A stretch of DNA of 64,000 bases from Gammaproteobacteria bacterium (GTDB lineage Bacteria > Pseudomonadota > Gammaproteobacteria > Xanthomonadales > SZUA-36). Below are positions 1-64,000 of this stretch, piece after piece. Numbering within the stretch: position 1 is the stretch's first letter; each line of letters begins with the position of its first letter. The notes below the pieces were generated by a model, which was not told the origin of the DNA, made no database searches, and worked only from the letters and a program-made list of their open reading frames with translations. The position numbers and the translations under genes were made by a program. Where the stretch lies: positions 1-64,000 of the forward strand of contig JAJFLB010000063.1 in assembly GCA_021772915.1 (NCBI GenBank). Direction: 5' to 3'.

Positions 1-78
1 TGCACCGGCTTTGTTGCCTTGCTCCAACAAGCGTAATGCTTCGAGTTTAAATTCCTTGCTAAATCTTTTGCGTTTCAT
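1..78 (-). CDS. IS3-family transposase OrfA, N-terminal part
   Basis: Translation from the ATG at 78 on the minus strand gives MKRKRFSKEFKLEALRLLEQ followed by GNKAGA, then runs off the window. This is the helix-turn-helix start of the HTH_Tnp_1 OrfA proteins of IS3-family elements, which bind the terminal repeats and are joined to the OrfB integrase by frameshifting. An AGGAG ribosome-binding site sits just upstream at about 86-91. Only 26 codons are visible, so whether the element is intact cannot be judged. Confidence 0.75.
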   Translation of the reverse strand, partial: MKRKRFSKEFKLEALRLLEQGNKAGA

Positions 79-139
79 TGGACATCTCCTCGGGGTATTG
101 TCCCCTTTGTTTGATGTCCGATAAACTCGGGTTAGTCCA
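1..139 (-). mobile_element. End of an IS3-family insertion sequence
   Basis: The left edge holds the 5' end of an insertion sequence read on the minus strand. It contains the start of an OrfA-type transposase and, outside it, a terminal-repeat-like stretch that on the minus strand begins TGGACTAACCCGAG. The boundary at 139/140 is set by the neighbour: from base 140 rightwards a RAYT reading frame is open without a stop (DEEVTRRWMQIF), so the element appears inserted in that gene. The rest of the element and its other end lie outside the window, so target duplication and length cannot be checked. The family call rests on OrfA similarity. Confidence 0.75.
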
Positions 140-922
140 GACGAAGAAGTCACAAGACGTTGGATGCAGATATTTACCGGGCCGTTGCTGATACATCAAT
201 ACCTGGGCAATGCTGAATTGACCACCATTGAGCTTGAACGGGTTGCTGAACTATTTACGACCTGGCGAACTCGATTGTGTGATCTCTCCTGGTTCATGCG
301 TTGTATCAATGAACCCATTGCACGCCTTGCCAACCGGGAAGACCATTGCAGCGGTAGATTCTGGGAAGGTCGCTTCAAGTCCCAGGCGCTGCTGGAGAAG
401 GTGAGACGGGTAACCCGTCGAGAGGCTGGCCTGGGCCATGCACGGGCCGTATTGGCCTGTATGGCCTATGTGGACTTAAATCCCATTCGTGCAGCCATGG
501 CAAAGACACCAGAACAATCGGATTACACATCCATTCAAGAACGCATACTACGGCCAGAAGACTCCATCCTGCGGTCCTTTGCTCCACAAGATGAGGATGG
601 TATTCCATTCAGCCTCAAAGACTATTTGGAACTGGTGGATTGGGGAGGCAGGGAGGTTAAACGCTACAAGCGGGGTTACATTCCGGCTGATGCTCCACCG
701 ATCCTGACCCGACTAAGGATGGATGCTGCGCCGGTGCTGGATTACCTTGCAAAAGATGAGCATGCGTTCGGTGCGCTGGGGCCGGTGAGTATGCTTAAAG
801 CTTTTGCCAATTCAGTTGGTCGAAAATTTATCAAGGGCCACGCTATTGGAAACAGGCTCTGTCCAGAGCGTTTGCTGCAACCAGCCCTTAGAAGTTGTCC
901 AGCCGTGCACTCAAACGCCTGA
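140..922 (+). pseudogene. RAYT (REP-associated Y1 transposase), 5' truncated by the IS
   Basis: This is the C-terminal two thirds of a Y1/IS200-like transposase of the long (about 320-aa) gammaproteobacterial type. Recognisable blocks are WFMRCINEPIARLANRED, GRFWEGRFKSQALL and LACMAYVDLNPIRA. The frame is open from the IS boundary at 140; the first ATG is 164. The N-terminal part with the HUH metal-binding motif is missing, so the protein should be inactive. A 15-residue insert (VRRVTRREAGLGHAR, about 405-449) interrupts the usual join between ALL and the ACMAYVDLNPIRA block. The 3' end runs 35 bp into convergent comM and its last residues look unrelated to the family, so the tail may also be damaged. 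Related enzymes are linked to REP sequences, and REPs occur elsewhere in this window. Confidence 0.8.
405..441 (+). repeat. Palindrome plus 24-bp motif inserted in the RAYT gene
   Basis: Bases 405-419 form a perfect palindrome, GACGGGT-A-ACCCGTC. It runs straight into a motif (417-440, GTCGAGAGGCTGG...GGGCCATG) that reappears at 57397-57420 with one mismatch, immediately before a REP pair. Together they make up the in-frame insert in the transposase. This looks like a small repeat unit that landed in the gene. Confidence 0.5.
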
Positions 923-2399
923 AAGCAATTGCTTCGGCGAGATGCTCGGTACGGATTTCAGTGGCCTGGTCCAGGTCTGCGATGGTGCGTGACACCTTCA
1001 GGATACGGTGGCAGGCACGCGGTGACAGGTACAGCTGCTCAACGGCATGTTCAAGCAGACTCAGTGATTTTCCGTGGATACGGCAAAACTGCTCTATCTC
1101 GCCGTTGTCGAGTAAAGCATTGGCTTTGCCGGCACGATCCGATTGCACTCGCCGCGCTTCGATCACCCGCTTCCTGACGATGGCAGAGCATTCTGAGTTA
1201 CCCCTGGGTGCATTCAATATCGACGTCTTGGGCCGTAATACCTCAATTTGAATATCGATCCGGTCGAGTAACGGGCCGGATATCCTGCTGCGGTAACGCT
1301 GGATTTGTTCGGCGCTGCAATTGCAGCGGCCGCTGTCATCACCTGCCATGCCACACAGACAGGGGTTCATTGCCGCCAGCAGCTGAAACCGGGCAGGAAA
1401 GGTAGCTTGCCTGGCTGCCCTTGAGATGACAATAGAGCCGGATTCGAGTGGTTCGCGCAGGACTTCAAGTGCGTGTCGGCCGTACTCGGGCAACTCGTCC
1501 AGAAACAGGATCCCATTATGTGCCAGTGATACCTCACCGGGTCGGGGACGCGATCCGCCCCCGGCGAGGGCAACGCTACTGCAGGAGTGATGTGGTGTTC
1601 TGAATGGGCGCACACCCCAGTTATGACAGTCCAGACCGGCGTGACTTACAGATGCAAGGGCGGCAGTTTCCAACGACTCCTGTTCTGTCATTGGCGGCAA
1701 GATACCGGGCAATCTTGAGGCCAGCAAAGTTTTACCGGTTCCGGGGGGGCCGGCCATCAACAGGTTGTGGCCCCCCGCAGCCGCAATTTCCAGAGCACGC
1801 TTTGGGCCAGGTAATCCAATGACATCGCAAAGGTCAGGCGGGGCGGGAACCTGCAAGCAGGTAACGGGCTCGCACGACTCAAGTTTACTCAGGCCACTGA
1901 GGTATTTGGAAATCGCCAGCAACGAGCGGCCATGGTAATACCCGTCACCTTTTACCAGGGCTGCCTCGGCTGCATTGGCTCGTGGGACAATCAGGGATCT
2001 GTTGGCGTCGCGGGAACGGATGGCTGCCGGTAATACCCCCCGTACCGCGCGCAGACTTCCGTTGAGGGACAGTTCACCGAGGAACTCGTAGCCATCGAGG
2101 GCTCCTCCCGGTACTTGCCCGGAGGCTGCAAGGATCCCAACTGCAATGGGCAGATCAAAGCCACCGCCGTCTTTGGGCAGGTCGGCTGGTGCGAGAGAAA
2201 TCGTGATACGGCTTTGTGGCCACTTGAATCCTGAATTGATTAAGGCCGCCCTCACTCGGTCTTTGGATTCCCTGACGGCTGTCGCTGGCAGCCCAACCAT
2301 GGACATGGTTGGTAATCCGCCGGACAGGTGTACCTCGACAGTGACCAGGGGCGCTTCGACCCCAACACACCCGCGACTGTATATCAGAGACAATCCCAC
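888..2399 (-). CDS. comM: ComM / YifB family AAA+ ATPase (Mg-chelatase-like)
   Basis: ComM is a hexameric helicase that extends branch migration when incoming single-stranded DNA recombines during natural transformation. The 503-residue length is normal. The N-terminal ChlI-like domain comes first (MGLSLIYSRGCVGVEAPLVT). Walker A GPPGTGKT lies at about 217-224 and a Walker B region GILFLDELPEY at about 293. The conserved HHSCSSVALAGGG block and a C-terminal Mg-chelatase domain follow. The last 35 bp overlap the RAYT remnant on the other strand. With the pilMNOPQ operon in the same window, this fits a host able to take up DNA, though com genes for uptake are not seen here. Confidence 0.95.
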   Translation of the reverse strand: MGLSLIYSRGCVGVEAPLVTVEVHLSGGLPTMSMVGLPATAVRESKDRVRAALINSGFKWPQSRITISLAPADLPKDGGGFDLPIAVGILAASGQVPGGALDGYEFLGELSLNGSLRAVRGVLPAAIRSRDANRSLIVPRANAAEAALVKGDGYYHGRSLLAISKYLSGLSKLESCEPVTCLQVPAPPDLCDVIGLPGPKRALEIAAAGGHNLLMAGPPGTGKTLLASRLPGILPPMTEQESLETAALASVSHAGLDCHNWGVRPFRTPHHSCSSVALAGGGSRPRPGEVSLAHNGILFLDELPEYGRHALEVLREPLESGSIVISRAARQATFPARFQLLAAMNPCLCGMAGDDSGRCNCSAEQIQRYRSRISGPLLDRIDIQIEVLRPKTSILNAPRGNSECSAIVRKRVIEARRVQSDRAGKANALLDNGEIEQFCRIHGKSLSLLEHAVEQLYLSPRACHRILKVSRTIADLDQATEIRTEHLAEAIAFRRLSARLDNF

Positions 2400-3094
<695 letters not shown>

Positions 3095-3140
3095 GCAGCA
3101 TGGATAAGCCCAACAGGACAGGTGTGATCGGTCCGGGCGT

Positions 3141-3721
3141 GTGCGTGTGTTAATGGTGAAACGTCTGCAAGCTGCCGATTTTGTGAATACGCCGGTATCA
3201 TGTGGCACTAAGGGGGTAGCTAATGGTGCATTGGCTGTAATGGCCGGTGGTAAATCCGCCAATATAGTGCGAATTATGCCAGCCTGGACGCAATTTCAGT
3301 ATCTGTTAACCACATGGGTCACGAGGGCCGTGGCCGGGCGACCGCGGCGACTAATATGACCATGATTGCAGGAACAGTTGACGTCGTTTGTGAATTACCT
3401 GTACTTGCGAAGAAACTAAATCTGTGTTCGGTACGTCTATTATCTGTAGTGGGCTTGGGAGCAGCAGGTAACCGGCTCCCGACGTATCGTGGCAAAACCT
3501 TGTTGGAGGACAGCTTTGGCGTTGGCTTTAAACTGTCCTTATGGTTGAAGGATCTAACTATTAACCGGGCCTTGGCACAAGAATTGAATATCAATATGCC
3601 AATGGCAGAAGCCGTGATCACGGATTACGCCAGGCTCATGGAATTGGGTGATGGAGATAGCGATATTTCCGGCCTGATACGCTTGAAGCGTGACACAAAC
3701 ACAATACAATGTGAGCATTGA
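3141..3721 (+). pseudogene. Remnant of a 3-hydroxyisobutyrate dehydrogenase-family gene
   Basis: Two frames together recall the middle and C-terminal parts of beta-hydroxyacid dehydrogenases (MmsB/GarR family). The first (from 3141) reads VNTPVSCGTKGVANGALAVMAGG, matching the family's DAPVSGGTKGA...G block. The second (3314-3721) reads VLAKKLNL, then FGVGFKLSLWLKDL with the family's conserved GFKL...KDL block, and ends GDSDISGLIRLKR. A frame change lies between about 3290 and 3360. The N-terminal Rossmann domain (GxGxMG) is missing, so no working enzyme can be made. No intact copy lies in the window. The spot is where amtB often sits after glnK. Confidence 0.65.
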
Positions 3722-3737
3722 CGGGCTATGAGGGAAA

Positions 3738-5939
3738 ATGGGACAGGTTGAATCATTTATTTCAGCGGTTCTGACTGAGCTGAGCCGACGCAAAGTTCTG
3801 AGTACAGTCGGAATGTACGCGATGGCGGTATTTGTCATCTTGCAGCTCGTAGATGTTGCTGTTGAGCCCCTGCGCCTGCCTGACTGGTTGCCGACCCTGA
3901 TTGTCATTTTATTGATATTGGGGTTTCCCATTGTATTCCTTCTCGCATGGCAATTTGAAATAACCGTTGAGGGGGTCAAGAAAACCAGTACGGCAGGTCT
4001 GTTAAGTGCCGCTCAAAACACCCTGCTTTTCAGCATGATGATGTTGGGGACTGCCGGGTTGGGTTATGGGTTTTATAGTTATTACTCGAACGTCTTTGTA
4101 CTGGGTCAACAGGGCGAAGCCATAAGCTCTTCCGCTGAGCAGCGTGCGTTTGTTGCACCGGAGAACTCAATAGCTGTCTTGCCCTTTGCAGATTTGTCCG
4201 CAGACCAGGACCAGGGTTATTTTTCTGATGGTATCGCCGAAGAAATTTTGAACCTGTTGGCACAAATCGAAGGTCTGCACGTTGCTGCTCGTACCTCCTC
4301 TTTCGCATTTCGCGAGCCGGACAAGGATATCCGTGAAATTGGGCGATTGCTCAATGTAAGCACGGTGCTGGAAGGCAGCCTGAGAAAGGCCGGCAACCGC
4401 ATCCGCATGACGGCCCAGTTGATTAACGTTGCAGACGGCTACCATATTTGGTCGCAATCCTACGATCGCGAGCTGGACGATGTGTTCGCCATTCAGGATG
4501 AAGTCGCCAGTGCCATTGCAACGGCCCTGGTGGATTCATTTGCCGGGTTGCAACAAAAGGAGGCTTCCAGAACGCAGAACTTTGCAGCCTTTGAGGCGTT
4601 CAGGACCGGACGCTTGCACTGGTGGCGTCGTTCGCCCGATGAGCTGCAAAAAGCCATCAACTTGTTCGCCGATGCGCTGAAACATGATCCGATGTTTGCC
4701 CCGGCCCACGCCGCGCTGGCAGATTCATGGATGCTATTGGCGCTGTATGGGAATCTGACCAATATGGAGGCAACCGAACGCGCCATGCCGAGGATCCAAC
4801 AGGCGCTGGAGATCGATCCTGAGTCAGCTGAAGCATTTGCTGCGCTTGGTCTTGTTCGCTGGCAGATTGGTCAAAGGGACGCAGGCGAATCTGCCTTGAG
4901 ACAGGCGATCCGCCTGAACGAGAACTATATCCCGGCATATTTATGGCTGGGTGGTTTGCTGGGCGATCTGGGCAGGTTGCCGGAAGAGAGCCAGATTCTG
5001 CAGCAGGCGATGGCAATTGATCCCCTGAATGAATTGCTGGCTGTCAATTATGCCGGTAACCTGGCCAGCCGTGGGGAGCCGCAAGCCGGTAAGGAATTGC
5101 TCATGCGGCTGGCAACATTGCGACCGGATTCTGCCTCATTGCAGAGGTTTCTTTCGGGTCATGCAAGCGGGAGTGGGGACCTGGTAGATGCATGGCGGTT
5201 CGCCGCCCAATCCTATGAACTCGCGCCGGAGAATCCCCAGGTCATTTTAACGCTGGCCAATGCCTGGGCAAATGTGGGTGTGACTGACAGGGCGGAGAGT
5301 CTGCTGGATGAAGGGCTGAAAATTGCCAGCGATAATTTCAGCATTAGAGTGAACTATTTTTTCCTGTTACTCAGACAAGAACGACTGGAAAAAGCAACGC
5401 GGTTGATGGAAGAGCAATATGGGGACTCCGTAGCAGGACTACCGGAACAACTGCAAAAATTCTATTATTTTCAAAAAGGCCTGATCAGTCTCGTCGGTGG
5501 TGACGAAAGAACAGCCAGGACCCTGATCGAGCAGGCGGTCAGTGAAGATAGTGACCAGGGTTGGGATGGTCAACAGGTCTTCATCACCACACTTTCTTCA
5601 TTCCTGCAGTACAAAGCCGGCAATACTGAGCTCGCGGACCAACGTCTGGTGAGCGCCGAACGTGCGGTGCGCCGTGCCCGTATCAATGGGGTTAATGATG
5701 CCGGTATCTACTATACGGAATCCAGCATTCACGCCCTGCGAGGTGACTCCCAGGCCGCTTTAGCGAGCTTGCAAGCGGCCTATGAGCGCGGTTTCAGGGG
5801 TATCTGGTTGCTCGAAAGAGATTGGCGGCTGGAGTCCTTGCATACCAACCCACAATTCATTGCCATCATGCAACAGATTGATCGGGACATTGAGCAGGCC
5901 CGTACAGAAGTGGAGTCATTTGTGGTTGCGGCAATATGA
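3738..5939 (+). CDS. Membrane protein with TolB-like domain and TPR repeats
   Basis: A 733-residue protein of unknown exact role. The N-terminus (FISAVLTELSRRKVLSTVGMY) leads into two membrane segments at about 22-44 and 51-72, and a third lies at about 95-115. A TolB/FlgO-like domain follows at about 145-290: NSIAVLPFADLSADQDQGYF, FSDGIAEEILNLLAQIEGL, VLEGSLRKAGNRIRMTAQL. The remainder is a long run of TPR repeats (about 300-720). In relatives the same TolB-like-TPR body is joined to DNA-binding or adenylate cyclase domains; here membrane helices take that place, which suggests a sensor or scaffold role, but this is inference. It resembles the protein at 35361-37700. A small membrane protein gene follows after 38 bp. 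Confidence 0.85.
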   Translation: MGQVESFISAVLTELSRRKVLSTVGMYAMAVFVILQLVDVAVEPLRLPDWLPTLIVILLILGFPIVFLLAWQFEITVEGVKKTSTAGLLSAAQNTLLFSMMMLGTAGLGYGFYSYYSNVFVLGQQGEAISSSAEQRAFVAPENSIAVLPFADLSADQDQGYFSDGIAEEILNLLAQIEGLHVAARTSSFAFREPDKDIREIGRLLNVSTVLEGSLRKAGNRIRMTAQLINVADGYHIWSQSYDRELDDVFAIQDEVASAIATALVDSFAGLQQKEASRTQNFAAFEAFRTGRLHWWRRSPDELQKAINLFADALKHDPMFAPAHAALADSWMLLALYGNLTNMEATERAMPRIQQALEIDPESAEAFAALGLVRWQIGQRDAGESALRQAIRLNENYIPAYLWLGGLLGDLGRLPEESQILQQAMAIDPLNELLAVNYAGNLASRGEPQAGKELLMRLATLRPDSASLQRFLSGHASGSGDLVDAWRFAAQSYELAPENPQVILTLANAWANVGVTDRAESLLDEGLKIASDNFSIRVNYFFLLLRQERLEKATRLMEEQYGDSVAGLPEQLQKFYYFQKGLISLVGGDERTARTLIEQAVSEDSDQGWDGQQVFITTLSSFLQYKAGNTELADQRLVSAERAVRRARINGVNDAGIYYTESSIHALRGDSQAALASLQAAYERGFRGIWLLERDWRLESLHTNPQFIAIMQQIDRDIEQARTEVESFVVAAI

Positions 5940-5977
5940 CGGGTACTGCTCGTCCCGTCCGGGTTTGAGCGTTCCTG

Positions 5978-6451
5978 GTGTCCACTTTTCAAGCGCAGGT
6001 CCGCGCCAATTCAGTCGCCCTGATCAGCCTTTCAGTTGCACTCATCGCCTTGAGTTATAACACCTGGCGCAACGAAACCACCGAGTCCCAGAGAAATGTC
6101 CGCCAGGCAGCCTTCAAAGTGCTCGAAAGACTGGGCGAATTGCAGGAAGTTGTAGATTACCGGCATTACTACTTTGCGTTTGAGAGTGACCATGCCCTTG
6201 AAGGCAAATCACGGCTTCGCGGTTATGGGAGCGTGGCAATGATACGTGATCTGATGAACCTGATGCCTGCACCGGCCCCGGTTGCGAGTGACAATTTGTT
6301 CCGCTTGTGGAATGCACATGTCAACAGATTGTCGGAACTGGATGAGGACGGCCAACACACAGACGCTGCAAAACAGGCGGAAAAGGAATTGACTGCCGCC
6401 ATCCAGCAGGCACGTATTGCCGTTGTTGGGGTGCTAAACACGCTGGATTAA
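5978..6451 (+). CDS. Small membrane-anchored protein of unknown function
   Basis: A 157-residue protein that I cannot assign. It has one hydrophobic helix near the N-terminus (about 12-28, SVALISLSVALIALSY), then a basic and polar region likely in the cytoplasm (NTWRNETTESQRNVRQAAF) with helical heptad-like stretches. It ends in an alanine-rich helix (about 125-157). The start used is the GTG at 5978; no good ribosome-binding site precedes it and there is no alternative before the membrane helix. It lies 38 bp after the TolB-like/TPR gene on the same strand, so the two may be co-transcribed. Confidence 0.6.
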   Translation: MSTFQAQVRANSVALISLSVALIALSYNTWRNETTESQRNVRQAAFKVLERLGELQEVVDYRHYYFAFESDHALEGKSRLRGYGSVAMIRDLMNLMPAPAPVASDNLFRLWNAHVNRLSELDEDGQHTDAAKQAEKELTAAIQQARIAVVGVLNTLD

Positions 6452-6466
6452 TCAACAACTAAGTCA

Positions 6467-6535
6467 CTTAAGGCAACTCATTCACGAAAATGAGGTGAGG
6501 CCGTATACCGGCAGGTGCAAAATGCGGGCTATCAG
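6467..6535. repeat. Diverged 69-bp repeat, copy A
   Basis: This stretch lines up without gaps with 29283-29351: about 29 of the first 34 bases agree (CAACTcATTCACGAAaATGA core) and about 20 of the last 35. A hairpin CTCATT-CACGAA-AATGAG lies inside. It fills the gap between two convergent genes and ends just before the recG stop. Copy B also sits next to a minus-strand stop codon. Confidence 0.4.
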
Positions 6536-6536
6536 T

Positions 6537-8630
6537 TCACACGCCGGCAAAACGGGCAGTATCACCAACCCAGCGGTGGATGAGTTTGTCTACTTGGGCG
6601 GGTTGCTGTTCCAACAGGATATCGGCTGCAGCGGGGATTCTTTTCAACAGGGCGGCATCACGAGCCAGGTCGGCAACACGGAATTGCAACATACCGGTTT
6701 GGCGGGTGCCCAACACCTCTCCGGGACCACGTAACTCAAGGTCTTTTTCAGCGATTTCGAAGCCGTCCGCCGTTCGCCGCATGATTTCCATACGCTGTTT
6801 GGCCAGGCTACCCAGGGGCGGGTTGTACAGCAGTACGCAGCTGGCCTGTTGGGTACCGCGACCGACACGTCCACGTAATTGGTGAAGTTGCGCCAGTCCC
6901 AGCCGTTCCGCATTTTCGATGATCATCAATGAAGCGTTGGATACATCAACACCCACCTCAATTACCGTGGTGGCGACCAGCAGGTGAATGTGCCCGGATT
7001 TGAACTCATCCATGACCTGTTGTTTCTGTGCCGGCTTCATACGTCCATGGATCAGTCCAACATTGAGTGTGTTTAAGTCTTTGCGCAGGTCCTGGGCTAC
7101 TTCCTCGGCGGCCTGGGCTTCGATGCTGTCTGACTCTTCGATCAGGGTGCACACCCAGTAAGCTTGCTGGCCTTCAGTACAGGCCCTGGCCACACGCTGG
7201 ATGACATCTCTGCGGCGGTCGTTCGCCATGACGACGGTGGTAACAGGTTTTCTTCCCGGCGGGAGTTCATCAATGACAGAAACATCCATGCCGGCATAGG
7301 CTGTCATTGCCAGGGTTCGTGGGATCGGAGTCGCCGTCATTATCAGCTGATGTGCCTGTTGTTCTCCTTCCCCACCTTTATCCAGCAAGTTCATACGTTG
7401 GTCCACGCCGAATCGGTGTTGTTCGTCGACGATGACCAGCCCCAGTCTGTTGAACTCAACACCCTCCTGCATCAGTGCGTGCGTGCCAATTACCACCTCT
7501 GCGCCAGCGCTAATTTCCTCTAGTGCCCGCTGTCGCTTTTTCCCTGTTACTTTCCCGCTAAGCCAAATCGGAGTTATCCCCAGGGGCTCCAGCCATTGAC
7601 TGAAAACCCGCAGGTGCTGCTCGGCCAACAACTCGGTGGGTGCCGTAATGGCTGTTTGGTAATGGTTGGCAGCGGCCCTGAGTGCTGCCATTGCGGCCAC
7701 CACGGTCTTGCCTGAACCAACGTCACCGTGAACCAGCCTCAGCATGGGTCGGCCACGATTCAGGTCAATCTGGATCTCCTGTATGACTCGTTGTTGGGCA
7801 TTGGTAAGACTGAAGGTAAGACCCTGCAAAAAATCACGTTCTACATCGGGCCTGGTTGTCATTTGAGGCGCTTTTCTTGCTCGTTGCTGGCGGCGCAGTT
7901 TTTGCATACTGAGGTTGTGAGCGAGCAATTCCTCCAGGGCCAGCCTTTTCTGCGTGGCGTGATCGCGTGAGGCCAATGCATCCAGGTCAGCATCCGGTGG
8001 GGGGCGATGAATATAATCCACTGCAGCGGACAATGAGGGTAACTTGAGGCTGTTGAGCAAGTCCGATGGCAGCAACTCTTCCAGCTCCAGCTCACCCCGA
8101 CGCATCAACACCAGGGCCTGGTCCGTCATTCTCATCCAGTTCTTCTGGCCGAGACCATCGGCCGTGGGGTAAACGGGTGTCAACCGGTCGGCGACCGGGA
8201 GGTTACTGTCATCACTGAGTCTGGTATAACTCGGATGCACCATTTCCAGACCCTGAAAGCCTGCTCGAACCTCGCCAAAGCACCGTAACCGCGTGCCCTT
8301 TGACAATTGCTTATGCTGGTAGGCGCGAAAGTGAAAAAATCGCAGTGTTATCCGGCCGGTACCGTCGCCCAGTACCACCACCAGCATGGAGCGGCGCCCT
8401 CTGACAATGGCTGAATGTTCGATGTGTCCCTCGATCAATATCTGTTGGCCGGGTTTGCAGGCGCCTATGGCGTGGATTCGTGTTCGGTCTTCATAACGGT
8501 AGGGCAAGTGAAACAGCAGATCAGATACCTGACTTATGCCGAGCGCATTGATTTTGTCAGCAAGTTTAGGACCGACACCATGCAGGTCCGTTAACTTGTG
8601 GTAGGAGCCGATTTCCGTGGCTTGTGTCAA
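6537..8630 (-). CDS. recG: ATP-dependent DNA helicase RecG
   Basis: RecG is a monomeric superfamily 2 helicase that reverses stalled replication forks and moves Holliday junctions. The 697 residues match the family length. The N-terminal wedge domain carries an OB fold (about 60-150). Walker A is GDVGSGKT (about 300) in the context LRLVHGDVGSGKTVVAAMAA. The DEQH box (IVDEQHRFGV) and motif III (TATPIPRTLAM) follow, then the C-terminal helicase motifs VGVDVSNASLMIIENAERLG and QLRGRVGRG. It is the last gene of the minus-strand gmk-rpoZ-spoT-ridA-recG block and starts 15 bp after ridA. Confidence 0.97.
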   Translation of the reverse strand: MTQATEIGSYHKLTDLHGVGPKLADKINALGISQVSDLLFHLPYRYEDRTRIHAIGACKPGQQILIEGHIEHSAIVRGRRSMLVVVLGDGTGRITLRFFHFRAYQHKQLSKGTRLRCFGEVRAGFQGLEMVHPSYTRLSDDSNLPVADRLTPVYPTADGLGQKNWMRMTDQALVLMRRGELELEELLPSDLLNSLKLPSLSAAVDYIHRPPPDADLDALASRDHATQKRLALEELLAHNLSMQKLRRQQRARKAPQMTTRPDVERDFLQGLTFSLTNAQQRVIQEIQIDLNRGRPMLRLVHGDVGSGKTVVAAMAALRAAANHYQTAITAPTELLAEQHLRVFSQWLEPLGITPIWLSGKVTGKKRQRALEEISAGAEVVIGTHALMQEGVEFNRLGLVIVDEQHRFGVDQRMNLLDKGGEGEQQAHQLIMTATPIPRTLAMTAYAGMDVSVIDELPPGRKPVTTVVMANDRRRDVIQRVARACTEGQQAYWVCTLIEESDSIEAQAAEEVAQDLRKDLNTLNVGLIHGRMKPAQKQQVMDEFKSGHIHLLVATTVIEVGVDVSNASLMIIENAERLGLAQLHQLRGRVGRGTQQASCVLLYNPPLGSLAKQRMEIMRRTADGFEIAEKDLELRGPGEVLGTRQTGMLQFRVADLARDAALLKRIPAAADILLEQQPAQVDKLIHRWVGDTARFAGV

Positions 8631-8645
8631 ACGAAGAGTGCTCCG

Positions 8646-9026
8646 TTAAACTGCGAGTATGGCGTCCATTTCAACTTCAGCGTCTTTGGGCAAGGCCGCC
8701 ACCCCGACGGCTGCACGAGCCGGGAAAGGGGCGGAGAAATACTGCTCCATGATGGTATTCACCTGTGGGAAATTTTGCATATCGGTCAAGAAAACCGTCA
8801 GTTTGACGATATCGGCAAGCGAGCCACCGGCAGCTTCGCAGAGCGCAGAAAGGTTTTCGAAAACTTGCTTGATTTGGGCCTCAATCCCACCCGTCACCAT
8901 TTCCATAGTGCCGGGATCAAGTGGAATCTGACCCGATACGAAGACCAGGCCATTGTGATTGATAGCCTGTGAATAGGTGCCGATGGCTTGAGGTGCTTTA
9001 TCCGTATGGATTACCCGCTTGTTCAT
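8646..9026 (-). CDS. ridA: RidA family 2-iminobutanoate/2-iminopropanoate deaminase
   Basis: RidA (YjgF/UK114) hydrolyses reactive enamine/imine intermediates released by PLP-dependent dehydratases, protecting other PLP enzymes. The 126 residues show the family frame: the N-terminal [13 protein letters not shown], the [13 protein letters not shown] block, [14 protein letters not shown], and the end [23 protein letters not shown], including the conserved Arg that binds the imine carboxylate and a final Glu. It lies 15 bp after spoT and 15 bp before recG, the usual place in many gammaproteobacteria. A dehydratase-like enzyme able to make its substrate is encoded at 29949-30920. Confidence 0.95.
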
Positions 9027-9041
9027 TTCGTTTGCGCTCCT

Positions 9042-11174
9042 TTATGCAATGATCCGGCTGACACGGGTCACGTTGCGGTTACGACGAAGTCGCCGCATTA
9101 CACGTGCCATGTGGTCACGGTCCTTTACGCTGATAATGAATAGTAATGTTGCCAGTTCGGGATTGGCTTCAGGCTGTTCGACTTTTTCAATGTTGCTCCC
9201 GGCCTCACCAATGCTGGCAGATATATTTGCCAGCACACCCGGTACGTTCTTGGCCAGAATGAGTAAAGCCACTTCAAACATTCCACGCCGGATGGGCGCC
9301 CAGGCCACATCGACGCAACGGTCAGGGTGTTTGCGGAACTCGCGAACATTGCGGCAGTTGCCACGATGCACAACTACGCCTTTGCCAGCCGAAACATAGC
9401 CCATGATGGTATCGCCCGGAACGGGGTGGCAACAGGCAGAAAAGGTAACCGCGCTGCCTTCAGAGCCGGCGATGGTCAGTGCCTCGCTGGCGGAGCTTGA
9501 TTCTGATGTGCTGACGTCTGGCGCAAGCTTTGCCGCCACTACATTTGACAGCACGTTGCCCATTGCGAGGTCTGACAGCAGGTCTTCCTGACGGCTCAGG
9601 TGATTGTCCTTCAAGTACCTGTTCATACGCTTTTGCGGCACGTCGTCAATATTCGAACCACGGCTATTCAAGGCAGCTTCCAACAGCCGCAAACCCAGCG
9701 CCACGGTGTCAGCCTGTTCAAGGCTTTTGATGTAATGACGTATGCCGGTCCTGGCCCTTGCCGTGGTGACAAATCCAAGCCACTCAGGAATCGGATGTGC
9801 AGCATCCTTGGTCAGGACTTCGACTGTCTGGCCGTTGGCAAGTCGTGTTGACAGCGGCACTTCAACCTTGTCTACCAGCACGGCGCTGGTGTGGTTGCCC
9901 ACATCGGTATGGATGGCGTAGGCAAAATCGAGTGCCGTGGCGCTGTGACCGAGATCAATAATTTTGCCCTTGGGCGTGAATACAAAAATTTGATCCGGGA
10001 ACAGATCTGACTTTGCACCATCCAGAAACTCCATCGAGTCATGGCTGTGCCGTTGCACCTCAACCAATTGCATCAGCCACTCCCGGGCGCGTACCTGGGC
10101 AGAGCCTGTTGTGGTTTCCCCGCTCTTGTATTGCCAGTGGGCAGCAGCGCCTTTCTCGGCCATGACGTCCATTTCCCGGGTGCGAACCTGGATCTCGACG
10201 GGTAGGCCGTAAGGACTGTTGAGAATGGTGTGCAGGGACTGGTAACCATTTGATTTGGGCAGTGCAATATGATCCTTGAACCGCCCCGGTTTGGGAGGGT
10301 AAAGGCCATGAACTGCTCCCAGGGCCTGGTAGCAGTGTGGTTCAGAGTGGGTAATGATGCGAAAAGCGTATACATCCATTACTTCGGTAAACGACAAGTC
10401 CCTGGATAACATTTTTCTGTAAATACTGTAGGGGGTTTTTTCCCTGCCCTTGATGTCGCAAGGAACACCGGCCTCGCTCATGTTCTTTTTAAGTGCTTTG
10501 TGGATGTTGGTGATGACCTCCCTACGGTCGCCTGTAACAGTGCTGATGTGTTCTGCAATTGTACGATGTCGCCACGGAAACAGATTGGCAAACCCGAGGT
10601 CTTGCAATTCTGACTTGATGCTGTTCATACCCAGCCGGTCGGCTATGGGTGCGTATATGTCCAGAGTTTCGCGAGCAATTCTACGGCGTGACCCCGTGTT
10701 TAGTGAGTCCAGCGTACGCATATTGTGCAGTCGGTCTGCCAGTTTAATAAAAACGACCCTCAGATCCCGCGACATGGCCAGCATGAGTTTGCGAAAGCTC
10801 TCGGCATCTGCTTCAACGCGGGTACGAAACTTCATCTTGTCCAGTTTCGTGACCCCATCCACCAGTTCTGCAATCTCGCCGTCGAATTGGCTTTCTATTT
10901 CCTCCCTTGTCAGGGGGGTATCTTCAAGGGTGTCGTGCAATATGGCGGCTGCCACGCTCGCGCTATCCATGCGCATCATGGCTAATATGCGTGCAACGGC
11001 AACAGGGTGGAGTATGTAGGGCTCCCCGGTTATGCGGGTTTGCCCCTCGTGCGCCTTCGCGCCGGTCTCGAAAGCGCGGAGAATGGTGGCGACCTTTTCC
11101 GGCTCCAGGTAGGTATTGAGCAGATCCCTCAGATCAAGGACCGGTTTCGGTAAGGTCGTCGAGATTGCCTGCAT
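9042..11174 (-). CDS. spoT: Bifunctional (p)ppGpp synthetase/hydrolase SpoT
   Basis: SpoT makes and degrades the stringent-response alarmone (p)ppGpp. At 710 residues it is of normal length. The order is HD hydrolase domain (LHDTLEDTPLTREEIESQF, about 75-95; intact, so degradation is expected), synthetase domain (GAVHGLYPPKPGRFKDHIAL, about 300), TGS (about 395-455), helical and zinc-finger regions (CCHPVPGDTIMGYV), and a C-terminal ACT domain. RFKD in the synthetase matches the RXKD motif of bifunctional enzymes rather than the EXDD motif of RelA. The start lies 12 bp after the rpoZ stop. No relA is in the window. Confidence 0.97.
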   Translation of the reverse strand: MQAISTTLPKPVLDLRDLLNTYLEPEKVATILRAFETGAKAHEGQTRITGEPYILHPVAVARILAMMRMDSASVAAAILHDTLEDTPLTREEIESQFDGEIAELVDGVTKLDKMKFRTRVEADAESFRKLMLAMSRDLRVVFIKLADRLHNMRTLDSLNTGSRRRIARETLDIYAPIADRLGMNSIKSELQDLGFANLFPWRHRTIAEHISTVTGDRREVITNIHKALKKNMSEAGVPCDIKGREKTPYSIYRKMLSRDLSFTEVMDVYAFRIITHSEPHCYQALGAVHGLYPPKPGRFKDHIALPKSNGYQSLHTILNSPYGLPVEIQVRTREMDVMAEKGAAAHWQYKSGETTTGSAQVRAREWLMQLVEVQRHSHDSMEFLDGAKSDLFPDQIFVFTPKGKIIDLGHSATALDFAYAIHTDVGNHTSAVLVDKVEVPLSTRLANGQTVEVLTKDAAHPIPEWLGFVTTARARTGIRHYIKSLEQADTVALGLRLLEAALNSRGSNIDDVPQKRMNRYLKDNHLSRQEDLLSDLAMGNVLSNVVAAKLAPDVSTSESSSASEALTIAGSEGSAVTFSACCHPVPGDTIMGYVSAGKGVVVHRGNCRNVREFRKHPDRCVDVAWAPIRRGMFEVALLILAKNVPGVLANISASIGEAGSNIEKVEQPEANPELATLLFIISVKDRDHMARVMRRLRRNRNVTRVSRIIA

Positions 11175-11185
11175 AAAGAAACCCG

Positions 11186-11449
11186 TCAGGGCTTGGGGTC
11201 GTCCTCCCCGGCTTCCACATCAAAAACCTCAGCAGCTTCGATTTCAGCTTGCAGGACATTGATGCTTTCGGTATCAATCAAACCTTCAGCAATCTCACGC
11301 AGGGCAATCACGGTGGGCTTGTCATTTTCCGGTTGAACCAAAGGTTCGGCACCATGGCCAATCTGGCGGGCGCGTTTGGTTGCGGTTAATACCAGTTCAA
11401 AACGATTATCTATATTGTCGAGACAGTCTTCTACAGTAATGCGTGCCAT
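11186..11449 (-). CDS. rpoZ: RNA polymerase omega subunit
   Basis: Omega helps assemble and stabilise core RNA polymerase and forms part of the ppGpp site. The ATG at 11449 is chosen because the family begins [20 protein letters not shown]; the frame stays open further upstream but with no family sequence. The 87 residues include ATKRARQI and [16 protein letters not shown], the core helices. It lies between gmk and spoT, the standard arrangement, with 12 bp to spoT. Confidence 0.96.
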
Positions 11450-11547
11450 TTCTAAATCCTTGTTGGGTGCTGAGTGTAGTGCCAACCTTGTCAAGGCCAG
11501 GATCGGCAATTACACATCGGCAATTACACTGGGCGAAACCGCTCATT

Positions 11548-12174
11548 TTAACCGTTTCCCAGCCGCTGTGCCAGAATTTGGCCATTCCTGTTTCCCTGGT
11601 GTGGGATGCCCTTACGGTGATCATTGATGATTGCAATCAGTTCTTCAAGTGCCGAATCAAAATCATCGTTAACGACCAGCTGCTCAAATTCATTCCAATG
11701 AGAGATCTCCGCCTGAGCATCCTGCATTCTTCGTTGTATCACGGACGCGCTGTCCTGGCCTCGTCTGGTCAGTCGCTCACGCAGTATTTTGAGTGAGGGC
11801 GGAATGATAAAAATGGCGCAGCAATCGGGGAATATTTCACGTACCTGGCGTGCACCTTGCCAGTCGATTTCCAGGATCACATCCCGGTCTTCCAGCAGGT
11901 GTTGTTTCACAGACTCCCGGTGGGTTCCGTAATAGTGATCAAATACCCGGGCATACTCCATTAATTCTCCATTCGTTACCATCTGCTCAAATTCCGCCAC
12001 GGACACGAACCGGTATTGCTGACCGTCAACCTCACCGGGTCTTGCAGAACGTGTCGTGAGGGACACGGATAGCACGAGCCGTGGGTCGCGTTTGAATAAA
12101 CCGCTGACCAGACTTGTTTTACCACCACCGGAGGGTGCAGCAATAATAAACAGGTCACCTCGCTTAGCCCCCAT
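11548..12174 (-). CDS. gmk: Guanylate kinase
   Basis: Converts GMP to GDP with ATP in nucleotide metabolism. The start at 12174 (MGAKRGDLFIIAAPSGGGKT) gives 208 residues, the family length; the frame extends 16 codons further upstream without conserved sequence. The P-loop APSGGGKT lies at about 12-19. The GMP-binding region TTRSARPGEVDGQQYRFV and the Asp-Trp-Gln motif (DVILEIDWQGARQVR) are complete. Nearly 100 bp separate it from rpoZ, so rpoZ-spoT may also have its own promoter. Confidence 0.96.
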   Translation of the reverse strand: MGAKRGDLFIIAAPSGGGKTSLVSGLFKRDPRLVLSVSLTTRSARPGEVDGQQYRFVSVAEFEQMVTNGELMEYARVFDHYYGTHRESVKQHLLEDRDVILEIDWQGARQVREIFPDCCAIFIIPPSLKILRERLTRRGQDSASVIQRRMQDAQAEISHWNEFEQLVVNDDFDSALEELIAIINDHRKGIPHQGNRNGQILAQRLGNG

Positions 12175-12272
12175 TACCAGTGCCCCTTGCCATGAACACT
12201 GCCAAACCCACTGCATTCGCAATGATCACATGGAAGGAGCACTAGGCCAGATCCCTGGAATTCGGCGGACAC

Positions 12273-13142
12273 TTACTCAAGATTCTGCACCTGTTCACGC
12301 ATTTGCTCGATCAGTACTTTAAGATCCACGGCGGCCTGTGTGGTCCGCGGGTCAACGGATTTTGAACTCAGGGTATTGGATTCACGGTTAAATTCCTGCA
12401 TCAGAAAGTCCAGTCGGCGACCGACCGGCTCGGTCAGATCCAATACCCTGTAAGCCTCTTCGACGTGTGCATCCAGTCTGTCCAATTCCTCATCGACATC
12501 AATTTTTTGTGCCAGAAAGGCGACTTCCTGCTCAATGCGTCCCGGCTCAAGTGGTTGTTTCAGGTCAGCAATACGCTCCAGTGTTCGTTTTTTCAGGGCG
12601 GCCCGAATTTCAGGTAACCATGATCGCACCCTGGCCGTCAGCTTTGAAATACCCGCCAACCGCTCGCTAATTGCTCTGGACATCTGCTCACCTTCGCGGC
12701 CACGTCCCGCCCGTAACTCCTTTGCGGCCTCGGCCAGTAACTCCATTGCTGCCGTGTTCACTGGTGCAAGATCAGGTCGTTTCTCTTCAATCAGTCCGGG
12801 CCACCTAAGCAGTTGGTTAATGTCGGCTTGCTGGTCAGTGGATGCCAGGCCGGCTAATTCTGTGTGCACGCTGAGAAGTTCACCGGCCAATGCCCGATTG
12901 AGCTCCAAACCACTGCCGGCGGCGTCCGGGGCTGCAAAAAAGCGTAAGCTTGCATCAATTTTTCCCCGACTCAGGTGTTGCCCGAGACATTGTCTGATGT
13001 CGGCCTCCAGGGGCCGGAATTCTTCAGGCAGGTGCAGGCTGAACTCCAGGTAACGGTGATTAACCGAGCGCATTTCCCAGCTCAGGCGACCAAATTCATA
13101 TTGGCGCTCGACCCCGGCGAATCCGGTCATGCTTCGAATCAT
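12273..13142 (-). CDS. yicC: YicC family endoribonuclease
   Basis: YicC proteins are hexameric endoribonucleases; in E. coli YicC takes part in turnover of small RNAs. The 289-residue length is standard. It begins MIRSMTGFAGVER, the family's hallmark, followed by the N-terminal domain (NHRYLEFSLHLPEEFRPLE) and the C-terminal DUF1732 part (AQKIDVDEELDRLDAHVEE and GRRLDFLMQEFNRESNTLSS). It stands upstream of gmk on the same strand and is divergent from rph with about 105 bp between starts. Grouping with gmk and the exoribonuclease gene rph is common. Confidence 0.93.
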   Translation of the reverse strand: MIRSMTGFAGVERQYEFGRLSWEMRSVNHRYLEFSLHLPEEFRPLEADIRQCLGQHLSRGKIDASLRFFAAPDAAGSGLELNRALAGELLSVHTELAGLASTDQQADINQLLRWPGLIEEKRPDLAPVNTAAMELLAEAAKELRAGRGREGEQMSRAISERLAGISKLTARVRSWLPEIRAALKKRTLERIADLKQPLEPGRIEQEVAFLAQKIDVDEELDRLDAHVEEAYRVLDLTEPVGRRLDFLMQEFNRESNTLSSKSVDPRTTQAAVDLKVLIEQMREQVQNLE

Positions 13143-13248
13143 TGCTTCTTCCTGGCAGCAGGCAGTGGCACAATGTTAACGGTTAGGTGGCAAGACTAAA
13201 ACACCCTCTGTCAATTTATGAAAAAGTTAAGCTGAACAGGACCAGTTG

Positions 13249-13965
13249 ATGAGACCCAGTAACAGACAAGCAGATGAGTCAAGACCCGTTACCATTACCC
13301 GTAATTACACCTGCCATGCTGAGGGGTCGGTACTGATCGCCTGTGGCAATACCAAGGTGTTGTGCACCGCATCGGTTGAAGCGCGGGTACCTGCATTTTT
13401 GCGTGGCAGTGGTGAAGGCTGGGTAACAGCGGAGTACGGCATGCTACCAAGATCTACCGGGTCCCGCATGCGTAGGGAAGCCGCCGTGGGCAAGCAGGGT
13501 GGGCGGTCGTTGGAAATCCAGCGGCTGATTGGCCGTTCACTACGAGCAGTAGTCGACCGGGCGGCCATCGATGACTACACGATAACGCTCGATTGTGATG
13601 TTTTACAAGCTGACGGCGGCACGCGTACTGCAGCAATCACCGGGGCTTACGTTGCGCTGGTTGATGCCTGTCGTTGGTTACTTGCCAACAAGAAAATAAA
13701 AACTGATCCACTGCACGGCCAGGTGGCGGCTGTTTCAGTCGGGATTTTCAACTCTACACCCGTGCTTGATCTGGATTATGCAGAGGACTCCCGCGCAGAG
13801 ACGGATATGAACGTGGTGATGAATGATGGTGGGGCGTTTATCGAGTTGCAGGGCACGGCGGAAGGGCATGCTTTTCGCAAAGATGAGCTGGACCAATTAT
13901 TGGCGCTGGCCGACAAGGGCATCAAGACCTTGCTCGAGGTGCAGTCCACGGCGCTGGCGGGCTAG
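13249..13965 (+). CDS. rph: Ribonuclease PH
   Basis: A phosphate-dependent 3'-5' exoribonuclease that trims tRNA 3' ends. The ATG at 13249 gives 238 residues, the usual full length, unlike the frameshifted gene of E. coli K-12; an AGG lies about 9 bp upstream. The start [16 protein letters not shown], the phosphate-binding region [20 protein letters not shown] and the block [20 protein letters not shown] are intact. It is followed after 20 bp by rdgB, a frequent pairing. Confidence 0.96.
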
Positions 13966-13985
13966 GGTAAACAGGCCCTGGGTAA

Positions 13986-14612
13986 ATGCCGGATTCATCA
14001 CTTCAGCAGGGTGAATTTGTGCTCGCCAGTGGTAACCCTGGCAAGTTGCGGGAAATGACAGCCATACTCAAGCCACTGGGCATTAGCTTACGTCCACAAA
14101 GTGATTGGCGGGTTGCCGAGGCTGAAGAAAATGCACCGACATTTATCGAAAATGCGCTCGCCAAGGCACGTCAGGCAGTAGCCCATACGGGGTTGCCGTC
14201 TATCGGTGATGATTCTGGTTTGGTAGTTCCTTTTCTGCACGGTGAACCCGGCATTTATTCAGCCCGATATGCAGGTGAGGGTGCGACTGATCAGGCCAAT
14301 ATCGACAAACTGCTGTACGCGCTCGAAGGTACAAAACGGGTTGATCGACAGGCTTATTTTTACTGTGCGTTGGCACTGGTTAATACGACTGACGATTCAA
14401 CACCTCTGGTGGCGACTGCACACTGGCATGGTGAGGTGCTGTGTGCACGCCAGGGCGATGGCGGTTTTGGCTATGATCCGGTGTTTGGTGTACCCGGCAT
14501 GGGGGATTCCGGCCAGCCGTGCTCGGCGGCCGAGTTGGCCCGGGAAGATAAGAACCGCATTAGCCATCGCGCTCAGGCCCTGAGAGAGTTGGTCAGGCTG
14601 ATTCTTTGTTGA
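13986..14612 (+). CDS. rdgB: ITP/XTP pyrophosphatase (RdgB/HAM1)
   Basis: Removes the non-canonical nucleotides ITP, dITP and XTP by hydrolysis to monophosphates, preventing their incorporation. The 208 residues carry the N-terminal substrate loop VLASGNPGKLREM, the metal-binding SIGDDSGLVV (about 74-83) and GDGGFGYDPVFGVPGMG, ending with the SHRAQALREL helix. It overlaps the next gene by 7 bp, implying one transcript with hemW. Confidence 0.96.
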   Translation: MPDSSLQQGEFVLASGNPGKLREMTAILKPLGISLRPQSDWRVAEAEENAPTFIENALAKARQAVAHTGLPSIGDDSGLVVPFLHGEPGIYSARYAGEGATDQANIDKLLYALEGTKRVDRQAYFYCALALVNTTDDSTPLVATAHWHGEVLCARQGDGGFGYDPVFGVPGMGDSGQPCSAAELAREDKNRISHRAQALRELVRLILC

Positions 14613-15754
14613 AATTGCCACCGCTGAGCCTGTATGTACACATCCCCTGGTGTGTGCGCAGGTGTCCGTACTGTGATTTCAATTCACATGCTGCTCCCCA
14701 GGTCATACCGGCTTCGAACTACGTAGAGGCGCTGGTCACTGATCTGGAACAGGATTTACCCCTCGTATGGGGACGGCCCATCGGTAGTATTTATTTTGGC
14801 GGTGGTACGCCCAGCTTGTTTTCTGCCGCTCATATTGCTGCATTGCTTGCTGCAATACGGGCTCGCCTGGAGTTGCGGCCTGATGTGGAAGTCACGCTGG
14901 AGGCAAATCCCGGAACCATCGAGTACGACAGCTTCCCCGCCTATGCGCAGGCAGGTGTAAACCGGGTCTCCCTTGGAGTGCAGAGTTTCGATAATGACTT
15001 GCTCGGCCGAATCGGTCGCATTCACTCCCGGCAGGAAATTGAGCAAAGCCTGAGATCACTGGACGCAAGTGGGATCTCAAACTTTGATCTTGACCTAATG
15101 TACGCATTACCCGGGCAAACCCGTGAGGAGTCCAGGTGTGACATTGAATGGGCCATCAATGCGCAGCCCCGGCATATCTCCTTCTACCAGCTCACGATTG
15201 AACCGAATACGGCGTTCGCATCACAACCGCCCGACCTGCCGACAGAAGATGTCGCCTGGGACATGTATCAATCCGGTGTGCGTCTATTGGAAAAAGCGGG
15301 TTACGGTCAATACGAAATTTCTGCTTTTGCTCAGACCGGAGAATACAGTCGTCACAACATGAATTATTGGCGCTATGGGGATTTTCTGGCGATAGGTGCC
15401 GGTGCGCATGGAAAAATCACCTTGCCGGCAGAAGGTGGGGTAAAGCGTTACGCCAAACACCGAAACCCGCGGCGTTATTTGCAGGGGCTGGAAGGTGGTG
15501 ATTGGTTGGCTGAACAACGTGAACTAAGTAATGAGGAACTTGTATTTGAGTTTTTTCTTAACCAATTAAGACTCAAACAAGGTGTGAATATAGGTGATTT
15601 CAGTCCACGTACTGGTCTGCGGTGGGGCGTGGTTGAGGCACGCGTACAACAAGCCATTGAAAATGGCTGGCTGGAGCGCTGCGAGCAACGTCTCAAAACA
15701 ACAGGGTTGGGATGGAGGTTTGTGAATGATATTCAGCAGATTTTTTTGCCATAA
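14606..15754 (+). CDS. hemW: HemW, radical SAM heme chaperone
   Basis: HemW is related to coproporphyrinogen III oxidase HemN but acts as a heme-binding chaperone delivering heme to respiratory proteins. The TTG at 14606 opens LKLPPLSLYVHIPWCVRRCPYC; the Cys-x3-Cys-x2-Cys radical SAM motif (CVRRCPYC) is near residue 16. The SAM-binding IYFGGGTPSLF and SLGVQSFDNDLLGRIGR follow, with the C-terminal HemN domain (NYWRYGDFLAIGAGAHGKI). HemN itself has an extra N-terminal extension that is missing here, supporting HemW. The overlap with rdgB suggests translational coupling. Confidence 0.95.
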   Translation: MLKLPPLSLYVHIPWCVRRCPYCDFNSHAAPQVIPASNYVEALVTDLEQDLPLVWGRPIGSIYFGGGTPSLFSAAHIAALLAAIRARLELRPDVEVTLEANPGTIEYDSFPAYAQAGVNRVSLGVQSFDNDLLGRIGRIHSRQEIEQSLRSLDASGISNFDLDLMYALPGQTREESRCDIEWAINAQPRHISFYQLTIEPNTAFASQPPDLPTEDVAWDMYQSGVRLLEKAGYGQYEISAFAQTGEYSRHNMNYWRYGDFLAIGAGAHGKITLPAEGGVKRYAKHRNPRRYLQGLEGGDWLAEQRELSNEELVFEFFLNQLRLKQGVNIGDFSPRTGLRWGVVEARVQQAIENGWLERCEQRLKTTGLGWRFVNDIQQIFLP

Positions 15755-15838
15755 TTGAAACGGTTTTTGCCCTTGCAATGCCTGTTATCCACCGTTAGAC
15801 TAGCCGGCTCTCTGGACACAACGAACACCGGAATTGTC

Positions 15839-16081
15839 ATGAAAGCTGACATACACCCTGAGTATCGCGAAGTAGTTTTTCAGGATTTATCTTCTGATTT
15901 TGCGTTCCTGACACGCTCAACCGCAGCCAGTAAAGAAACCATCAAGTGGGAAGATGGCAATGAGTACCCGCTAATCAAGGTGGAGGTTTCGAGTGCTTCG
16001 CACCCCTTTTACACTGGCAAACATAAGCTGATGGATACCGGTGGTCGTGTCGACCGCTTCAAACGCCGTTACCAGAAATAA
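15839..16081 (+). CDS. rpmE2: Ribosomal protein bL31, type B
   Basis: The ATG at 15839 yields an 80-residue bL31, beginning [20 protein letters not shown] and ending [13 protein letters not shown]. The cysteines of the zinc-binding (type A) form are missing, so this is the zinc-independent paralogue type. In E. coli the equivalent (ykgM) is made when zinc is scarce and is repressed by Zur; I saw no convincing Zur box upstream. Whether a type A gene exists elsewhere cannot be told. It lies 84 bp after hemW. Confidence 0.93.
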
Positions 16082-16281
16082 GCCAGGTCCTGGAGACCCC
16101 GCTTCAAACGGGTCACTTTGATATATTGCCCTTGCATAAAGATCCTGCAGTTTTAGATCCAGGTGGGTGGTGTAATTTAACCTGAATCACCCATATCCAG
16201 CCGGTCTTTCTACTACCTGTATGATAGACACTGTGAGATAATAATTAGTCCCAATTCGTCCGGCTACTATTGGAGAGCCCC

Positions 16282-17571
16282 GTGTCTGATCACCATGTCA
16301 TCATCAAAGACCAGAGTAGCGGTCAGAGCCTTGAATTGCCCGTTATCCGGGGCACTGAAGGTGAGCCAACCCTCGACATTAAATCCTTACCCGCATCGTT
16401 GGGTTACTTCACATACGATCCGGGATTTAGTTCCACGGCCAGCTGTACCAGCGATATTACCTTTATCGACGGTGGCCAGGGCATCCTGCGCTACCGTGGT
16501 TATCCAATTGAGCAATTGGCAGAAAAAAGCGATTTTTCAGAGGTCGCTTATCTGTTGTTGTACGGTGAGTTACCTTCTGTTTCTGAACTGGCTGCGTATA
16601 ACGACGAAATCACCAATCACACGATGGTGCATGAGCAGCTCAACACATTTATTTCCGGGTTTCACTATGATGCGCACCCCATGGCCATGATGGCCGGTGT
16701 CGTCGGTTCGCTGGCCGCTTTTTACCACGACAAGATGGATATGGACAGCAGTGAGCACCGTTTCCTATCGGCAAAGCGCATGATTGCCAAAATGCCGACG
16801 ATCGCGGCGGCCTGTTTCCGCCATCATATGGGCTGGCCGACAGCCTATCCCAAAAACTCTCTGAATTTTGCGGAACGCTTTTTACACATGATGTTCTCCG
16901 TGCCTACCGAAAACTATGAGATTGATCCGGTTGCTGCCAAGGCGCTCGATCTGCTGTTCATTTTGCATGCAGATCATGAACAAAACGCCAGTACGTCCAC
17001 GGTGAGGCTTGTGGGATCAACAGGTGCCAATCCCTATGCTTGTATTGCCGCAGGTATTTCCGCGCTCTGGGGTCCGGCACATGGTGGTGCTAACGAGTCG
17101 GTGATTAACATGCTCAATGACATCGGTGATATGTCTCAGGTTGGGAAATTTGTTGCTCGCGCCAAAGACCGAGATGACCCGTTTCGATTGATGGGGTTCG
17201 GTCACAGGGTTTACAAAAACTTCGATCCGCGTGCATCCATTATTCGGGTCGCCGCGCACGAAGTTCTTCAGGCCCTGGGTACCAGTGACCCGCAGATGGA
17301 TCTGGCCCTTGAGCTGGAGCGCATCGCTCTTGAGGATGACTACTTTATAGAAAAGAAGCTGTATCCCAATGTCGACTTCTACTCTGGAATTATTTATAAG
17401 GCGCTGGGTATTCCGATGAGCATGTTTACCGTCATGTTTGCGATTGCCCGCACTGTTGGCTGGGTATCGCAATGGGTGGAACAGTCAGAGACCCCTACCC
17501 GAATTGGGCGTCCCAGACAGGTTTACAACGGACCGTCTGAGCGAGATTACGTACCCATCAAGTCGCGCTGA
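16282..17571 (+). CDS. gltA: Citrate synthase (type II)
   Basis: Condenses acetyl-CoA with oxaloacetate in the first step of the TCA cycle. The GTG at 16282 is preferred: GGAGAG lies 4 bp before it and it gives 429 residues, the family norm, although a TTG at 16270 is in frame. The hexameric, NADH-regulated type is indicated by the N-terminal beta domain (GYFTYDPGFSSTASCTSDIT). Active-site blocks are LHADHEQNASTSTVRLVGST, WGPAHGGANESV (His) and FGHRVYKNFDPRA, with the catalytic Asp near NVDFYSGI. It stands alone, with 200 bp upstream, facing mrcA. Confidence 0.96.
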   Translation: MSDHHVIIKDQSSGQSLELPVIRGTEGEPTLDIKSLPASLGYFTYDPGFSSTASCTSDITFIDGGQGILRYRGYPIEQLAEKSDFSEVAYLLLYGELPSVSELAAYNDEITNHTMVHEQLNTFISGFHYDAHPMAMMAGVVGSLAAFYHDKMDMDSSEHRFLSAKRMIAKMPTIAAACFRHHMGWPTAYPKNSLNFAERFLHMMFSVPTENYEIDPVAAKALDLLFILHADHEQNASTSTVRLVGSTGANPYACIAAGISALWGPAHGGANESVINMLNDIGDMSQVGKFVARAKDRDDPFRLMGFGHRVYKNFDPRASIIRVAAHEVLQALGTSDPQMDLALELERIALEDDYFIEKKLYPNVDFYSGIIYKALGIPMSMFTVMFAIARTVGWVSQWVEQSETPTRIGRPRQVYNGPSERDYVPIKSR

Positions 17572-17629
17572 CAAGGGCACTAACCCGACTGAAGGCAAAA
17601 CAACCGGAATAGAGAATGATCCATGCGGC

Positions 17630-20125
17630 TTAAAAACCGTCGTATGGGTTTTCCTGGGTGCTGGTGGTATCAGACTGGTCAATTGCCGCAACATCTTCCT
17701 TTGCAGGCAGGCTTCCCATCTTGAATACCTCCGTTACGGTGTTGCGGTTTTCAAGTCTGGCCAGCAAGCCTGTATCTACATCGATTCGTGCGTGAGTAAT
17801 ACCCGCAGGAATCTTTGGCGGTTCATCCGGCATGTCCTGTAAAGCGGTACGCATGTAGTTAATCCAGATGGGCAGTGCTGCCTTACCACCCACTTCGTTG
17901 CGACCCAGGGGTTGATGGCTGTCAAAACCTGTCCAGACGGAGGTCACTATTTCACTGTTGTAGCCGGAGAACCAGGCGTCACGCTGCTCATTGGTGGTTC
18001 CGGTCTTGCCTGCCAGGTCGTTACGTCCGAGAGCCATGGCCTTTTTCCCCGTGCCTCGCCGCACAACGTCCATCATCATGGACCGTACCAGGTACGCATT
18101 TTGTGCGGAGATCACTCTGGGTGCGGGTGTTGGAGCTGTCGGGGGGGCGTTTGACTTATGCTCATCCTGCTCGACGATTTCAAAACCTCCTTTTTCTCCT
18201 CCCAACTCCAGCGGCATGAAGCTGGGCTCATCCTTTGCAGGTTGGGCTTCAGGAATCGTCTCCGGGCCGCTTTCAGCGTCGCAGTCAGGACACACTACGG
18301 TGGGGGTGGCAGCGAACAGAACGGTACCCCTGGCGTCTGTAATTCGTGCAATGAAATAGGGGTCGATCAGGTAACCTCCATTAGCAAATACCGCATAGCC
18401 CCGGGCGATGTTGATTGGCTTCAGCGATGCGCTGCCCAATGCCATGGAAAGGTTGTCCGGTAATACGGCCGGGTCAAATCCGAACAAGCTGACGTGTCTG
18501 CGTGCATAAGGAATACCGATGTCCCTCAATAGCCTTATAGATACAAGGTTGCGGGAGTTGACCATGGCTTCGCGTAGTCGTGTAGGCCCAAAATATTGCT
18601 CACTATAGTTTTGTGGCTTCCAGTCTCTTTCAAGTTCTGTGTCGCTGAATGTAATGGGTGCGTCCATGATGATACTGGCAGTCGTTTTGCCTTTTTCCAG
18701 CGCCGCCGAGTAAATAAATGGTTTGAAACCCGACCCGGGTTGGCGCCGGCTCTGGACCACGCGATTGAACTTGCTCCGGGTGTAGTCGTAGCCACCAACC
18801 AGAGCCTTGATACTACCGTCACGGGGGCTCAATGAAATCAGTAGTGCTTCTGTCTGTGGTAGTTGGGTCAGTTGTCTTCGTCCCTCGTCTTGCAGTCGCG
18901 TGCGGATAATATCGCCGGGTTTGAGAACGTCTGAAATGCTTTCAGGGACGGGACCTGTGCGGTTGCGGGTGATGAATTTTCTGGCCCACTTCACGTCGTC
19001 AAGATCAAGCGCAATCGTTTGACCATCGGTTTGATAGACGAGTGCGATATCACCTTCGACCTCGGTTACCAGTCCAGGTGCCGTTCCAGCAACGGGCTTG
19101 TAGGGTCGCAAAATGTCATCCCAACCTGCGGTTGTCGTGTTGTCCATGAGGTCTATGCTTGCCTCTGGTCCTCGGTATCCATGTCGCTGGTCGTACTCTT
19201 CAAGCCCGCCTATTACGGCCTGGTTTGCGCTAACCTGGAGGTCGGCGTTTATGGTTGTGAAAACCTCAAAGCCACCGGTGTAGGCGGCCTCTCCAAATCG
19301 TTGCAACATTTCCCTGCGCACCATTTCGGCAAGATAAGGTGCAGAAATTTCCGTGGTGGCGCCATGATAAAACGCGGTATCGATTTCAGTGATTGCTTGT
19401 TGTAATTCCTGATCACTGATATATCCCAGTTCTTGCATACGACCCAGTATGTAGTTACGGCGGGTCATGGCACGTTTTGGCGAAGTAATGGGATTGATCC
19501 TCGACGGCGCCTTGGGCAGTGCCGCAAGCATTGCACTTTGTGCCAGGCTTAACTGATGCACGGACTTACCGTAATAAACGTCAGCCGCGGCACCGACACC
19601 ATAAGCTCTGTGACCGAGAAGAATTTTGTTTAAATAGAGTTCCAGGATTTCATCCTTGGATAATTCACCCTCAATTTTGAGTGCCAGGAAAATTTCCCTG
19701 GTCTTGCGGGTAAATGTTTTTTCAAGGGTCAGAAAAAAGTTGCGGGCCAATTGTTGGGTGATTGTGCTGCCACCAACGGACTTTTCTCCGGTGGTTGCAA
19801 GGGTCCAAACCGCCCGCGATAAACCTTGGTAATCTACCCCTGGGTGATGATAAAAACGAGCATCCTCACCGGCTATAAAAGCATTTTTGAGATGTTTGGG
19901 CATCTCATCAATGCGTACCGGAATTCGTCGTTTTTCACCGAAAACACTGAATAATTTACCCTCTTGCGTATAAATCCGTAAGGGTACCTGGAGTTGTATG
20001 TCGCGTAGGGTATTAACATCTGGAAGGTCTTTAATAACAATAATATAGGTTAGAATTAGCGTGGTTAAACCCAGTACCAAAGAGGCCACTACAAGGCGGA
20101 AAATTAATCGAAACCCTTTTCTCAC
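17630..20125 (-). CDS. mrcA: Penicillin-binding protein 1A
   Basis: A bifunctional class A PBP that polymerises and cross-links peptidoglycan at the cytoplasmic membrane. The 831 residues start with one membrane anchor (about 9-31). The transglycosylase domain contains Glu87 in GEDARFYHHPGVD and GGSTITQQLARNF. An OB-like insert follows, then the transpeptidase domain with SxxK in QPGSGFKPF, SRN in AMVNSRNLVS, and KTG in AGKTGTTNEQRDAWFSGY. The C-terminus is acidic. It is divergent from pilMNOPQ, a conserved neighbourhood in gammaproteobacteria. Confidence 0.96.
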   Translation of the reverse strand: MRKGFRLIFRLVVASLVLGLTTLILTYIIVIKDLPDVNTLRDIQLQVPLRIYTQEGKLFSVFGEKRRIPVRIDEMPKHLKNAFIAGEDARFYHHPGVDYQGLSRAVWTLATTGEKSVGGSTITQQLARNFFLTLEKTFTRKTREIFLALKIEGELSKDEILELYLNKILLGHRAYGVGAAADVYYGKSVHQLSLAQSAMLAALPKAPSRINPITSPKRAMTRRNYILGRMQELGYISDQELQQAITEIDTAFYHGATTEISAPYLAEMVRREMLQRFGEAAYTGGFEVFTTINADLQVSANQAVIGGLEEYDQRHGYRGPEASIDLMDNTTTAGWDDILRPYKPVAGTAPGLVTEVEGDIALVYQTDGQTIALDLDDVKWARKFITRNRTGPVPESISDVLKPGDIIRTRLQDEGRRQLTQLPQTEALLISLSPRDGSIKALVGGYDYTRSKFNRVVQSRRQPGSGFKPFIYSAALEKGKTTASIIMDAPITFSDTELERDWKPQNYSEQYFGPTRLREAMVNSRNLVSIRLLRDIGIPYARRHVSLFGFDPAVLPDNLSMALGSASLKPINIARGYAVFANGGYLIDPYFIARITDARGTVLFAATPTVVCPDCDAESGPETIPEAQPAKDEPSFMPLELGGEKGGFEIVEQDEHKSNAPPTAPTPAPRVISAQNAYLVRSMMMDVVRRGTGKKAMALGRNDLAGKTGTTNEQRDAWFSGYNSEIVTSVWTGFDSHQPLGRNEVGGKAALPIWINYMRTALQDMPDEPPKIPAGITHARIDVDTGLLARLENRNTVTEVFKMGSLPAKEDVAAIDQSDTTSTQENPYDGF

Positions 20126-20438
20126 AACTTTATCCTGTTATGCTTACGCATAGTAGAGTCAATACTAATGGATAAATCCGTCTCCGGATAGCAGGAGACC
20201 TAACAGAAGATACGCCGTTTCGGACAAGGAAGTAGCCGGTAATGACGATTTTGACCGACCAGTTTATCAGTAGTTCTTACTGCTTAATCAACCAAGTAGA
20301 GACCTTTATGCTTCGGCGACCGGACCCATAAATGGGAACGGGCACGGACGAGGTGTTCCGGTATAGGTCAATTATCTGTTAAAGTAGTTTACTTAAAGTC
20401 CCACTAAACTACTGGTGCAACAAAGGAATAGTAGGTTT
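20126..20438. other. Divergent promoter region between mrcA and pilM
   Basis: About 313 bp hold no gene. The region must carry start signals for mrcA (left) and pilMNOPQ (right). I did not find a convincing sigma-70 or sigma-54 promoter; AAGTA-GTT-TACTT just before pilM (near 20384-20396) is a small inverted repeat of unknown meaning. Confidence 0.5.
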
Positions 20439-21497
20439 TTGAAACTGTTTGGAAAGAAAAAAGAGCCGATTATTGGTCTGGACATTGGTACGACGGGAGT
20501 ACGTCTGTTGCAGCTTTCAAAGCATGCATCCGGGTATCGGATTGACCACTTTGCGATGGAGCCGCTGGGTGAAGGCGTGGTGGTTGATAGCTCTGTACGT
20601 GACGCAGATGCCGTTTCAAATGCTATTTCCAGGATAATCAGGGCTTCGGGAACCAGTGCCAAATCTTGTGCGATAGCGGTTTCGGGCTCAGCCGTTTTCA
20701 CCAAGATCATCAGTTTGCCCTCAAATCTCGCCGAGACAGACATTGAAAGTCAAGTGCAGGTTGAAGCCAATCAGTACGTTCCCTACCCACTTGATGAGGT
20801 CAGCCTGGATTTTGAAGTGCTGGGTCCGTCACCTCGCAATGCCGATTTTGTGGATATTCTACTGGCAGCCAGCAAGAGCGAGAATGTAGAGAACCGTCAG
20901 GACGCTATTGATTCAGCGGACTTACAAGCAAAAGTTGTTGATATCGAAGCCTTCGCAATAGCAAATGCCTTTGAGTTGATACGAAAACGTGATGGTGTAA
21001 ATCGTAGCGAAGCCGTTGCGTTTTTTGATATTGGCTACGACCTTTCGACTTTGCTGGTGATCAAAAACGGTCACGTTATATATACCCGAGATCATCCGTT
21101 CGGCGGTCATCAGCTGTTGGAGGAAAACCAGCGCCGCTATGATATGACTCTGAAGCAGGCCGGTTTTTTTGAGCGTAATGAAGATGCGCCGGATGACTTT
21201 GAAGAAGAGGTGTTGGAACCATTCCAGTTAAACATCGTTCACCAGATTAGCCGTTCCCTGCAGTTTTACGCTTCCAGTAGTGAATATTCGAACATTGGAA
21301 CAATTTACCTGTCTGGCGGGGTCGCCGTCATGAAAAGCCTGGCGCAAATGGTGCAACAGGAACTCGGAATGACAACGCGGATTGCCGATCCGATTACTGG
21401 AATGGATATTGTAGAAAATGTGTCGGTGATGACGCTTAAACGCAACGCTAACAACCTGATGATCGCCACGGGGTTGGCTTTAAGAGGGTTTGACTGA
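20439..21497 (+). CDS. pilM: Type IV pilus assembly ATPase-like protein PilM
   Basis: PilM is an actin-like cytoplasmic protein that binds the N-terminus of PilN and anchors the alignment subcomplex of type IV pili. The TTG at 20439 begins LKLFGKKKEPIIGLDIGTTG, matching the family start; a GTG at 20415 is an in-frame alternative eight codons upstream, so the exact start is open. The FtsA-like ATP-binding phosphate loops are visible (GLDIGTTGVRLLQLS; AFFDIGYDLSTLLVI; LSGGVAVMKSLAQM). It is the first gene of pilMNOPQ and overlaps pilN by one base. Confidence 0.94.
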   Translation: MKLFGKKKEPIIGLDIGTTGVRLLQLSKHASGYRIDHFAMEPLGEGVVVDSSVRDADAVSNAISRIIRASGTSAKSCAIAVSGSAVFTKIISLPSNLAETDIESQVQVEANQYVPYPLDEVSLDFEVLGPSPRNADFVDILLAASKSENVENRQDAIDSADLQAKVVDIEAFAIANAFELIRKRDGVNRSEAVAFFDIGYDLSTLLVIKNGHVIYTRDHPFGGHQLLEENQRRYDMTLKQAGFFERNEDAPDDFEEEVLEPFQLNIVHQISRSLQFYASSSEYSNIGTIYLSGGVAVMKSLAQMVQQELGMTTRIADPITGMDIVENVSVMTLKRNANNLMIATGLALRGFD

Positions 21498-22102
21498 TGC
21501 CCAGAATTAACCTACTTCCGTGGCGGGAGGAACTGCGCAGGGAGCGGCAGCGCGAGTTCCTGGGGTCGTTGGTAATGACCGGTGTGCTGGGCGTTGTACT
21601 GGTGTTCTTGCTTGGTCTTGTCTATGGACAGAGGATCCAGTACCAGCAGGACAGGAATGACCTGATTAGTTCTGAAATCCGGAAAGTGCAACTGCGAATC
21701 GGGCACATCGATGAATTGGAGCGGGTCCGGAGTCGGTTGATATCGCGTAAGCAGATCATCGAGCAACTCCAGGCCAGCCGTTCCATGACGGTTGAGCTGT
21801 TAGATAAACTGGCCAGAACTATCCCCGTTGGCGTAACCCTCGGTGGTGTCGCGCAGTTGGGGTCGAACCTTTCACTTGACGGTACCAGTCAGTCCAACGC
21901 AAGGGTATCGGCGTATTTGCGTGCCCTGGAAAAAAGTGATCTGTTTCTGGAACCAGAGCTCAATTATGTTCGCAGCGCAGACAACGCCTCAGTCACAAAT
22001 GAGCCGTACGAATTTAGTATTGGGGTGAGCTTGCGCCCACCCAGAACAGCCGCTGAAGAACTGGACCTTTATGATCTGGAGAGTCAGGAGGCCGAGCAAT
22101 GA
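21497..22102 (+). CDS. pilN: Type IV pilus inner-membrane protein PilN
   Basis: PilN forms with PilO the periplasmic part of the alignment complex. The 201 residues start with the PilM-binding motif MPRINLLPWREELRRERQRE, then one membrane helix (about 25-46, LVMTGVLGVVLVFLLGLVYG), a coiled coil (about 50-100) and a small ferredoxin-like periplasmic domain. It overlaps pilM by 1 bp and pilO by 4 bp, implying coupled translation. Confidence 0.95.
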   Translation: MPRINLLPWREELRRERQREFLGSLVMTGVLGVVLVFLLGLVYGQRIQYQQDRNDLISSEIRKVQLRIGHIDELERVRSRLISRKQIIEQLQASRSMTVELLDKLARTIPVGVTLGGVAQLGSNLSLDGTSQSNARVSAYLRALEKSDLFLEPELNYVRSADNASVTNEPYEFSIGVSLRPPRTAAEELDLYDLESQEAEQ

Positions 22103-22743
22103 CATTCGACGATTTCAGAGACGCCGATTTCTCGGATATTGGTAGTGCAACTGCCGCGGTACGTTATGTGTTGCTTCTTGTTGCACTGATCCTGGTTCTG
22201 TTGGCAGGCTACTTCCTGTTTATTAGTGCCAAGTCAGATGAATTAACGCAGGCGCGCTTGCGGGAATTGACCTTGATGACGGATTTTGAAACCAAGCAGG
22301 CAAAGTCCGCGAATCTTGAGGCCTACCAGGGGCAAATGGAGGAAATGCAGAGTCTGTTGCAAACCATGTTCAGGCAATTGCCGGGCCGGACGGAAATGGA
22401 CAAGTTGCTTGTGGATGTTTCGCAGACGGCTCTTGCATCGGGTATTGAAGTGCAGTTGTTCGAACCGCTGCCAGAAGCATTCCAGGGTTTCTATGCGGAG
22501 CGGCCCATCAATATTCGGATGATTGGAAATTACCATCAGTTCGGACAGTTTGTGAGTGGCGTGGCGTCGTTGCCGAGAGTTGTAATTTTGACAATGCATG
22601 ATATTTCTCTGCGCCGCGCAACGGTAGCCCGGGACAGTCCTGGAGATACAGGGGATCGGTTGATACTTGAAGGAGCAGTGAAGACTTATCGTTATGTAGA
22701 TGAGGACGAGGCTGCTCAGCAGGCAGCGGGGCAGGGTCCATGA
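22099..22743 (+). CDS. pilO: Type IV pilus inner-membrane protein PilO
   Basis: Partner of PilN in the alignment complex linking the inner-membrane motor to the secretin. The 214 residues contain one membrane segment (about 23-42, YVLLLVALILVLLAGYFLFI), a coiled coil (about 50-90, with ARLRELTLMTDFETKQAKSA) and a periplasmic domain. The fold is held by the RQLPGRTEMDKLLVDVSQTA region, typical of PilO. Overlaps with pilN (4 bp) and pilP (4 bp) tie it to the operon. Confidence 0.95.
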   Translation: MTFDDFRDADFSDIGSATAAVRYVLLLVALILVLLAGYFLFISAKSDELTQARLRELTLMTDFETKQAKSANLEAYQGQMEEMQSLLQTMFRQLPGRTEMDKLLVDVSQTALASGIEVQLFEPLPEAFQGFYAERPINIRMIGNYHQFGQFVSGVASLPRVVILTMHDISLRRATVARDSPGDTGDRLILEGAVKTYRYVDEDEAAQQAAGQGP

Positions 22744-23279
22744 AACAATTTGGACAACAGTTGGGTCGTATTGCCGTAGCACTGCTGGTGGTACTGTTGT
22801 TGACGGCTTGCAGCGAGAACACGAGTGACCTGGTAAGGCATATTGATGCGGTCAAATCCAGACCGGTTGACCCGATAGATCCAATTCCTCCGGTAAAAAC
22901 ATATACACCCTATGCGTATGAGGGGTTGATCGGACGTGATCCGTTCCGCCAGTCGTTTGGTGAAGGTAGTGACGATGAGCGATCCTCCAGGGGCACTGGT
23001 CCACAGCCTGATTTTATCCGAGCCAAACAGTACCTGGAGCGCTATGAGCTCGATACGCTTTCAATGGTAGGGACTTTAAGTAAAGGTGACTCAAGCTGGA
23101 GTTTGATCTCCGACCCGCAGGCGGTAGTTCATCGCGTTCCGGCTGGAAATTATTTGGGTAAGAACCATGGGAAAGTGGTCAGCATAAGCGACACAGAGAC
23201 CGGCTTAAATGAATTGATATCAGATGGGGCAGGGGGTTGGTTGGTAAGGCCGACAACCATCGCTTTAAAGGAAAGATAG
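22740..23279 (+). CDS. pilP: Type IV pilus lipoprotein PilP
   Basis: PilP is an inner-membrane lipoprotein connecting PilN/O to PilQ. The signal peptide ends with the lipobox LLTAC (Cys at about 24), followed by an unstructured, proline-rich linker (PVDPIDPIPPVKTYTPYAYE). The beta-domain comes last (YELDTLSMVGTLSKGDSSWS, VHRVPAGNYLGKNHGKVV). The 179 residues are normal. It overlaps pilO by 4 bp and precedes pilQ. Confidence 0.95.
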   Translation: MKQFGQQLGRIAVALLVVLLLTACSENTSDLVRHIDAVKSRPVDPIDPIPPVKTYTPYAYEGLIGRDPFRQSFGEGSDDERSSRGTGPQPDFIRAKQYLERYELDTLSMVGTLSKGDSSWSLISDPQAVVHRVPAGNYLGKNHGKVVSISDTETGLNELISDGAGGWLVRPTTIALKER

Positions 23280-23318
23280 GCGTTGCACTTGGAAAAGAGC
23301 AATCGGGAGCGAGCCGAC

Positions 23319-25499
23319 ATGAACAGTAAGGAAAATTTTAAAGTGAGTCGAATACTTGCCTGCGGGCCGGGGCGGTTTATGGAAAGCAAGAAAACTGGAT
23401 TTCTCTTAGTCCTTGGGCTGGCATTGATCGCGTTACCGGCATTGGCGGCGTTGGCGGCAAGTAACCTTGTCGCAGTGGATGTCAGTAGTAATGGTGCCGG
23501 CGACGTCGTGCTCACTTTGTCGACTTCAGGTGATGAACCTGAAGTGAGTGTGTTTGTGACGGAAAGTCCGGCACGGATTGTCCTGGATTTGGCGGATACC
23601 GATAGCCAGGTTGACAAGGGTCCAGTCTCAGTGGGTGTGGGTGCGGTGCAGAAATTTACAACGCTGTCCGCTGGAGGAAGAACCCGCTTGATGGTGGACC
23701 TTTCGAGTCCCGCTAGTTATGACTACCAGTCCGGGAATGGCCAGGTCTTTTTAACGATTGTCAGTGACCGCATTGGTGCCGCACCGGCCGCGTACACAAG
23801 CAGTGCCAAGTTTGTGGTGAACAAGGTGGATTTTCGTCGTGGTGACAATGGTCAAAGCCGGGTTATCGTGGGTCTTGACAGAACCGGCTCAAATCTTTCG
23901 GTCAGCACACGCACGGGTGGTTTGTCAGTTGATATATTTGATACGAACCTGCCGGTTGACTTGAACCAACGACTTGATGTGATCGATTTTGCCACGCCGG
24001 TGCAGACCATTGACGCCGGCAAGAAGGGCAGTGGTGTACGTCTCGAGTTAGAAATAGCGGGTTTGTATGAGCATATGGCCTACCAGTCTGGAGATGACTG
24101 GGTTATTGAAGTCACCAAGCCTGCCCGTTCCGAACTGGCTGGCGACGCTGAAGTGGTTGAGTTTTTTCAGGATAAGGACTACACCGGCAGCAGAGTAACC
24201 TTCAACTTTCAGGACATTCCGGTGCGGTCCGTATTGCAATTGATTGCCGACGTATCGGATCTGAACATTGTGGTTGCTGACAATGTAGTCGGCAATTTGA
24301 CGCTGAGATTGACCAACGTCCCCTGGGACCAGGCGCTGGATATCGTTCTGGATGCCCGCAATCTGGATATGCGTGAAAACGGTAATGTGATGTGGATTGC
24401 ACCGACCGCGGACATTGCAGCACGTGAACAACAATTGTTGCAGGCTCTACAAGACCGTAAGGAACTGGAGCCACTACAGACGGCCTTGCTGAGTGTCAGT
24501 TATGCTTCCGCAGAGAATTTAAAAGCCCTGATCGACGAAGGGTCTGAGGCCGCCGATGGATACTCCGGACTGTTATCCGAGCGCGGATCTGTGGCGATAG
24601 ACTTCAGGACCAACACGCTCATGGTCACAGATACACCGGACAGGATTGAGGCTATCCAAAAGCTGGTGCAGCAGCTTGACCGGCCCGTCAGACAGGTTCA
24701 AATCGAGTCACGCATCGTGATCGCAAACAGCGATTTTAGCCATGAGTTGGGTGTTCGTTTTGGAGTTACGACTGTAAACAGGGGCAACAATATCCTCGGC
24801 ATCTCCGGTACTGGTCTGGCTGCCGGTGAAACCAGACTTAATGAATCAGTTGTAAGTATTGACCCCAATACAAACACTGCGATACCGCTCCTGTCAGATC
24901 GATACAACGTCAATTTACCCGCAACCAACCCCAGTGCCGGTGGCCTCGGTCTGTCATTCCTTTCAGGAAATGTGCTGCTGGACCTTGAGCTGTCTGCCCT
25001 GGAGGCAGAGGGTGAGGGTGAAGTCATATCTACGCCACGGGTGGTGACCGCCAACAAGTCCGAGGCCTTTATCCAGCAGGGTGTGGAAATACCCTTTGAG
25101 CAGGCAGCGTCCTCGGGCGCGACGGCCGTACAGTTCAAAGAAGCCGTACTCGAATTGCGAGTGACTCCGCTGATTACGCCGGATAATCGTGTGCAACTTG
25201 AACTCGGAATCAAGCAGGATACCGTTGGTGTAATTTTTCAGACCGGGCGTGGTGGATCAGTTCCTTCAATTGATACGCGTCAACTCGCCACTTCCGTGCT
25301 GGTGAGGAACGGTGAAACGGTGGTCCTGGGGGGGATTTTTCAGGATGACCGTAAAACCCAGGAGGACAGGATTCCTTACCTGAGCAGTATTCCCGGTGTT
25401 GGCAACCTGTTCCGGCGACGTTCCAATGAAGCCAAAAAGCGTGAATTGCTGATTTTCGTAACGCCAACTATCGTGGAAGAGCGCCCGGTGGTTAATTGA
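23319..25499 (+). CDS. pilQ: Type IV pilus secretin PilQ
   Basis: PilQ forms the outer-membrane gate for the pilus fibre. I place the start at the ATG 23319, nine bases after GGGAG; a TTG at 23283 is possible. A signal sequence lies at about 28-48 (FLLVLGLALIALPALAALAA). Two AMIN domains that bind peptidoglycan follow, then N0 (about 280-350, YTGSRVTFNFQDIPVRSVLQ), an N1/KH domain and the secretin core with VATANKS-like TPRVVTANKSEAFIQQGVEI and the C-terminal block LVRNGETVVLGGIFQDDRKT. The pilus genes suggest twitching or DNA uptake. The usual aroKB genes do not follow. Confidence 0.96.
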   Translation: MNSKENFKVSRILACGPGRFMESKKTGFLLVLGLALIALPALAALAASNLVAVDVSSNGAGDVVLTLSTSGDEPEVSVFVTESPARIVLDLADTDSQVDKGPVSVGVGAVQKFTTLSAGGRTRLMVDLSSPASYDYQSGNGQVFLTIVSDRIGAAPAAYTSSAKFVVNKVDFRRGDNGQSRVIVGLDRTGSNLSVSTRTGGLSVDIFDTNLPVDLNQRLDVIDFATPVQTIDAGKKGSGVRLELEIAGLYEHMAYQSGDDWVIEVTKPARSELAGDAEVVEFFQDKDYTGSRVTFNFQDIPVRSVLQLIADVSDLNIVVADNVVGNLTLRLTNVPWDQALDIVLDARNLDMRENGNVMWIAPTADIAAREQQLLQALQDRKELEPLQTALLSVSYASAENLKALIDEGSEAADGYSGLLSERGSVAIDFRTNTLMVTDTPDRIEAIQKLVQQLDRPVRQVQIESRIVIANSDFSHELGVRFGVTTVNRGNNILGISGTGLAAGETRLNESVVSIDPNTNTAIPLLSDRYNVNLPATNPSAGGLGLSFLSGNVLLDLELSALEAEGEGEVISTPRVVTANKSEAFIQQGVEIPFEQAASSGATAVQFKEAVLELRVTPLITPDNRVQLELGIKQDTVGVIFQTGRGGSVPSIDTRQLATSVLVRNGETVVLGGIFQDDRKTQEDRIPYLSSIPGVGNLFRRRSNEAKKRELLIFVTPTIVEERPVVN

Positions 25500-25538
25500 C
25501 AAAAGTATCTGTAAGCCCGGCGGAAAGGCTGGGTTGTG

Positions 25539-26336
25539 ATGCACCACACTAGTTTCTCATTCCAGCCAGGCAGCACACCCCTGTTGGTCAGTATCCCGCA
25601 CGCCGGCACCGTCGTGCCGCCCACGATCAAAAGTTGCCTGACCACTTCCGCACATGGGCTGCCTGACACCGACTGGTTCGTAGACCAACTCTATCGATGG
25701 GTAACCGAAGCGGGTGCCGGGTTATTGGTGGCGGTTAATTCCCGTTATGTCATCGACCTGAATCGTCCACCGGATGACGCCGCTTTGTATACTGGTGGGG
25801 GTACGGGGCTGGTTCCACACCAGTCATTTGATGGCACATCGCTGTATCTTGAGGGATTGCAACCGGACGAAGAGGAAACCGGAAATCGTCGAAAACAGTT
25901 CTGGCAGCCCTATCATGAACAATTGGACGTTGAACTGAATAGCCTGAGGCAACGCTTTGGGCATGCCATTTTGCTGGACGCACATTCCATTCGTGACGAG
26001 GTGCCGTTGTTGTTTACAGGCAGGTTGCCTGATCTGAATCTCGGTTGTTACAAGGGTGCAAGTGCGGACCCTGACTTGATATCAACGTGTGTCACGGCAC
26101 TGGGCTGCGACCCCGGTTACTCGCTGGTAGTTGATGGGCGGTTTCAGGGCGGCTACATTACTAGAAACTATGGTCAGCCACAAAATGGTGTGCATGCTCT
26201 GCAACTGGAAATGGTTCAATCCGTTTACATGAATGAACAACCGCCCCTCTATGACCCCGAGCGCGCCGCGGGAATATTGCCGGTGCTCAGGCGTTTGATC
26301 GATGCGCTGATTCAGTGGGCACCCGGGCATGCGTAG
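25539..26336 (+). CDS. hutG: N-formylglutamate deformylase
   Basis: Hydrolyses N-formylglutamate to glutamate and formate, the last step of one histidine breakdown route. The ATG at 25539 is used (a GTG precedes it directly). Family blocks in the 265 residues are PLLVSIPHAGTVVPP, TDWFVDQLYRW, SRYVIDLNRPPDD, ILLDAHSIRDEVPLLFTGRLPDL-like segments with metal-binding His residues, and GGYITRNYG. It overlaps hutF by 8 bp; the HutF/HutG pair defines the two-step branch via formylglutamate. hutH, hutU and hutI are not in the window. Confidence 0.93.
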   Translation: MHHTSFSFQPGSTPLLVSIPHAGTVVPPTIKSCLTTSAHGLPDTDWFVDQLYRWVTEAGAGLLVAVNSRYVIDLNRPPDDAALYTGGGTGLVPHQSFDGTSLYLEGLQPDEEETGNRRKQFWQPYHEQLDVELNSLRQRFGHAILLDAHSIRDEVPLLFTGRLPDLNLGCYKGASADPDLISTCVTALGCDPGYSLVVDGRFQGGYITRNYGQPQNGVHALQLEMVQSVYMNEQPPLYDPERAAGILPVLRRLIDALIQWAPGHA

Positions 26337-27696
26337 GATTTACTGCAAGAAGCTACTGCAGGGAAACTTATGGCGAGATGATGTTGTATTGAGCCTGACA
26401 CAGCAAGGATTGATCAGGCAGGTTGAAAAGGGCTCGGCACAGGATGCTGATGAATGTATTTACGGGACCACCGTGCCGGGTATGCCAAACGTTCACAGTC
26501 ATGCTTTTCAACGGGTGCTGGTGGGTGGCACCGGGCTACGGGGAAACGATCAGAGTAGTTTCTGGAGTTGGCGCGACGCCATGTATCGGTGCGCCAACAG
26601 GATTTCACCAGAGCAGTATTCTGTTATCGCGAGTTGGGTATTCATTCAGATGCTAAAGGCTGGATTCACGAGTTGTGCGGAGTTTCACTATATCCATCAT
26701 CAACCTGATGGCAAGCCTTATACCAACCCCGCTGAAATGTCCGAACAATTGATGGCGGCCTCTGCTCTTGGTGGCATTGCCTTGACATTGTTACCGGTTT
26801 TCTACCATACAGCAGATTTTGGCAAAGTCGGCGCAGACCCCGCACAAAGAAGATTTGCCAACACGGCACAGCAATATTTGCAGATACTGGATGCCTGCCA
26901 GGCCGTGATGTCCGATCAGACGTTATTGCGTCTGGGACTAGCACCGCATTCACTGCGCGCAGTTCCTGGCCAACTACTTGGCGAGGTACTGCGAGCGTGG
27001 CCAGACAAGCAATGTCCCGTGCATATCCATATCGCTGAGCAAAGGGCGGAAATTGAAGGCTGCATTGCAAGTCTTGGTGCACGACCGCTTGAGTGGTTGC
27101 TAAGGCATTTTTCCGTTGATCAGCATTGGTGTCTGGTACACGCCACACATTTGTCAGAAAGTGAGTTGCAGGAGGCGGCGGCCAGCCAGGCCGTGGCCGG
27201 TTTGTGTCCGACTACCGAGGCGGACCTGGGTGACGGCGTATTTGAGACCGCCGCCTGGTTGAAAGCTGGAGGGCAATTTGCGATAGGCTCCGACAGTAAT
27301 GTAAGGATATCGGTTGCAGAGGAATTACGCCTGCTTGAGTACAACGCCCGGCTTGGAAGCGGCCAGCGCAATGTGCTGACTGCTGCCGGGCAGACCTGCG
27401 GCAGGTTTTTGTACCAGCGTGCCGCAAAGGGTGGTGGTAGCGCTCTAGGCCAAGCTGTCGGCTCTATTGACGTCGGTTACCGCGCCGATTTGCTGGAGCT
27501 TGACACCCAACATGAGTTGCTACTGGCGCGTGAACCCGATTCAGTACTGGATAGCTGGATTTTTGGCGGTGATAAGACCATGATTAACTCCGTCTGGGTC
27601 GCGGGCCGGCGTGTGATAGATCGTGGTCATCACATGCTTGAGGAAAAGCAGAGAAAGCTGTTTGCTAACGTTATGGCGGAATTGTACTCAGCGTGA
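26329..27696 (+). CDS. hutF: Formimidoylglutamate deiminase
   Basis: Converts N-formimidoyl-L-glutamate to N-formyl-L-glutamate with release of ammonia, supplying HutG. It is an amidohydrolase of 455 residues. Metal-binding HSHAFQRV follows GTTVPGMPNVHSHAFQRVL-type sequence near residue 55. VHIHIAEQRAEIEGC, HATHLSESEL and the late GSDSNVRISVAEELRLLEYN carry the remaining catalytic His and Asp residues. The N- and C-terminal ends form the usual composite beta-sandwich. Overlaps of 8 bp (hutG) and 4 bp (next gene) indicate one transcript. Confidence 0.94.
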   Translation: MRRIYCKKLLQGNLWRDDVVLSLTQQGLIRQVEKGSAQDADECIYGTTVPGMPNVHSHAFQRVLVGGTGLRGNDQSSFWSWRDAMYRCANRISPEQYSVIASWVFIQMLKAGFTSCAEFHYIHHQPDGKPYTNPAEMSEQLMAASALGGIALTLLPVFYHTADFGKVGADPAQRRFANTAQQYLQILDACQAVMSDQTLLRLGLAPHSLRAVPGQLLGEVLRAWPDKQCPVHIHIAEQRAEIEGCIASLGARPLEWLLRHFSVDQHWCLVHATHLSESELQEAAASQAVAGLCPTTEADLGDGVFETAAWLKAGGQFAIGSDSNVRISVAEELRLLEYNARLGSGQRNVLTAAGQTCGRFLYQRAAKGGGSALGQAVGSIDVGYRADLLELDTQHELLLAREPDSVLDSWIFGGDKTMINSVWVAGRRVIDRGHHMLEEKQRKLFANVMAELYSA

Positions 27697-28301
27697 ATTT
27701 GCGGTCGTTTTCAGGTGCTGCCGAACGTAACCGAAAGCCCATACTTGAGCAGTTACACGCGCTGCTGCCAACCACCGGAACGGTGTTGGAAATTGGTTCG
27801 GGCTCAGGTCAGCACGCCATGTTTTTCAGCGCAAACTTACCGCACCTGCAGTGGCAGCCAAGTGAAACAGGCTCGCAACTCGAGGTCTTGGTAGCCAATA
27901 CCAAATCTACACACGCCCCACGTGTCCTGGAGCCGTTGAAGCTTGATGTATTGAGTGACCCCTGGCCCACGCATGCCTATGCGGCCGCGTACTCTGCCAA
28001 CACGGCGCACATCATGTCGTGGGATACGGTAATTGCCATGTTTGCCGGGGTTTCAGGGCAACTTGATGTGGGCACCAGGTTTTTTCTCTATGGCCCATTC
28101 AATATCGACCATTGTTTTACCTCACCCGGCAATGCACAATTTGATGCTCATTTGCGGGAGGAAGATTCACGCATGGGTATACGTGACATGCAAGATATTG
28201 AATTACTTGCCAATAAATATCAGATGCAATTGGAAAGAAAACTTGCCATGCCGGCCAATAATTTCATTTTGGTATTTCTGAAGGTGCATCGTGCGTGCTG
28301 A
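27693..28301 (+). CDS. DUF938 SAM-dependent methyltransferase-like protein
   Basis: A 202-residue protein of the DUF938 family, with a class I methyltransferase look: the glycine-rich SAM motif is VLEIGSGSGQHAMFFSANLP at about 30-50. It starts MNLRSFSGAAERNRKPILEQ, the family hallmark, and has the conserved FFLYGPFNIDHCFTSPGNAQ region near the middle. No substrate is known to me. The GTG at 27693 overlaps hutF by 4 bp and its end overlaps msrC by 11 bp; the link to histidine breakdown is positional only. Confidence 0.88.
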   Translation: MNLRSFSGAAERNRKPILEQLHALLPTTGTVLEIGSGSGQHAMFFSANLPHLQWQPSETGSQLEVLVANTKSTHAPRVLEPLKLDVLSDPWPTHAYAAAYSANTAHIMSWDTVIAMFAGVSGQLDVGTRFFLYGPFNIDHCFTSPGNAQFDAHLREEDSRMGIRDMQDIELLANKYQMQLERKLAMPANNFILVFLKVHRAC

Positions 28302-28743
28302 CTGGCGGCGTCTGCTCCAACAGGCAGACGGGCTTGTATCAGCATATTCAAACCGGGTTTCAAACGCAGCCAATCTTTGTGCATTGCTCTACCAGGAATT
28401 ACCTGATGTCAGCTGGGCAGGATTCTACTTTCTACACGGCAATACCCTGCTTGTCGGGCCATTCCAGGGCCCCCCTGCATGTGTAAGCATTGATTTGGGG
28501 CAGGGTGTTTGCGGCCAGGCGGCGATGACGGGTAAACCCATAAGAGTGGGTGATGTGGAGGCCTTCGACGGGCATATTGTCTGTGATGCCGAGGCCCGTT
28601 CCGAGGTGGTCGTGCCCCTGTTCAAGGAAGGTGATCTGGTGGGTGTGCTTGATGTTGACAGCAGGCGCTTGAATCGCTTCAGCCAGGAAGATCAGTCTGG
28701 TCTTGAAGCCCTGGCAAAGATTTACCTGGCGTCGATCGACTAG
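28291..28743 (+). CDS. msrC: Free methionine-R-sulfoxide reductase (GAF domain)
   Basis: Reduces free methionine-(R)-sulfoxide using a GAF fold. In the 150-residue protein the three catalytic-type cysteines are Cys64 (GPPACVSIDLG), Cys74 (GQGVCGQAA) and Cys98 (GHIVCDAEARSE), as in E. coli fRMsr (YebR). GVLDVDSRRLNRFSQED completes the domain. The start is the GTG at 28291, inside the preceding gene. It ends the hutG-hutF-DUF938-msrC set; its TAG stop runs into a REP-like hairpin. Confidence 0.92.
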   Translation: MRADWRRLLQQADGLVSAYSNRVSNAANLCALLYQELPDVSWAGFYFLHGNTLLVGPFQGPPACVSIDLGQGVCGQAAMTGKPIRVGDVEAFDGHIVCDAEARSEVVVPLFKEGDLVGVLDVDSRRLNRFSQEDQSGLEALAKIYLASID

Positions 28744-28768
28744 TGGTCCGACAAGCTTTTGTCGAAGG
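28741..28768 (+). repeat. REP-like hairpin, degenerate
   Basis: TAGTGGTCCGACAAGC...TTGTCGAAGG resembles the REP elements found further right: TAG head, CCGAC, and a paired GTCG. The stem CGACAA/TTGTCG has six pairs. It lies between convergent msrC and sixA and may simply act as a terminator for both. The family link is tentative. Confidence 0.3.
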
Positions 28769-28776
28769 GGTTGACA

Positions 28777-29283
28777 TTACCCGGGCAGGGTTTTGCCCCG
28801 GACCTGGTACCTCAGGACGCCGCCGTGCACATCGCGTCGGAACCGGTCGGGAAATTCAATGACCGCCAGTGTGCCGGTGGCCATTCTCTTGACGGGAGCG
28901 GCCTGATCCTTCTGCAACACGCTGATCAGCAGTTGTTCAAAACCCGGGTTATGTCCAACCATCAATAGCTGTTCGCTATAGCTGAACGCGTCATCCACCA
29001 GGGTCAAGAGCATATGTAACGAGGCGCCATAGATTGAATCGATGTAGTCGGTTGTTGAAAGCAACTGGTGCCAATGTTCCAGCAAGGGGGCGAGTGTCTG
29101 ACGGGTGCGTTTCGCGGGTGAGCACAACACCGTATCGGGCACGGTCAATGTATCCTGCGTCCACCCGGCAACCCGCCGTGCGTCGTTAGTCCCTCTTGCA
29201 CTCAGTGCCCTGGAAAAATCGTTGCCCAGCGGACTCCACGGCTCCGCCTTGGCGTGACGTAACAGGTAAAGTTGCTGCCTCAT
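28777..29283 (-). CDS. sixA: Phosphohistidine phosphatase SixA
   Basis: SixA removes phosphate from histidine residues; in E. coli it acts on the nitrogen-related PTS protein NPr. The 168-residue histidine-phosphatase fold begins MRQQLYLLRHAKAEPW with the catalytic RHA, then the DFSRALSARGTNDARRVAGW region, CSPAKRTRQTLAPL, and the second active-site histidine in LLMVGHNPGFEQLL. The 3' part ends beside msrC on the other strand. A diverged repeat separates it from tag. Confidence 0.93.
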   Translation of the reverse strand: MRQQLYLLRHAKAEPWSPLGNDFSRALSARGTNDARRVAGWTQDTLTVPDTVLCSPAKRTRQTLAPLLEHWHQLLSTTDYIDSIYGASLHMLLTLVDDAFSYSEQLLMVGHNPGFEQLLISVLQKDQAAPVKRMATGTLAVIEFPDRFRRDVHGGVLRYQVRGKTLPG

Positions 29284-29351
29284 TTAAGTCAACTGATTCA
29301 CGAACATGAAGTGAGGTGCTGTGCCGAATTGTGAGACATGCGGCTAATCAG
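29283..29351. repeat. Diverged 69-bp repeat, copy B
   Basis: Aligns without gaps with 6467-6535 over its full length (about 49 of 69 bases). It starts at the sixA start codon and ends within the last codons of tag. The best-conserved part is ATTCACGAAcATGAaGTGAGG. No coding sense is seen. Confidence 0.4.
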
Positions 29352-29952
29352 ATGTCTCGCCCAAATCCTGACACTGCTGATGCCTGAAGCAACTGAGCTC
29401 GTGATCATTCACCAGTCCGGCCGCCTGCATAAGCGCATAGCAAGTCGTCGCACCCACAAATCGGAAGCCATGTTTTTTCAAGCGCTTACTCAGTGCCGTT
29501 GATTCGTTGGTGCTGGCGGGAATGTCACCTAAACCCTGCCTTTGGTTCACTATTGGTCGGTAATTCACACTTTCCCACAGGACGGAGTCCAGTGTCGTAC
29601 CACTATTCCACAGCGCGAGTATGCGTCTGGCGTTGCTAATGGTCGACTCGATTTTACCCCGGTGCCTGACAATCCCGGCGTCGGTCATTAACTGGTCGAT
29701 TTTTCGTTGGTCAAAGTCCGCGACCCGTTGCACGTCAAAGTCAACAAATAATCGGCGGTAGCCCTCCCTTTTGTTCAATATGGTCAACCAGCTTAATCCA
29801 GCCTGCGCACCCTCAAGTGTCATCATTTCAAACAGGCGCTGGTCATCGTGCCTGGGCACCCCCCACTCCCGATCGTGATAGCTGATATTCAGTACATGGT
29901 CACCGGGCCAGGCACATCTTTGTATTGTGTTCTTGTCCATCACTTCACTCAT
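29344..29952 (-). CDS. tag: DNA-3-methyladenine glycosylase I
   Basis: Excises 3-methyladenine from alkylated DNA. The 202 residues begin MSEVMDKNTIQRCAWPG; a second ATG at 29940 is possible. Zinc-binding residues are Cys13 (QRCAWP), His26 (SYHDREWG), and the C-terminal His/Cys pair in NDHELSC. The base-recognition region is LFEMMTLEGAQAGLSWLTIL. Its ATG overlaps the stop codon of the upstream dehydratase gene (ATGA), so the two are probably co-translated. Confidence 0.95.
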   Translation of the reverse strand: MSEVMDKNTIQRCAWPGDHVLNISYHDREWGVPRHDDQRLFEMMTLEGAQAGLSWLTILNKREGYRRLFVDFDVQRVADFDQRKIDQLMTDAGIVRHRGKIESTISNARRILALWNSGTTLDSVLWESVNYRPIVNQRQGLGDIPASTNESTALSKRLKKHGFRFVGATTCYALMQAAGLVNDHELSCFRHQQCQDLGETSD

Positions 29953-30920
29953 GGCTTAAACGGCAGTCGTTCGAGGTCAATATTGCCACCGCTGATAATA
30001 GTACCCACACGGCGGCCCGCAAAAAGCTCGGGCTGTGTCATGACCGCTGCTATGACCGTTGCAGAGGAGGGCTCAATCAACATACGGAAATGGCGCCATA
30101 CCAATGCCATGGCGTCAATAATCCCTGCCTCGGAGACCGTGATGACGCCGCCGACATGCTTGCGGATGATCTCAAAATTCAGTACACCGACCATGGCCCG
30201 TAACCCATCCGCGATCGTATCAGGTGTGAACTGTTCAACCCGTTTACCTTGCTCCAGGCTCAATGCAGTATCTGCTGCGCCTTCCGGTTCGGCGCCCATT
30301 ACCTCAATCCCGGGAAGCAGGGCCTTGGCCGCGATTGCAGAACCGCTAATCAGACCACCACCGCCGACCGGGGCTATCAGGACTTCCAGTTCGGGGCATT
30401 GCTTTGCCAGTTCGATGACCGCTGTACCCTGGCCACAAATAATGTCTGCATGATCGTAGGGTGGAATGGGTATACAGCCTTCAGCTACCAAGTCGGCCAG
30501 ACCCTTTTCCCGTTGCTGTTGGGTCGGCGCGCAAAATATAACTTCACCGCCGTACCGTTGCACCGCTTCAATCTTGGTGGGGACGGAGTTGTCGGGCATC
30601 ACAATCCGGGCTCGCCGTTTGTGCACTGATGCCGCAAGTGCCAGCGCCGCACCATGATTTCCGGAGGAATGTGTTGCCACTTCACCTTTGCGGCCGGTTT
30701 CTTCCAGGCGGGCAATCGCATTACTCGCACCACGAAACTTGAATGCACCGGTACGTTGGAGATTTTCGCACTTGAGCCAAAGCTCGCAAGCCAAAGCGGC
30801 ATTGAATTGGGGTTCAAAAAGTACTGGTGTTGTACGTATCTGACCCTTGATACGCTGTTGCGCAGCGTAGATGTCATCGTAGGTTGGAATCTGTTCTGCA
30901 GTCTGGTGGCCCATCAGCAT
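29949..30920 (-). CDS. Threonine/serine dehydratase-like PLP enzyme
   Basis: A fold type II PLP enzyme of 323 residues, in the family of catabolic threonine ammonia-lyase and serine racemase. The PLP lysine lies in GAFKFRGASNA (Lys at about 60), the substrate loop is SSGNHGAALALAA, and the phosphate-binding glycine loop is APVGGGGLISG. Without a C-terminal ACT regulatory domain, it is not the biosynthetic IlvA. Exact substrate (threonine, serine, or racemisation) cannot be decided from sequence. Its reaction would release the enamine/imine that RidA (8646-9026) clears. Confidence 0.88.
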   Translation of the reverse strand: MLMGHQTAEQIPTYDDIYAAQQRIKGQIRTTPVLFEPQFNAALACELWLKCENLQRTGAFKFRGASNAIARLEETGRKGEVATHSSGNHGAALALAASVHKRRARIVMPDNSVPTKIEAVQRYGGEVIFCAPTQQQREKGLADLVAEGCIPIPPYDHADIICGQGTAVIELAKQCPELEVLIAPVGGGGLISGSAIAAKALLPGIEVMGAEPEGAADTALSLEQGKRVEQFTPDTIADGLRAMVGVLNFEIIRKHVGGVITVSEAGIIDAMALVWRHFRMLIEPSSATVIAAVMTQPELFAGRRVGTIISGGNIDLERLPFKP

Positions 30921-30974
30921 ATAATACGGGCCCTTCCAATATTAAAACCAGCAAAATATTCAAGGAACAACTTA

Positions 30975-33614
30975 ATGCAAGACGGCATGACGGGCAAAAC
31001 CATTTATCGTAAAAATTACGTTGCATACCCGTGGATCATCAATCAACTTCAACTGCATTTTGATATTGCTGCCGATACCACGACCGTGCGGGCAAGAATA
31101 GAATTCCAATTGGCGGACCCGAATGCAATCCCGCAATGTATTGTTCTTAACGGCAGTGATTTGGATTTGATTTCAATTACCCTGGACGATTGCGATTTGA
31201 CCCCTGAGGACTATGTCATCGAGGGCGAAACACTGACCATTCATGATGCGCCGCAGACCGGTACCCTGGAGACGGAAGTTCGCATACACCCGGCACAAAA
31301 CACGGCCTTTGAAGGACTGTATCACTCGGGGCGGTCTATGCTCACGCAGTGTGAGGCACAGGGGTTTCGGAAAATCACCTGGTTTCCGGACCGTCCGGAT
31401 GTCATGACCACGTACAAGGTAACGCTGGAAGCCGACAAAGCCGATTTTCCGCTATTGTTGTCAAACGGCAACCAGGCCGACAGCGGTGATTTGCCAGATG
31501 GTCGACATTGGGTATCTTGGGAAGACCCCTTCCCAAAACCTTCCTACCTGTTCGCCCTGGTGGCAGGTGATCTGACCCTGGTTGAGGACAAATTTACCAC
31601 CCGCAGTGGTGTCGATGTCGCCTTGAGGATTTATGTTGAAAAAGAAAACTTCGACCGCTGTGAACACGCCATGGAATCGCTCATCAATGCCATGCGCTGG
31701 GATGAAGACAGGTTCAATCTTGAGTACGACCTCGACATATACCACATCGTCGCGACCAATGACTTCAATATGGGCGCGATGGAGAACAAATCCCTGAATG
31801 TTTTCAATTCGAAATACGTACTGGCGAGACCGGATACGGCAACCGACGTTGACTACCGTGGGATAGAAGGGGTCATCGGCCATGAGTATTTCCACAACTG
31901 GACCGGCAATCGCGTCACCTGCCGGGACTGGTTTCAGTTGACCCTCAAAGAGGGGTTGACCGTATTCAGGGATGAGGAGTTTTCTGCCGACATGCAGTCA
32001 CGGGCAGTCAAACGAATCCAGGTTATCCGTGATTTGCGCAATCGCCAGTTCCCCGAAGATGATGGTCCAATGGCGCATCCAATCAGGCCAGACCATTACG
32101 TCGAGATCAATAATTTCTACACGGCCACTGTTTACCAGAAGGGATCGGCCATCATCCGTATGGTCCACAGCCTGCTTGGGGAACAGGGCTTTCAAAAAGG
32201 TATGCAATTATATTTCGCGAGACACGATGGTCAGGCAGTGAGTTGTGATGATTTCCTGGCTGCAATGGCAGACGCGAGTGGTGTCAGCCTGGATCGTTTT
32301 AGTCGATGGTACAGCCAGTCCGGCACGCCCCAGGTCCATGTTTTGGATCACTATGATGAGGCCAGCCGACGCTACCGGCTTACTTTGAAACAGCAAACGC
32401 CTGCCACAGCCCACCAGTCCGAAAAGCAGCCCCTTGTGCTGCCGTTTGCCCTGGGTTTGTTGACCACTGACGGCGAAGAGTTGCCATTGCAACTCGAGAC
32501 GGAAACAGAGGCCACCCACGGTACGCGTTTACTGGTGGCCAAAGACGAGCAGCAGAGCTGGACATTTATCAATGTTACTTCCAGGCCGGTGCCCTCTTTA
32601 TTCAGGGACTATTCCGCCCCGGTGAAAATCTCATACGCTTATTCACCTGCTCAGCTGGCCGTTTTGATGGAGCACGACAGTGACCCATTTGTGCGCTGGG
32701 ACGCGGCTCAGCGCATGTCGATCAACGCCATCCTGGAGCAATGCAGCCAGCGTGCTCATGGTCGGGAAATGAAACTGGAGACCTCATTGGTAACAGCATT
32801 CGGGGGTGTTTTGTCAGACCGGGAGGCGGACCCCGCGCTGGTGGCGGAAGCCATGACGCTCCCCGACGAGGATTACCTGGCGGACCAGATGGACGTGGTT
32901 GACGTTGATGGCATCCACGCAGCAAGACAGTTTATTAAAAGGTCCTTGGCCAGTAAGCTGGAGGCGGTTCTTACTGAACGATACAAGCTGCTCAATGACG
33001 GTAAGGCTTATCAGAAGTCTTCTGCCGCCATGGCCCGGCGTGCCCTGAAGAATGTCTGTCTGTCCTACTTGCTCGAAACTCATTCGGGTGAAGCGCTGGC
33101 CAACGAACAGTTGCATGAATGCGACAACATGACAGACACACTGGCAGCGATCCGCGGCCTGGTAAGTAGCAATTCATCCATTGCGGAAGCGGCCCTGGAT
33201 GAATTTGAAGCTAATTGGAAAGACGATGCCCTGGTGATGGACAAGTGGTTTAGCGTGCAAGCCATCAAGCCTGGTGCGGAGACGGTTGGCAAAGTACGAG
33301 ACCTGATGAGTCACCCCGCGTTCAGTATCCGGAACCCAAACAAAGTTCGAGCATTGCTGGGTGTGTTTTCAATGCTTAATTCAACCGGGTTTCACGCAGC
33401 AGACGGCTCAGGTTATGCATTTCACGCCGAACGTGTACTTGAACTGGATCGATTAAATCCACAAATGGCCGCCAGAATGGCCTCAGCTTTCAATCGTTGG
33501 AAGCGTTACGATGAGTCCAGAAAGGCGCTGATGAAAACTGAGCTGCAGCGCATTGCATCGGTGGATGGTTTGTCGAGCGATGTTACCGAGATCGTCAACA
33601 ACGCGTTGCGCTAG
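30975..33614 (+). CDS. pepN: Aminopeptidase N (M1 family)
   Basis: A zinc metallopeptidase that removes N-terminal residues from peptides in the cytoplasm. The ATG at 30975 follows AAGGAAC and yields 879 residues, the family length; the frame runs upstream through the neighbouring gene's antisense strand but without homology. Gln-rich substrate recognition and the GAMEN motif lie at 267-271. The zinc site HEYFH is at 303-307 with Glu326 in the block LTLKEGLTVFRDEEF. The C-terminal helical domain is full. Start-to-start distance to the divergent dehydratase gene is 55 bp. Confidence 0.96.
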   Translation: MQDGMTGKTIYRKNYVAYPWIINQLQLHFDIAADTTTVRARIEFQLADPNAIPQCIVLNGSDLDLISITLDDCDLTPEDYVIEGETLTIHDAPQTGTLETEVRIHPAQNTAFEGLYHSGRSMLTQCEAQGFRKITWFPDRPDVMTTYKVTLEADKADFPLLLSNGNQADSGDLPDGRHWVSWEDPFPKPSYLFALVAGDLTLVEDKFTTRSGVDVALRIYVEKENFDRCEHAMESLINAMRWDEDRFNLEYDLDIYHIVATNDFNMGAMENKSLNVFNSKYVLARPDTATDVDYRGIEGVIGHEYFHNWTGNRVTCRDWFQLTLKEGLTVFRDEEFSADMQSRAVKRIQVIRDLRNRQFPEDDGPMAHPIRPDHYVEINNFYTATVYQKGSAIIRMVHSLLGEQGFQKGMQLYFARHDGQAVSCDDFLAAMADASGVSLDRFSRWYSQSGTPQVHVLDHYDEASRRYRLTLKQQTPATAHQSEKQPLVLPFALGLLTTDGEELPLQLETETEATHGTRLLVAKDEQQSWTFINVTSRPVPSLFRDYSAPVKISYAYSPAQLAVLMEHDSDPFVRWDAAQRMSINAILEQCSQRAHGREMKLETSLVTAFGGVLSDREADPALVAEAMTLPDEDYLADQMDVVDVDGIHAARQFIKRSLASKLEAVLTERYKLLNDGKAYQKSSAAMARRALKNVCLSYLLETHSGEALANEQLHECDNMTDTLAAIRGLVSSNSSIAEAALDEFEANWKDDALVMDKWFSVQAIKPGAETVGKVRDLMSHPAFSIRNPNKVRALLGVFSMLNSTGFHAADGSGYAFHAERVLELDRLNPQMAARMASAFNRWKRYDESRKALMKTELQRIASVDGLSSDVTEIVNNALR

Positions 33615-33636
33615 CCCGCATATTGCACCAGGATCC

Positions 33637-33694
33637 TGTTAGGGGCCGTTCTCACACACCAGTCTGCGCTGTTGTGTGAGAACGGCCCCTAACA
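33637..33694. repeat. Perfect 22-bp inverted repeat after pepN
   Basis: Arms 33637-33658 and 33673-33694 are exact reverse complements (starting TGTTAGGGGCCGTTC) around a 14-base loop. It follows the pepN stop by 22 bp. No run of T follows, so an ordinary Rho-independent terminator is not obvious, although such a stem may still end transcription. Its length and perfection suggest a repeat family member or a MITE-type relic. Confidence 0.75.
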
Positions 33695-33798
33695 CTTGTT
33701 CCGTTAATTCCCATGCGTGTTCAGCAAATATTCACCTGCTTGCTGCTATTCTTACCGCACTGGTGTTTCCCGCAGACAACACCTGGCGTGGAGAACGT

Positions 33799-35031
33799 AT
33801 GAAAAGCTTGTTGATTTTCCCATTGTTGGTTTTGCTCACTGGTTGTGTGACCTATTACACCCCGGAAACCGTAACGGATGACGGTGTGTATTACGCCGTG
33901 GATGAGCAGCCAATTGTAGACGACCTGTACAGCTATGACAGTTATACCGTTTACCCATGGGGATCGCTTGATTACTTCTACCTTGGTCATCGTCCCTATG
34001 GCTATGGCCATGATTACGGTTACGGCCATGGTTTTGGCTACGGTTACGGAATGCATGGCGGTTTTGGTTATGGTGGATTCTACCTAGGAACATCATTTGG
34101 TTACTCACCGTGGGACTATCCATACTACGGTCACCATTCTCCGTGGTTTGGCTCGTATCGCTCGCATAATTATCGTCCCCACTATCGTGGCTGGCGGCCC
34201 TATCGCGGCAACTGCTCTCGTGGCCACCGCTGCGGCCACAGAGGCAACGGGGGGCACTCCCGTGACCGCGGGCAGGAACGTTTTTCCGGGAGAGACCAAA
34301 ATGATCGTCCGCGCAGAGATCGTGACGACGGAAATGGCAATAATGGTAACCGCGGCAGACGGCCCGCTGCCGGTGACCATACCGGTGATCGCGATACAGC
34401 GTCTGTCACCCGTTACGTATCTACCGCACCATCCGGCAGTGCCGGGAACCGGGGTATGGTGATACGAAAAAGAGAAACTACAAAAATTGGTAAAAGTCGG
34501 ATTGAACCGGCGCACACAACACCTCGGCAACCGGTAACTACGCGACCCGTGGTCAGAGATTCGGCGACATCTGACAACCGTTCCAGACGGGGGAGTGGCG
34601 AAATTCGTAATCGAGGGCGTGCCAGGCAAAACCGCTCGCGTACTGAACCGGTCAATTCAGTTCCACCGTCCGGTGTTGGCGGTAATGTGGCAATAACCAC
34701 ACGGACCGGACGACCCGCAGCCTCCCGCCCGGTGACGTCCGTTAAGCATTCCAGTCGAGGTGCCGGTGAGGTTCGTTATCGTGCGAGTGCCAAGCCTGGC
34801 CGTTCGCGTACTGAACCGGTTAAGCCGGTCTCTTCTTCGGGTGGCCGTGGCAAACCAGCTGCCAAGCAAACTGCCCGTAAGTCCCCGCGGAGCGTTTCCC
34901 GTTCGCCATCCAGATCGAAAAGCAAGGCTTCCAGTGGTAAAAGTGCTCGTTCGCAATCCGGAACTAAGTCTTCGGGTAGCAGGCAAACACAGCGCAATTC
35001 ACGTTCGGGTAAAAAACACGGTCGACAGTAG
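33799..35031 (+). CDS. Low-complexity lipoprotein, Tyr/Gly/His-rich then Arg/Ser/Lys-rich
   Basis: No family recognised. The ATG at 33799 follows a GGAG and encodes a lipoprotein signal with the lipobox LLTGC at Cys16. Residues about 17-60 are mixed; about 65-130 are rich in Tyr, Gly and His (GYGHDYGYGHGFGYGYG); about 130-200 in Arg, Gly, Asp and Asn; the rest is basic with Ser/Arg/Lys. Two related units occur (about 264-285, RGSGEIRNRGRARQNRSRTE; and about 320-341, RGAGEVRYRASAKPGRSRTE), pointing to internal duplication. The 410-residue protein should be tethered to a membrane with a disordered, very basic tail. A role in binding anions, nucleic acid or cell wall is possible but unproven. 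Confidence 0.75.
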   Translation: MKSLLIFPLLVLLTGCVTYYTPETVTDDGVYYAVDEQPIVDDLYSYDSYTVYPWGSLDYFYLGHRPYGYGHDYGYGHGFGYGYGMHGGFGYGGFYLGTSFGYSPWDYPYYGHHSPWFGSYRSHNYRPHYRGWRPYRGNCSRGHRCGHRGNGGHSRDRGQERFSGRDQNDRPRRDRDDGNGNNGNRGRRPAAGDHTGDRDTASVTRYVSTAPSGSAGNRGMVIRKRETTKIGKSRIEPAHTTPRQPVTTRPVVRDSATSDNRSRRGSGEIRNRGRARQNRSRTEPVNSVPPSGVGGNVAITTRTGRPAASRPVTSVKHSSRGAGEVRYRASAKPGRSRTEPVKPVSSSGGRGKPAAKQTARKSPRSVSRSPSRSKSKASSGKSARSQSGTKSSGSRQTQRNSRSGKKHGRQ

Positions 35032-35360
35032 TGAAGTCGAAAGCTTGAGCCTCGTAAAGATTCCACTCTGGGGCTTGTCTGTTTATGCTCCCGGTCTGGT
35101 GGATCCGAGGCCACCCGCATAGTCGATTCGTCTTAAAACGGGACGGGTCATGCCGATCATCCCGTCCTTGACAGCGTGGAGCGGGCATCCTGCCCTTTGC
35201 TAACTGACTACCCGGCTTTTTGAGGCCACACCAACAAACAAGTCTCAGAATCGCTAAACGTGTACATCTAACCGATGCATCTGCATTACAATTGGCAGTC
35301 GAAAATCTCCGCCAATGCACTACACTAGTGCAATGTCCTTCCAATCGGGGTTATTTTTGC
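35032..35360. other. Intergenic region with a hairpin and an operator-like palindrome
   Basis: The 329-bp gap has no convincing gene. A hairpin GGACGGG (35141-35147) / CCCGTCC (35161-35167) lies about 110 bp after the lipoprotein stop and may end its transcript, though without a T-run. A palindrome just before the next gene is listed separately. Confidence 0.5.
35313..35335. promoter_or_regulatory. Operator-like palindrome upstream of the second TolB-like/TPR gene
   Basis: CAATGCACTA-cac-TAGTGCAATG: ten-base arms with one mismatch, 25 bp before the ATG at 35361. The symmetry suits a dimeric DNA-binding protein or an RNA hairpin near the start. No partner regulator is identified and no second copy was seen before the paralogue at 3738. 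Confidence 0.4.
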
Positions 35361-37700
35361 ATGACAGATATTGTTACAGAATTAAGTAAGCGGCGTATTT
35401 TACCTGCCGTTGGCGTGTATGCAGCGAGTTGTTGGGTTTTAATCGAAATTCTCGACCGGTTGGTTGAGCGTTACCTGCTTTCGCCCTATCTCACGGACAT
35501 CGTGTTCTGGGGGCTTTATTCCCTGATCCCGGCGGTAATCCTCGTGGCGTGGTCATATGGCAAACCAGGAAAGGACAAAGCTACGACAGCACAAAAAGTC
35601 GGCGTGCCAATTAATATTATCGCAACCCTGGGTTTATTGATTACAGTTTTTGGTGACAAGGATCTTGATCTGGCAGCGACCCAGGTAACGGTCGAAAATG
35701 AGCTGGGACAGCAAGAAACACACTACATTCCCAGCGAATCGTTTCGTAGCAGAATGGCCATATTTTTCTGGGGCAACGAATCCGGCCAGCCGGAGCTGGA
35801 CTGGCTTCAATACGGCATTACGGAGTTACTGACTCAGGATTTGCAACAGGATCCCTTTGTACTCGCCCACTCACCATGGAGTAACAACAGCAACGGCTTC
35901 TATTCAAGGATACGCCAGGCTGGTTTTGATGACGGTTTGAATGTTCCAAGGTCGCTGATGCGGGAAATTGCAGATGAGGCAAACCGTCAGTATTTTGTTG
36001 ACGGTTCGTTCGACAAGGTGGCAGACAACTACGTGGTAACTGCCAGGGTGTGGAATACACAAACACTTGAGCAGGTTGCTGAGCTGACCCGCCAAAATTG
36101 GGATCTTTATGCAGCAGTTGACCAGCTGTCCAAGGACGTGCGCGAGGCCCTGGAGGTACCCAAAAGTAGCACCCGGATCGCTGAAGACCTGCCATTGGGT
36201 GAAACTTACGGTGAGTCAGAAGAAGCGCTCAAGGCCTATATACAGGGATTGAATACACGCTTGTTTGATAACGATTTTGCCACTTCCAACATGCACTTTG
36301 AACGGGCGACCAGTATTGATCCGAATTTCGTCCTTGGTTGGTTCCTAAAGGCTGCCAATTTGATCGAAAGCGGTAATTTACCTGCCGCACAGACAGCCCT
36401 GGCCAAAGCCCAGGAGATGGACTATCGGCTGCCTTCGCGAGACCGGGTTCAGCTCAAGGCTATTGTTTATCGATTGGCTGGTGAGCACGAAAAACTGATG
36501 TCATTCCTGCGTCTGCAGGTGCAAATACGTGACGATGCGACGTCTCACAATCGTCTTGCCACAATGTACATGATCAGCGGCGAACTGAATAAGGCCAAGC
36601 AGGAATTCCTCGCCGCTTTGGAAAGAGATTCTTTGAATGTCGGTACATACCTGAACTTGTCAGTGCTGGAGCGTGCCACCGGCGATATTGAGGCAGCGGT
36701 AGATTATGCTCGCAGCTACCAGAAACAGAAACCCGAGGACATTGAAGCGAATATCCAACTGGGGGACTTGCTGCGTGATGGCGGTGATCTCGAGGCAGCT
36801 GAAGCGCACTATAAGCAGGCCCAGATACTGGAAAATGCACCCGTGCTACCGACCCTAAGGTTGTCATTGGTTGCTTTACGCAAGGGTGAAGTCAATACCG
36901 CCAGGAATTACTTATCAGAGGCAGAGGGTTTCGCGCAGACACCAGCCGAAAAAATACAGGTCAGGCAGGCTGCGGCCTACCAGGAAGCACGTCTCGGCAG
37001 AATCCAGGAAGCTATTCGACAAACTCGTGAAATGGAAACATTTATGCGTCAGTCACAGACACCTTTTGCAGTTGCCATTGGTGTGTATGCACCACTGATC
37101 ATGTACCACGTGCTGGTGGATGATCTTGAAGCGGCCCGGGACACGCACGCAACGGCAATGGCCATGTTGCAGCCACCCATGGACCAGTTTCTTGCTTTTA
37201 GCGAAGCCCTAATCCAGGCACGGGAAAAGGATATTGTCGCGGCAGAGGCCTCGCTGGAGCGAGCCGTAGGCGTACTCGAAAGATTTCAGTTGAAAATGAT
37301 TGAGTTCCAGGTGCCGATCGTCAGGGCCAAAATCAGCAAAGCGCAGGGCGACAGTACCGCAGTGGCCGGGTATAGCCTGCAAGCGCTTGAAATGATACAA
37401 CGCTCAGTCCTTGGTGGAGAACTGCAAATTGCGGTACCACAGCTTTATGCCGAGACCGCTACAGCACAAATCAACAGTGGCCAGCTGGATGCGGCTGAAC
37501 AATCATTGAGCGCCGGTTTCCTCCTCGATCCGTCGGAGCCTACATTATGGTTTGCAAAAGCTCGTTTGCAGCAAGCCCAGAAGATGCCGCAAATGGCGCT
37601 GGCCTCAGTCAATTACGCCCTGGCAATATGGGCAGATGCTGACGAACGATATATTGCTGCCGGTGAGGCACGCTCATTGGCGGCTGAGTTAGTGCAGTAG
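35361..37700 (+). CDS. Membrane protein with diverged TolB-like domain and TPR repeats
   Basis: A 779-residue relative of the protein at 3738-5939. The start at 35361 gives MTDIVTELSKRRILPAVGVY, which parallels AVLTELSRRKVLSTVGMY there. Membrane segments lie at about 14-32, 44-62 and 82-98. A weaker TolB-like region follows (about 130-290: ESFRSRMAIFFWGNESGQPE, YFVDGSFDKVADNYVVTARV), then many TPR repeats (about 300-770). Function is unknown; the shared N-terminal pattern suggests both proteins sense or assemble at the membrane. It ends 27 bp before mnmG, though the two need not be co-regulated. Confidence 0.82.
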   Translation: MTDIVTELSKRRILPAVGVYAASCWVLIEILDRLVERYLLSPYLTDIVFWGLYSLIPAVILVAWSYGKPGKDKATTAQKVGVPINIIATLGLLITVFGDKDLDLAATQVTVENELGQQETHYIPSESFRSRMAIFFWGNESGQPELDWLQYGITELLTQDLQQDPFVLAHSPWSNNSNGFYSRIRQAGFDDGLNVPRSLMREIADEANRQYFVDGSFDKVADNYVVTARVWNTQTLEQVAELTRQNWDLYAAVDQLSKDVREALEVPKSSTRIAEDLPLGETYGESEEALKAYIQGLNTRLFDNDFATSNMHFERATSIDPNFVLGWFLKAANLIESGNLPAAQTALAKAQEMDYRLPSRDRVQLKAIVYRLAGEHEKLMSFLRLQVQIRDDATSHNRLATMYMISGELNKAKQEFLAALERDSLNVGTYLNLSVLERATGDIEAAVDYARSYQKQKPEDIEANIQLGDLLRDGGDLEAAEAHYKQAQILENAPVLPTLRLSLVALRKGEVNTARNYLSEAEGFAQTPAEKIQVRQAAAYQEARLGRIQEAIRQTREMETFMRQSQTPFAVAIGVYAPLIMYHVLVDDLEAARDTHATAMAMLQPPMDQFLAFSEALIQAREKDIVAAEASLERAVGVLERFQLKMIEFQVPIVRAKISKAQGDSTAVAGYSLQALEMIQRSVLGGELQIAVPQLYAETATAQINSGQLDAAEQSLSAGFLLDPSEPTLWFAKARLQQAQKMPQMALASVNYALAIWADADERYIAAGEARSLAAELVQ

Positions 37701-37727
37701 CAGAGGCACAACTTCGGGCTCCTACCG

Positions 37728-39629
37728 GTGAAACAGCTGAGCAAATTCGATGTCCTTGTGATCGGTGGCGGACACGCCGGTACCGAGGCGGCGTTGGCCT
37801 CTGCCCGATCTGGCAGGTCGACTTTACTCCTGACCCACAGTATTGAAACCATCGGCCAGATGAGTTGCAACCCTGCCATCGGTGGCATCGGGAAAGGCCA
37901 CCTGGTAAAAGAAATTGATGCACTGGGCGGTGTAATGGCAAAAGCAGCGGATGCAGCCGGTATTCAATTTCGTACCCTGAATTCGCGCAAGGGACCGGCG
38001 GTAAGGGCTACACGAGCGCAGTGTGACCGCAATCTTTACCGGGCTTACATACGCAAAATTGTTGAGAACCAGCCAAATCTGAGCATCTTTCAACAGGCTG
38101 TAGATGATCTGATACTGGAAAATGACCGGATTACCGGATGTCGTACCAGCACGGGGCAGACATTTTTTGCCGGGGCCATTGTCTTGACGACCGGTACATT
38201 TCTCGGTGGCAAGATCCACATGGGTGAAAGTCAAACTGCGGGCGGCCGTGCGGGTGACGCCCCGTCTGTTTCGTTGGCCAGGCGATTGCGGGAGTTGCCA
38301 TTTTCAGTAAGCCGTTTGAAAACCGGCACACCACCACGTATTGATGGCAAGAGTGTGGACTTCAAACACTTGCAGCAACAGTCCGGTGACGTACCGCGAC
38401 CAGTGTTCTCGTTTATTGGCAGCGCAGACGATCATCCGCAGCAAGTCAGTTGCTGGATTACCCATACAAACGGGAAAACCCACGAGATTATCCGTTCTGC
38501 ATTGCATCGCTCGCCGATGTACACGGGTGCCATCGAGGCTACGGGCCCACGTTATTGTCCGTCAATTGAGGATAAAATCGTACGCTTTGCCGATCGTGAC
38601 AGCCACCAGGTTTTTATTGAGCCAGAGGGCCTGGAAACGCGGGAACTGTACCCTAACGGCATTTCAACCAGTCTTCCTTACTCGGTGCAACTGGAGTTCA
38701 TACGCAGCATTTCTGGCTTTGAAAATGCCCACATCACGCGGCCGGGTTATGCGATTGAGTACGATTTCTTTGACCCCAGAGGACTCAAGACCAGTCTCGA
38801 AACCAGGGCGGTAAATGGACTTTATTTTGCGGGTCAGATTAACGGTACAACTGGCTACGAAGAAGCCGCAGCCCAGGGTCTGATTGCCGGCCTAAATGCG
38901 GCGCGTAGTGTGGAAGGTGAGGTTGCCTGGACGCCACGCCGGGACGAGGCCTATATCGGCGTATTGATCGATGACCTGGTAACCCAGGGGACGCTTGAGC
39001 CCTATCGGATGTTCACCTCCCGGGCGGAATACCGTTTGCAATTACGCGAGGATAATGCTGATTTGCGTCTGACCGAAATCGGGTACAGCCTGGGGTTGGT
39101 CGACGGGCAGCGTTGGCAGTCACTTACAGCTAAAAAGGCTGCCCTTGAAGCGGAACAACAAAGGCTGGGTTCTATCCTGGTGACACCGGTTAACGCGATT
39201 GGCAAGTCTCTGACTAAAAATCTTGGCGTGGTGCTCAGCAGGGAAGCCAGGGCACTGGATCTGCTCAAGAGACCGGAAATCAGTTATTCAGAACTGATGA
39301 ACGTAACAGGAATAGGGCCTGGCACGACAGATGTCCGGGTCGCGGAGCAGGTCGATGTACAGGTGCGCTATGCGGGTTACCTGACGCGTCAGGCAACCGA
39401 AATAGAAAGAAACCGGCGTAACGAGAAAACGCAAATCCCTGCAGACTTTGATTATGGGAGCGTTCGGGGTCTCTCGGCGGAGATATGCGAAAAATTGCAG
39501 GTCACCTGTCCCAAAAGCATTGGTCAGGCCAGCAGAATGCCCGGTGTTACGCCGGCTGCCATTTCCCTGCTGCTGGTGTTTTTGAGGCGATACAGAAATG
39601 ATCAGGCAGGTGTTACCCGAACCGGGTAA
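37728..39629 (+). CDS. mnmG: tRNA uridine 5-carboxymethylaminomethyl modification enzyme MnmG (GidA)
   Basis: Works with MnmE to build the cmnm5 group on the wobble uridine of several tRNAs, using FAD and methylene-tetrahydrofolate. The GTG at 37728 opens [20 protein letters not shown]; the FAD loop GGGHAGTEA is at 13-21. Signatures [20 protein letters not shown] and [18 protein letters not shown] are complete. The C-terminal helical domain that binds MnmE ends [19 protein letters not shown]. The 633-residue length is normal. rsmG and parAB, common neighbours, do not follow. Confidence 0.97.
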
Positions 39630-39704
39630 AAAAGATTTATCCGATCACAAATAACCAACGTTTGCTTTACATTCTTTTAACTAACGCACAGGTATGCTGT
39701 GTCC

Positions 39705-39814
39705 TGTAAGTTGACTGTGCCTGGTGTGTCGCACCTCAATATGGGCAGTCCCCACACTTCTATGCCTTGCGCGACGCACCAATTCAAACCCCGACCAGTG
39801 GTCGGGGTTTTTTT
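39705..39814 (+). ncRNA. Possible small structured RNA or mnmG 3' UTR
   Basis: Between mnmG and glnS a transcript-like stretch carries a ten-pair stem (39723-39732 GGTGTGTCGC with 39771-39780 GCGACGCACC, one G-U pair) enclosing about 38 bases, then a strong terminator. A -10-like TATGCT (39693-39698) lies in front but no well-spaced -35 was found. No known RNA family is recognised. It could be an independent sRNA or the processed end of the mnmG message. The 5' end is approximate. Confidence 0.35.
39787..39814 (+). terminator. Rho-independent terminator before glnS
   Basis: CCCCGACC-AGT-GGTCGGGG (39789-39807) followed by seven T residues. This is a classic intrinsic terminator ending transcription from the left. 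The terminator finishes about 85 bp before the glnS start. Confidence 0.9.
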
Positions 39815-39898
39815 ATGGAGAACTTTTCCTGTGGCGAGCGGACGTTATACGCTAAAATTTAGCGACACCGTCGGTAGACAAACCAAAAGGCTTATGCA

Positions 39899-41575
39899 GT
39901 GAATAACGATTCAACTCCACCTGTAAGCCATTTCATTCGAAATATCGTTGTGCGTGACCTTGAGTCCGGGAAGCACGATAAAATTGTTACGCGTTTTCCG
40001 CCCGAGCCAAATGGTCATTTGCACATCGGTCATGCCAAGTCCATTTGCCTGAATTTTGGTATCGCGGCTGAATTCGGTGGCACTACCAATTTGCGTTTTG
40101 ATGACACCAACCCTTTGAAGGAAAGTGAAGACTTTGCCCAGGCCATCATGAATGATGTTCGTTGGCTGGGTTTCAAGTGGTCGGAATTACGCCATGCCTC
40201 CGACTACTTTCAGCAATTATACGACCACGCGGTGTACCTGGTCCGTAATGGTCGTGCCTACGTCGATAGCCAGGACGCAGAGCAAATCCGTACCAGTAGA
40301 GGAACCCTGAAAGAACCAGGGACCGATAGTCCTTTTCGTGACCGTAGCGTGGAGGAAAACCTGGTTCTGTTTGAGAAAATGAAAATCGGTAAATTTGCCG
40401 ACGGTGAGCATGTTTTGCGTGCGCGTATTGATATGGCCTCACCCAACATTAATTTACGCGATCCGGTGATTTACCGAATCCGAAAGGTGCCCCATCACCG
40501 CACCGGCGACAGCTGGAATATTTACCCCATGTATGACTGGGCGCATGGTATTTCGGACGCCATCGAAGGAGTTACCCACTCGCTGTGTACATTGGAGTTT
40601 GAAGACCACCGCCCTTTGTATGACTGGTTTCTGGAAAATATCCAGACTGCCTGTCACCCGCAACAGATCGAATTTGCGCGCGGCAACCTGGATTTCACCG
40701 TCATGAGTAAACGCAAGCTGAGGCAGTTGGTTGAGGAAGGCCACGTGGCCGGTTGGGATGATCCACGTATGCCGACTATTGCGGGTTTGCGTCGTCGTGG
40801 GTACACCGCCCGGGCCATCCGCGCATTCTGGAAGCAGGCCGGCGTAGCCAAGTCAGAGAGCATCATCCCGATGGGGGTGTTGGAAAACGCAATCCGTAAT
40901 GATATGAACGAGAACGCGCCCCGTGTAATGGCAGTTCTGGACCCCATCAAGGTGGTTCTGGACAACTACCCTGAGGGTGAGAGCGAATGGCTACAAGCCC
41001 CCTCTCACCCGCAAAAACCGGAAATGGGTGAGCGTTCAGTGCCCTTAAGCCGGGAAATCTGGATTGAGCGCGGCGATTTCATGGAAGACCCGCCACGCAA
41101 GTTTTTCCGCCTGCGCCCGGGTGGCGAGGTGCGATTGCGTAATGCCTTTATTATCAAGTGCACGGATATTCGCAAAAACGCCGCGGGTGAAGTGGTGGAA
41201 GTTCACTGTGAATATGATCCGCAGAGTCGCAGCGGATTGCCGGGTGCAGCACGCAAGATCAAGGGGACCATCCATTGGGTTTCGGCAGAGCACGGTGTCG
41301 GTGCTGAGATTCGCCTGTATGACCGTCTGTTCAATGTGGCAACCCCCCTGGCTGACAAGGACCGTGATTACCGTGAGTTCCTGAACCCCGATTCTTTGCA
41401 CACACTGACCAGCGCGGTGGTCGAGCCCGCTGTTGCGCAGGGTAAACCGGGTGATTTCTATCAGTTTGAGCGCGTGGGGTATTTTTGCGTGGATCAGGAA
41501 AGCAAGGCCACCGGCCTGCCTATCTTGAACAGGACTGTTTCGCTGCGGGATTCCTGGGCAAAATTGAACCGTTGA
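39899..41575 (+). CDS. glnS: Glutaminyl-tRNA synthetase
   Basis: Charges tRNA-Gln with glutamine. The 558 residues include the class I HIGH signature in PEPNGHLHIGHAKSICLNFG (about 40) and the KMSKS-type sequence VMSKRKLRQLVEEGHV. MYDWAHGISDAIEGVTHSLC is the conserved catalytic block, and two C-terminal anticodon-binding beta barrels follow. The start is the GTG at 39899, nine bases after AAGG; a nearby ATG at 39894 is out of frame. Having GlnRS means tRNA-Gln need not be made by the amidotransferase route. It has its own start region after the terminator. Confidence 0.97.
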   Translation: MNNDSTPPVSHFIRNIVVRDLESGKHDKIVTRFPPEPNGHLHIGHAKSICLNFGIAAEFGGTTNLRFDDTNPLKESEDFAQAIMNDVRWLGFKWSELRHASDYFQQLYDHAVYLVRNGRAYVDSQDAEQIRTSRGTLKEPGTDSPFRDRSVEENLVLFEKMKIGKFADGEHVLRARIDMASPNINLRDPVIYRIRKVPHHRTGDSWNIYPMYDWAHGISDAIEGVTHSLCTLEFEDHRPLYDWFLENIQTACHPQQIEFARGNLDFTVMSKRKLRQLVEEGHVAGWDDPRMPTIAGLRRRGYTARAIRAFWKQAGVAKSESIIPMGVLENAIRNDMNENAPRVMAVLDPIKVVLDNYPEGESEWLQAPSHPQKPEMGERSVPLSREIWIERGDFMEDPPRKFFRLRPGGEVRLRNAFIIKCTDIRKNAAGEVVEVHCEYDPQSRSGLPGAARKIKGTIHWVSAEHGVGAEIRLYDRLFNVATPLADKDRDYREFLNPDSLHTLTSAVVEPAVAQGKPGDFYQFERVGYFCVDQESKATGLPILNRTVSLRDSWAKLNR

Positions 41576-41672
41576 ACATGGACGGAACACAAGTGACTTG
41601 AGGCACGGTCACAGCGGTCGCCATTTTTGCTAAAATTCCCGTTTAACAAGACTTGTTTGAAGGAGATTTATA

Positions 41673-42254
41673 ATGAGTTGGATAGCACTTGCTTTGATCG
41701 TTGGCGCGGTCCTGTTTGCAATCTCCGTATACAATCGACTGGTTGCGGGCAGGAATCGTTTCAAAAATGCTTTTGCGCAAATTGATGTGCAGCTCACCCG
41801 GCGTCATGACCTGATTCCAAACCTGGTGGAAACGGCCAAGGGTTACATGAAACACGAGCGTGAAACGCTCGAAGCGGTCATCACTGCACGAAACACGGCC
41901 GTCGCCGGTTTGAAAACTGCCGCCAAGGATCCCTCAAACCCTGAGGCCATGAAGGGCCTGGCGCAAGCAGAGCAAGGACTTTCCGGTGCACTCGGCAGGT
42001 TGTTTGCGTTGTCAGAATCGTATCCGGACCTCAAAGCCAACCAGAACATGATGCAGCTGTCCGAGGAATTAACAACCACGGAGAACAAGGTTGCTTTTGC
42101 ACGCCAGGCTTATAATGATTCCGTCATGCAGTACAACACCTTGCGTGAATCATTCCCAAATAACTTTTTTGCCGGCTGGTTCAGTTTCCTGCAAGCGGAA
42201 TTACTTGAAATAGAGGACGAGACCAAGCGCGAAGCACCCCAGGTTTCGTTCTGA
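41673..42254 (+). CDS. lemA: LemA family protein
   Basis: LemA proteins are small, membrane-anchored helical bundles of unclear function, commonly found next to an M48 protease. The 193 residues have a membrane helix at 4-22 (IALALIVGAVLFAISVYNRL), then the conserved NAFAQIDVQLTRRHDLIPNL and VETAKGYMKHERETLEAV. It ends near a conserved FPNNFFAGWFSF block. AAGGAG stands about 8 bp before the ATG. The stop codon overlaps the predicted CTG start of the next gene. Confidence 0.95.
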   Translation: MSWIALALIVGAVLFAISVYNRLVAGRNRFKNAFAQIDVQLTRRHDLIPNLVETAKGYMKHERETLEAVITARNTAVAGLKTAAKDPSNPEAMKGLAQAEQGLSGALGRLFALSESYPDLKANQNMMQLSEELTTTENKVAFARQAYNDSVMQYNTLRESFPNNFFAGWFSFLQAELLEIEDETKREAPQVSF

Positions 42255-44161
42255 ATTTTTTTACCTACCAGGACCAGGCGCGACGACAGAGTCGCTGGCT
42301 GGTTTTGCTGTTCGTCCTGGCCGTTGTCACCATCATCGTGGTTATTGACTTTGCCATGCTGATTGCATTCGGTTTTCCGGATGCTGAACAGCAGCAGGTC
42401 TTATTCAGTGTGGAGACACTGAAAGCCAATGCACCGATACTTTTGGTCGGCGCCCTGGTTACCGTAGCGGTTATCGCGTTGGCCAGCCTGTTCAAAACCG
42501 CGACCTTGCGTTCCGGTGGAGGTAAAGTTGCCCGTGATTTGGGTGGCACTCTGGTCGAAGCCGATGCCCGAGATCCCTTACGCCGACGTCTGTACAACGT
42601 GGTTGAAGAGATCGCACTGGCATCCGGAATTCCGGTGCCGGAAATCTACATACTTGAGCAGGAGTCCGGAATCAACGCATTTGCCGCCGGGTTTACAGCC
42701 GCAGACGCCGCGGTGGCGGTGACCAGGGGGGCACTGGAAAAGCTCAACCGAAGCGAGTTGCAAGGCGTGATTGCGCATGAGTTCAGTCACATATTCAATG
42801 GCGATATGCGTCTCAATATCCGCCTGATGGGTGCCTTGTTCGGCATCCTGATTCTGGCTCTGATTGGTCGCCGTGTTTTACATGGTTCTTATTACGTGGG
42901 CCGCTCAAAAAACAGCAATGGTGGTGCCATTATGTTGCTCGCGGTTGCAGTTACGCTGGTGGGGTATATTGGCCTGTTTTTTGGTCGTTGGATCAAGTCA
43001 GCAGTATCCCGACAACGTGAGTACCTGGCAGATGCGTCGGCCGTGCAATTTACACGCGAGCCGGAGGGCATCGCTGGTGCGTTGAAGAAAATCGCCGTTT
43101 ATAGTGATGCTTCATATCTCAACGCCGAAAGCGAAGAAGTCAGTCACATGTTATTCGGCAGTGGCGAGCGGATCAGCATGTTCTCCACTCACCCCCCACT
43201 GACTGAGCGTATACAGCGCATTGATCAATCTTTTCAAGCTGAGGATCTCGAACAGCTCGCAAAAAGAATCCAACGGGAGGGTAAAAATCAGGCTGAGCGG
43301 GCTGCAAAACAACAGCAGGCTGGCAAGCGGTCGGCCGGTGCCATGTTTGACGGTGGCAATTTTGTAGATGAGATCGGCAATCCGGATTTTTCCAGGATGG
43401 TAATGGCAGCGACGTTGGCCGCATCCATACCAGAGCAAATCAACCGGGCGGCGCACTCCTCTGAATGGGCGACCGAAGTATTGTTTTATTGCCAGCTGGA
43501 CAAGGATAGTGAAGTTCGTGAACAGCAACTTCTGGCTGTTGCCCAACATATGGGTACCGACAGTGAGTCACGTGTGCGTGGATTGTGGGGTGCTGCACCC
43601 GAATTGGCCTGCGAACAACGGCTGCCGTTACTTGAAATTGCTTTCCCGGAACTCAGACGAAGGCCGCCGGATTATGTCAACGATGTACTCTCTACGGTCC
43701 AGGCATTGAACGAAGCCGATGGGCATACGGATGTATTTGAGTACCTGCTGGCAAACCTCATATCCCAGCATCTTTGGGAGTCTGCAAACCCGCAACGGGT
43801 GCGCTTGGCAGGTAAAAAAAACCTGCGACAGACCCAGGAAAACGCACTGGAAGTTATTGCCATTTTGGCCTCGCATGGCCAAACGGAGGGGTCAGCTGTC
43901 CAACAGGCCTACGATGCAGGCCGGGAGGCGTTGGGCACAGATTCTCAAACAGCCATGCCGCAGGTCAACGATTGGTGCCAAACGCTGGATAAGGCCTTGC
44001 CTGCACTTGACCAGCTTAATCCGACCGGGAAGGAAAAACTGGTGAAGGCCCTCCTCGCTACTGTCATGGCCGATAACACGCTCGTGGTGGATGAAATGGA
44101 ATTGCTGCGTGTGGTTTGTGCCCTGATCCACGTACCCCTCCCCATGATCTCCGGAGGTTAG
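42251..44161 (+). CDS. M48 family zinc metalloprotease (LemA-associated)
   Basis: A membrane-bound peptidase of the HtpX/Ste24 type. The zinc motif HEFSH is at about 176-180 in LQGVIAHEFSHIFNGDM, with a downstream Glu in the REYLADASAV block. Membrane helices lie at about 17-41, 60-80 and in the loop after the active site (about 215-235). A long C-terminal helical part (after about 320) is typical of the LemA-linked family. I choose a CTG at 42251 as start: it gives LNFFTYQDQARRQSRWLVLL, matching relatives that begin MNFF.HQD.AR, and it overlaps the lemA stop as CTGA. The next acceptable start, TTG 42305, would remove this conserved end. Confidence 0.87.
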   Translation: MNFFTYQDQARRQSRWLVLLFVLAVVTIIVVIDFAMLIAFGFPDAEQQQVLFSVETLKANAPILLVGALVTVAVIALASLFKTATLRSGGGKVARDLGGTLVEADARDPLRRRLYNVVEEIALASGIPVPEIYILEQESGINAFAAGFTAADAAVAVTRGALEKLNRSELQGVIAHEFSHIFNGDMRLNIRLMGALFGILILALIGRRVLHGSYYVGRSKNSNGGAIMLLAVAVTLVGYIGLFFGRWIKSAVSRQREYLADASAVQFTREPEGIAGALKKIAVYSDASYLNAESEEVSHMLFGSGERISMFSTHPPLTERIQRIDQSFQAEDLEQLAKRIQREGKNQAERAAKQQQAGKRSAGAMFDGGNFVDEIGNPDFSRMVMAATLAASIPEQINRAAHSSEWATEVLFYCQLDKDSEVREQQLLAVAQHMGTDSESRVRGLWGAAPELACEQRLPLLEIAFPELRRRPPDYVNDVLSTVQALNEADGHTDVFEYLLANLISQHLWESANPQRVRLAGKKNLRQTQENALEVIAILASHGQTEGSAVQQAYDAGREALGTDSQTAMPQVNDWCQTLDKALPALDQLNPTGKEKLVKALLATVMADNTLVVDEMELLRVVCALIHVPLPMISGG

Positions 44162-44199
44162 GACCAACCACGACGGGGCCGGAAACTTTAAAGGGACAT

Positions 44200-44230
44200 G
44201 TAGGGCCGACCACTTTGTGGTCGGGAACCC
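44200..44230 (+). repeat. REP element
   Basis: GTAG head followed by GGCCGACCAC-TTT-GTGGTCGGGAACCC. The stem CCGACCAC/GTGGTCGG is perfect. It lies between the convergent ends of the M48 protease and GMC oxidoreductase genes. The GTAGG.CCGAC...GTCGGGAACC frame is shared with elements at 56125 and 57427. Confidence 0.8.
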
Positions 44231-44277
44231 TTACAAACAATTACGGTAATCAATGCTGCTAATGATCCACTGGGCTA

Positions 44278-45858
44278 TTACCCAAGCATCGAGTCTGCGC
44301 ACTTTTCCGCAATCATGATGACAGGTGCGTTGGTGTTGCCTGAAACCAGTGTCGGCATGATGGATGCGTCCACCACTCGCAACTTACCGACCCCATGGAC
44401 CTTGAGATCTGAATCAACCACCGCCATTGAGTCATTCCCCATCTTGCAACTGCCAACCGGGTGGTAAACCGTTTCAGCTTTGCGGCGGATGAAATCCACC
44501 TGTTCAGCGTGTGAGCGAACGGACTCTTCAGGGAAGATGAATCCGTTACGGTGAGCGGCAAACGCCTCCTGCATAAATATTTCCTTTGCCAGGCGGGCGC
44601 TCTCAAGCATCATCCCAAGATCATGTTCAGCTTGCAGATAATTTGGTTTGATCACGGGCGGTTTGAACGGGTCTGCTGACCGGAGGCAGATTTCGCCACG
44701 GCTTTGTGGTCGCAGAGGGCAGGCATGTATGGTCATACCACGACCTTCTATTTTGTTGCGGCCATGGTCATCCAGCATGGCCGGCAAAAAATGAAATTGA
44801 ATGTCCGGCCTGGAGTCTGTTGCCAGATCACTGTTCACGAAGCCACCGGCCTCGGCCAGGTTGGAAGTGGCGGGGCCCTTTTTCCCCAGCAGGTAACGTA
44901 GACCTGCCAGTGTATGGCTGATCTTATCGTAGGTTGCGGGGTTGGAACTTGACACCAGGGTGCAAATATCCAGATGGTCTTGCAGGTTCTTCCCCACACC
45001 TGCCAATTCATGCTGTACGCTGATGTCACTCGCCTGCAAGTGGTCCGCTGGACCGATACCCGACAGCAGCAACAGCTGAGGCGAATTGATGGCCCCGCCA
45101 CTGAGTATGATCTCATTACCGTGGACGTGGTGCCGTTGGCCCTTGTGAACAACTTCAACACCATTTGCACGGCCATTTTCGAGCAAGATCCTGCCGGCCA
45201 GTGTATGGGTTTGTACCTTCAGGTTGGGGCGTCCAAGCGCTGGTTTGAGGTACGCCGCCGAGCTGCTGCAGCGTTTTCCGTTACGCTGGGTTACCTGGTA
45301 AATGCCAAAGCCGGATTTTTGCTCCGAATTAAAGTCATCATTTAGCGGATAACCCAATTGAGCACCCGCCTGTACGAACACCTTGCTCAGCGGATTGGTA
45401 TAGCGCAGGTCCTGTACCGCAAGCGGTCCACCGGTCGCATGCAAGCTCGATGCGCCCCGCTGTTGGTCCTGTGCCTTGAGAAAATAAGGCAAAACCTGCT
45501 CGAAACGCCAACCCGCATTGCCCAGATCTTCCCAATGGTCGTAATCTTCAGCCTGGCCGCGGTGGTAGATCATGGCGTTGATTGAGCTTGAGCCTCCCAA
45601 CAGTTTGCCACGTGGCCAAAATAGTCTGCGCTGATTTAACCCGGCCTGGGGTTCGGTCATATAGGCCCAGTTAATATTGCGATTATTTCGCAGCTGCCAA
45701 AGCCCGGCGGGTATATGGATAAACGGGTTATTATCCGGTCCGCCTGCTTCAAGCAATAAAACACGGTTGGAGGGGTTCTTACTCAGACGATTGGCCATCA
45801 CACAACCGGCAGAACCCGCGCCGACGATAATGTAATCATATTCCATTAGCAAAGGCAC
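44278..45858 (-). CDS. GMC family FAD-dependent oxidoreductase
   Basis: A flavoenzyme of 526 residues related to choline dehydrogenase and alcohol dehydrogenases; the physiological alcohol is not clear. The FAD loop VGAGSAGCVMANRL is near the N-terminus (start may be the ATG at 45846, MEYDYIIVG). GMC signature 1 is in WPRGKLLGGSSSINAMIYHRG, signature 2 in GGAINSPQLLLLSGIGP. The C-terminal catalytic His region YHPVGSCKMG and the final NTNAPVIMIAEK are complete. There is no betB or betI beside it. It is divergent from the RND pump gene. Confidence 0.92.
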   Translation of the reverse strand: MPLLMEYDYIIVGAGSAGCVMANRLSKNPSNRVLLLEAGGPDNNPFIHIPAGLWQLRNNRNINWAYMTEPQAGLNQRRLFWPRGKLLGGSSSINAMIYHRGQAEDYDHWEDLGNAGWRFEQVLPYFLKAQDQQRGASSLHATGGPLAVQDLRYTNPLSKVFVQAGAQLGYPLNDDFNSEQKSGFGIYQVTQRNGKRCSSSAAYLKPALGRPNLKVQTHTLAGRILLENGRANGVEVVHKGQRHHVHGNEIILSGGAINSPQLLLLSGIGPADHLQASDISVQHELAGVGKNLQDHLDICTLVSSSNPATYDKISHTLAGLRYLLGKKGPATSNLAEAGGFVNSDLATDSRPDIQFHFLPAMLDDHGRNKIEGRGMTIHACPLRPQSRGEICLRSADPFKPPVIKPNYLQAEHDLGMMLESARLAKEIFMQEAFAAHRNGFIFPEESVRSHAEQVDFIRRKAETVYHPVGSCKMGNDSMAVVDSDLKVHGVGKLRVVDASIMPTLVSGNTNAPVIMIAEKCADSMLG

Positions 45859-45955
45859 CTTTGAGTTGAGCGGACTGTGTTGTTTGCATCATACACAATG
45901 GCCCAATTCGGGTATAGTTGACCCTTGAACCACCGATGAAACCGAGGCACCAGCT

Positions 45956-48900
45956 TTGACCCTGACGCGTATATCCCTGGGCAACCCCGTTGCAGTGATC
46001 GTTGCCGGTATTTTAATCGTGATTTTCGGCACGCTGAGCCTGTTGCGGCTGCCTATTCAGATGACACCGGAGATTGAGCGACCGGAAATTTCCATCCGGA
46101 CGCCCTGGCGTTCATCCGCGCCCAACGAAGTGGAGTCAGAAATCATCGAACCACAGGAAGACGTACTGCGCAGCGTGCCCGGTCTGCTCAAAATGTCTTC
46201 GACCGCCAGTTTTGGCAGCGGCAGTGTGCAGTTGGAGTTTGCCATCGGCACTGACATGAACCGCGCCCTGATCGAGGTGATGAACCGCCTGAATCAGGTG
46301 CCCAGATATCCGGTGGATGCAAACGAACCGGTCATCAGTGTGGGCGGGAACCGCTTTGAAAAAGTAATCGCCTGGTTTGCAGTGCGCCGAAAACCTGGCA
46401 ACGAAACACCGATTGACTCCTATCAGGACTTTCTTGAGGAGACAGTGATCACACGTCTTGAAAGGGTACCCGGTGTTTCCAGGACCGGTGCTTTTGGTGG
46501 TCGTACTCACGAGGTGAGAATCACTTTTGATCCTTACAAGGCAGCCAATATAGGTCTGGATCTGACGGCAATATCCGGTGAACTGGGTGCTAACGCAAAT
46601 ATTTCGGCCGGCAGTACCGAAGTTGGCAGACGCCAGTACACGGTACGTTTCAGCGGCAAGTACGAAATTGAGTCACTTGGCGACCTGGTGCTTGCGTGGC
46701 GCGAGGGTGAACCTGTTCGTTTACGGGACATCGCGAAAATTGAAATGGCCATGGTGGATCCGTCCACGGTTCTCCACCAGAACGGCGGGCCATCCATTGC
46801 CGTTAACATCATTCCGGAATCAGGCGTCAATGTGCTCGAAGTGATGGCGGCCATCAAGGCTACTGTTGCTGACCTGAATGGAAACGAACTTGACCGTGCC
46901 GGTCTGGAAATGAGCCAGAATTATGATGAATCCATTTATGTCTTGAGTTCCATAGGCATGGTGCGCAACAACCTACTGTTGGGTATGGGCCTCGCAATCG
47001 TGGTTTTATGGTGGTTCCTGCGCAAGTTCCGGGCCACACTGATTGTAGCCCTGGCCATTCCATTGTGTATGTTTGCGGCATTTATTGTGCTCAACACCGT
47101 GGGCAGGACGCTGAACATTATTTCACTCGCTGGCCTGGCGTTCGCAACGGGTATGGTGCTCGATGCTGCCATCGTGGTGTTGGAAAACATATTCAGACAG
47201 CGTGAGGAAGGTCGCAGTGGTGATGAGGCTTCGGAACGGGGTACATTGCAGGTGTGGGGTGCGCTACTTGCCTCCACCGCCACCACGGTGGCCATCTTTA
47301 TGCCGGTGGTGTTCTTGCAGGATGAGGCAGGTCAGCTGTTTGGTGACCTTGCCATTACGATCTCGGCGGCGGTTACCGCGTCCTTGCTGGTAGCAGTGAC
47401 GGTATTGCCATCGGCCGCATCAAACTGGATCAAGGGCAGTGCAATTGAAGACGTGCATCGTCATTGGTGGCGCTGGATTACTGACCATATCATGACCTGG
47501 ACGGATACTCCCGGCCGCCGCCGCCGCTGGGTCGGAGCGTTGACCATGGTGCCATTGGTACTGGTGATACTGCTCAAACCGGCTGCCGATTACCTTCCGG
47601 AAGGCAAGCGTAATTTTATTTTTGGGTTCATGGTGGCACCGCCCGGTCTGGGTATTGAAACCGCCAAAAAAGAGGTCATGAGTGTGATTGACCAGCGTCT
47701 GGCACCCCATATCAATGGTGAACATCGATTGCAAATGGACAGTTACTTTCTCGGCTCCTCACGTGGGTTTGGCACTTTTATCGGTGGGACAGCCACAGAC
47801 CCGGGCGATGTGGATGAACTGATTGGGGTTTTTAATGCTGAAATACTCACTGGTTTTCCCGATACATTTGCCTTTGCTGGACGCCGTGCGATTTTTGGCG
47901 GGTCGAGGGGAGGTCGACAAATTAACGTTGACCTGCACGCAGATTCCTTCGAGTCACTGATAACGGCGGGTCAGGCCGGGTTTGCCGCCATTTTGACGGC
48001 CCTGCCGGGTGCCACCGTGAGACCGCTACCCGGTCTCGAGCAGGCTGAGCCGGAATTACGCCTGATCCCGGACGACCGCCGTATTGCCGAGGTCGGTTGG
48101 AATCGTGCCCGGATGGCGACCATCATCCGCGCCATGGGTGACGGTGCTTTCATGGGTGAGTACTTTGATGGGACACGACGTTATAACGTCATTATGCGTG
48201 CTGAGGAGTGGTACTCACCGGAAGAACTGGCAGCCTTGCCGGTGGCGACGGCCGGTGGTGAGGTTCTGACCATCGGCGAGTTGGCCAGGGTTACACGTAC
48301 GTCTGGCCCCTCACAAATTCGCAGGGTCGACCGCAAGCGCACGCTCACATTGCAGGTAACACCACCCGGGGCCATGGCACTGGAGGAAGCGATCAGCAAG
48401 ATTGATGAACAGGTGTTGCCGGCGATCCTTGAGCAGTTACCGCAGGAGGCTTCAATTCGGATGCGGGGCACTGCTGAGGCATTGGAGCAGGCCTTGAAGA
48501 GTATGTCGGGCAGCTTTGCGCTCGCCATTGTTATTCTGTACTTGTTGATATCTGCCTTATTCCGCTCTTTCAGGGACTCACTGCTTGTTATCATGAGTAT
48601 CCCGATGGCAACCGTAGGCGGTGTCATCTCCCTGCGTCTAATGGATGTAGCACTATTTGCAAGTGGCGGTCAGCAAATGGACCTGTTGACGATGATTGGT
48701 TTTGTCATTTTGCTGGGTCTGGTGGTGAATAACTCCATTTTGCTGGTATACCGATCGCGGGACGCGGAACGAGAGGGAATGGCGCGCAGGGATGCGGTGG
48801 AAAGCGCGGTGAGGTTGCGCTTGCGGCCTATTCTGATGAGTACGATGACCAGCGTTTTCGGCATGCTGCCGTTGATGCTGATGCCGGGCTCTGGCACCGA

Positions 48901-49051
48901 GCTATATCGGGGCATGGCCACGGTTATTGTTGGCGGTATGTTGGTCAGCGCATTGTTTACACTGATTCTTTTGCCCAGCTTACTGCGTACCAACGAAACC
49001 GCTTTCCCCGCAAAGCGTACCGGATCAACCGCAACTTTGGGTCAGGCATAG
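45956..49051 (+). CDS. RND family efflux permease
   Basis: An inner-membrane, proton-driven exporter of 1031 residues with 12 membrane helices and two large periplasmic loops. It begins with TTG (TLTRISLGNPVAVIVAGILI, helix 1). Helix 4 carries the proton-relay position as GMVLDAAIVVLEN: Asp403 is present but the neighbour that is a second Asp in AcrB is Ala404. The C-terminal half keeps GLVVNNSILLVYRSRDAERE and RPILMSTMTSVFGMLPLML. It is followed after 4 bp by its adaptor, the reverse of the common adaptor-permease order; no outer-membrane TolC partner is nearby. Substrates unknown. Confidence 0.94.
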   Translation: MTLTRISLGNPVAVIVAGILIVIFGTLSLLRLPIQMTPEIERPEISIRTPWRSSAPNEVESEIIEPQEDVLRSVPGLLKMSSTASFGSGSVQLEFAIGTDMNRALIEVMNRLNQVPRYPVDANEPVISVGGNRFEKVIAWFAVRRKPGNETPIDSYQDFLEETVITRLERVPGVSRTGAFGGRTHEVRITFDPYKAANIGLDLTAISGELGANANISAGSTEVGRRQYTVRFSGKYEIESLGDLVLAWREGEPVRLRDIAKIEMAMVDPSTVLHQNGGPSIAVNIIPESGVNVLEVMAAIKATVADLNGNELDRAGLEMSQNYDESIYVLSSIGMVRNNLLLGMGLAIVVLWWFLRKFRATLIVALAIPLCMFAAFIVLNTVGRTLNIISLAGLAFATGMVLDAAIVVLENIFRQREEGRSGDEASERGTLQVWGALLASTATTVAIFMPVVFLQDEAGQLFGDLAITISAAVTASLLVAVTVLPSAASNWIKGSAIEDVHRHWWRWITDHIMTWTDTPGRRRRWVGALTMVPLVLVILLKPAADYLPEGKRNFIFGFMVAPPGLGIETAKKEVMSVIDQRLAPHINGEHRLQMDSYFLGSSRGFGTFIGGTATDPGDVDELIGVFNAEILTGFPDTFAFAGRRAIFGGSRGGRQINVDLHADSFESLITAGQAGFAAILTALPGATVRPLPGLEQAEPELRLIPDDRRIAEVGWNRARMATIIRAMGDGAFMGEYFDGTRRYNVIMRAEEWYSPEELAALPVATAGGEVLTIGELARVTRTSGPSQIRRVDRKRTLTLQVTPPGAMALEEAISKIDEQVLPAILEQLPQEASIRMRGTAEALEQALKSMSGSFALAIVILYLLISALFRSFRDSLLVIMSIPMATVGGVISLRLMDVALFASGGQQMDLLTMIGFVILLGLVVNNSILLVYRSRDAEREGMARRDAVESAVRLRLRPILMSTMTSVFGMLPLMLMPGSGTELYRGMATVIVGGMLVSALFTLILLPSLLRTNETAFPAKRTGSTATLGQA

Positions 49052-49055
49052 GAAG

Positions 49056-50099
49056 ATGAAAAAACTAATTATTCTGCTTGGAACGGCGATATTGGTGTTC
49101 CCCATCATCGGGTTGTCCCAGGACGCCGGGCGTGCGGCTACCGTACGTGTCGCCCAGGCTTCAATACAGTCACTGGCACCAGTGATCATCGTACCCGGCA
49201 CCGTGATCTCACGAAATGATGCAAAACTTGCCGCAGAAGTTGCCGGTCGTCTGATCATGGTGGCAGAGGTGGGTACCGTGGTAGACCAGGGCGAGGCTGT
49301 GGCTTCCATTGAGGACACCCTCGTAAAGTTAAGAAAAGATGAGCAAGAAGCTGAAGTAATAAGGGCTCAAGCCAGACTGAGATATCTCGAAAGTGAGGAA
49401 CGGCGCTACGTAAAGTTGGCTGATTCGAACCTGGCGGCAGCCACCAAACTGGAGGAGACACGATCAGACCGGGATGTATCCCGGGGTGATTTGCAGGTGG
49501 CAAGGTCACGCCTGGCGCAAATTGAAGTTCAGCTGGCTCGTACCAGGATTGGTGCACCATTTGGCGGGATTGTCGTGGAACGATTGACGATGCCCGGCGA
49601 GCGTGTTGACGTCGGCGATAATGTCGTTCGCATGGTGGACCAGCAACATCTCGAGGTGATTGCCAGGGCTCCACTGGAATATTTTTCTTATCTATCAGCC
49701 GGTCAACAGCTGGAGTTGAAAGCGGGTGAGAAAATGGCGCGTGGCTCGGTCAGAACGGTCGTCGCCGTGGGGTCTGAAAATACCCATCAATTTGAGCTCA
49801 GGCTTGATATTGAAGGTAAACGTTTTCCCGTCGGCCAGACCTTGCGGGTTTACGTCCCTACTTCTGAACTACGTGATGCATTGGTTGTACCGCGTGATGC
49901 ACTTGTCTTAAGACCTAACGGAATTTCTGTTTTTGTGGTGGGAGATGATCAAACGGCGAGACAGGTTACGGTTACAACAGGTATTGGTGCGGGTGAGCAG
50001 ATAGAAGTTATCGGTAATCTCGACGCTGGTGACAGGGTGGTTACAAGAGGGAACGAGCGTCTGCGCCCGGGACAGTCTGTCTCCATCAGCGGTGGATAA
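49056..50099 (+). CDS. RND efflux periplasmic adaptor subunit
   Basis: A membrane fusion protein (HlyD/AcrA type) of 347 residues. It has a signal sequence (about 1-21, LIILLGTAILVFPIIGLSQ), a split lipoyl domain (KLAAEVAGRLIMVAEVGTVV ... RIGAPFGGIVVERLTMPGER), an alpha hairpin (about 95-150), and beta-barrel and membrane-proximal domains (AGQQLELKAGEKMARGSV; LVVPRDALVLRPNGISVFVV). It links the permease to an outer-membrane channel. It starts 4 bp after the permease stop and is 3 bp before the next gene. Confidence 0.94.
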   Translation: MKKLIILLGTAILVFPIIGLSQDAGRAATVRVAQASIQSLAPVIIVPGTVISRNDAKLAAEVAGRLIMVAEVGTVVDQGEAVASIEDTLVKLRKDEQEAEVIRAQARLRYLESEERRYVKLADSNLAAATKLEETRSDRDVSRGDLQVARSRLAQIEVQLARTRIGAPFGGIVVERLTMPGERVDVGDNVVRMVDQQHLEVIARAPLEYFSYLSAGQQLELKAGEKMARGSVRTVVAVGSENTHQFELRLDIEGKRFPVGQTLRVYVPTSELRDALVVPRDALVLRPNGISVFVVGDDQTARQVTVTTGIGAGEQIEVIGNLDAGDRVVTRGNERLRPGQSVSISGG

Positions 50100-50102
50100 T
50101 CT

Positions 50103-51362
50103 TTGTCCAATCTGATCCAGCTTCGGCAGGGTGAGTGGCCACGGTTTCTGCTTGCTTTTGCTTATTTCTTTTTCCTGCTGGCCGGGTACTTCATGTTGCG
50201 CCCAATACGCGGCACGGTGGCGGCTAACTATTCCGGATCTCTGCATTTACTGTATACGGCCACCTTTATTTCAATGTTGCTGATAGTTCCGGTTTTTGGC
50301 CTGCTGGTGGCAAAATTCCGGCGTGGGCAATTTGTTCCCGGTATTTACCTGTTTTTCATTTCGAACCTGGTTTTTTTTGCGTTTGCATTTAAAGACGCTG
50401 AACCCGGTGATTGGGTTCAATACGGCTTTTACGTCTGGCTGAGCGTATTCAACCTGTTCGTTGTGTCTATTTTTTGGAGTTTTATGGCCGATATATTCCA
50501 TCCGGATCAAGCCCAGCGTCTGTTTGGCAGCATCATGGCCGGTGGTAGCCTGGGTGCAATTTCCGGGCCTTTGCTGACCGCACAGTGGGTGGGGGAAATT
50601 GGCACCGGCGGGGTCATGACACTCGCCATATTTTGCCTGCTGCTGGCGACCACTCTGGCTATTACGCTGGGACGCTTCGAACGCAATCAAAGTCAGGACC
50701 AACCCACCAGGGTTATTGGTGGCAGTATCTGGGAAGGTGCCGTCCATGTCTTCAAATCCAGGTACATGCTACTGATTTGCCTGTTGATGTTAAGCCACAA
50801 TCTGACCTCCACTTTTTTGTACAACGGGCTGGCGGTGCTGGTCGATCAGAATATTATCGGTTTTGCTGAGCGCACCCGCTTTTTCAGTCACGTCGATCTT
50901 GCGGTGCAGGTGTTGGCGTTTTTGTTCCAGTTTCTGATTACCTCACGGCTGGTTATTTATCTTGGGATGTCGCGAACTGCAATCCTGCCTCCCATCCTGT
51001 TGGCAGCGGGCTTTACCCTGCTGGGTAGTTCACTGGGGCTGGTGCTATTCGCTGCTGTACAAGTTGCGCAACGGGCACTGAATTACGGTCTGCTGGGACC
51101 GGTCAAGGAAATGCTGTTTACCGTTGTCGGGCGAGAGACCAAGTACAAAAGTAAGAACTTTATCGACACTGTGGTTTACCGCGGCAGTGACGTCACGGCC
51201 AGTTGGCTGTTCAAGGGAATGTTGAGTGCAGGGCTTTCAATCAGTCAGATTGCCTGGGTTTATATTCCGATCCTGGCTATCTGGGGTGTCGGCGCCTGGC
51301 ACCTCGGCAAGGCGTATACAGGTTTGAAGCTTCAGTTCAAACCTCCGACCGTCAATGATTGA
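50103..51362 (+). CDS. MFS-type carrier related to Npt1/Npt2 nucleotide translocases
   Basis: A membrane protein of 419 residues with about 12 helices, beginning from TTG with LIQLRQGEWPRFLLAFAYFF. The region GYFMLRPIRGTVAANYSG and the later ALNYGLLGPVKEMLFTVVGR, KYKSKNFIDTVVYRGSD resemble the Npt1/Npt2 ADP/ATP carrier superfamily, which has free-living members of unknown cargo. In a free-living cell energy parasitism is unlikely, so another substrate is expected. Its 3-bp distance from the RND adaptor suggests co-expression. Confidence 0.82.
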   Translation: MSNLIQLRQGEWPRFLLAFAYFFFLLAGYFMLRPIRGTVAANYSGSLHLLYTATFISMLLIVPVFGLLVAKFRRGQFVPGIYLFFISNLVFFAFAFKDAEPGDWVQYGFYVWLSVFNLFVVSIFWSFMADIFHPDQAQRLFGSIMAGGSLGAISGPLLTAQWVGEIGTGGVMTLAIFCLLLATTLAITLGRFERNQSQDQPTRVIGGSIWEGAVHVFKSRYMLLICLLMLSHNLTSTFLYNGLAVLVDQNIIGFAERTRFFSHVDLAVQVLAFLFQFLITSRLVIYLGMSRTAILPPILLAAGFTLLGSSLGLVLFAAVQVAQRALNYGLLGPVKEMLFTVVGRETKYKSKNFIDTVVYRGSDVTASWLFKGMLSAGLSISQIAWVYIPILAIWGVGAWHLGKAYTGLKLQFKPPTVND

Positions 51363-51368
51363 ACAAAA

Positions 51369-51938
51369 ATGACCAAGCGTCTCCACCTAACCAACCAGAA
51401 AGACTGGCGCTTATGGCTTAAAGATAACCACCTCAAAGAACAGGCTGTTTGGCTAATTTACTACAAAAAGCACACGGGAAAGCGGCGGATTCCGTATGAC
51501 CAAGCAGTGGAGGAGGCGCTATGTTTTGGGTGGATTGACAGTATCGTCAAGAGGATTGACGACGCCAGGTACATGCAAAAATTTACCCCGCGGAAGAAAA
51601 AAAGCAAGTGGTCTGCTCTGAACAAGCGGCGGGTCGCGAAATTGATCCGCAGTCGGAAAATGAGGAAGGCTGGTTTAGAGAAAATTGAAGTTGCCAAAAT
51701 TAGCGGGGTCTGGGATGAAATTAAACCATCAGCGCGGGTATTTGGTATACCTGCCGAGCTAGGGGAAGCACTACACTTAAATGAGGACGCCAGGGAATTG
51801 TTTGCAAGTCTGGCCCCTTCATACAGGAATCAATTTGCTGGCTGGGTAGCAAGTGCAAAGAAAGAAGTGACCAGGCAAAGACGGGTGAAAGAGGTAATGC
51901 GCCTTCTGGCCGCGAAGCAAAAACTCGGTATGAAATGA
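51369..51938 (+). CDS. YdeI/OmpD-associated family protein
   Basis: A 189-residue protein of the bacteriocin-protection YdeI family. Conserved parts are the WLKDNHLKEQAVWLIYYKKH block, the motif YDQAVEEALCFGWIDSIVKR (about 40-60), then RYMQKFTPRKKKSKWSALNK. A basic C-terminal half ends KEVMRLLAAKQKLGMK. The molecular activity is not known to me. It lies 6 bp after the carrier gene and overlaps the next gene by 4 bp. Confidence 0.9.
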   Translation: MTKRLHLTNQKDWRLWLKDNHLKEQAVWLIYYKKHTGKRRIPYDQAVEEALCFGWIDSIVKRIDDARYMQKFTPRKKKSKWSALNKRRVAKLIRSRKMRKAGLEKIEVAKISGVWDEIKPSARVFGIPAELGEALHLNEDARELFASLAPSYRNQFAGWVASAKKEVTRQRRVKEVMRLLAAKQKLGMK

Positions 51939-52924
51939 AATCCGCCAGTATTATGGGTAAATTGTTTTGCAAACCGACGGGTGTTATGAATTTGGCATTG
52001 TTTAGATGGGCGCTGGTGTCAGTCCTGTTTGCTGCTGTCAGTTCTTCCGCTTTTGCCGCGGACGAGGATCCCTATCTCTATATATTGGGTGTTACCCAGG
52101 ATGCCGGGTATCCGCAGGCGGGCAATTATGCAGCACACTCCATGCCGGGTTGGAAGGACCCTGTTCTTAGACGGGGTTCAGCATCACTTGGGCTAATTGA
52201 CCCCGAGTTCAAAAAAAAGTACATGTTTGATGCTACACCGAACTTTCCGGCGCAGCTTTTCGATCTCGAGACGGAAGCACCCGGCGAGCGCTACGAGTTT
52301 GCTGGGATTTTCCTTACCCATGCTCATATTGGCCATTATGCAGGACTCATGTTCCTGGGTCATGAAGCCATGGGCGCATCACATGTTCCTGTGTATGTCA
52401 TGCCGAGAATGAGGCAGTTCCTGAACACAAATGGGCCCTGGAGTCAGTTGGTTAATTACAAGAATATCTCTCTCGAACCATTGCAAAATGGCGCACCAAG
52501 AACGTTAGGCCGTCTCAAAGTGACGCCGTTTCTGGTTCCCCACAGAGATGAATATTCTGAAACCGTAGGATATCGCATTGATGGCCCCAACAAATCAGCG
52601 ATATTTATCCCTGATATTGACAAGTGGTCCGACTGGCAGACCGATCTGTCTGACCTGGTGAAAGCCGTAGATTTCGCTTTGATTGATGCCACATTTTTTG
52701 CACCAGGAGAGTTGCCAGGGCGTGACATGTCGAAGATTCTGCATCCATTTGTCACTGAGAGCATGGATAGCCTCAATAAACTCTCTCACAAAGATCGAAA
52801 TAAAGTGTGGTTTATTCATATGAATCACACCAACCCATTGCTGAATTCAAATAGCAAGGAGAGCCAACGGGTTCGGTCGGAGGGTTTTAATATTGCAACG
52901 GAAGGCAAGCGGCTGGATTTGTAA
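51935..52924 (+). CDS. Exported metallo-beta-lactamase-fold protein, PqqB-like
   Basis: A 329-residue protein with an N-terminal export signal (MNLALFRWALVSVLFAAVSS then SAFA, cleavage after AFA). The ATG at 51986 would give a tidier signal peptide than 51935, but the mature protein is the same. The fold resembles PqqB: early LGVTQDAGYPQAGN and late FIHMNHTNPLLNS. The metal-binding motif reads HAHIGH (129-134), where the usual MBL motif HxHxDH has Asp at the fifth place; here it is Gly133. No pqq genes are nearby. A hydrolase role is plausible; the altered motif leaves activity open. Confidence 0.82.
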   Translation: MKSASIMGKLFCKPTGVMNLALFRWALVSVLFAAVSSSAFAADEDPYLYILGVTQDAGYPQAGNYAAHSMPGWKDPVLRRGSASLGLIDPEFKKKYMFDATPNFPAQLFDLETEAPGERYEFAGIFLTHAHIGHYAGLMFLGHEAMGASHVPVYVMPRMRQFLNTNGPWSQLVNYKNISLEPLQNGAPRTLGRLKVTPFLVPHRDEYSETVGYRIDGPNKSAIFIPDIDKWSDWQTDLSDLVKAVDFALIDATFFAPGELPGRDMSKILHPFVTESMDSLNKLSHKDRNKVWFIHMNHTNPLLNSNSKESQRVRSEGFNIATEGKRLDL

Positions 52925-52978
52925 GGAACAGCCCATCGCCAAGGTGGCATTGTGTGTGGTCGAATACAGGAGAGATGA

Positions 52979-53461
52979 ATGCCCGGTTTAGAAATTCGTA
53001 ATGCGACGATTGAAGATTCAGCCCTGATTCTCCACTTCGTCACTGAGCTTGCCATTTATGAAAAAGAAGAAGCAGCTGTGGTCGCTACAAAGTCTGACAT
53101 TGAAAAGTCGATTTTTGGTAGTGATTCAACAACCCACGCCATCATTTGTGCTTTAGACGGAGAGCCTGTTGGTCTTGCGGTCTACTTTTTTAATTACTCA
53201 ACCTGGCTCGGTAAGCATGGTCTTTACCTTGAAGATTTGTACGTTTCCCGCGAACACAGAAACGCCGGTGCGGGTAAGGCGTTGCTAAGGCACCTCGCAA
53301 ACATTGCACTTTCCAGGGATTGTGGCCGCTTTGAGTGGAATGTACTTGATTGGAACGAACTCGCGATACGGTTCTATACGTCGATTGGCGCGAAGCCACA
53401 AGATGGATGGGTCGGATACCGACTGTCCGGGAAGGCCCTTGTGGAGTTTGCCAACAGCTGA
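52979..53461 (+). CDS. GNAT family N-acetyltransferase
   Basis: A 160-residue acetyl-CoA-dependent acetyltransferase. It begins EIRNATIEDSALILHFV (motif C region), has the acetyl-CoA loop YVSREHRNAGAGKALLRHLA (about 84-105) and a late NVLDWNELAIRFYTSIGAKP helix. The overall pattern is close to spermidine/diamine acetyltransferases (SSAT type), but substrate is a guess. GAGAG precedes the ATG (52977 region). It is 54 bp after the PqqB-like gene and faces the ABC ATPase. Confidence 0.88.
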   Translation: MPGLEIRNATIEDSALILHFVTELAIYEKEEAAVVATKSDIEKSIFGSDSTTHAIICALDGEPVGLAVYFFNYSTWLGKHGLYLEDLYVSREHRNAGAGKALLRHLANIALSRDCGRFEWNVLDWNELAIRFYTSIGAKPQDGWVGYRLSGKALVEFANS

Positions 53462-53500
53462 CTGCACGTGGATTAACTGGCAGAAACGCTGCATCGGGAC

Positions 53501-54271
53501 TCAATCCCCGGGCAAGAACCGCCAGCCGGTAGAGGTCTGCACGGGTTCAACCGGGCACTCGTACAGCTTTTCGAGCTGGTCCTGGTTGAGCAGCTCGTCA
53601 GCCGTTCCTGCCTGCCAAACGCCGTTCCCGAACAGCATCAGGATGTGACTGCAATAACGGGCTGCAAGGTTCACGTCGTGCAGGGCTGTCAAAGCGCTGC
53701 GGCGTGTCTCGCGGACCTGTTGCTCGACCCGGTCCATGATATGGATCTGGTGTTTCATATCGAGGTGGTTGGTGGGCTCATCGAGGAGCAGAATCCGGGG
53801 CTCCTGTACTATCAATGAAGCAAAAGCCAGACGCCTCGCTTCACCCCCTGAGAGACCGGTGACACTGCGAGATTCAAACCCCTCCAGATCGACTTCGCGA
53901 ATGGCTTCCAGGGCTTTTTGCCGGTCCTTGATGCCTTCCCGCTGCCAGTGGCCAAGATGTGGGTGGCGTCCGGTAAGCGCGGTCTCCAGCACACTTGAGT
54001 CGAACACGTAGGCGGTGTGCTGTTGTAACATGCCAAGCAGACGTGCAATGGCTCGACGTGGCAGTTTGTCTATTGCACGTCGTCCCAGCACGATCTTTCC
54101 GGCGTCAGGCGTAGTTAACCCTGCCATACACTTGAGCAAGGTCGTTTTGCCAATACCGTTGGGACCCAGCAGACCCCAAAATTGTCCGGGCGCAAGATCA
54201 AGGTCCAACCCACTGACGATGCATTTGCCTGCAATACTGACGTCCAGTGACTTGCAAACGAGATTCGTCAC
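53501..54271 (-). CDS. ABC transporter ATP-binding protein (BtuD/FecE type)
   Basis: Powers import of cobalamin or ferric siderophore together with the permease next to it. The 256 residues contain Walker A GPNGIGKTT (about 36-44), Q-loop LQQHTAYVF, signature LSGGEARRLAFA and Walker B ILLLDEPTNHLD, with the switch His in LHDVN. Its GTG start adjoins the permease stop (TAG-GTG). The phrase TALTGRHPHLGHW resembles vitamin B12 importers. No periplasmic binding protein is adjacent and no cobalamin riboswitch was seen, so the cargo is not certain. Confidence 0.92.
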   Translation of the reverse strand: MTNLVCKSLDVSIAGKCIVSGLDLDLAPGQFWGLLGPNGIGKTTLLKCMAGLTTPDAGKIVLGRRAIDKLPRRAIARLLGMLQQHTAYVFDSSVLETALTGRHPHLGHWQREGIKDRQKALEAIREVDLEGFESRSVTGLSGGEARRLAFASLIVQEPRILLLDEPTNHLDMKHQIHIMDRVEQQVRETRRSALTALHDVNLAARYCSHILMLFGNGVWQAGTADELLNQDQLEKLYECPVEPVQTSTGWRFLPGD

Positions 54272-55258
54272 CTAAATACCCTTTAGCCTGGCGCGATTTA
54301 GCAATAGCAGGAAGAGTGGCACACCCAACAGTGCGGTAATCACCCCTACCGGCAACTGTTGAGGGCTCAACAATGTGCGTGCCAGTGTGTCCGACATCAC
54401 CAGGAACAGCCCGCCAAACAACATTGCCGCGGGGATGAGAATACGGTGGTCCGAGCCTACCAGTAAGCGCATCAGGTGAGGGACTATCAGTCCCACGAAG
54501 CCCACACTGCCGGCGATTGAAACAGCCGTGGCAGTGAGCACCGAGGCAAGCAGATAGATCAGCCAAAGCAAGTGACGGGTGGGTTCACCCAGAAGTCGCG
54601 CGGTAGTTTCACCCATGGCCAGCACGTTCAGGCTGCGCGCCAGACCCAGTGTCAGGATGAAGCTTGCGGCCAGGACTATCAGAGACCAGACAGGCAGTGT
54701 GGCGTAACTCAGGTCGCCCATCAACCAGAACAGCATGCCGCGCAAACTATTGTCCGGACTCAGGGAAAGCACCAGGCTGATAAGGGCGGCCCAACCTGAA
54801 GCTGTCACCACGCCGGTTAGCAGCAGCCTCGTCCCGCTCCAGGGCCCGGTTCCGCGGGCAAGACCAAACACCATCAGCACGGAAATCAGTGCCCCCAGCA
54901 GTGCCAGCCAGGGCAGGAAATTCACCGCCACACCGAAGGCCATTCCCAGCAGGGAAACAAACGCTGCACCGCCGGACACCCCAAGCACATAGGGGTCCGC
55001 CAATGGGTTGCGTAACAGCACCTGCATCAAACAACCGGATATGGCCAGCAATGAACCGACCGCCCAGGCGGCCAGTGCACGTGGTAATCGCAGACGCCAG
55101 ACCAGTTCACCGTAGGTGCTGCCGGAGTCCTGCATGGCAGCCAGCCATTCATGCCAGGCCATCGATACCGAGCCTGTTGCACTGGCAAAAAATATACTGC
55201 CAATTGAAAGTAGCATCAGTAACAACAGCAACGATCGGCGCAATCGTGTTGGAATCAT
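54272..55258 (-). CDS. FecCD/BtuC family permease
   Basis: The membrane part of the same importer. The ATG at 55258 (MIPTRLRRSLLLLLMLLSIG) is used; the frame is open a further 12 codons. The 328 residues have about ten helices. Family signatures are WRLPRALAAWAVGSLLAISG, QVLLRNPLADPYVLGVSGGA and the C-terminal GSVGFVGLIVPHLMRLLVGS, which form the coupling loops. The stop adjoins the ATPase gene's start, so they are one unit. The order permease-ATPase without a binding protein is incomplete for an importer. Confidence 0.93.
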   Translation of the reverse strand: MIPTRLRRSLLLLLMLLSIGSIFFASATGSVSMAWHEWLAAMQDSGSTYGELVWRLRLPRALAAWAVGSLLAISGCLMQVLLRNPLADPYVLGVSGGAAFVSLLGMAFGVAVNFLPWLALLGALISVLMVFGLARGTGPWSGTRLLLTGVVTASGWAALISLVLSLSPDNSLRGMLFWLMGDLSYATLPVWSLIVLAASFILTLGLARSLNVLAMGETTARLLGEPTRHLLWLIYLLASVLTATAVSIAGSVGFVGLIVPHLMRLLVGSDHRILIPAAMLFGGLFLVMSDTLARTLLSPQQLPVGVITALLGVPLFLLLLNRARLKGI

Positions 55259-55381
55259 TTTGCAGGATTGATTAACATGGCAGTACCAGTACACCAGTTC
55301 GGCTTTTTGTTAGTCTAACTTTAAAGTTATCTCAGGTGTTTCACCAGCCATGGATGTTAATAATAAAAGAATAAGGCGCTT

Positions 55382-55876
55382 ATGATCGACCCGGATGGAT
55401 TCAGACCTAATGTTGCCATGGTAATCATGAACCGGGATGGCATGGTTTTTTGGGCGCAGCGTACAAGTAGTGACGGCTGGCAGTTTCCGCAAGGTGGAAT
55501 TAATTCTGATGAAGTCCCGCGTGAGGCGATGTATCGGGAATTGTACGAAGAAACCGGACTGCAATCCGGGCAAGTCGACGTATTGGGTGCCACACCAGGC
55601 TGGCTGCGTTACCAGTTGCCCCGGCGATTCCAACGATCACAAAGCAAGCCGTTGTGCATCGGACAAAAGCAGGTCTGGTTTCTACTGAAGTTACGTGAAG
55701 ATAACGTGCAATTTAATTTCGAACTAACCAGTGAACCTGAATTCAAGGACTTTCGCTGGGTTAATTTCTGGTATCCCGCAGATAATGTCATTCGTTTCAA
55801 GCGCCGCGTGTACCGACAGGCCCTGACCTTGCTAGAGCCCATGGTGTATAAGAGTTCCGAATCTGCGCCTAATTGA
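55382..55876 (+). CDS. rppH: RNA pyrophosphohydrolase RppH
   Basis: Removes pyrophosphate from the 5' end of mRNA, which triggers RNase E decay. The 164 residues begin [20 protein letters not shown], typical of RppH. The Nudix box [20 protein letters not shown] followed by TGL is complete. The end [20 protein letters not shown] is the family's C-terminal block. ptsP and lgt often follow it elsewhere, but here iron storage genes do. Its stop codon lies inside the Fur-site/promoter region of bfd. Confidence 0.95.
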
Positions 55877-55902
55877 CAATCATTCTCATTTGCATTTAGA
55901 AT
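55873..55902 (+). promoter_or_regulatory. Promoter with Fur box before bfd
   Basis: TTGACA (55873-55878) and TAGAAT (55897-55902) are separated by 18 bp. Overlapping them, GACAATCATTCTCATTTGC (55875-55893) matches 13 of 19 bases of the Fur consensus GATAATGATAATCATTATC. Fur bound with iron would block the promoter, so bfd should be made when iron is short, as in E. coli and Pseudomonas. Confidence 0.75.
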
Positions 55903-55924
55903 GTTTTCCGCACTTTAGGAAAAC

Positions 55925-56128
55925 ATGATGTACATTTGTATTTGCAATGCAGTAACCGAAGCAGATATCCGCAATGCGGCGGCCGAAGGTGTACGTAATT
56001 TGAAACAACTGACCCGGTTAAATGGTTGTGGCAGCACCTGCGGGTGTTGCAAAGAGCCGGCAGCTGAAGTCCTCGTGCAGGCGGTAGCGGAAGAGCAGGC
56101 AATACAAAACATGATCCCCGTCATGTAG
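55925..56128 (+). CDS. bfd: Bacterioferritin-associated ferredoxin Bfd
   Basis: A small [2Fe-2S] protein that passes electrons to bacterioferritin heme so that stored iron is released. The 67 residues show the BFD-like cysteine set: Cys5/Cys7 in MMYICICNAVTEADI and Cys in LNGCGSTCGCCKEP. AGGA lies about 7 bp before the ATG at 55925; the next ATG (55928) may be used instead. Its TAG stop is inside the GTAG head of a REP element. Together with bfr it forms an iron storage and release unit. Confidence 0.95.
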   Translation: MMYICICNAVTEADIRNAAAEGVRNLKQLTRLNGCGSTCGCCKEPAAEVLVQAVAEEQAIQNMIPVM

Positions 56129-56155
56129 GACCGACGCGTTCGCTCGTCGGGAACC
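56125..56155 (+). repeat. REP element after bfd
   Basis: GTAGGACCGACG-cgttcgct-CGTCGGGAACC. The GTAG head supplies the bfd stop codon (TAG at 56126-56128). The stem has CCGACG pairing with CGTCGG. Same frame as the elements at 44200 and 57427. It separates bfd from bfr and might end or stabilise the bfd message. Confidence 0.85.
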
Positions 56156-56218
56156 GAATATGTTTACGACGACTCAGCCCGTCACACCTGCTAAAATCAA
56201 TAACATGCTTCGTTAACA

Positions 56219-56249
56219 CCTTTCAGCGGGAAAATCTCCGGTTGAAAGG
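56219..56249 (+). promoter_or_regulatory. Hairpin in the bfr leader
   Basis: CCTTTCA (56219-56225) pairs with TGAAAGG (56243-56249), 31 bp before the bfr start. It could be a leader stem of the bfr mRNA; no regulator or RNA family is recognised. Confidence 0.35.
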
Positions 56250-56279
56250 CAGCTGAACATTCCATAGGAGCTCTGCGAT

Positions 56280-56747
56280 ATGAAAGGCGACCGCAAGGTA
56301 ATTGAGCATCTCAATGCTGTTTTACGCAACGAATTAACCGCAATTAACCAGTATTTTTTGCATTCCCGTATGTATAAGGACATGGGGCTGACAGAACTGG
56401 CGGATCACGAGCACGCGGAATCCCTGGATGAAATGAAACATGCCGATCAATTGATCGAGCGGGTTTTGTTCCTGGAAGGACTGCCGAATTTGCAGGATAT
56501 AGGCAGACTCAGAATAGGCGAAAACCCATTGGAAATAATCGAGTGTGATTTGATACTTGAAATGGAAGCCCTGCCGGTATTGCAGGACGCCATATCCTGG
56601 TGTGAAGAGTGCCGGGATTTTGTCAGCCGTGAGCTGTTTGAGTCCATACTTGAGTCTGAGGAAGAGCACGTTGACTGGCTGGAAACACAACTGGATTTGA
56701 TCAAGAAGACGGGTATCGAAAACTACCTACAGGCCAAGATGGGCTAA
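56280..56747 (+). CDS. bfr: Bacterioferritin (heme-type)
   Basis: Stores iron as a 24-subunit shell. In the 155 residues all ferroxidase ligands are found at the E. coli positions: Glu18, Glu51, His54, Glu94, Glu127 and His130. The heme ligand Met52 is present in SLDEMKHAD, so this is a true heme-binding form. It starts MKGDRKVIEHLNAVLRNELT, after AGGAG. It belongs with bfd, upstream, although 151 bp with a REP and a hairpin separate them, so its transcription may be independent. Confidence 0.97.
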   Translation: MKGDRKVIEHLNAVLRNELTAINQYFLHSRMYKDMGLTELADHEHAESLDEMKHADQLIERVLFLEGLPNLQDIGRLRIGENPLEIIECDLILEMEALPVLQDAISWCEECRDFVSRELFESILESEEEHVDWLETQLDLIKKTGIENYLQAKMG

Positions 56748-56833
56748 GTCGTCGTACACCATTCGCAGTTGGGGTGCTTGAGAATGGCAGCACCCAGCCT
56801 GTGTCTATGTGCCTACCGCTTCGATAAAGAAAT

Positions 56834-57385
56834 ATGTTCAGTCACACCAGCCAACCCTGCCAATTTGAAAGAGACTGCGCCGTCGTCATGATTCCTACCG
56901 GCGATGAATTGAGTTTGCCAGCAGGGACCATGGGTTATGTCACCCAGTCCCTGGGTGGGAGTTTTACCGTTTTTGTGGATGGAAACCTGTTTCGCATAGC
57001 GGGTGTGGATGCGGATGCCATTGGCAAGGAACCTGTGCTGCCGCCCAGCCTGCCGGACAATGCCAGTGATGAGGATGTTGAGAAACTGGTTTGGTTACAG
57101 ATGAAAACCTGCTATGACCCCGAAATTCCAGTCAATGTTGTGGATTTGGGCCTGATCTACTCATGTAAACTTCATCTGAATGAACAAGGCCAAAGGCAGG
57201 TGGAGGTGAGTATGACCTTGACAGCTCCGGGCTGTGGCATGGGTGAAATCCTGGTGGAAGACGTCCGTAGCAAAATTGCGATCATTCCAACCATTGACCA
57301 GGTTGATGTGGAATTGACGTTTGAGCCGCTTTGGAATTATCAGATGATGTCGGAAGCGGCGCGGCTGGAGACAGGTATGTTATAG
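56834..57385 (+). CDS. sufT: SufT, MIP18-family Fe-S cluster protein
   Basis: SufT (DUF59) supports Fe-S cluster assembly or delivery when demand is high. The 183 residues have an N-terminal part FERDCAVVMIPTGDELSLPA, then the DUF59 domain (about 88-183) with VWLQMKTCYDPEIPVNVVDL and the conserved Cys of LTAPGCGMGEILVEDV. The C-terminal DVELTFEPLWNYQMMSEAAR is the family ending. No other suf genes are here; the neighbour bfr is also iron-related. It ends just before the REP pair. Confidence 0.9.
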   Translation: MFSHTSQPCQFERDCAVVMIPTGDELSLPAGTMGYVTQSLGGSFTVFVDGNLFRIAGVDADAIGKEPVLPPSLPDNASDEDVEKLVWLQMKTCYDPEIPVNVVDLGLIYSCKLHLNEQGQRQVEVSMTLTAPGCGMGEILVEDVRSKIAIIPTIDQVDVELTFEPLWNYQMMSEAARLETGML

Positions 57386-57396
57386 GTTGGATACCG

Positions 57397-57420
57397 GTCG
57401 AGAGACTGGCCTGGGCCATG
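57397..57420 (+). repeat. 24-bp motif shared with the RAYT gene
   Basis: GTCGAGAGACTGG...GGGCCATG is the same as 417-440 with one mismatch (23/24). It directly abuts the REP pair that starts at 57421, so it may be part of the mobile unit or the sequence RAYT acts on. Confidence 0.5.
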
Positions 57421-57509
57421 ATGGTTGTAGGACCGACGAATTAATTCGTCGGGAACCTGCAAAAGCCTGAACAATTCCCGACCAGCAAGCTGGTCGGTCC
57501 CACAACCAT
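57421..57509. repeat. Inverted pair of REP elements (BIME)
   Basis: Two REP hairpins face each other. The first (57427-57457, plus) is GTAGGACCGACGAATTAATT... with a perfect 20-bp palindrome at 57433-57452. The second (57475-57503, minus) is GTGGGACCGACCAGC-TT-GCTGGTCGGGAAT. Outside them, ATGGTTGT (57421-57428) and ACAACCAT (57502-57509) also pair. The unit fills the space between convergent sufT and fadE. Such pairs are the mobile form of REPs in other gammaproteobacteria. Confidence 0.85.
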
Positions 57510-57515
57510 CATTGG

Positions 57516-59984
57516 CTAGGCGGCCTGCTCACTCACTGCCGTTCGTTTTACACTCTCACTCCGTCTCAAATAGCTGCTTTCAAACTCATCGACAGCGACG
57601 ATTTCAGCCACCATTTCACGCACAGTCTTTAGCTCCCTGGCCTCAGCCGGTGTGATAATGGACTTTGCCACAGCGTCTTCAAGCTGATTTTGTGGATTCA
57701 TTTCATCGAGCCCGCCGGCACTCTGTGCTTTTGCCAGGCGCCGCTCCAACGGTTCGGTTGCAATCACTCTGGGTAATGTCATCTCCAGCAGCCCGACCGC
57801 GTTGTCGCTATTGTCAGAAATGAATACACCGTCTGTTAACCGTGCCCGTGTTGCTGAAGGTGAGAGCAACAGCTGAGCGACTTTATGGCCAAGCCGGTCC
57901 CCCGGTGGGCGTTCATGCCGGCCCAGTGGAAAGATGACTACCGCAAGCAAAATACGTATGGCCCGACTTGGGAAGTTATCCACTACCTTGCCAAGAGCCG
58001 TCTGCATTTTATATACCGCATCGTGGAAAGCCCAGGCCAGCAACGGGTGGTCTGCAGCTGGTCGTCCCTGCGACTCAAAACGCTTGAGCATTGCCGAGCA
58101 AATATACAGTTGGCTGAGTACATCCCCAAGTCGTGCCGAGGTACGTTCCTTGTGCTTCAGTTTGCCGCCCAGTGTCAACATGATGACATCCGAAGCAAAG
58201 GCAAGGACAGCTGAATAACGTGTCAGTTTACGGTAGTAGCGGGCGGTCTTGCGGTCAGAAGGAACCACGGCGAAGTGAGCGAAACTGAGACCCAGCAGCA
58301 GGCTGCGCACAGCGTTGCTGATACTGTAGCCAATGTGAGCAAATAAATGTCGGTCAAATTCCTCCAACCCCCTGTCTTGATCCTGTAATTTGGCCGCCGT
58401 CATCTCCTTGAGAATGTAGGGGTGGCAGCGGATAGCACCCTGGCCAAAAATCATCAAACTGCGGGTCAGTATGTTGGCACCTTCAACAGTGATTCCCACC
58501 GGCACACCTTGCCAGCCCAGGCCCAGATAATTTCGTGGCCCCATGATGATGCCCTTACCACCGTGAACGTCCATTGCATCAGTAACGACCCGGCGACCCA
58601 TTTCGGTGGCGTGGTATTTGGCGATGGCAGATGGGACCGCAGGCTTTTCTCCCAGGTCCACGGCCGACGCGGTCATGCGAGATAGCGCGGAGGTGGCGTA
58701 GGTGTAAGCGGCCACTCTAGCCATGGCTTCTTCAACACCTTCAAAGCGTCCTATGGGCAGATTGAACTGCTTGCGCACACGTGCATAGGCTCCCGTTGCC
58801 AATGCGCAGAGCTTGGCTCCGCCGGTGGCTGAGGAAGGCAGGGTGATGGCCCGACCGACCGCCAAAAGTTCAATCAACATGCGCCAGCCGTGGCCGGCCA
58901 TTTTCATACCACCAACCAGCGTATCCAGGGGGACAAATACGTCTTTGCCACGTATTGGGCCGTTTTGGAATGGCACGCCCAGTGGCAAATGGCGTTGGCC
59001 GATTTCCACGCCCGCTGTGTCACTGGGAACCAGTGCCACACTGATACCAAGCTGTTTTTTATCTCCTACCAGCCCATCTGGATCATACATCTTGAACGCC
59101 AGCCCAACGATTGTCGCGACGGGTGCCAGTGTGATATATCGCTTATCGAAATTCAGACATATGCCCAGGGTTTCCTTGCCTTTGTATTTGCCCTTACACA
59201 CAACACCCGTGTCCGGAATAGCGGTGGCATCAGAGCCGGCGGTAGGACCAGTCAGGCCAAAACAGGGGATTTCCTCGCCACCGGCGAGACGGGGCAAATA
59301 ATGGTCTTTTTGTTCTTTTGTTCCATAGTGAACCAGGAGTTCCGCAGGGCCCAGTGAATTCGGCACCGCCACGGTGGATGATGTGACAGTGCAAACCGAT
59401 GAGATTTTTTGCAGCACCGCACGGTGTGCCAAAGCCGAGAAGCCGAGACCGCCATACTCGGTTGGAATGATCATTCCGAAAAATTTGTTTTCTTTAATAA
59501 AGCGCCAGACTTCGGGTGGCAGGTCGGCCAGTTCATGCGAGATTTCCCACGGTCTGAGCATTTCACACAAGGTATTTACCGGACCGTCTATGAAGGCTTG
59601 TTCGGCCTCACTCAGGCTGGGCCATTGCTGTTCCAGCAGTAAATCCCAATTCGGCTTGCCGGCAAAAAGCTCGCCTTCCCACCCGACAGTGCCCGCATCC
59701 AGTGCGACCTGTTCGGTTGCAGAGATGTCGGGTAACAGTTTGCGATACACAGCCAGCAAGGGCTCACTGAGCCAACGGCGGCGTAGCGGTAAGACATTTA
59801 ACGGCACAATGACGGCTGCCAACAATACAGACACGGTAACAACCGTCAGTGCTGAAACATTTGTAAAAAATGCAACCACTGTCAGTACTGCCACGATGAC
59901 CAGCGTCCAGTTCAGCAGGTTCATACCGATAAAGGCCGCGACGACGGATATCCCCAACAAACCAAGCACAAGTGTCCAGAACAT
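57516..59984 (-). CDS. fadE: Acyl-CoA dehydrogenase FadE
   Basis: First enzyme of aerobic fatty acid beta-oxidation; oxidises acyl-CoA to 2-enoyl-CoA with FAD. The 822 residues match the large E. coli FadE type. Three hydrophobic stretches lie at the N-terminus (about 1-62), then the dehydrogenase core: GLGFSALAHRAVLQKISSVC, CFGLTGPTAGSDATAIPDTG, and GGKGIIMGPRNYLGLGWQGV. A C-terminal DUF1974 domain closes it. A strong GGAGG ribosome-binding site precedes the ATG at 59984. It is divergent from a TetR regulator with a palindrome between them, so it is probably regulated by that protein. Confidence 0.97.
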   Translation of the reverse strand: MFWTLVLGLLGISVVAAFIGMNLLNWTLVIVAVLTVVAFFTNVSALTVVTVSVLLAAVIVPLNVLPLRRRWLSEPLLAVYRKLLPDISATEQVALDAGTVGWEGELFAGKPNWDLLLEQQWPSLSEAEQAFIDGPVNTLCEMLRPWEISHELADLPPEVWRFIKENKFFGMIIPTEYGGLGFSALAHRAVLQKISSVCTVTSSTVAVPNSLGPAELLVHYGTKEQKDHYLPRLAGGEEIPCFGLTGPTAGSDATAIPDTGVVCKGKYKGKETLGICLNFDKRYITLAPVATIVGLAFKMYDPDGLVGDKKQLGISVALVPSDTAGVEIGQRHLPLGVPFQNGPIRGKDVFVPLDTLVGGMKMAGHGWRMLIELLAVGRAITLPSSATGGAKLCALATGAYARVRKQFNLPIGRFEGVEEAMARVAAYTYATSALSRMTASAVDLGEKPAVPSAIAKYHATEMGRRVVTDAMDVHGGKGIIMGPRNYLGLGWQGVPVGITVEGANILTRSLMIFGQGAIRCHPYILKEMTAAKLQDQDRGLEEFDRHLFAHIGYSISNAVRSLLLGLSFAHFAVVPSDRKTARYYRKLTRYSAVLAFASDVIMLTLGGKLKHKERTSARLGDVLSQLYICSAMLKRFESQGRPAADHPLLAWAFHDAVYKMQTALGKVVDNFPSRAIRILLAVVIFPLGRHERPPGDRLGHKVAQLLLSPSATRARLTDGVFISDNSDNAVGLLEMTLPRVIATEPLERRLAKAQSAGGLDEMNPQNQLEDAVAKSIITPAEARELKTVREMVAEIVAVDEFESSYLRRSESVKRTAVSEQAA

Positions 59985-60070
59985 TGCTATTGACCTCCAG
60001 AAAACTGATCAGTGACTCGTATCATGCCTATTAAGACCACATTGACTGGGACTGCATTACGAAAAATATG

Positions 60071-60092
60071 TTCCATACGGTAGAGTATGGTA
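60071..60092. promoter_or_regulatory. Operator-like palindrome between fadE and the TetR gene
   Basis: CCATAC (60073-60078) and GTATGG (60085-60090) are exact inverted copies around a 6-base centre, with a further T/A pair just outside. This is the usual style of TetR-family sites. It lies 87 bp before fadE and about 100 bp before the likely regulator start, so a single bound dimer could affect both. Confidence 0.55.
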
Positions 60093-60190
60093 AAGACTCT
60101 GGTCAGAGTCAACCGTCAGCCGGTGGTATATTGCGATGCCGGTGTCGGGTATGCTTAAAGATTCTGTTAACGCAACCTAGCGTGGTGTTT

Positions 60191-60778
60191 GTGGCTCAGT
60201 CAGGAGTGAAGAAAAAGGAACGATCAACTCTCAGTGCATCGGACTGGGAGCAAGCTTCGCTGGAGTTGATTGCAGAACAAGGTATTCGCGCAGTTGCCGT
60301 TGAGTCACTCGCCCGGCGTATCGGGGTGACCAAAGGCAGTTTTTACTGGCACTTTTCAAACCACGATGAGCTGCTGAAGCGGTCGTTATTACGCTGGGAA
60401 AAGCACGATGAAGTCAACTTGCAGGCGTCTTTGGGCGCCATTGACGATCCCCGCGAAAGACTGAGGTCGTTTTTCAGACAGACCGGTCGTGAAAAACTGA
60501 CTCACGACGTTTATAGCGCATTGTGCACGGCGGCAGATCATACGCAGGTGGAGCCCCTGTTGGAAAGAGTGGCAGAACGCCGTATGCGGCACATCGCACT
60601 GGCCTTTACGGAGATCGGATTCGATGCCAAACAAGCATCACATCGCGCCCGGCTGACGTACTCGGCTTACCTGGGTTTTTTACAGCTGCAAAGACAGCAC
60701 CAGGCACCCATTCTGAGCTCCGAAGAATTTGAGGCCTACATGACCCATGTCATTGCCACGCTGATTCCTGAACGCTAG
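60191..60778 (+). CDS. TetR/AcrR family transcriptional regulator
   Basis: A 195-residue repressor with a helix-turn-helix at about 15-60: WEQASLELIAEQGIRAVAVE then SLARRIGVTKGSFYWHFSNH. A C-terminal ligand-binding helical domain follows. The start is uncertain: GTG at 60191 is used, with GTGs at 60182 and 60185 also possible, and the frame stays open to an ATG at 60068 that lies inside the presumed operator. The neighbour suggests it controls fadE, perhaps sensing acyl-CoA, but this is inference. Confidence 0.88.
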   Translation: MAQSGVKKKERSTLSASDWEQASLELIAEQGIRAVAVESLARRIGVTKGSFYWHFSNHDELLKRSLLRWEKHDEVNLQASLGAIDDPRERLRSFFRQTGREKLTHDVYSALCTAADHTQVEPLLERVAERRMRHIALAFTEIGFDAKQASHRARLTYSAYLGFLQLQRQHQAPILSSEEFEAYMTHVIATLIPER

Positions 60779-60903
60779 TGTTCCCTGCAGGTGGGAAAGT
60801 GATTTTTTTGCATTGAAAATGTACCGGTATACGGCTATTCTGCCGACCTTCAAACCTGTGCCGGACCGCAGTGACACAGACAGCGATTAAAGAGGCAAAG
60901 CGA

Positions 60904-62646
60904 ATGACCAGTAACGAAGTCCTAAGACAATGGGTTGCGGAGGTTGGTGAGTTGACACGACCGGACAGGATTCACTGGTGCACTGGTAGTACTGAAGAAA
61001 ACCAGCAGTTGATTGAAGCCATGCTGGATTCCGGGGCCTTTCTTGAGTTGAACAAAAAAACCCATCCCGCTTGCTATCTGCACCGTTCGGATCAGGACGA
61101 TGTCGCCAGGGTAGAACATGTGACATTTATTTGTACATCGCAGCGTGATGATGCCGGACCTAACAATCACTGGATGGACCCTGCAGCAGCCAAGGCCAAA
61201 ATGAACGGACTTTTTGAAGGCTGCATGCAAGGCCGTACGCTGTACGTGATCCCTTATTGCATGGGACCGATCGATTCACCTTTGTCACGTTGTGGTGTGG
61301 AAATAACCGACAGCCCGTACGTGGTGGTCAATATGCGGATGATGACCCGTATGGGCAGTGCGGCCCTGGCGAGAATTGAACGCGAAGATGGTTTTGTCAG
61401 AGGCTTGCACTCCATTGGTGAACTGGATCCTGAGCGTCGTTTCATCATGCATTTCCCGGCTGACCGGATGATCCAGAGCTTTGGCTCCGGCTACGGTGGT
61501 AATGCATTGCTGGGTAAGAAATGCCATGCGTTGAGAATTGCCAGCGCCCAGGCCCGAACTGAAGGTTGGTTGGCCGAGCACATGTTGATTGTTGGCATCG
61601 AGAACCCGCAGGGCGAAATACATTATATCGCTGCGGCCTTTCCGTCAGCTTGTGGCAAGACCAACCTCGCCATGCTGATCCCCCCGGCAGAATATGAAGG
61701 CTGGAAAGTCTGGACGGTGGGTGATGACATCTGCTGGATGCAACCTGGTGAGGATGGCCGTCTTTGGGCGATTAACCCGGAAGCAGGTTTCTTTGGTGTG
61801 GCGCCTGGGACCAGTGAAAATACCAATCCCAATGCACTGGCCATGTTGAATGAGGATGCCATATTCACCAACGTCGGTGTGACCGCCGACAATCAGCCCT
61901 GGTGGGAAGGCAAAGACGATGACGTACCGGTAACCGACTGGAAAGGTAAGCCCTTTAATGCGGAAGTTAACCCGGCCGCCCATCCAAATTCGCGTTTTAC
62001 CGTGCCTATGAGGCGTTGCCCGTCGTACTCGGAGCAGGCGGAGGCGCCGCGTGGTGTGCCGATCTCGGCCATTGTATTTGGCGGCCGCCGGGAGCGCCTC
62101 GTGCCCTTACTGATGGAAAGCAAGAGTTGGCAACATGGTGTTCTGCTGGGTGCCGCCATGGCATCTGAGACAACCGCGGCGGCCACCGGGGCTGTTGGCG
62201 TAGTACGCAGGGACCCAATGGCCATGAAGCCATTTTGCGGTTACAACTTCGCCGACTACTGGCAGCACTGGTTGTCTTTCACCGACCGTGCCAGCCAGCT
62301 ACCAAGGATATTTCACGTCAATTGGTTCAGGAAGAATGACGACGGGTATTTCATGTGGCCCGGGTTTGGGGACAACATGCGTGTACTGGAGTGGGTAATC
62401 AAGCGTTGTAAGGGAGAGGTTGATGTGTGTGAGACAGCCATTGGCCAGTTGCCACTGGCAGCAGATATCAATATCAATGGTCTGGATATCGACAGCGTGA
62501 CGCTGGGAACCCTGCTGGAAGTTGATGCCTCTGCCTGGCTGGATGAGACGGGCCAGATCAGGGAGTACCTTGGGCAATATGGTGATCGCCTGCCACACCA
62601 GTTGCTTGCAGAGCTGGATAAGGTGGCCGTGTCTTTGCAAGCATAA
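60904..62646 (+). CDS. pckG: Phosphoenolpyruvate carboxykinase (GTP)
   Basis: Converts oxaloacetate plus GTP to phosphoenolpyruvate, the entry step of gluconeogenesis. The ATG at 60904 lies 8 bp after AGAGG and gives 580 residues; a GTG at 60871 is in frame. The P-loop is AAFPSACGKTNLAML (about 245), the kinase-2 region WTVGDDICWMQPGEDG, and GTP-family blocks include YGGNALLGKKCHALRI and NWFRKNDDGYFMWPGFGDNM. The GTP form is less common in gammaproteobacteria than the ATP form (pckA). Together with fadE and hut genes it suits growth on fatty acids or amino acids. Confidence 0.96.
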   Translation: MTSNEVLRQWVAEVGELTRPDRIHWCTGSTEENQQLIEAMLDSGAFLELNKKTHPACYLHRSDQDDVARVEHVTFICTSQRDDAGPNNHWMDPAAAKAKMNGLFEGCMQGRTLYVIPYCMGPIDSPLSRCGVEITDSPYVVVNMRMMTRMGSAALARIEREDGFVRGLHSIGELDPERRFIMHFPADRMIQSFGSGYGGNALLGKKCHALRIASAQARTEGWLAEHMLIVGIENPQGEIHYIAAAFPSACGKTNLAMLIPPAEYEGWKVWTVGDDICWMQPGEDGRLWAINPEAGFFGVAPGTSENTNPNALAMLNEDAIFTNVGVTADNQPWWEGKDDDVPVTDWKGKPFNAEVNPAAHPNSRFTVPMRRCPSYSEQAEAPRGVPISAIVFGGRRERLVPLLMESKSWQHGVLLGAAMASETTAAATGAVGVVRRDPMAMKPFCGYNFADYWQHWLSFTDRASQLPRIFHVNWFRKNDDGYFMWPGFGDNMRVLEWVIKRCKGEVDVCETAIGQLPLAADININGLDIDSVTLGTLLEVDASAWLDETGQIREYLGQYGDRLPHQLLAELDKVAVSLQA

Positions 62647-62678
62647 AATATTCAGCTTAGACTGCGAATATCTTTGCC

Positions 62679-62698
62679 GCCCTGGCGCCGTCCAGGGC
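62679..62698 (+). terminator. Hairpin after pckG
   Basis: GCCCTGG-cgccgt-CCAGGGC, seven pairs, 33 bp beyond the pckG stop. No run of T follows, so it is a weak terminator candidate or a message-stabilising stem. Confidence 0.4.
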
Positions 62699-62711
62699 CG
62701 GCCTGAGTAAA

Positions 62712-62754
62712 TTTTAAACTGGTTTTAAACCCTTTCTGTCGAAATCCATCTAAA
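62712..62754 (+). promoter_or_regulatory. Promoter region of the sigma-factor operon, with direct repeats
   Basis: TTTTAAAC occurs twice (62712-62719 and 62723-62730), 11 bp apart, ahead of the ECF sigma gene. An AAAC then a TCTAAA-like element about 16 bp further on recall ECF promoters, so autoregulation is conceivable. Confidence 0.3.
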
Positions 62755-62777
62755 CGTTCATGGGAGGAATGCAAGCG

Positions 62778-63344
62778 GTGACATCGTGGCAACCTGACAA
62801 GTCGGAATTGCCTGCTGACGAAACACGCTGGGTCGAAAAGGCTCAGGGTGGTGACCGCCAAGCATTTGAGCAGCTCTACCGAAGCCATCGTGACAGGATT
62901 TACGCACTCTGCTGGCGTATGTGTGGCGGTGACACGGCCTTGGCGGAAGACATGCTGCAAGAGGCCTTTGTACGGGCATGGAACAAGCTGAACCTGTTCC
63001 GGGGCGATAGCCGCTTTGGTACCTGGTTGCACCGCCTGAGCGTCAACGTGGTTTTGAGCGACCGCCGCATCCGGATTAAGCGGTTACAACGTGAGCAGGT
63101 GCTGTCGGAAGGCATTGAACGCACCTTGCAGAGCGACCGGGATGTGTCGGCCGGGCTGGCAAGAGATCTTGAAATGGCCATCTCCCAGTTGCCGGAAAGG
63201 GCGAGGACCGTACTGGTGTTGTATGACATTGAAGGCTACAAACACAATGAAATTGCGGAGCTAACCGGCATGGCGGTTGGTTCATCCAAGGCACAATTAC
63301 ATCGCGCCCGGAAACTGGTGCGTAAAGTTCTGAACGACGAGTAG
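62778..63344 (+). CDS. ECF-type RNA polymerase sigma factor
   Basis: A group IV sigma factor of about 188 residues. Region 2 (about 24-90) has FEQLYRSHRDRIYALCWRMC, AEDMLQEAFVRAWNKLNLFR and FGTWLHRLSVNVVLSDRRIR. Region 4 (about 130-185) has QLPERARTVLVLYDIEGYKH followed by NEIAELTGMAVGSSKAQLHR. I favour the GTG at 62778, ten bases after GGGAGG; ATGs at 62760 and 62769 are also in frame but poorly spaced from it. It is followed by a membrane protein that is likely its anti-sigma, 7 bp downstream. Confidence 0.92.
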   Translation: MTSWQPDKSELPADETRWVEKAQGGDRQAFEQLYRSHRDRIYALCWRMCGGDTALAEDMLQEAFVRAWNKLNLFRGDSRFGTWLHRLSVNVVLSDRRIRIKRLQREQVLSEGIERTLQSDRDVSAGLARDLEMAISQLPERARTVLVLYDIEGYKHNEIAELTGMAVGSSKAQLHRARKLVRKVLNDE

Positions 63345-63351
63345 CAAAGCT

Positions 63352-63891
63352 ATGAACGAAATCGAATTAATCAATGCGCTAAAAGCATTGCCGCGCAGGA
63401 TCAAACCACAGCGGGAGCTGTGGTCCGGTATTGGCGCCCGGCTGAGTGATTCGGCGCAACTTGGGAAATTTCAAGCTCAAGGGTCATTTGGGCGGCACTC
63501 TGCAATGGCAGCAGCTGTCGTGCTGGCGTTGGCGACCGGCGTATTTGTTGGTCGCGGGCTGGATGCACCATCTACAGACGAGGTCTCACAGTCTGTATTT
63601 GAGTTCGCCCTGGCGGGCACCGTCATGGCTGCTGAGCGGGAATACCAGGCAGCATTTCGGGAATTGGTCCCGCTGGATTATGCGGGCATGAGCCTGATGG
63701 GCGAAGATCCGGATGTGTTGCGCGGTAGCTGGGCAGACTTGCTGCAGGCTGAAACCTCGTTGTTGAGTGCATTGAATCAATATCCCTCGAACATTTATTT
63801 GCAACAAAAACTATTAGACCTGAGAGCACGCCAATTAAAATTCATCAAGCAGTTGGCCATGCTGGAACAAAATGACTGGAGAAGAATATGA
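63352..63891 (+). CDS. Candidate membrane anti-sigma factor
   Basis: A 179-residue protein with one membrane helix at about 50-67 (SAMAAAVVLALATGVFVGRG). The short N-terminal cytoplasmic part (INALKALPRRIKPQRELWSG) would contact the sigma factor; the His-Cys-Cys zinc motif of ZAS anti-sigma proteins is not present. The C-terminal half is probably periplasmic and helical. It lies 7 bp after the sigma gene and overlaps the next gene by 4 bp (ATGA). The role is inferred from position and topology. Confidence 0.75.
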   Translation: MNEIELINALKALPRRIKPQRELWSGIGARLSDSAQLGKFQAQGSFGRHSAMAAAVVLALATGVFVGRGLDAPSTDEVSQSVFEFALAGTVMAAEREYQAAFRELVPLDYAGMSLMGEDPDVLRGSWADLLQAETSLLSALNQYPSNIYLQQKLLDLRARQLKFIKQLAMLEQNDWRRI

Positions 63892-64000
63892 ATACGGGAA
63901 ATCTGAAGCTGGTAGCTTTGTTACTGACCCTGGTTCCATTATCAGTGCTGGCAGGACAGTCGATCGATGAACGCTGGGACGTTGATCCAAACGCCAAGGT
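63888..64000 (+). CDS. Exported protein, start only
   Basis: Begins MNTGNLKLVALLLTLVPLSV then LAGQSIDERWDVDPNAKV before the window ends. There is a clear signal peptide cut near LAG. The beginning of the mature part recalls DUF4097 beta-strand repeat proteins that often follow such sigma/anti-sigma pairs, but too little is visible to be sure. Its start overlaps the anti-sigma stop, so it is the third gene of the operon. Confidence 0.6.
   Translation, partial: MNTGNLKLVALLLTLVPLSVLAGQSIDERWDVDPNAK

Follow-up and report, generated by a model that had tools for sequence, protein, structure and literature searches.

A 42-nucleotide two-hairpin repeat inserted in frame in a RAYT-like gene of a gammaproteobacterium

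Comparison with described palindromic repeats

The RPEs of Rickettsia are palindromic repeats that lie in frame in unrelated protein genes (PMC10969869, PMC3733652) and measure about 150 bp (PMC10969869). REPs have also been described in genes, including that for DnaE2, and inside palindromes; those of the CGTC type, described without a dedicated transposase, carry CGTC at one end, a stem of 8-9 bp with AT pairs first and an unpaired tail that is mostly CCA (PMC3733652). A guide logic has been described for REPs and TnpA-REP, and the spread of REP-like palindromes has been called poorly understood (PMC8266576). Bypassed inserts occur in Magnusiomyces mitochondria, and in T4 gene 60 GGA is the take-off codon of the bypass (PMC5009743).

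Non-autonomous elements of the IS200/IS605 type bear hairpins and insert 3' of a short target with no duplication, such a one-sided 5' target being typical of IS200/IS605-type insertion. Elements of this type show an orientation bias towards the lagging strand, and at the ends of IS608 a linker lies between hairpin and cleavage site. MITEs have terminal inverted repeats and a target duplication. For the IS110 and IS607 types, a two-base core shared by both ends is expected.

The element considered here lies in a RAYT-like gene within a stretch of 64,000 nucleotides (hereafter the window, C60:1-64000) of a 4.68 Mb genome in 71 contigs (G000). Its copies align over 42 nucleotides without gaps and share two hairpins backed by compensatory changes. 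RPEs are the closest known kind in behaviour: like them, the present element forms in-frame palindromic inserts in unrelated genes and is absent from homologues (42 bp in the RAYT-like gene, 126 bp in a kinase-like gene and 42 bp in DnaE2). It differs from RPEs in its 42-bp length, two unequal hairpins, GGA target and self-nesting, and in its location mostly within other repeats. Like GTAG and CGTC REPs, it consists of small dispersed hairpins, some in genes (DnaE2 too) and some inside palindromes, but its consensus (GAAGGTGAGACCGG...) contains no GTAG and it lacks the CGTC-stem-tail design, since its stem is 6 bp (GACCGG/CCGGTC) and its last three bases, CCA, pair within hairpin 2; it is, moreover, a fixed 42-nt unit whose ends and target are set by empty sites. 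Hairpins, insertion 3' of a short target and the lack of duplication are shared with IS200/IS605-type non-autonomous elements, from which it differs in that no transposase is tied to it, no strand bias is seen and the 3' hairpin is terminal rather than subterminal. A MITE with terminal inverted repeats was rejected because the ends, GAAGG...GGCCA, are not inverted repeats and the RAYT, kinase-like and DnaE2 sites have no duplication. As a short block within coding sequence, the element resembles the bypassed inserts known from Magnusiomyces mitochondria and from T4 gene 60, of which the latter also involves GGA. The present insert, however, is 42n long and readable, so that no bypass is needed, and its 3' end has no landing GGA.

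Palindromes lying in frame, in DnaE2 too, have thus been described before. No description of a 42-nt two-hairpin unit with a GGA target and self-nesting was found in the literature covered: CTGGCCTGGGCCA occurs in no paper of the open-access collection searched, and no such element appears in the titles and abstract starts of the papers listed for keywords, which were short lists from larger sets, subscription papers being outside this scope.

The insert and the gene that carries it

Table 1. Features of the window relevant to the element.
Feature	Position	Strand	Basis
42-bp element, in-frame insert of 14 codons	397..438	+	comparison with empty homologues; 14-column gap in 16 aligned homologues
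Target GGA, kept in the empty site	394..396	+	empty homologues read CTGGATGAACG; GGA 5' of 70/88 simple insertions
Hairpin 1, GACGGG-taa-CCCGTC	405..419	+	helix columns 9-14/18-23; both-sided changes in 6/6 pairs
Hairpin 2, TGGC-ctgg-GCCA, last base = 3' end of element	427..438	+	helix columns 31-34/39-42; both-sided changes in 3/4 pairs
5'-truncated RAYT-like (Y1 HUH) open frame carrying the element	125..922	+	open frame; 88% identity to residues 78-330 of the full C4 copy
Partial element copy (element positions 17-42), adjoins REP pair	57393..57418	+	sequence; 23/24 match to 417-440
GTAG-type REP pair, outside the element, adjoins partial copy	57427..57503	.	REP pattern at 57427 (+) and 57491 (-)

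Nucleotide comparison places the insert precisely: empty same-genus homologues read CTGGATGAACGG or near it, and the window reads CTGGA-[42 bases]-TGCACGG, with one base ambiguous at the junction. A 14-column gap is seen in all 16 RAYT-like homologues aligned with the two insert-bearing copies (C4 and C60). These 16 homologues prove the proposal of an earlier note that a repeat has been inserted in frame in a transposase-like gene; its length of 45 bp or 15 residues (397-441) gives way to 42 bp and 14 codons, an A-to-C difference directly 3' of the insert making it seem longer. The perfect palindrome GACGGG-TAA-CCCGTC at 405-419, also reported in that note, is present, as is the 23/24 identity between 417-440 and 57397-57420. 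The 24-mer does recur, but it is the right half of the 42-bp element. A genome-wide search had been proposed for the 24-mer; made on G000 with the 18-nt core of the motif, it found 67 matches with no more than 2 mismatches, the reversed pattern giving 4, which excludes chance at the level of the genome. The window by itself is weak evidence, since its two motif matches (at up to 3 mismatches) are reached in 4 of 100 shuffles.

A full-length copy of the gene, encoding 334 aa and carrying the same insert, lies at C4:187776-188777, the window gene being a 5'-truncated remnant. The two genes differ with dN 0.052 and dS 0.417 over 234 codons, which suggests that the insert-bearing gene was under purifying selection for some time. 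Over the tract 300-620 they are about 97% identical (309/320), against 70% to 95% in bins outside it, so that the insert may have spread between them by gene conversion. The shared segment extends 3' of the C4 gene, where 2835-3321 of the C4 locus (L010) is 93% identical to window 888-1374; this duplicated segment is the 3' end of the window gene at 888-2399, presumably a Mg-chelatase/ComM-like gene. At the contig start, the minus strand of window 1-135 resembles the first residues of an OrfA (MKRKRFSKEFKLEALRLLEQGNKAG), which we take to be of the IS3 type, and an insertion sequence here seems to have removed the 5' part of the RAYT-like gene.

The RAYT-like protein has the HUH motif as HYH at residues 71-73, with H71 and H73 at least 90% conserved in the alignment. 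Its predicted structure (mean pLDDT 64) is consistent with a Y1 fold, the best fold matches being IS200/IS605 TnpA, with TnpA-REP 4er8 at rank 29; E-values are 0.009-0.08, none being at or below 0.001. The NCBIfam model REP_Tyr_transpos matches L096, an empty homologue, with 2.3e-10 and the C4 copy with 7.6e-5, neither of which reaches the cut-off, and searches of Pfam and of PDB sequences gave no match. Around the insert the pLDDT is about 33-40, and the model thus says nothing on tolerance of the insert. Among 80 named contigs, the closest by RAYT is an Oceanospirillales MAG, SZUA-36 (77%).

Structure, target and distribution of the 42-nt unit

Window 380-460 matches 50 places in G000, each nested copy being counted on its own. 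Loci from 12 genomes contained 154 matches; a proper left end is present in 124, among which 92 copies are distinct. Of these 92, all but L240 and L256 were aligned, and the remaining 90 form a gapless 42-column alignment with the consensus GAAGGTGAGACCGGGAACCGGTCGAGAGGCTGGCCTGGGCCA and fixed ends, GAAGGTGA...GGCCA. Within the two hairpins (columns 9-14/18-23 and 31-34/39-42) 95.8% of cells are paired, and 9 of the 10 pairs have changed on both sides. The covariation score of 0.319 was reached by none of 500 shuffles (mean 0.138), slid controls giving 0.050 or less. The window copy has its own compensated change in hairpin 1 (GACGGG/CCCGTC).

By arrangement, the 124 copies comprise 88 simple ones, 32 nested with another copy and 4 in tandem. 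Copies nest in one another and in other palindromes, the self-insertion site being GGTGAGA^CCGG, and composite copies contain additional left units of 10 nt and right units of 32 nt, as would be expected from self-insertion at this site. Left and right units are equal in number in 14 of 31 composites; in the 17 where they are unequal, extra slippage or deletion is needed. On the minus strand of L249 (G008), four 42-bp units stand head-to-tail within a single GTTCA-GGA^TGAAC hairpin.

The element is carried by host repeats of many kinds. Those seen in several genomes are long palindromes whose stems vary and whose centre contains GGA-tipped hairpins of the CAGGGATG type, for example at L238 894-985 and about L037 471-640. 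For 20 loci Rfam gave no match at gathering score, none to a CsrB/RsmY-type decoy RNA included (RsmY reached 22 bits against a gathering score of 57).

GGA stands directly 5' of 70 of the 88 simple copies. When the 88 sites are collapsed into 38 flank families, 29 have GGA and 33 have GA, GGA being found elsewhere in the flanks at 46/1672 positions (2.8%). The 3' side follows no strict rule, with T first in 21 and G second in 27 of the 38 families. Under a strict criterion, an empty counterpart exists for 50 of the 88 simple sites, in 16 of the 38 families, and the junction of the best counterpart of each family ends in GA in all 16 and in GGA in 13. As this criterion requires a gapless match across the junction and is blind to duplications or deletions, the absence of either rests on the existence of such matches together with three gene cases; among the matches listed by a looser search, some contain gaps.

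An in-frame element with empty homologues occurs in three gene families: the RAYT-like gene and DnaE2, each with 42 bp, and a kinase-like gene, with 126 bp. None of the three sites has a target duplication, the element is in sense orientation in all three and two different frames are used; 42 being a multiple of three, the protein frames stay open. In the kinase-like gene of G005, 126 bp or 42 codons represent three nested units 3' of CAGGA, and homologues without the insert are found in eight other genus genomes and three family genomes, G004 having no match. In dnaE2 (NCBIfam error-prone polymerase), G004 and G008 have 42 bp at one common site. Over the matched region the length is 858 nt in seven other genus genomes, 900 in G004 and 909 in G008, the 9 further bases of G008 lying elsewhere, apart from the insertion site; the regions of G011 (906) and G014 (873) are empty at the site and longer for other reasons. 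The poorly resolved dnaE2 tree does not place G004 and G008 together, and the shared insertion may represent either one old event or two independent ones. Tolerance of the added 14n residues is presumably what lets the insert persist in genes. Decayed IS91-type remnants also carry antisense or near copies on three contigs: C64 (Y2_Tnp, 9.7e-8), C47 (Y2_Tnp beside it) and C68, identified by likeness only.

The element was found in 12 of 41 genomes searched, its own included: 9 of 10 genus genomes, 3 of 15 others of the family and none of 16 from the rest of the order. When 398 genomes from across the order were searched with a covariance model, 94 had a match at E <=1e-4. These clearly add G057 and G111 within the family and, with shorter versions, G129 and G185 of another family (E about 1e-12 to 1e-13); numerous single hits between 1e-4 and 1e-8 were treated as background because the model E-values are rough. 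The shorter version in L333 (G185; AAGGTGAATTGCGAAGCAAGAGAGGGCGGCCTGGGCC) lies near a CTACATGGATGTAG hairpin. A single strong model match in another family (G039, L332 about 1490-1550; 47.6 bits, E 8e-17) reads antisense in a short frame which looks IS91-type, Pfam giving nothing for its 32 residues; such a fragment is a possible carrier between families. No element match was found in plasmids, nor any match to one exact element pattern in viral contigs.

Possible routes of mobility

Comparison of these copies establishes that the unit is dispersed, has fixed ends and inserts into itself, that GGA mostly stands immediately 5' of it, and that homologous places either have or lack a block of exactly 42 bp. 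On this basis we think it somewhat probable that the unit is a non-autonomous mobile element, moved in trans and joined behind a short 5' target. An enzyme acting in trans would recognise the folded single strand of the element, which would then be joined behind the target as is done by Y1 HUH transposases (IS200/IS605 and TnpA-REP types); the mobiliser is perhaps such a transposase. The fixed short 5' target without duplication (GGA in 29/38 families, exact empty sites) agrees with IS200/IS605 behaviour. Two features do not: insertion shows no lagging-strand bias, orientation agreeing with local GC skew at 21 of 46 sites and at 11 of 22 where skew is strong, and hairpin 2 runs to the extreme 3' end, leaving no room for an IS608-like cleavage-site linker. 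Searches for RAYT, Y2_Tnp and PF00078, and comparison with IS200 ends in G005, tied no mobiliser to the element; by eye, the ends of a clear IS200 in G005 (L283) are unlike it. A longer autonomous form was rejected, the left-end pattern hits inspected in G000, which were all but a few 3-mismatch ones, being normal, nested or decayed copies.

Movement in trans by another DNA recombinase (Y2 IS91-type, IS110-type, serine or tyrosine) seems unlikely to us, although a short fixed target without duplication would suit it and Y2 transposase matches are common in G000 (14) and G006 (16). Y2_Tnp has no match in G001, G003 and G004 despite element matches there, and the 16 matches of G006 stand against one element match; the Y2 transposase was rejected as partner since it does not correlate with the element across genomes. 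Furthermore, both ends lack a common two-base core, one base only being ambiguous.

In some cases the target is itself a hairpin loop, as in GCACA-GGGA^TGTGC. In 5 of 38 families the site is enclosed by a stem of 5 or more base pairs (0.45 expected, maximum 3 in 2000 shuffles), and target loops of the type CA-NGGA-TG occur in 6 of 38. In 791 kb of G000 the most frequent tetraloops do not include NGGA, so that loop preference is confined to some host families. A bolder proposal, which we regard as rather doubtful, is that the 42-nt unit is the complete substrate of a hitherto undescribed transposition system that reads GGA in a hairpin loop (CANGGA^TG); palindromes would then be landing pads for palindromes, and proteins would gain 14-residue modules. 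The consensus RUACARGGAUGU is that of CsrA, and CsrA/RsmE proteins bind such a motif in RNA. The target CANGGATG (6/38 families) resembles this motif, a likeness noted here with no relevance implied.

Spread at the RNA level, in which the element would reverse-splice into GGA loops of transcript hairpins and then be copied into DNA, is improbable. The CA-NGGA-TG loops, the sense orientation in three intact gene families and the one-sided G-U type changes found in the element helices would all fit it, but the element lies on the strand of the gene 5' of it in 25 of 39 cases only, by rough ORF calls. Moreover, no reverse transcriptase (PF00078) match was found in G000, G001, G003, G004, G007 or G008, six of the seven copy-rich genus genomes (the exception being G005), which lowers the RNA route.

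The reading that the earlier note had entertained, with the element as a REP or REP-flank motif that entered the very RAYT by which it is mobilised, is very improbable. The element does occur twice in a RAYT-like gene (C4 and C60), and GTAG REPs lie near 5 of 53 motif copies in 1.25 Mb of G000. In that sample, partly chosen around element copies, only 5 of the 59 clusters of GTAGGACCGACGA-type (GTAG) REPs have the motif within 150 bp. Nor is it supported that the motif belongs to the window's REP pair: a 157-aa RAYT at C8:93748 (L272 1465-1938), with GTAGGACCGACGAGCT-type REPs on either side of it, is the likely partner of the pair at 57427. By eye, the large RAYT genes (about 320 aa; L096-L099, L112, L113) have flanking repeats of their own, of the GGACA.CCA ... 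CCTACAA / TGGGTGTCC type. In a scan of 115 RAYT loci (15 + 80 + 20), the sole copies of the element were those within the C4 and C60 genes; none lay outside a gene, where a cognate RAYT would be flanked by its repeat. RAYT presence does not track element copy number, G001 and G008 (assemblies 88% and 77% complete) having 15 and 13 element matches and no RAYT at the thresholds used. The few REP neighbours, the other RAYT with these REPs, the lack of flanking copies at 115 loci and the many kinds of host repeats that carry the element all speak against self-insertion into its mobiliser.

A reading without mobility, in which the inserts would be copying slips or normal variable loops and larger host repeats would carry the repeats along as they spread, is scarcely credible. 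A small number of host-repeat families do hold many of the copies (the two largest with 18 and 11 sites), but 38 flank families are represented, 16 of them with exact empty counterparts, different sites are occupied within one host repeat, and the RAYT-like, kinase-like and DnaE2 cases also speak against it.

Many empty and filled pairs define the ends, target and insertion product of the element to the base, so that a candidate mobiliser could be tested with a 42-nt substrate. The precise insertions in this little-known bacterial group offer a clear view of how tiny repeats spread. The in-frame cases show that a DNA element adds modules of 14n residues to proteins, including an error-prone polymerase, as RPEs do in Rickettsia.
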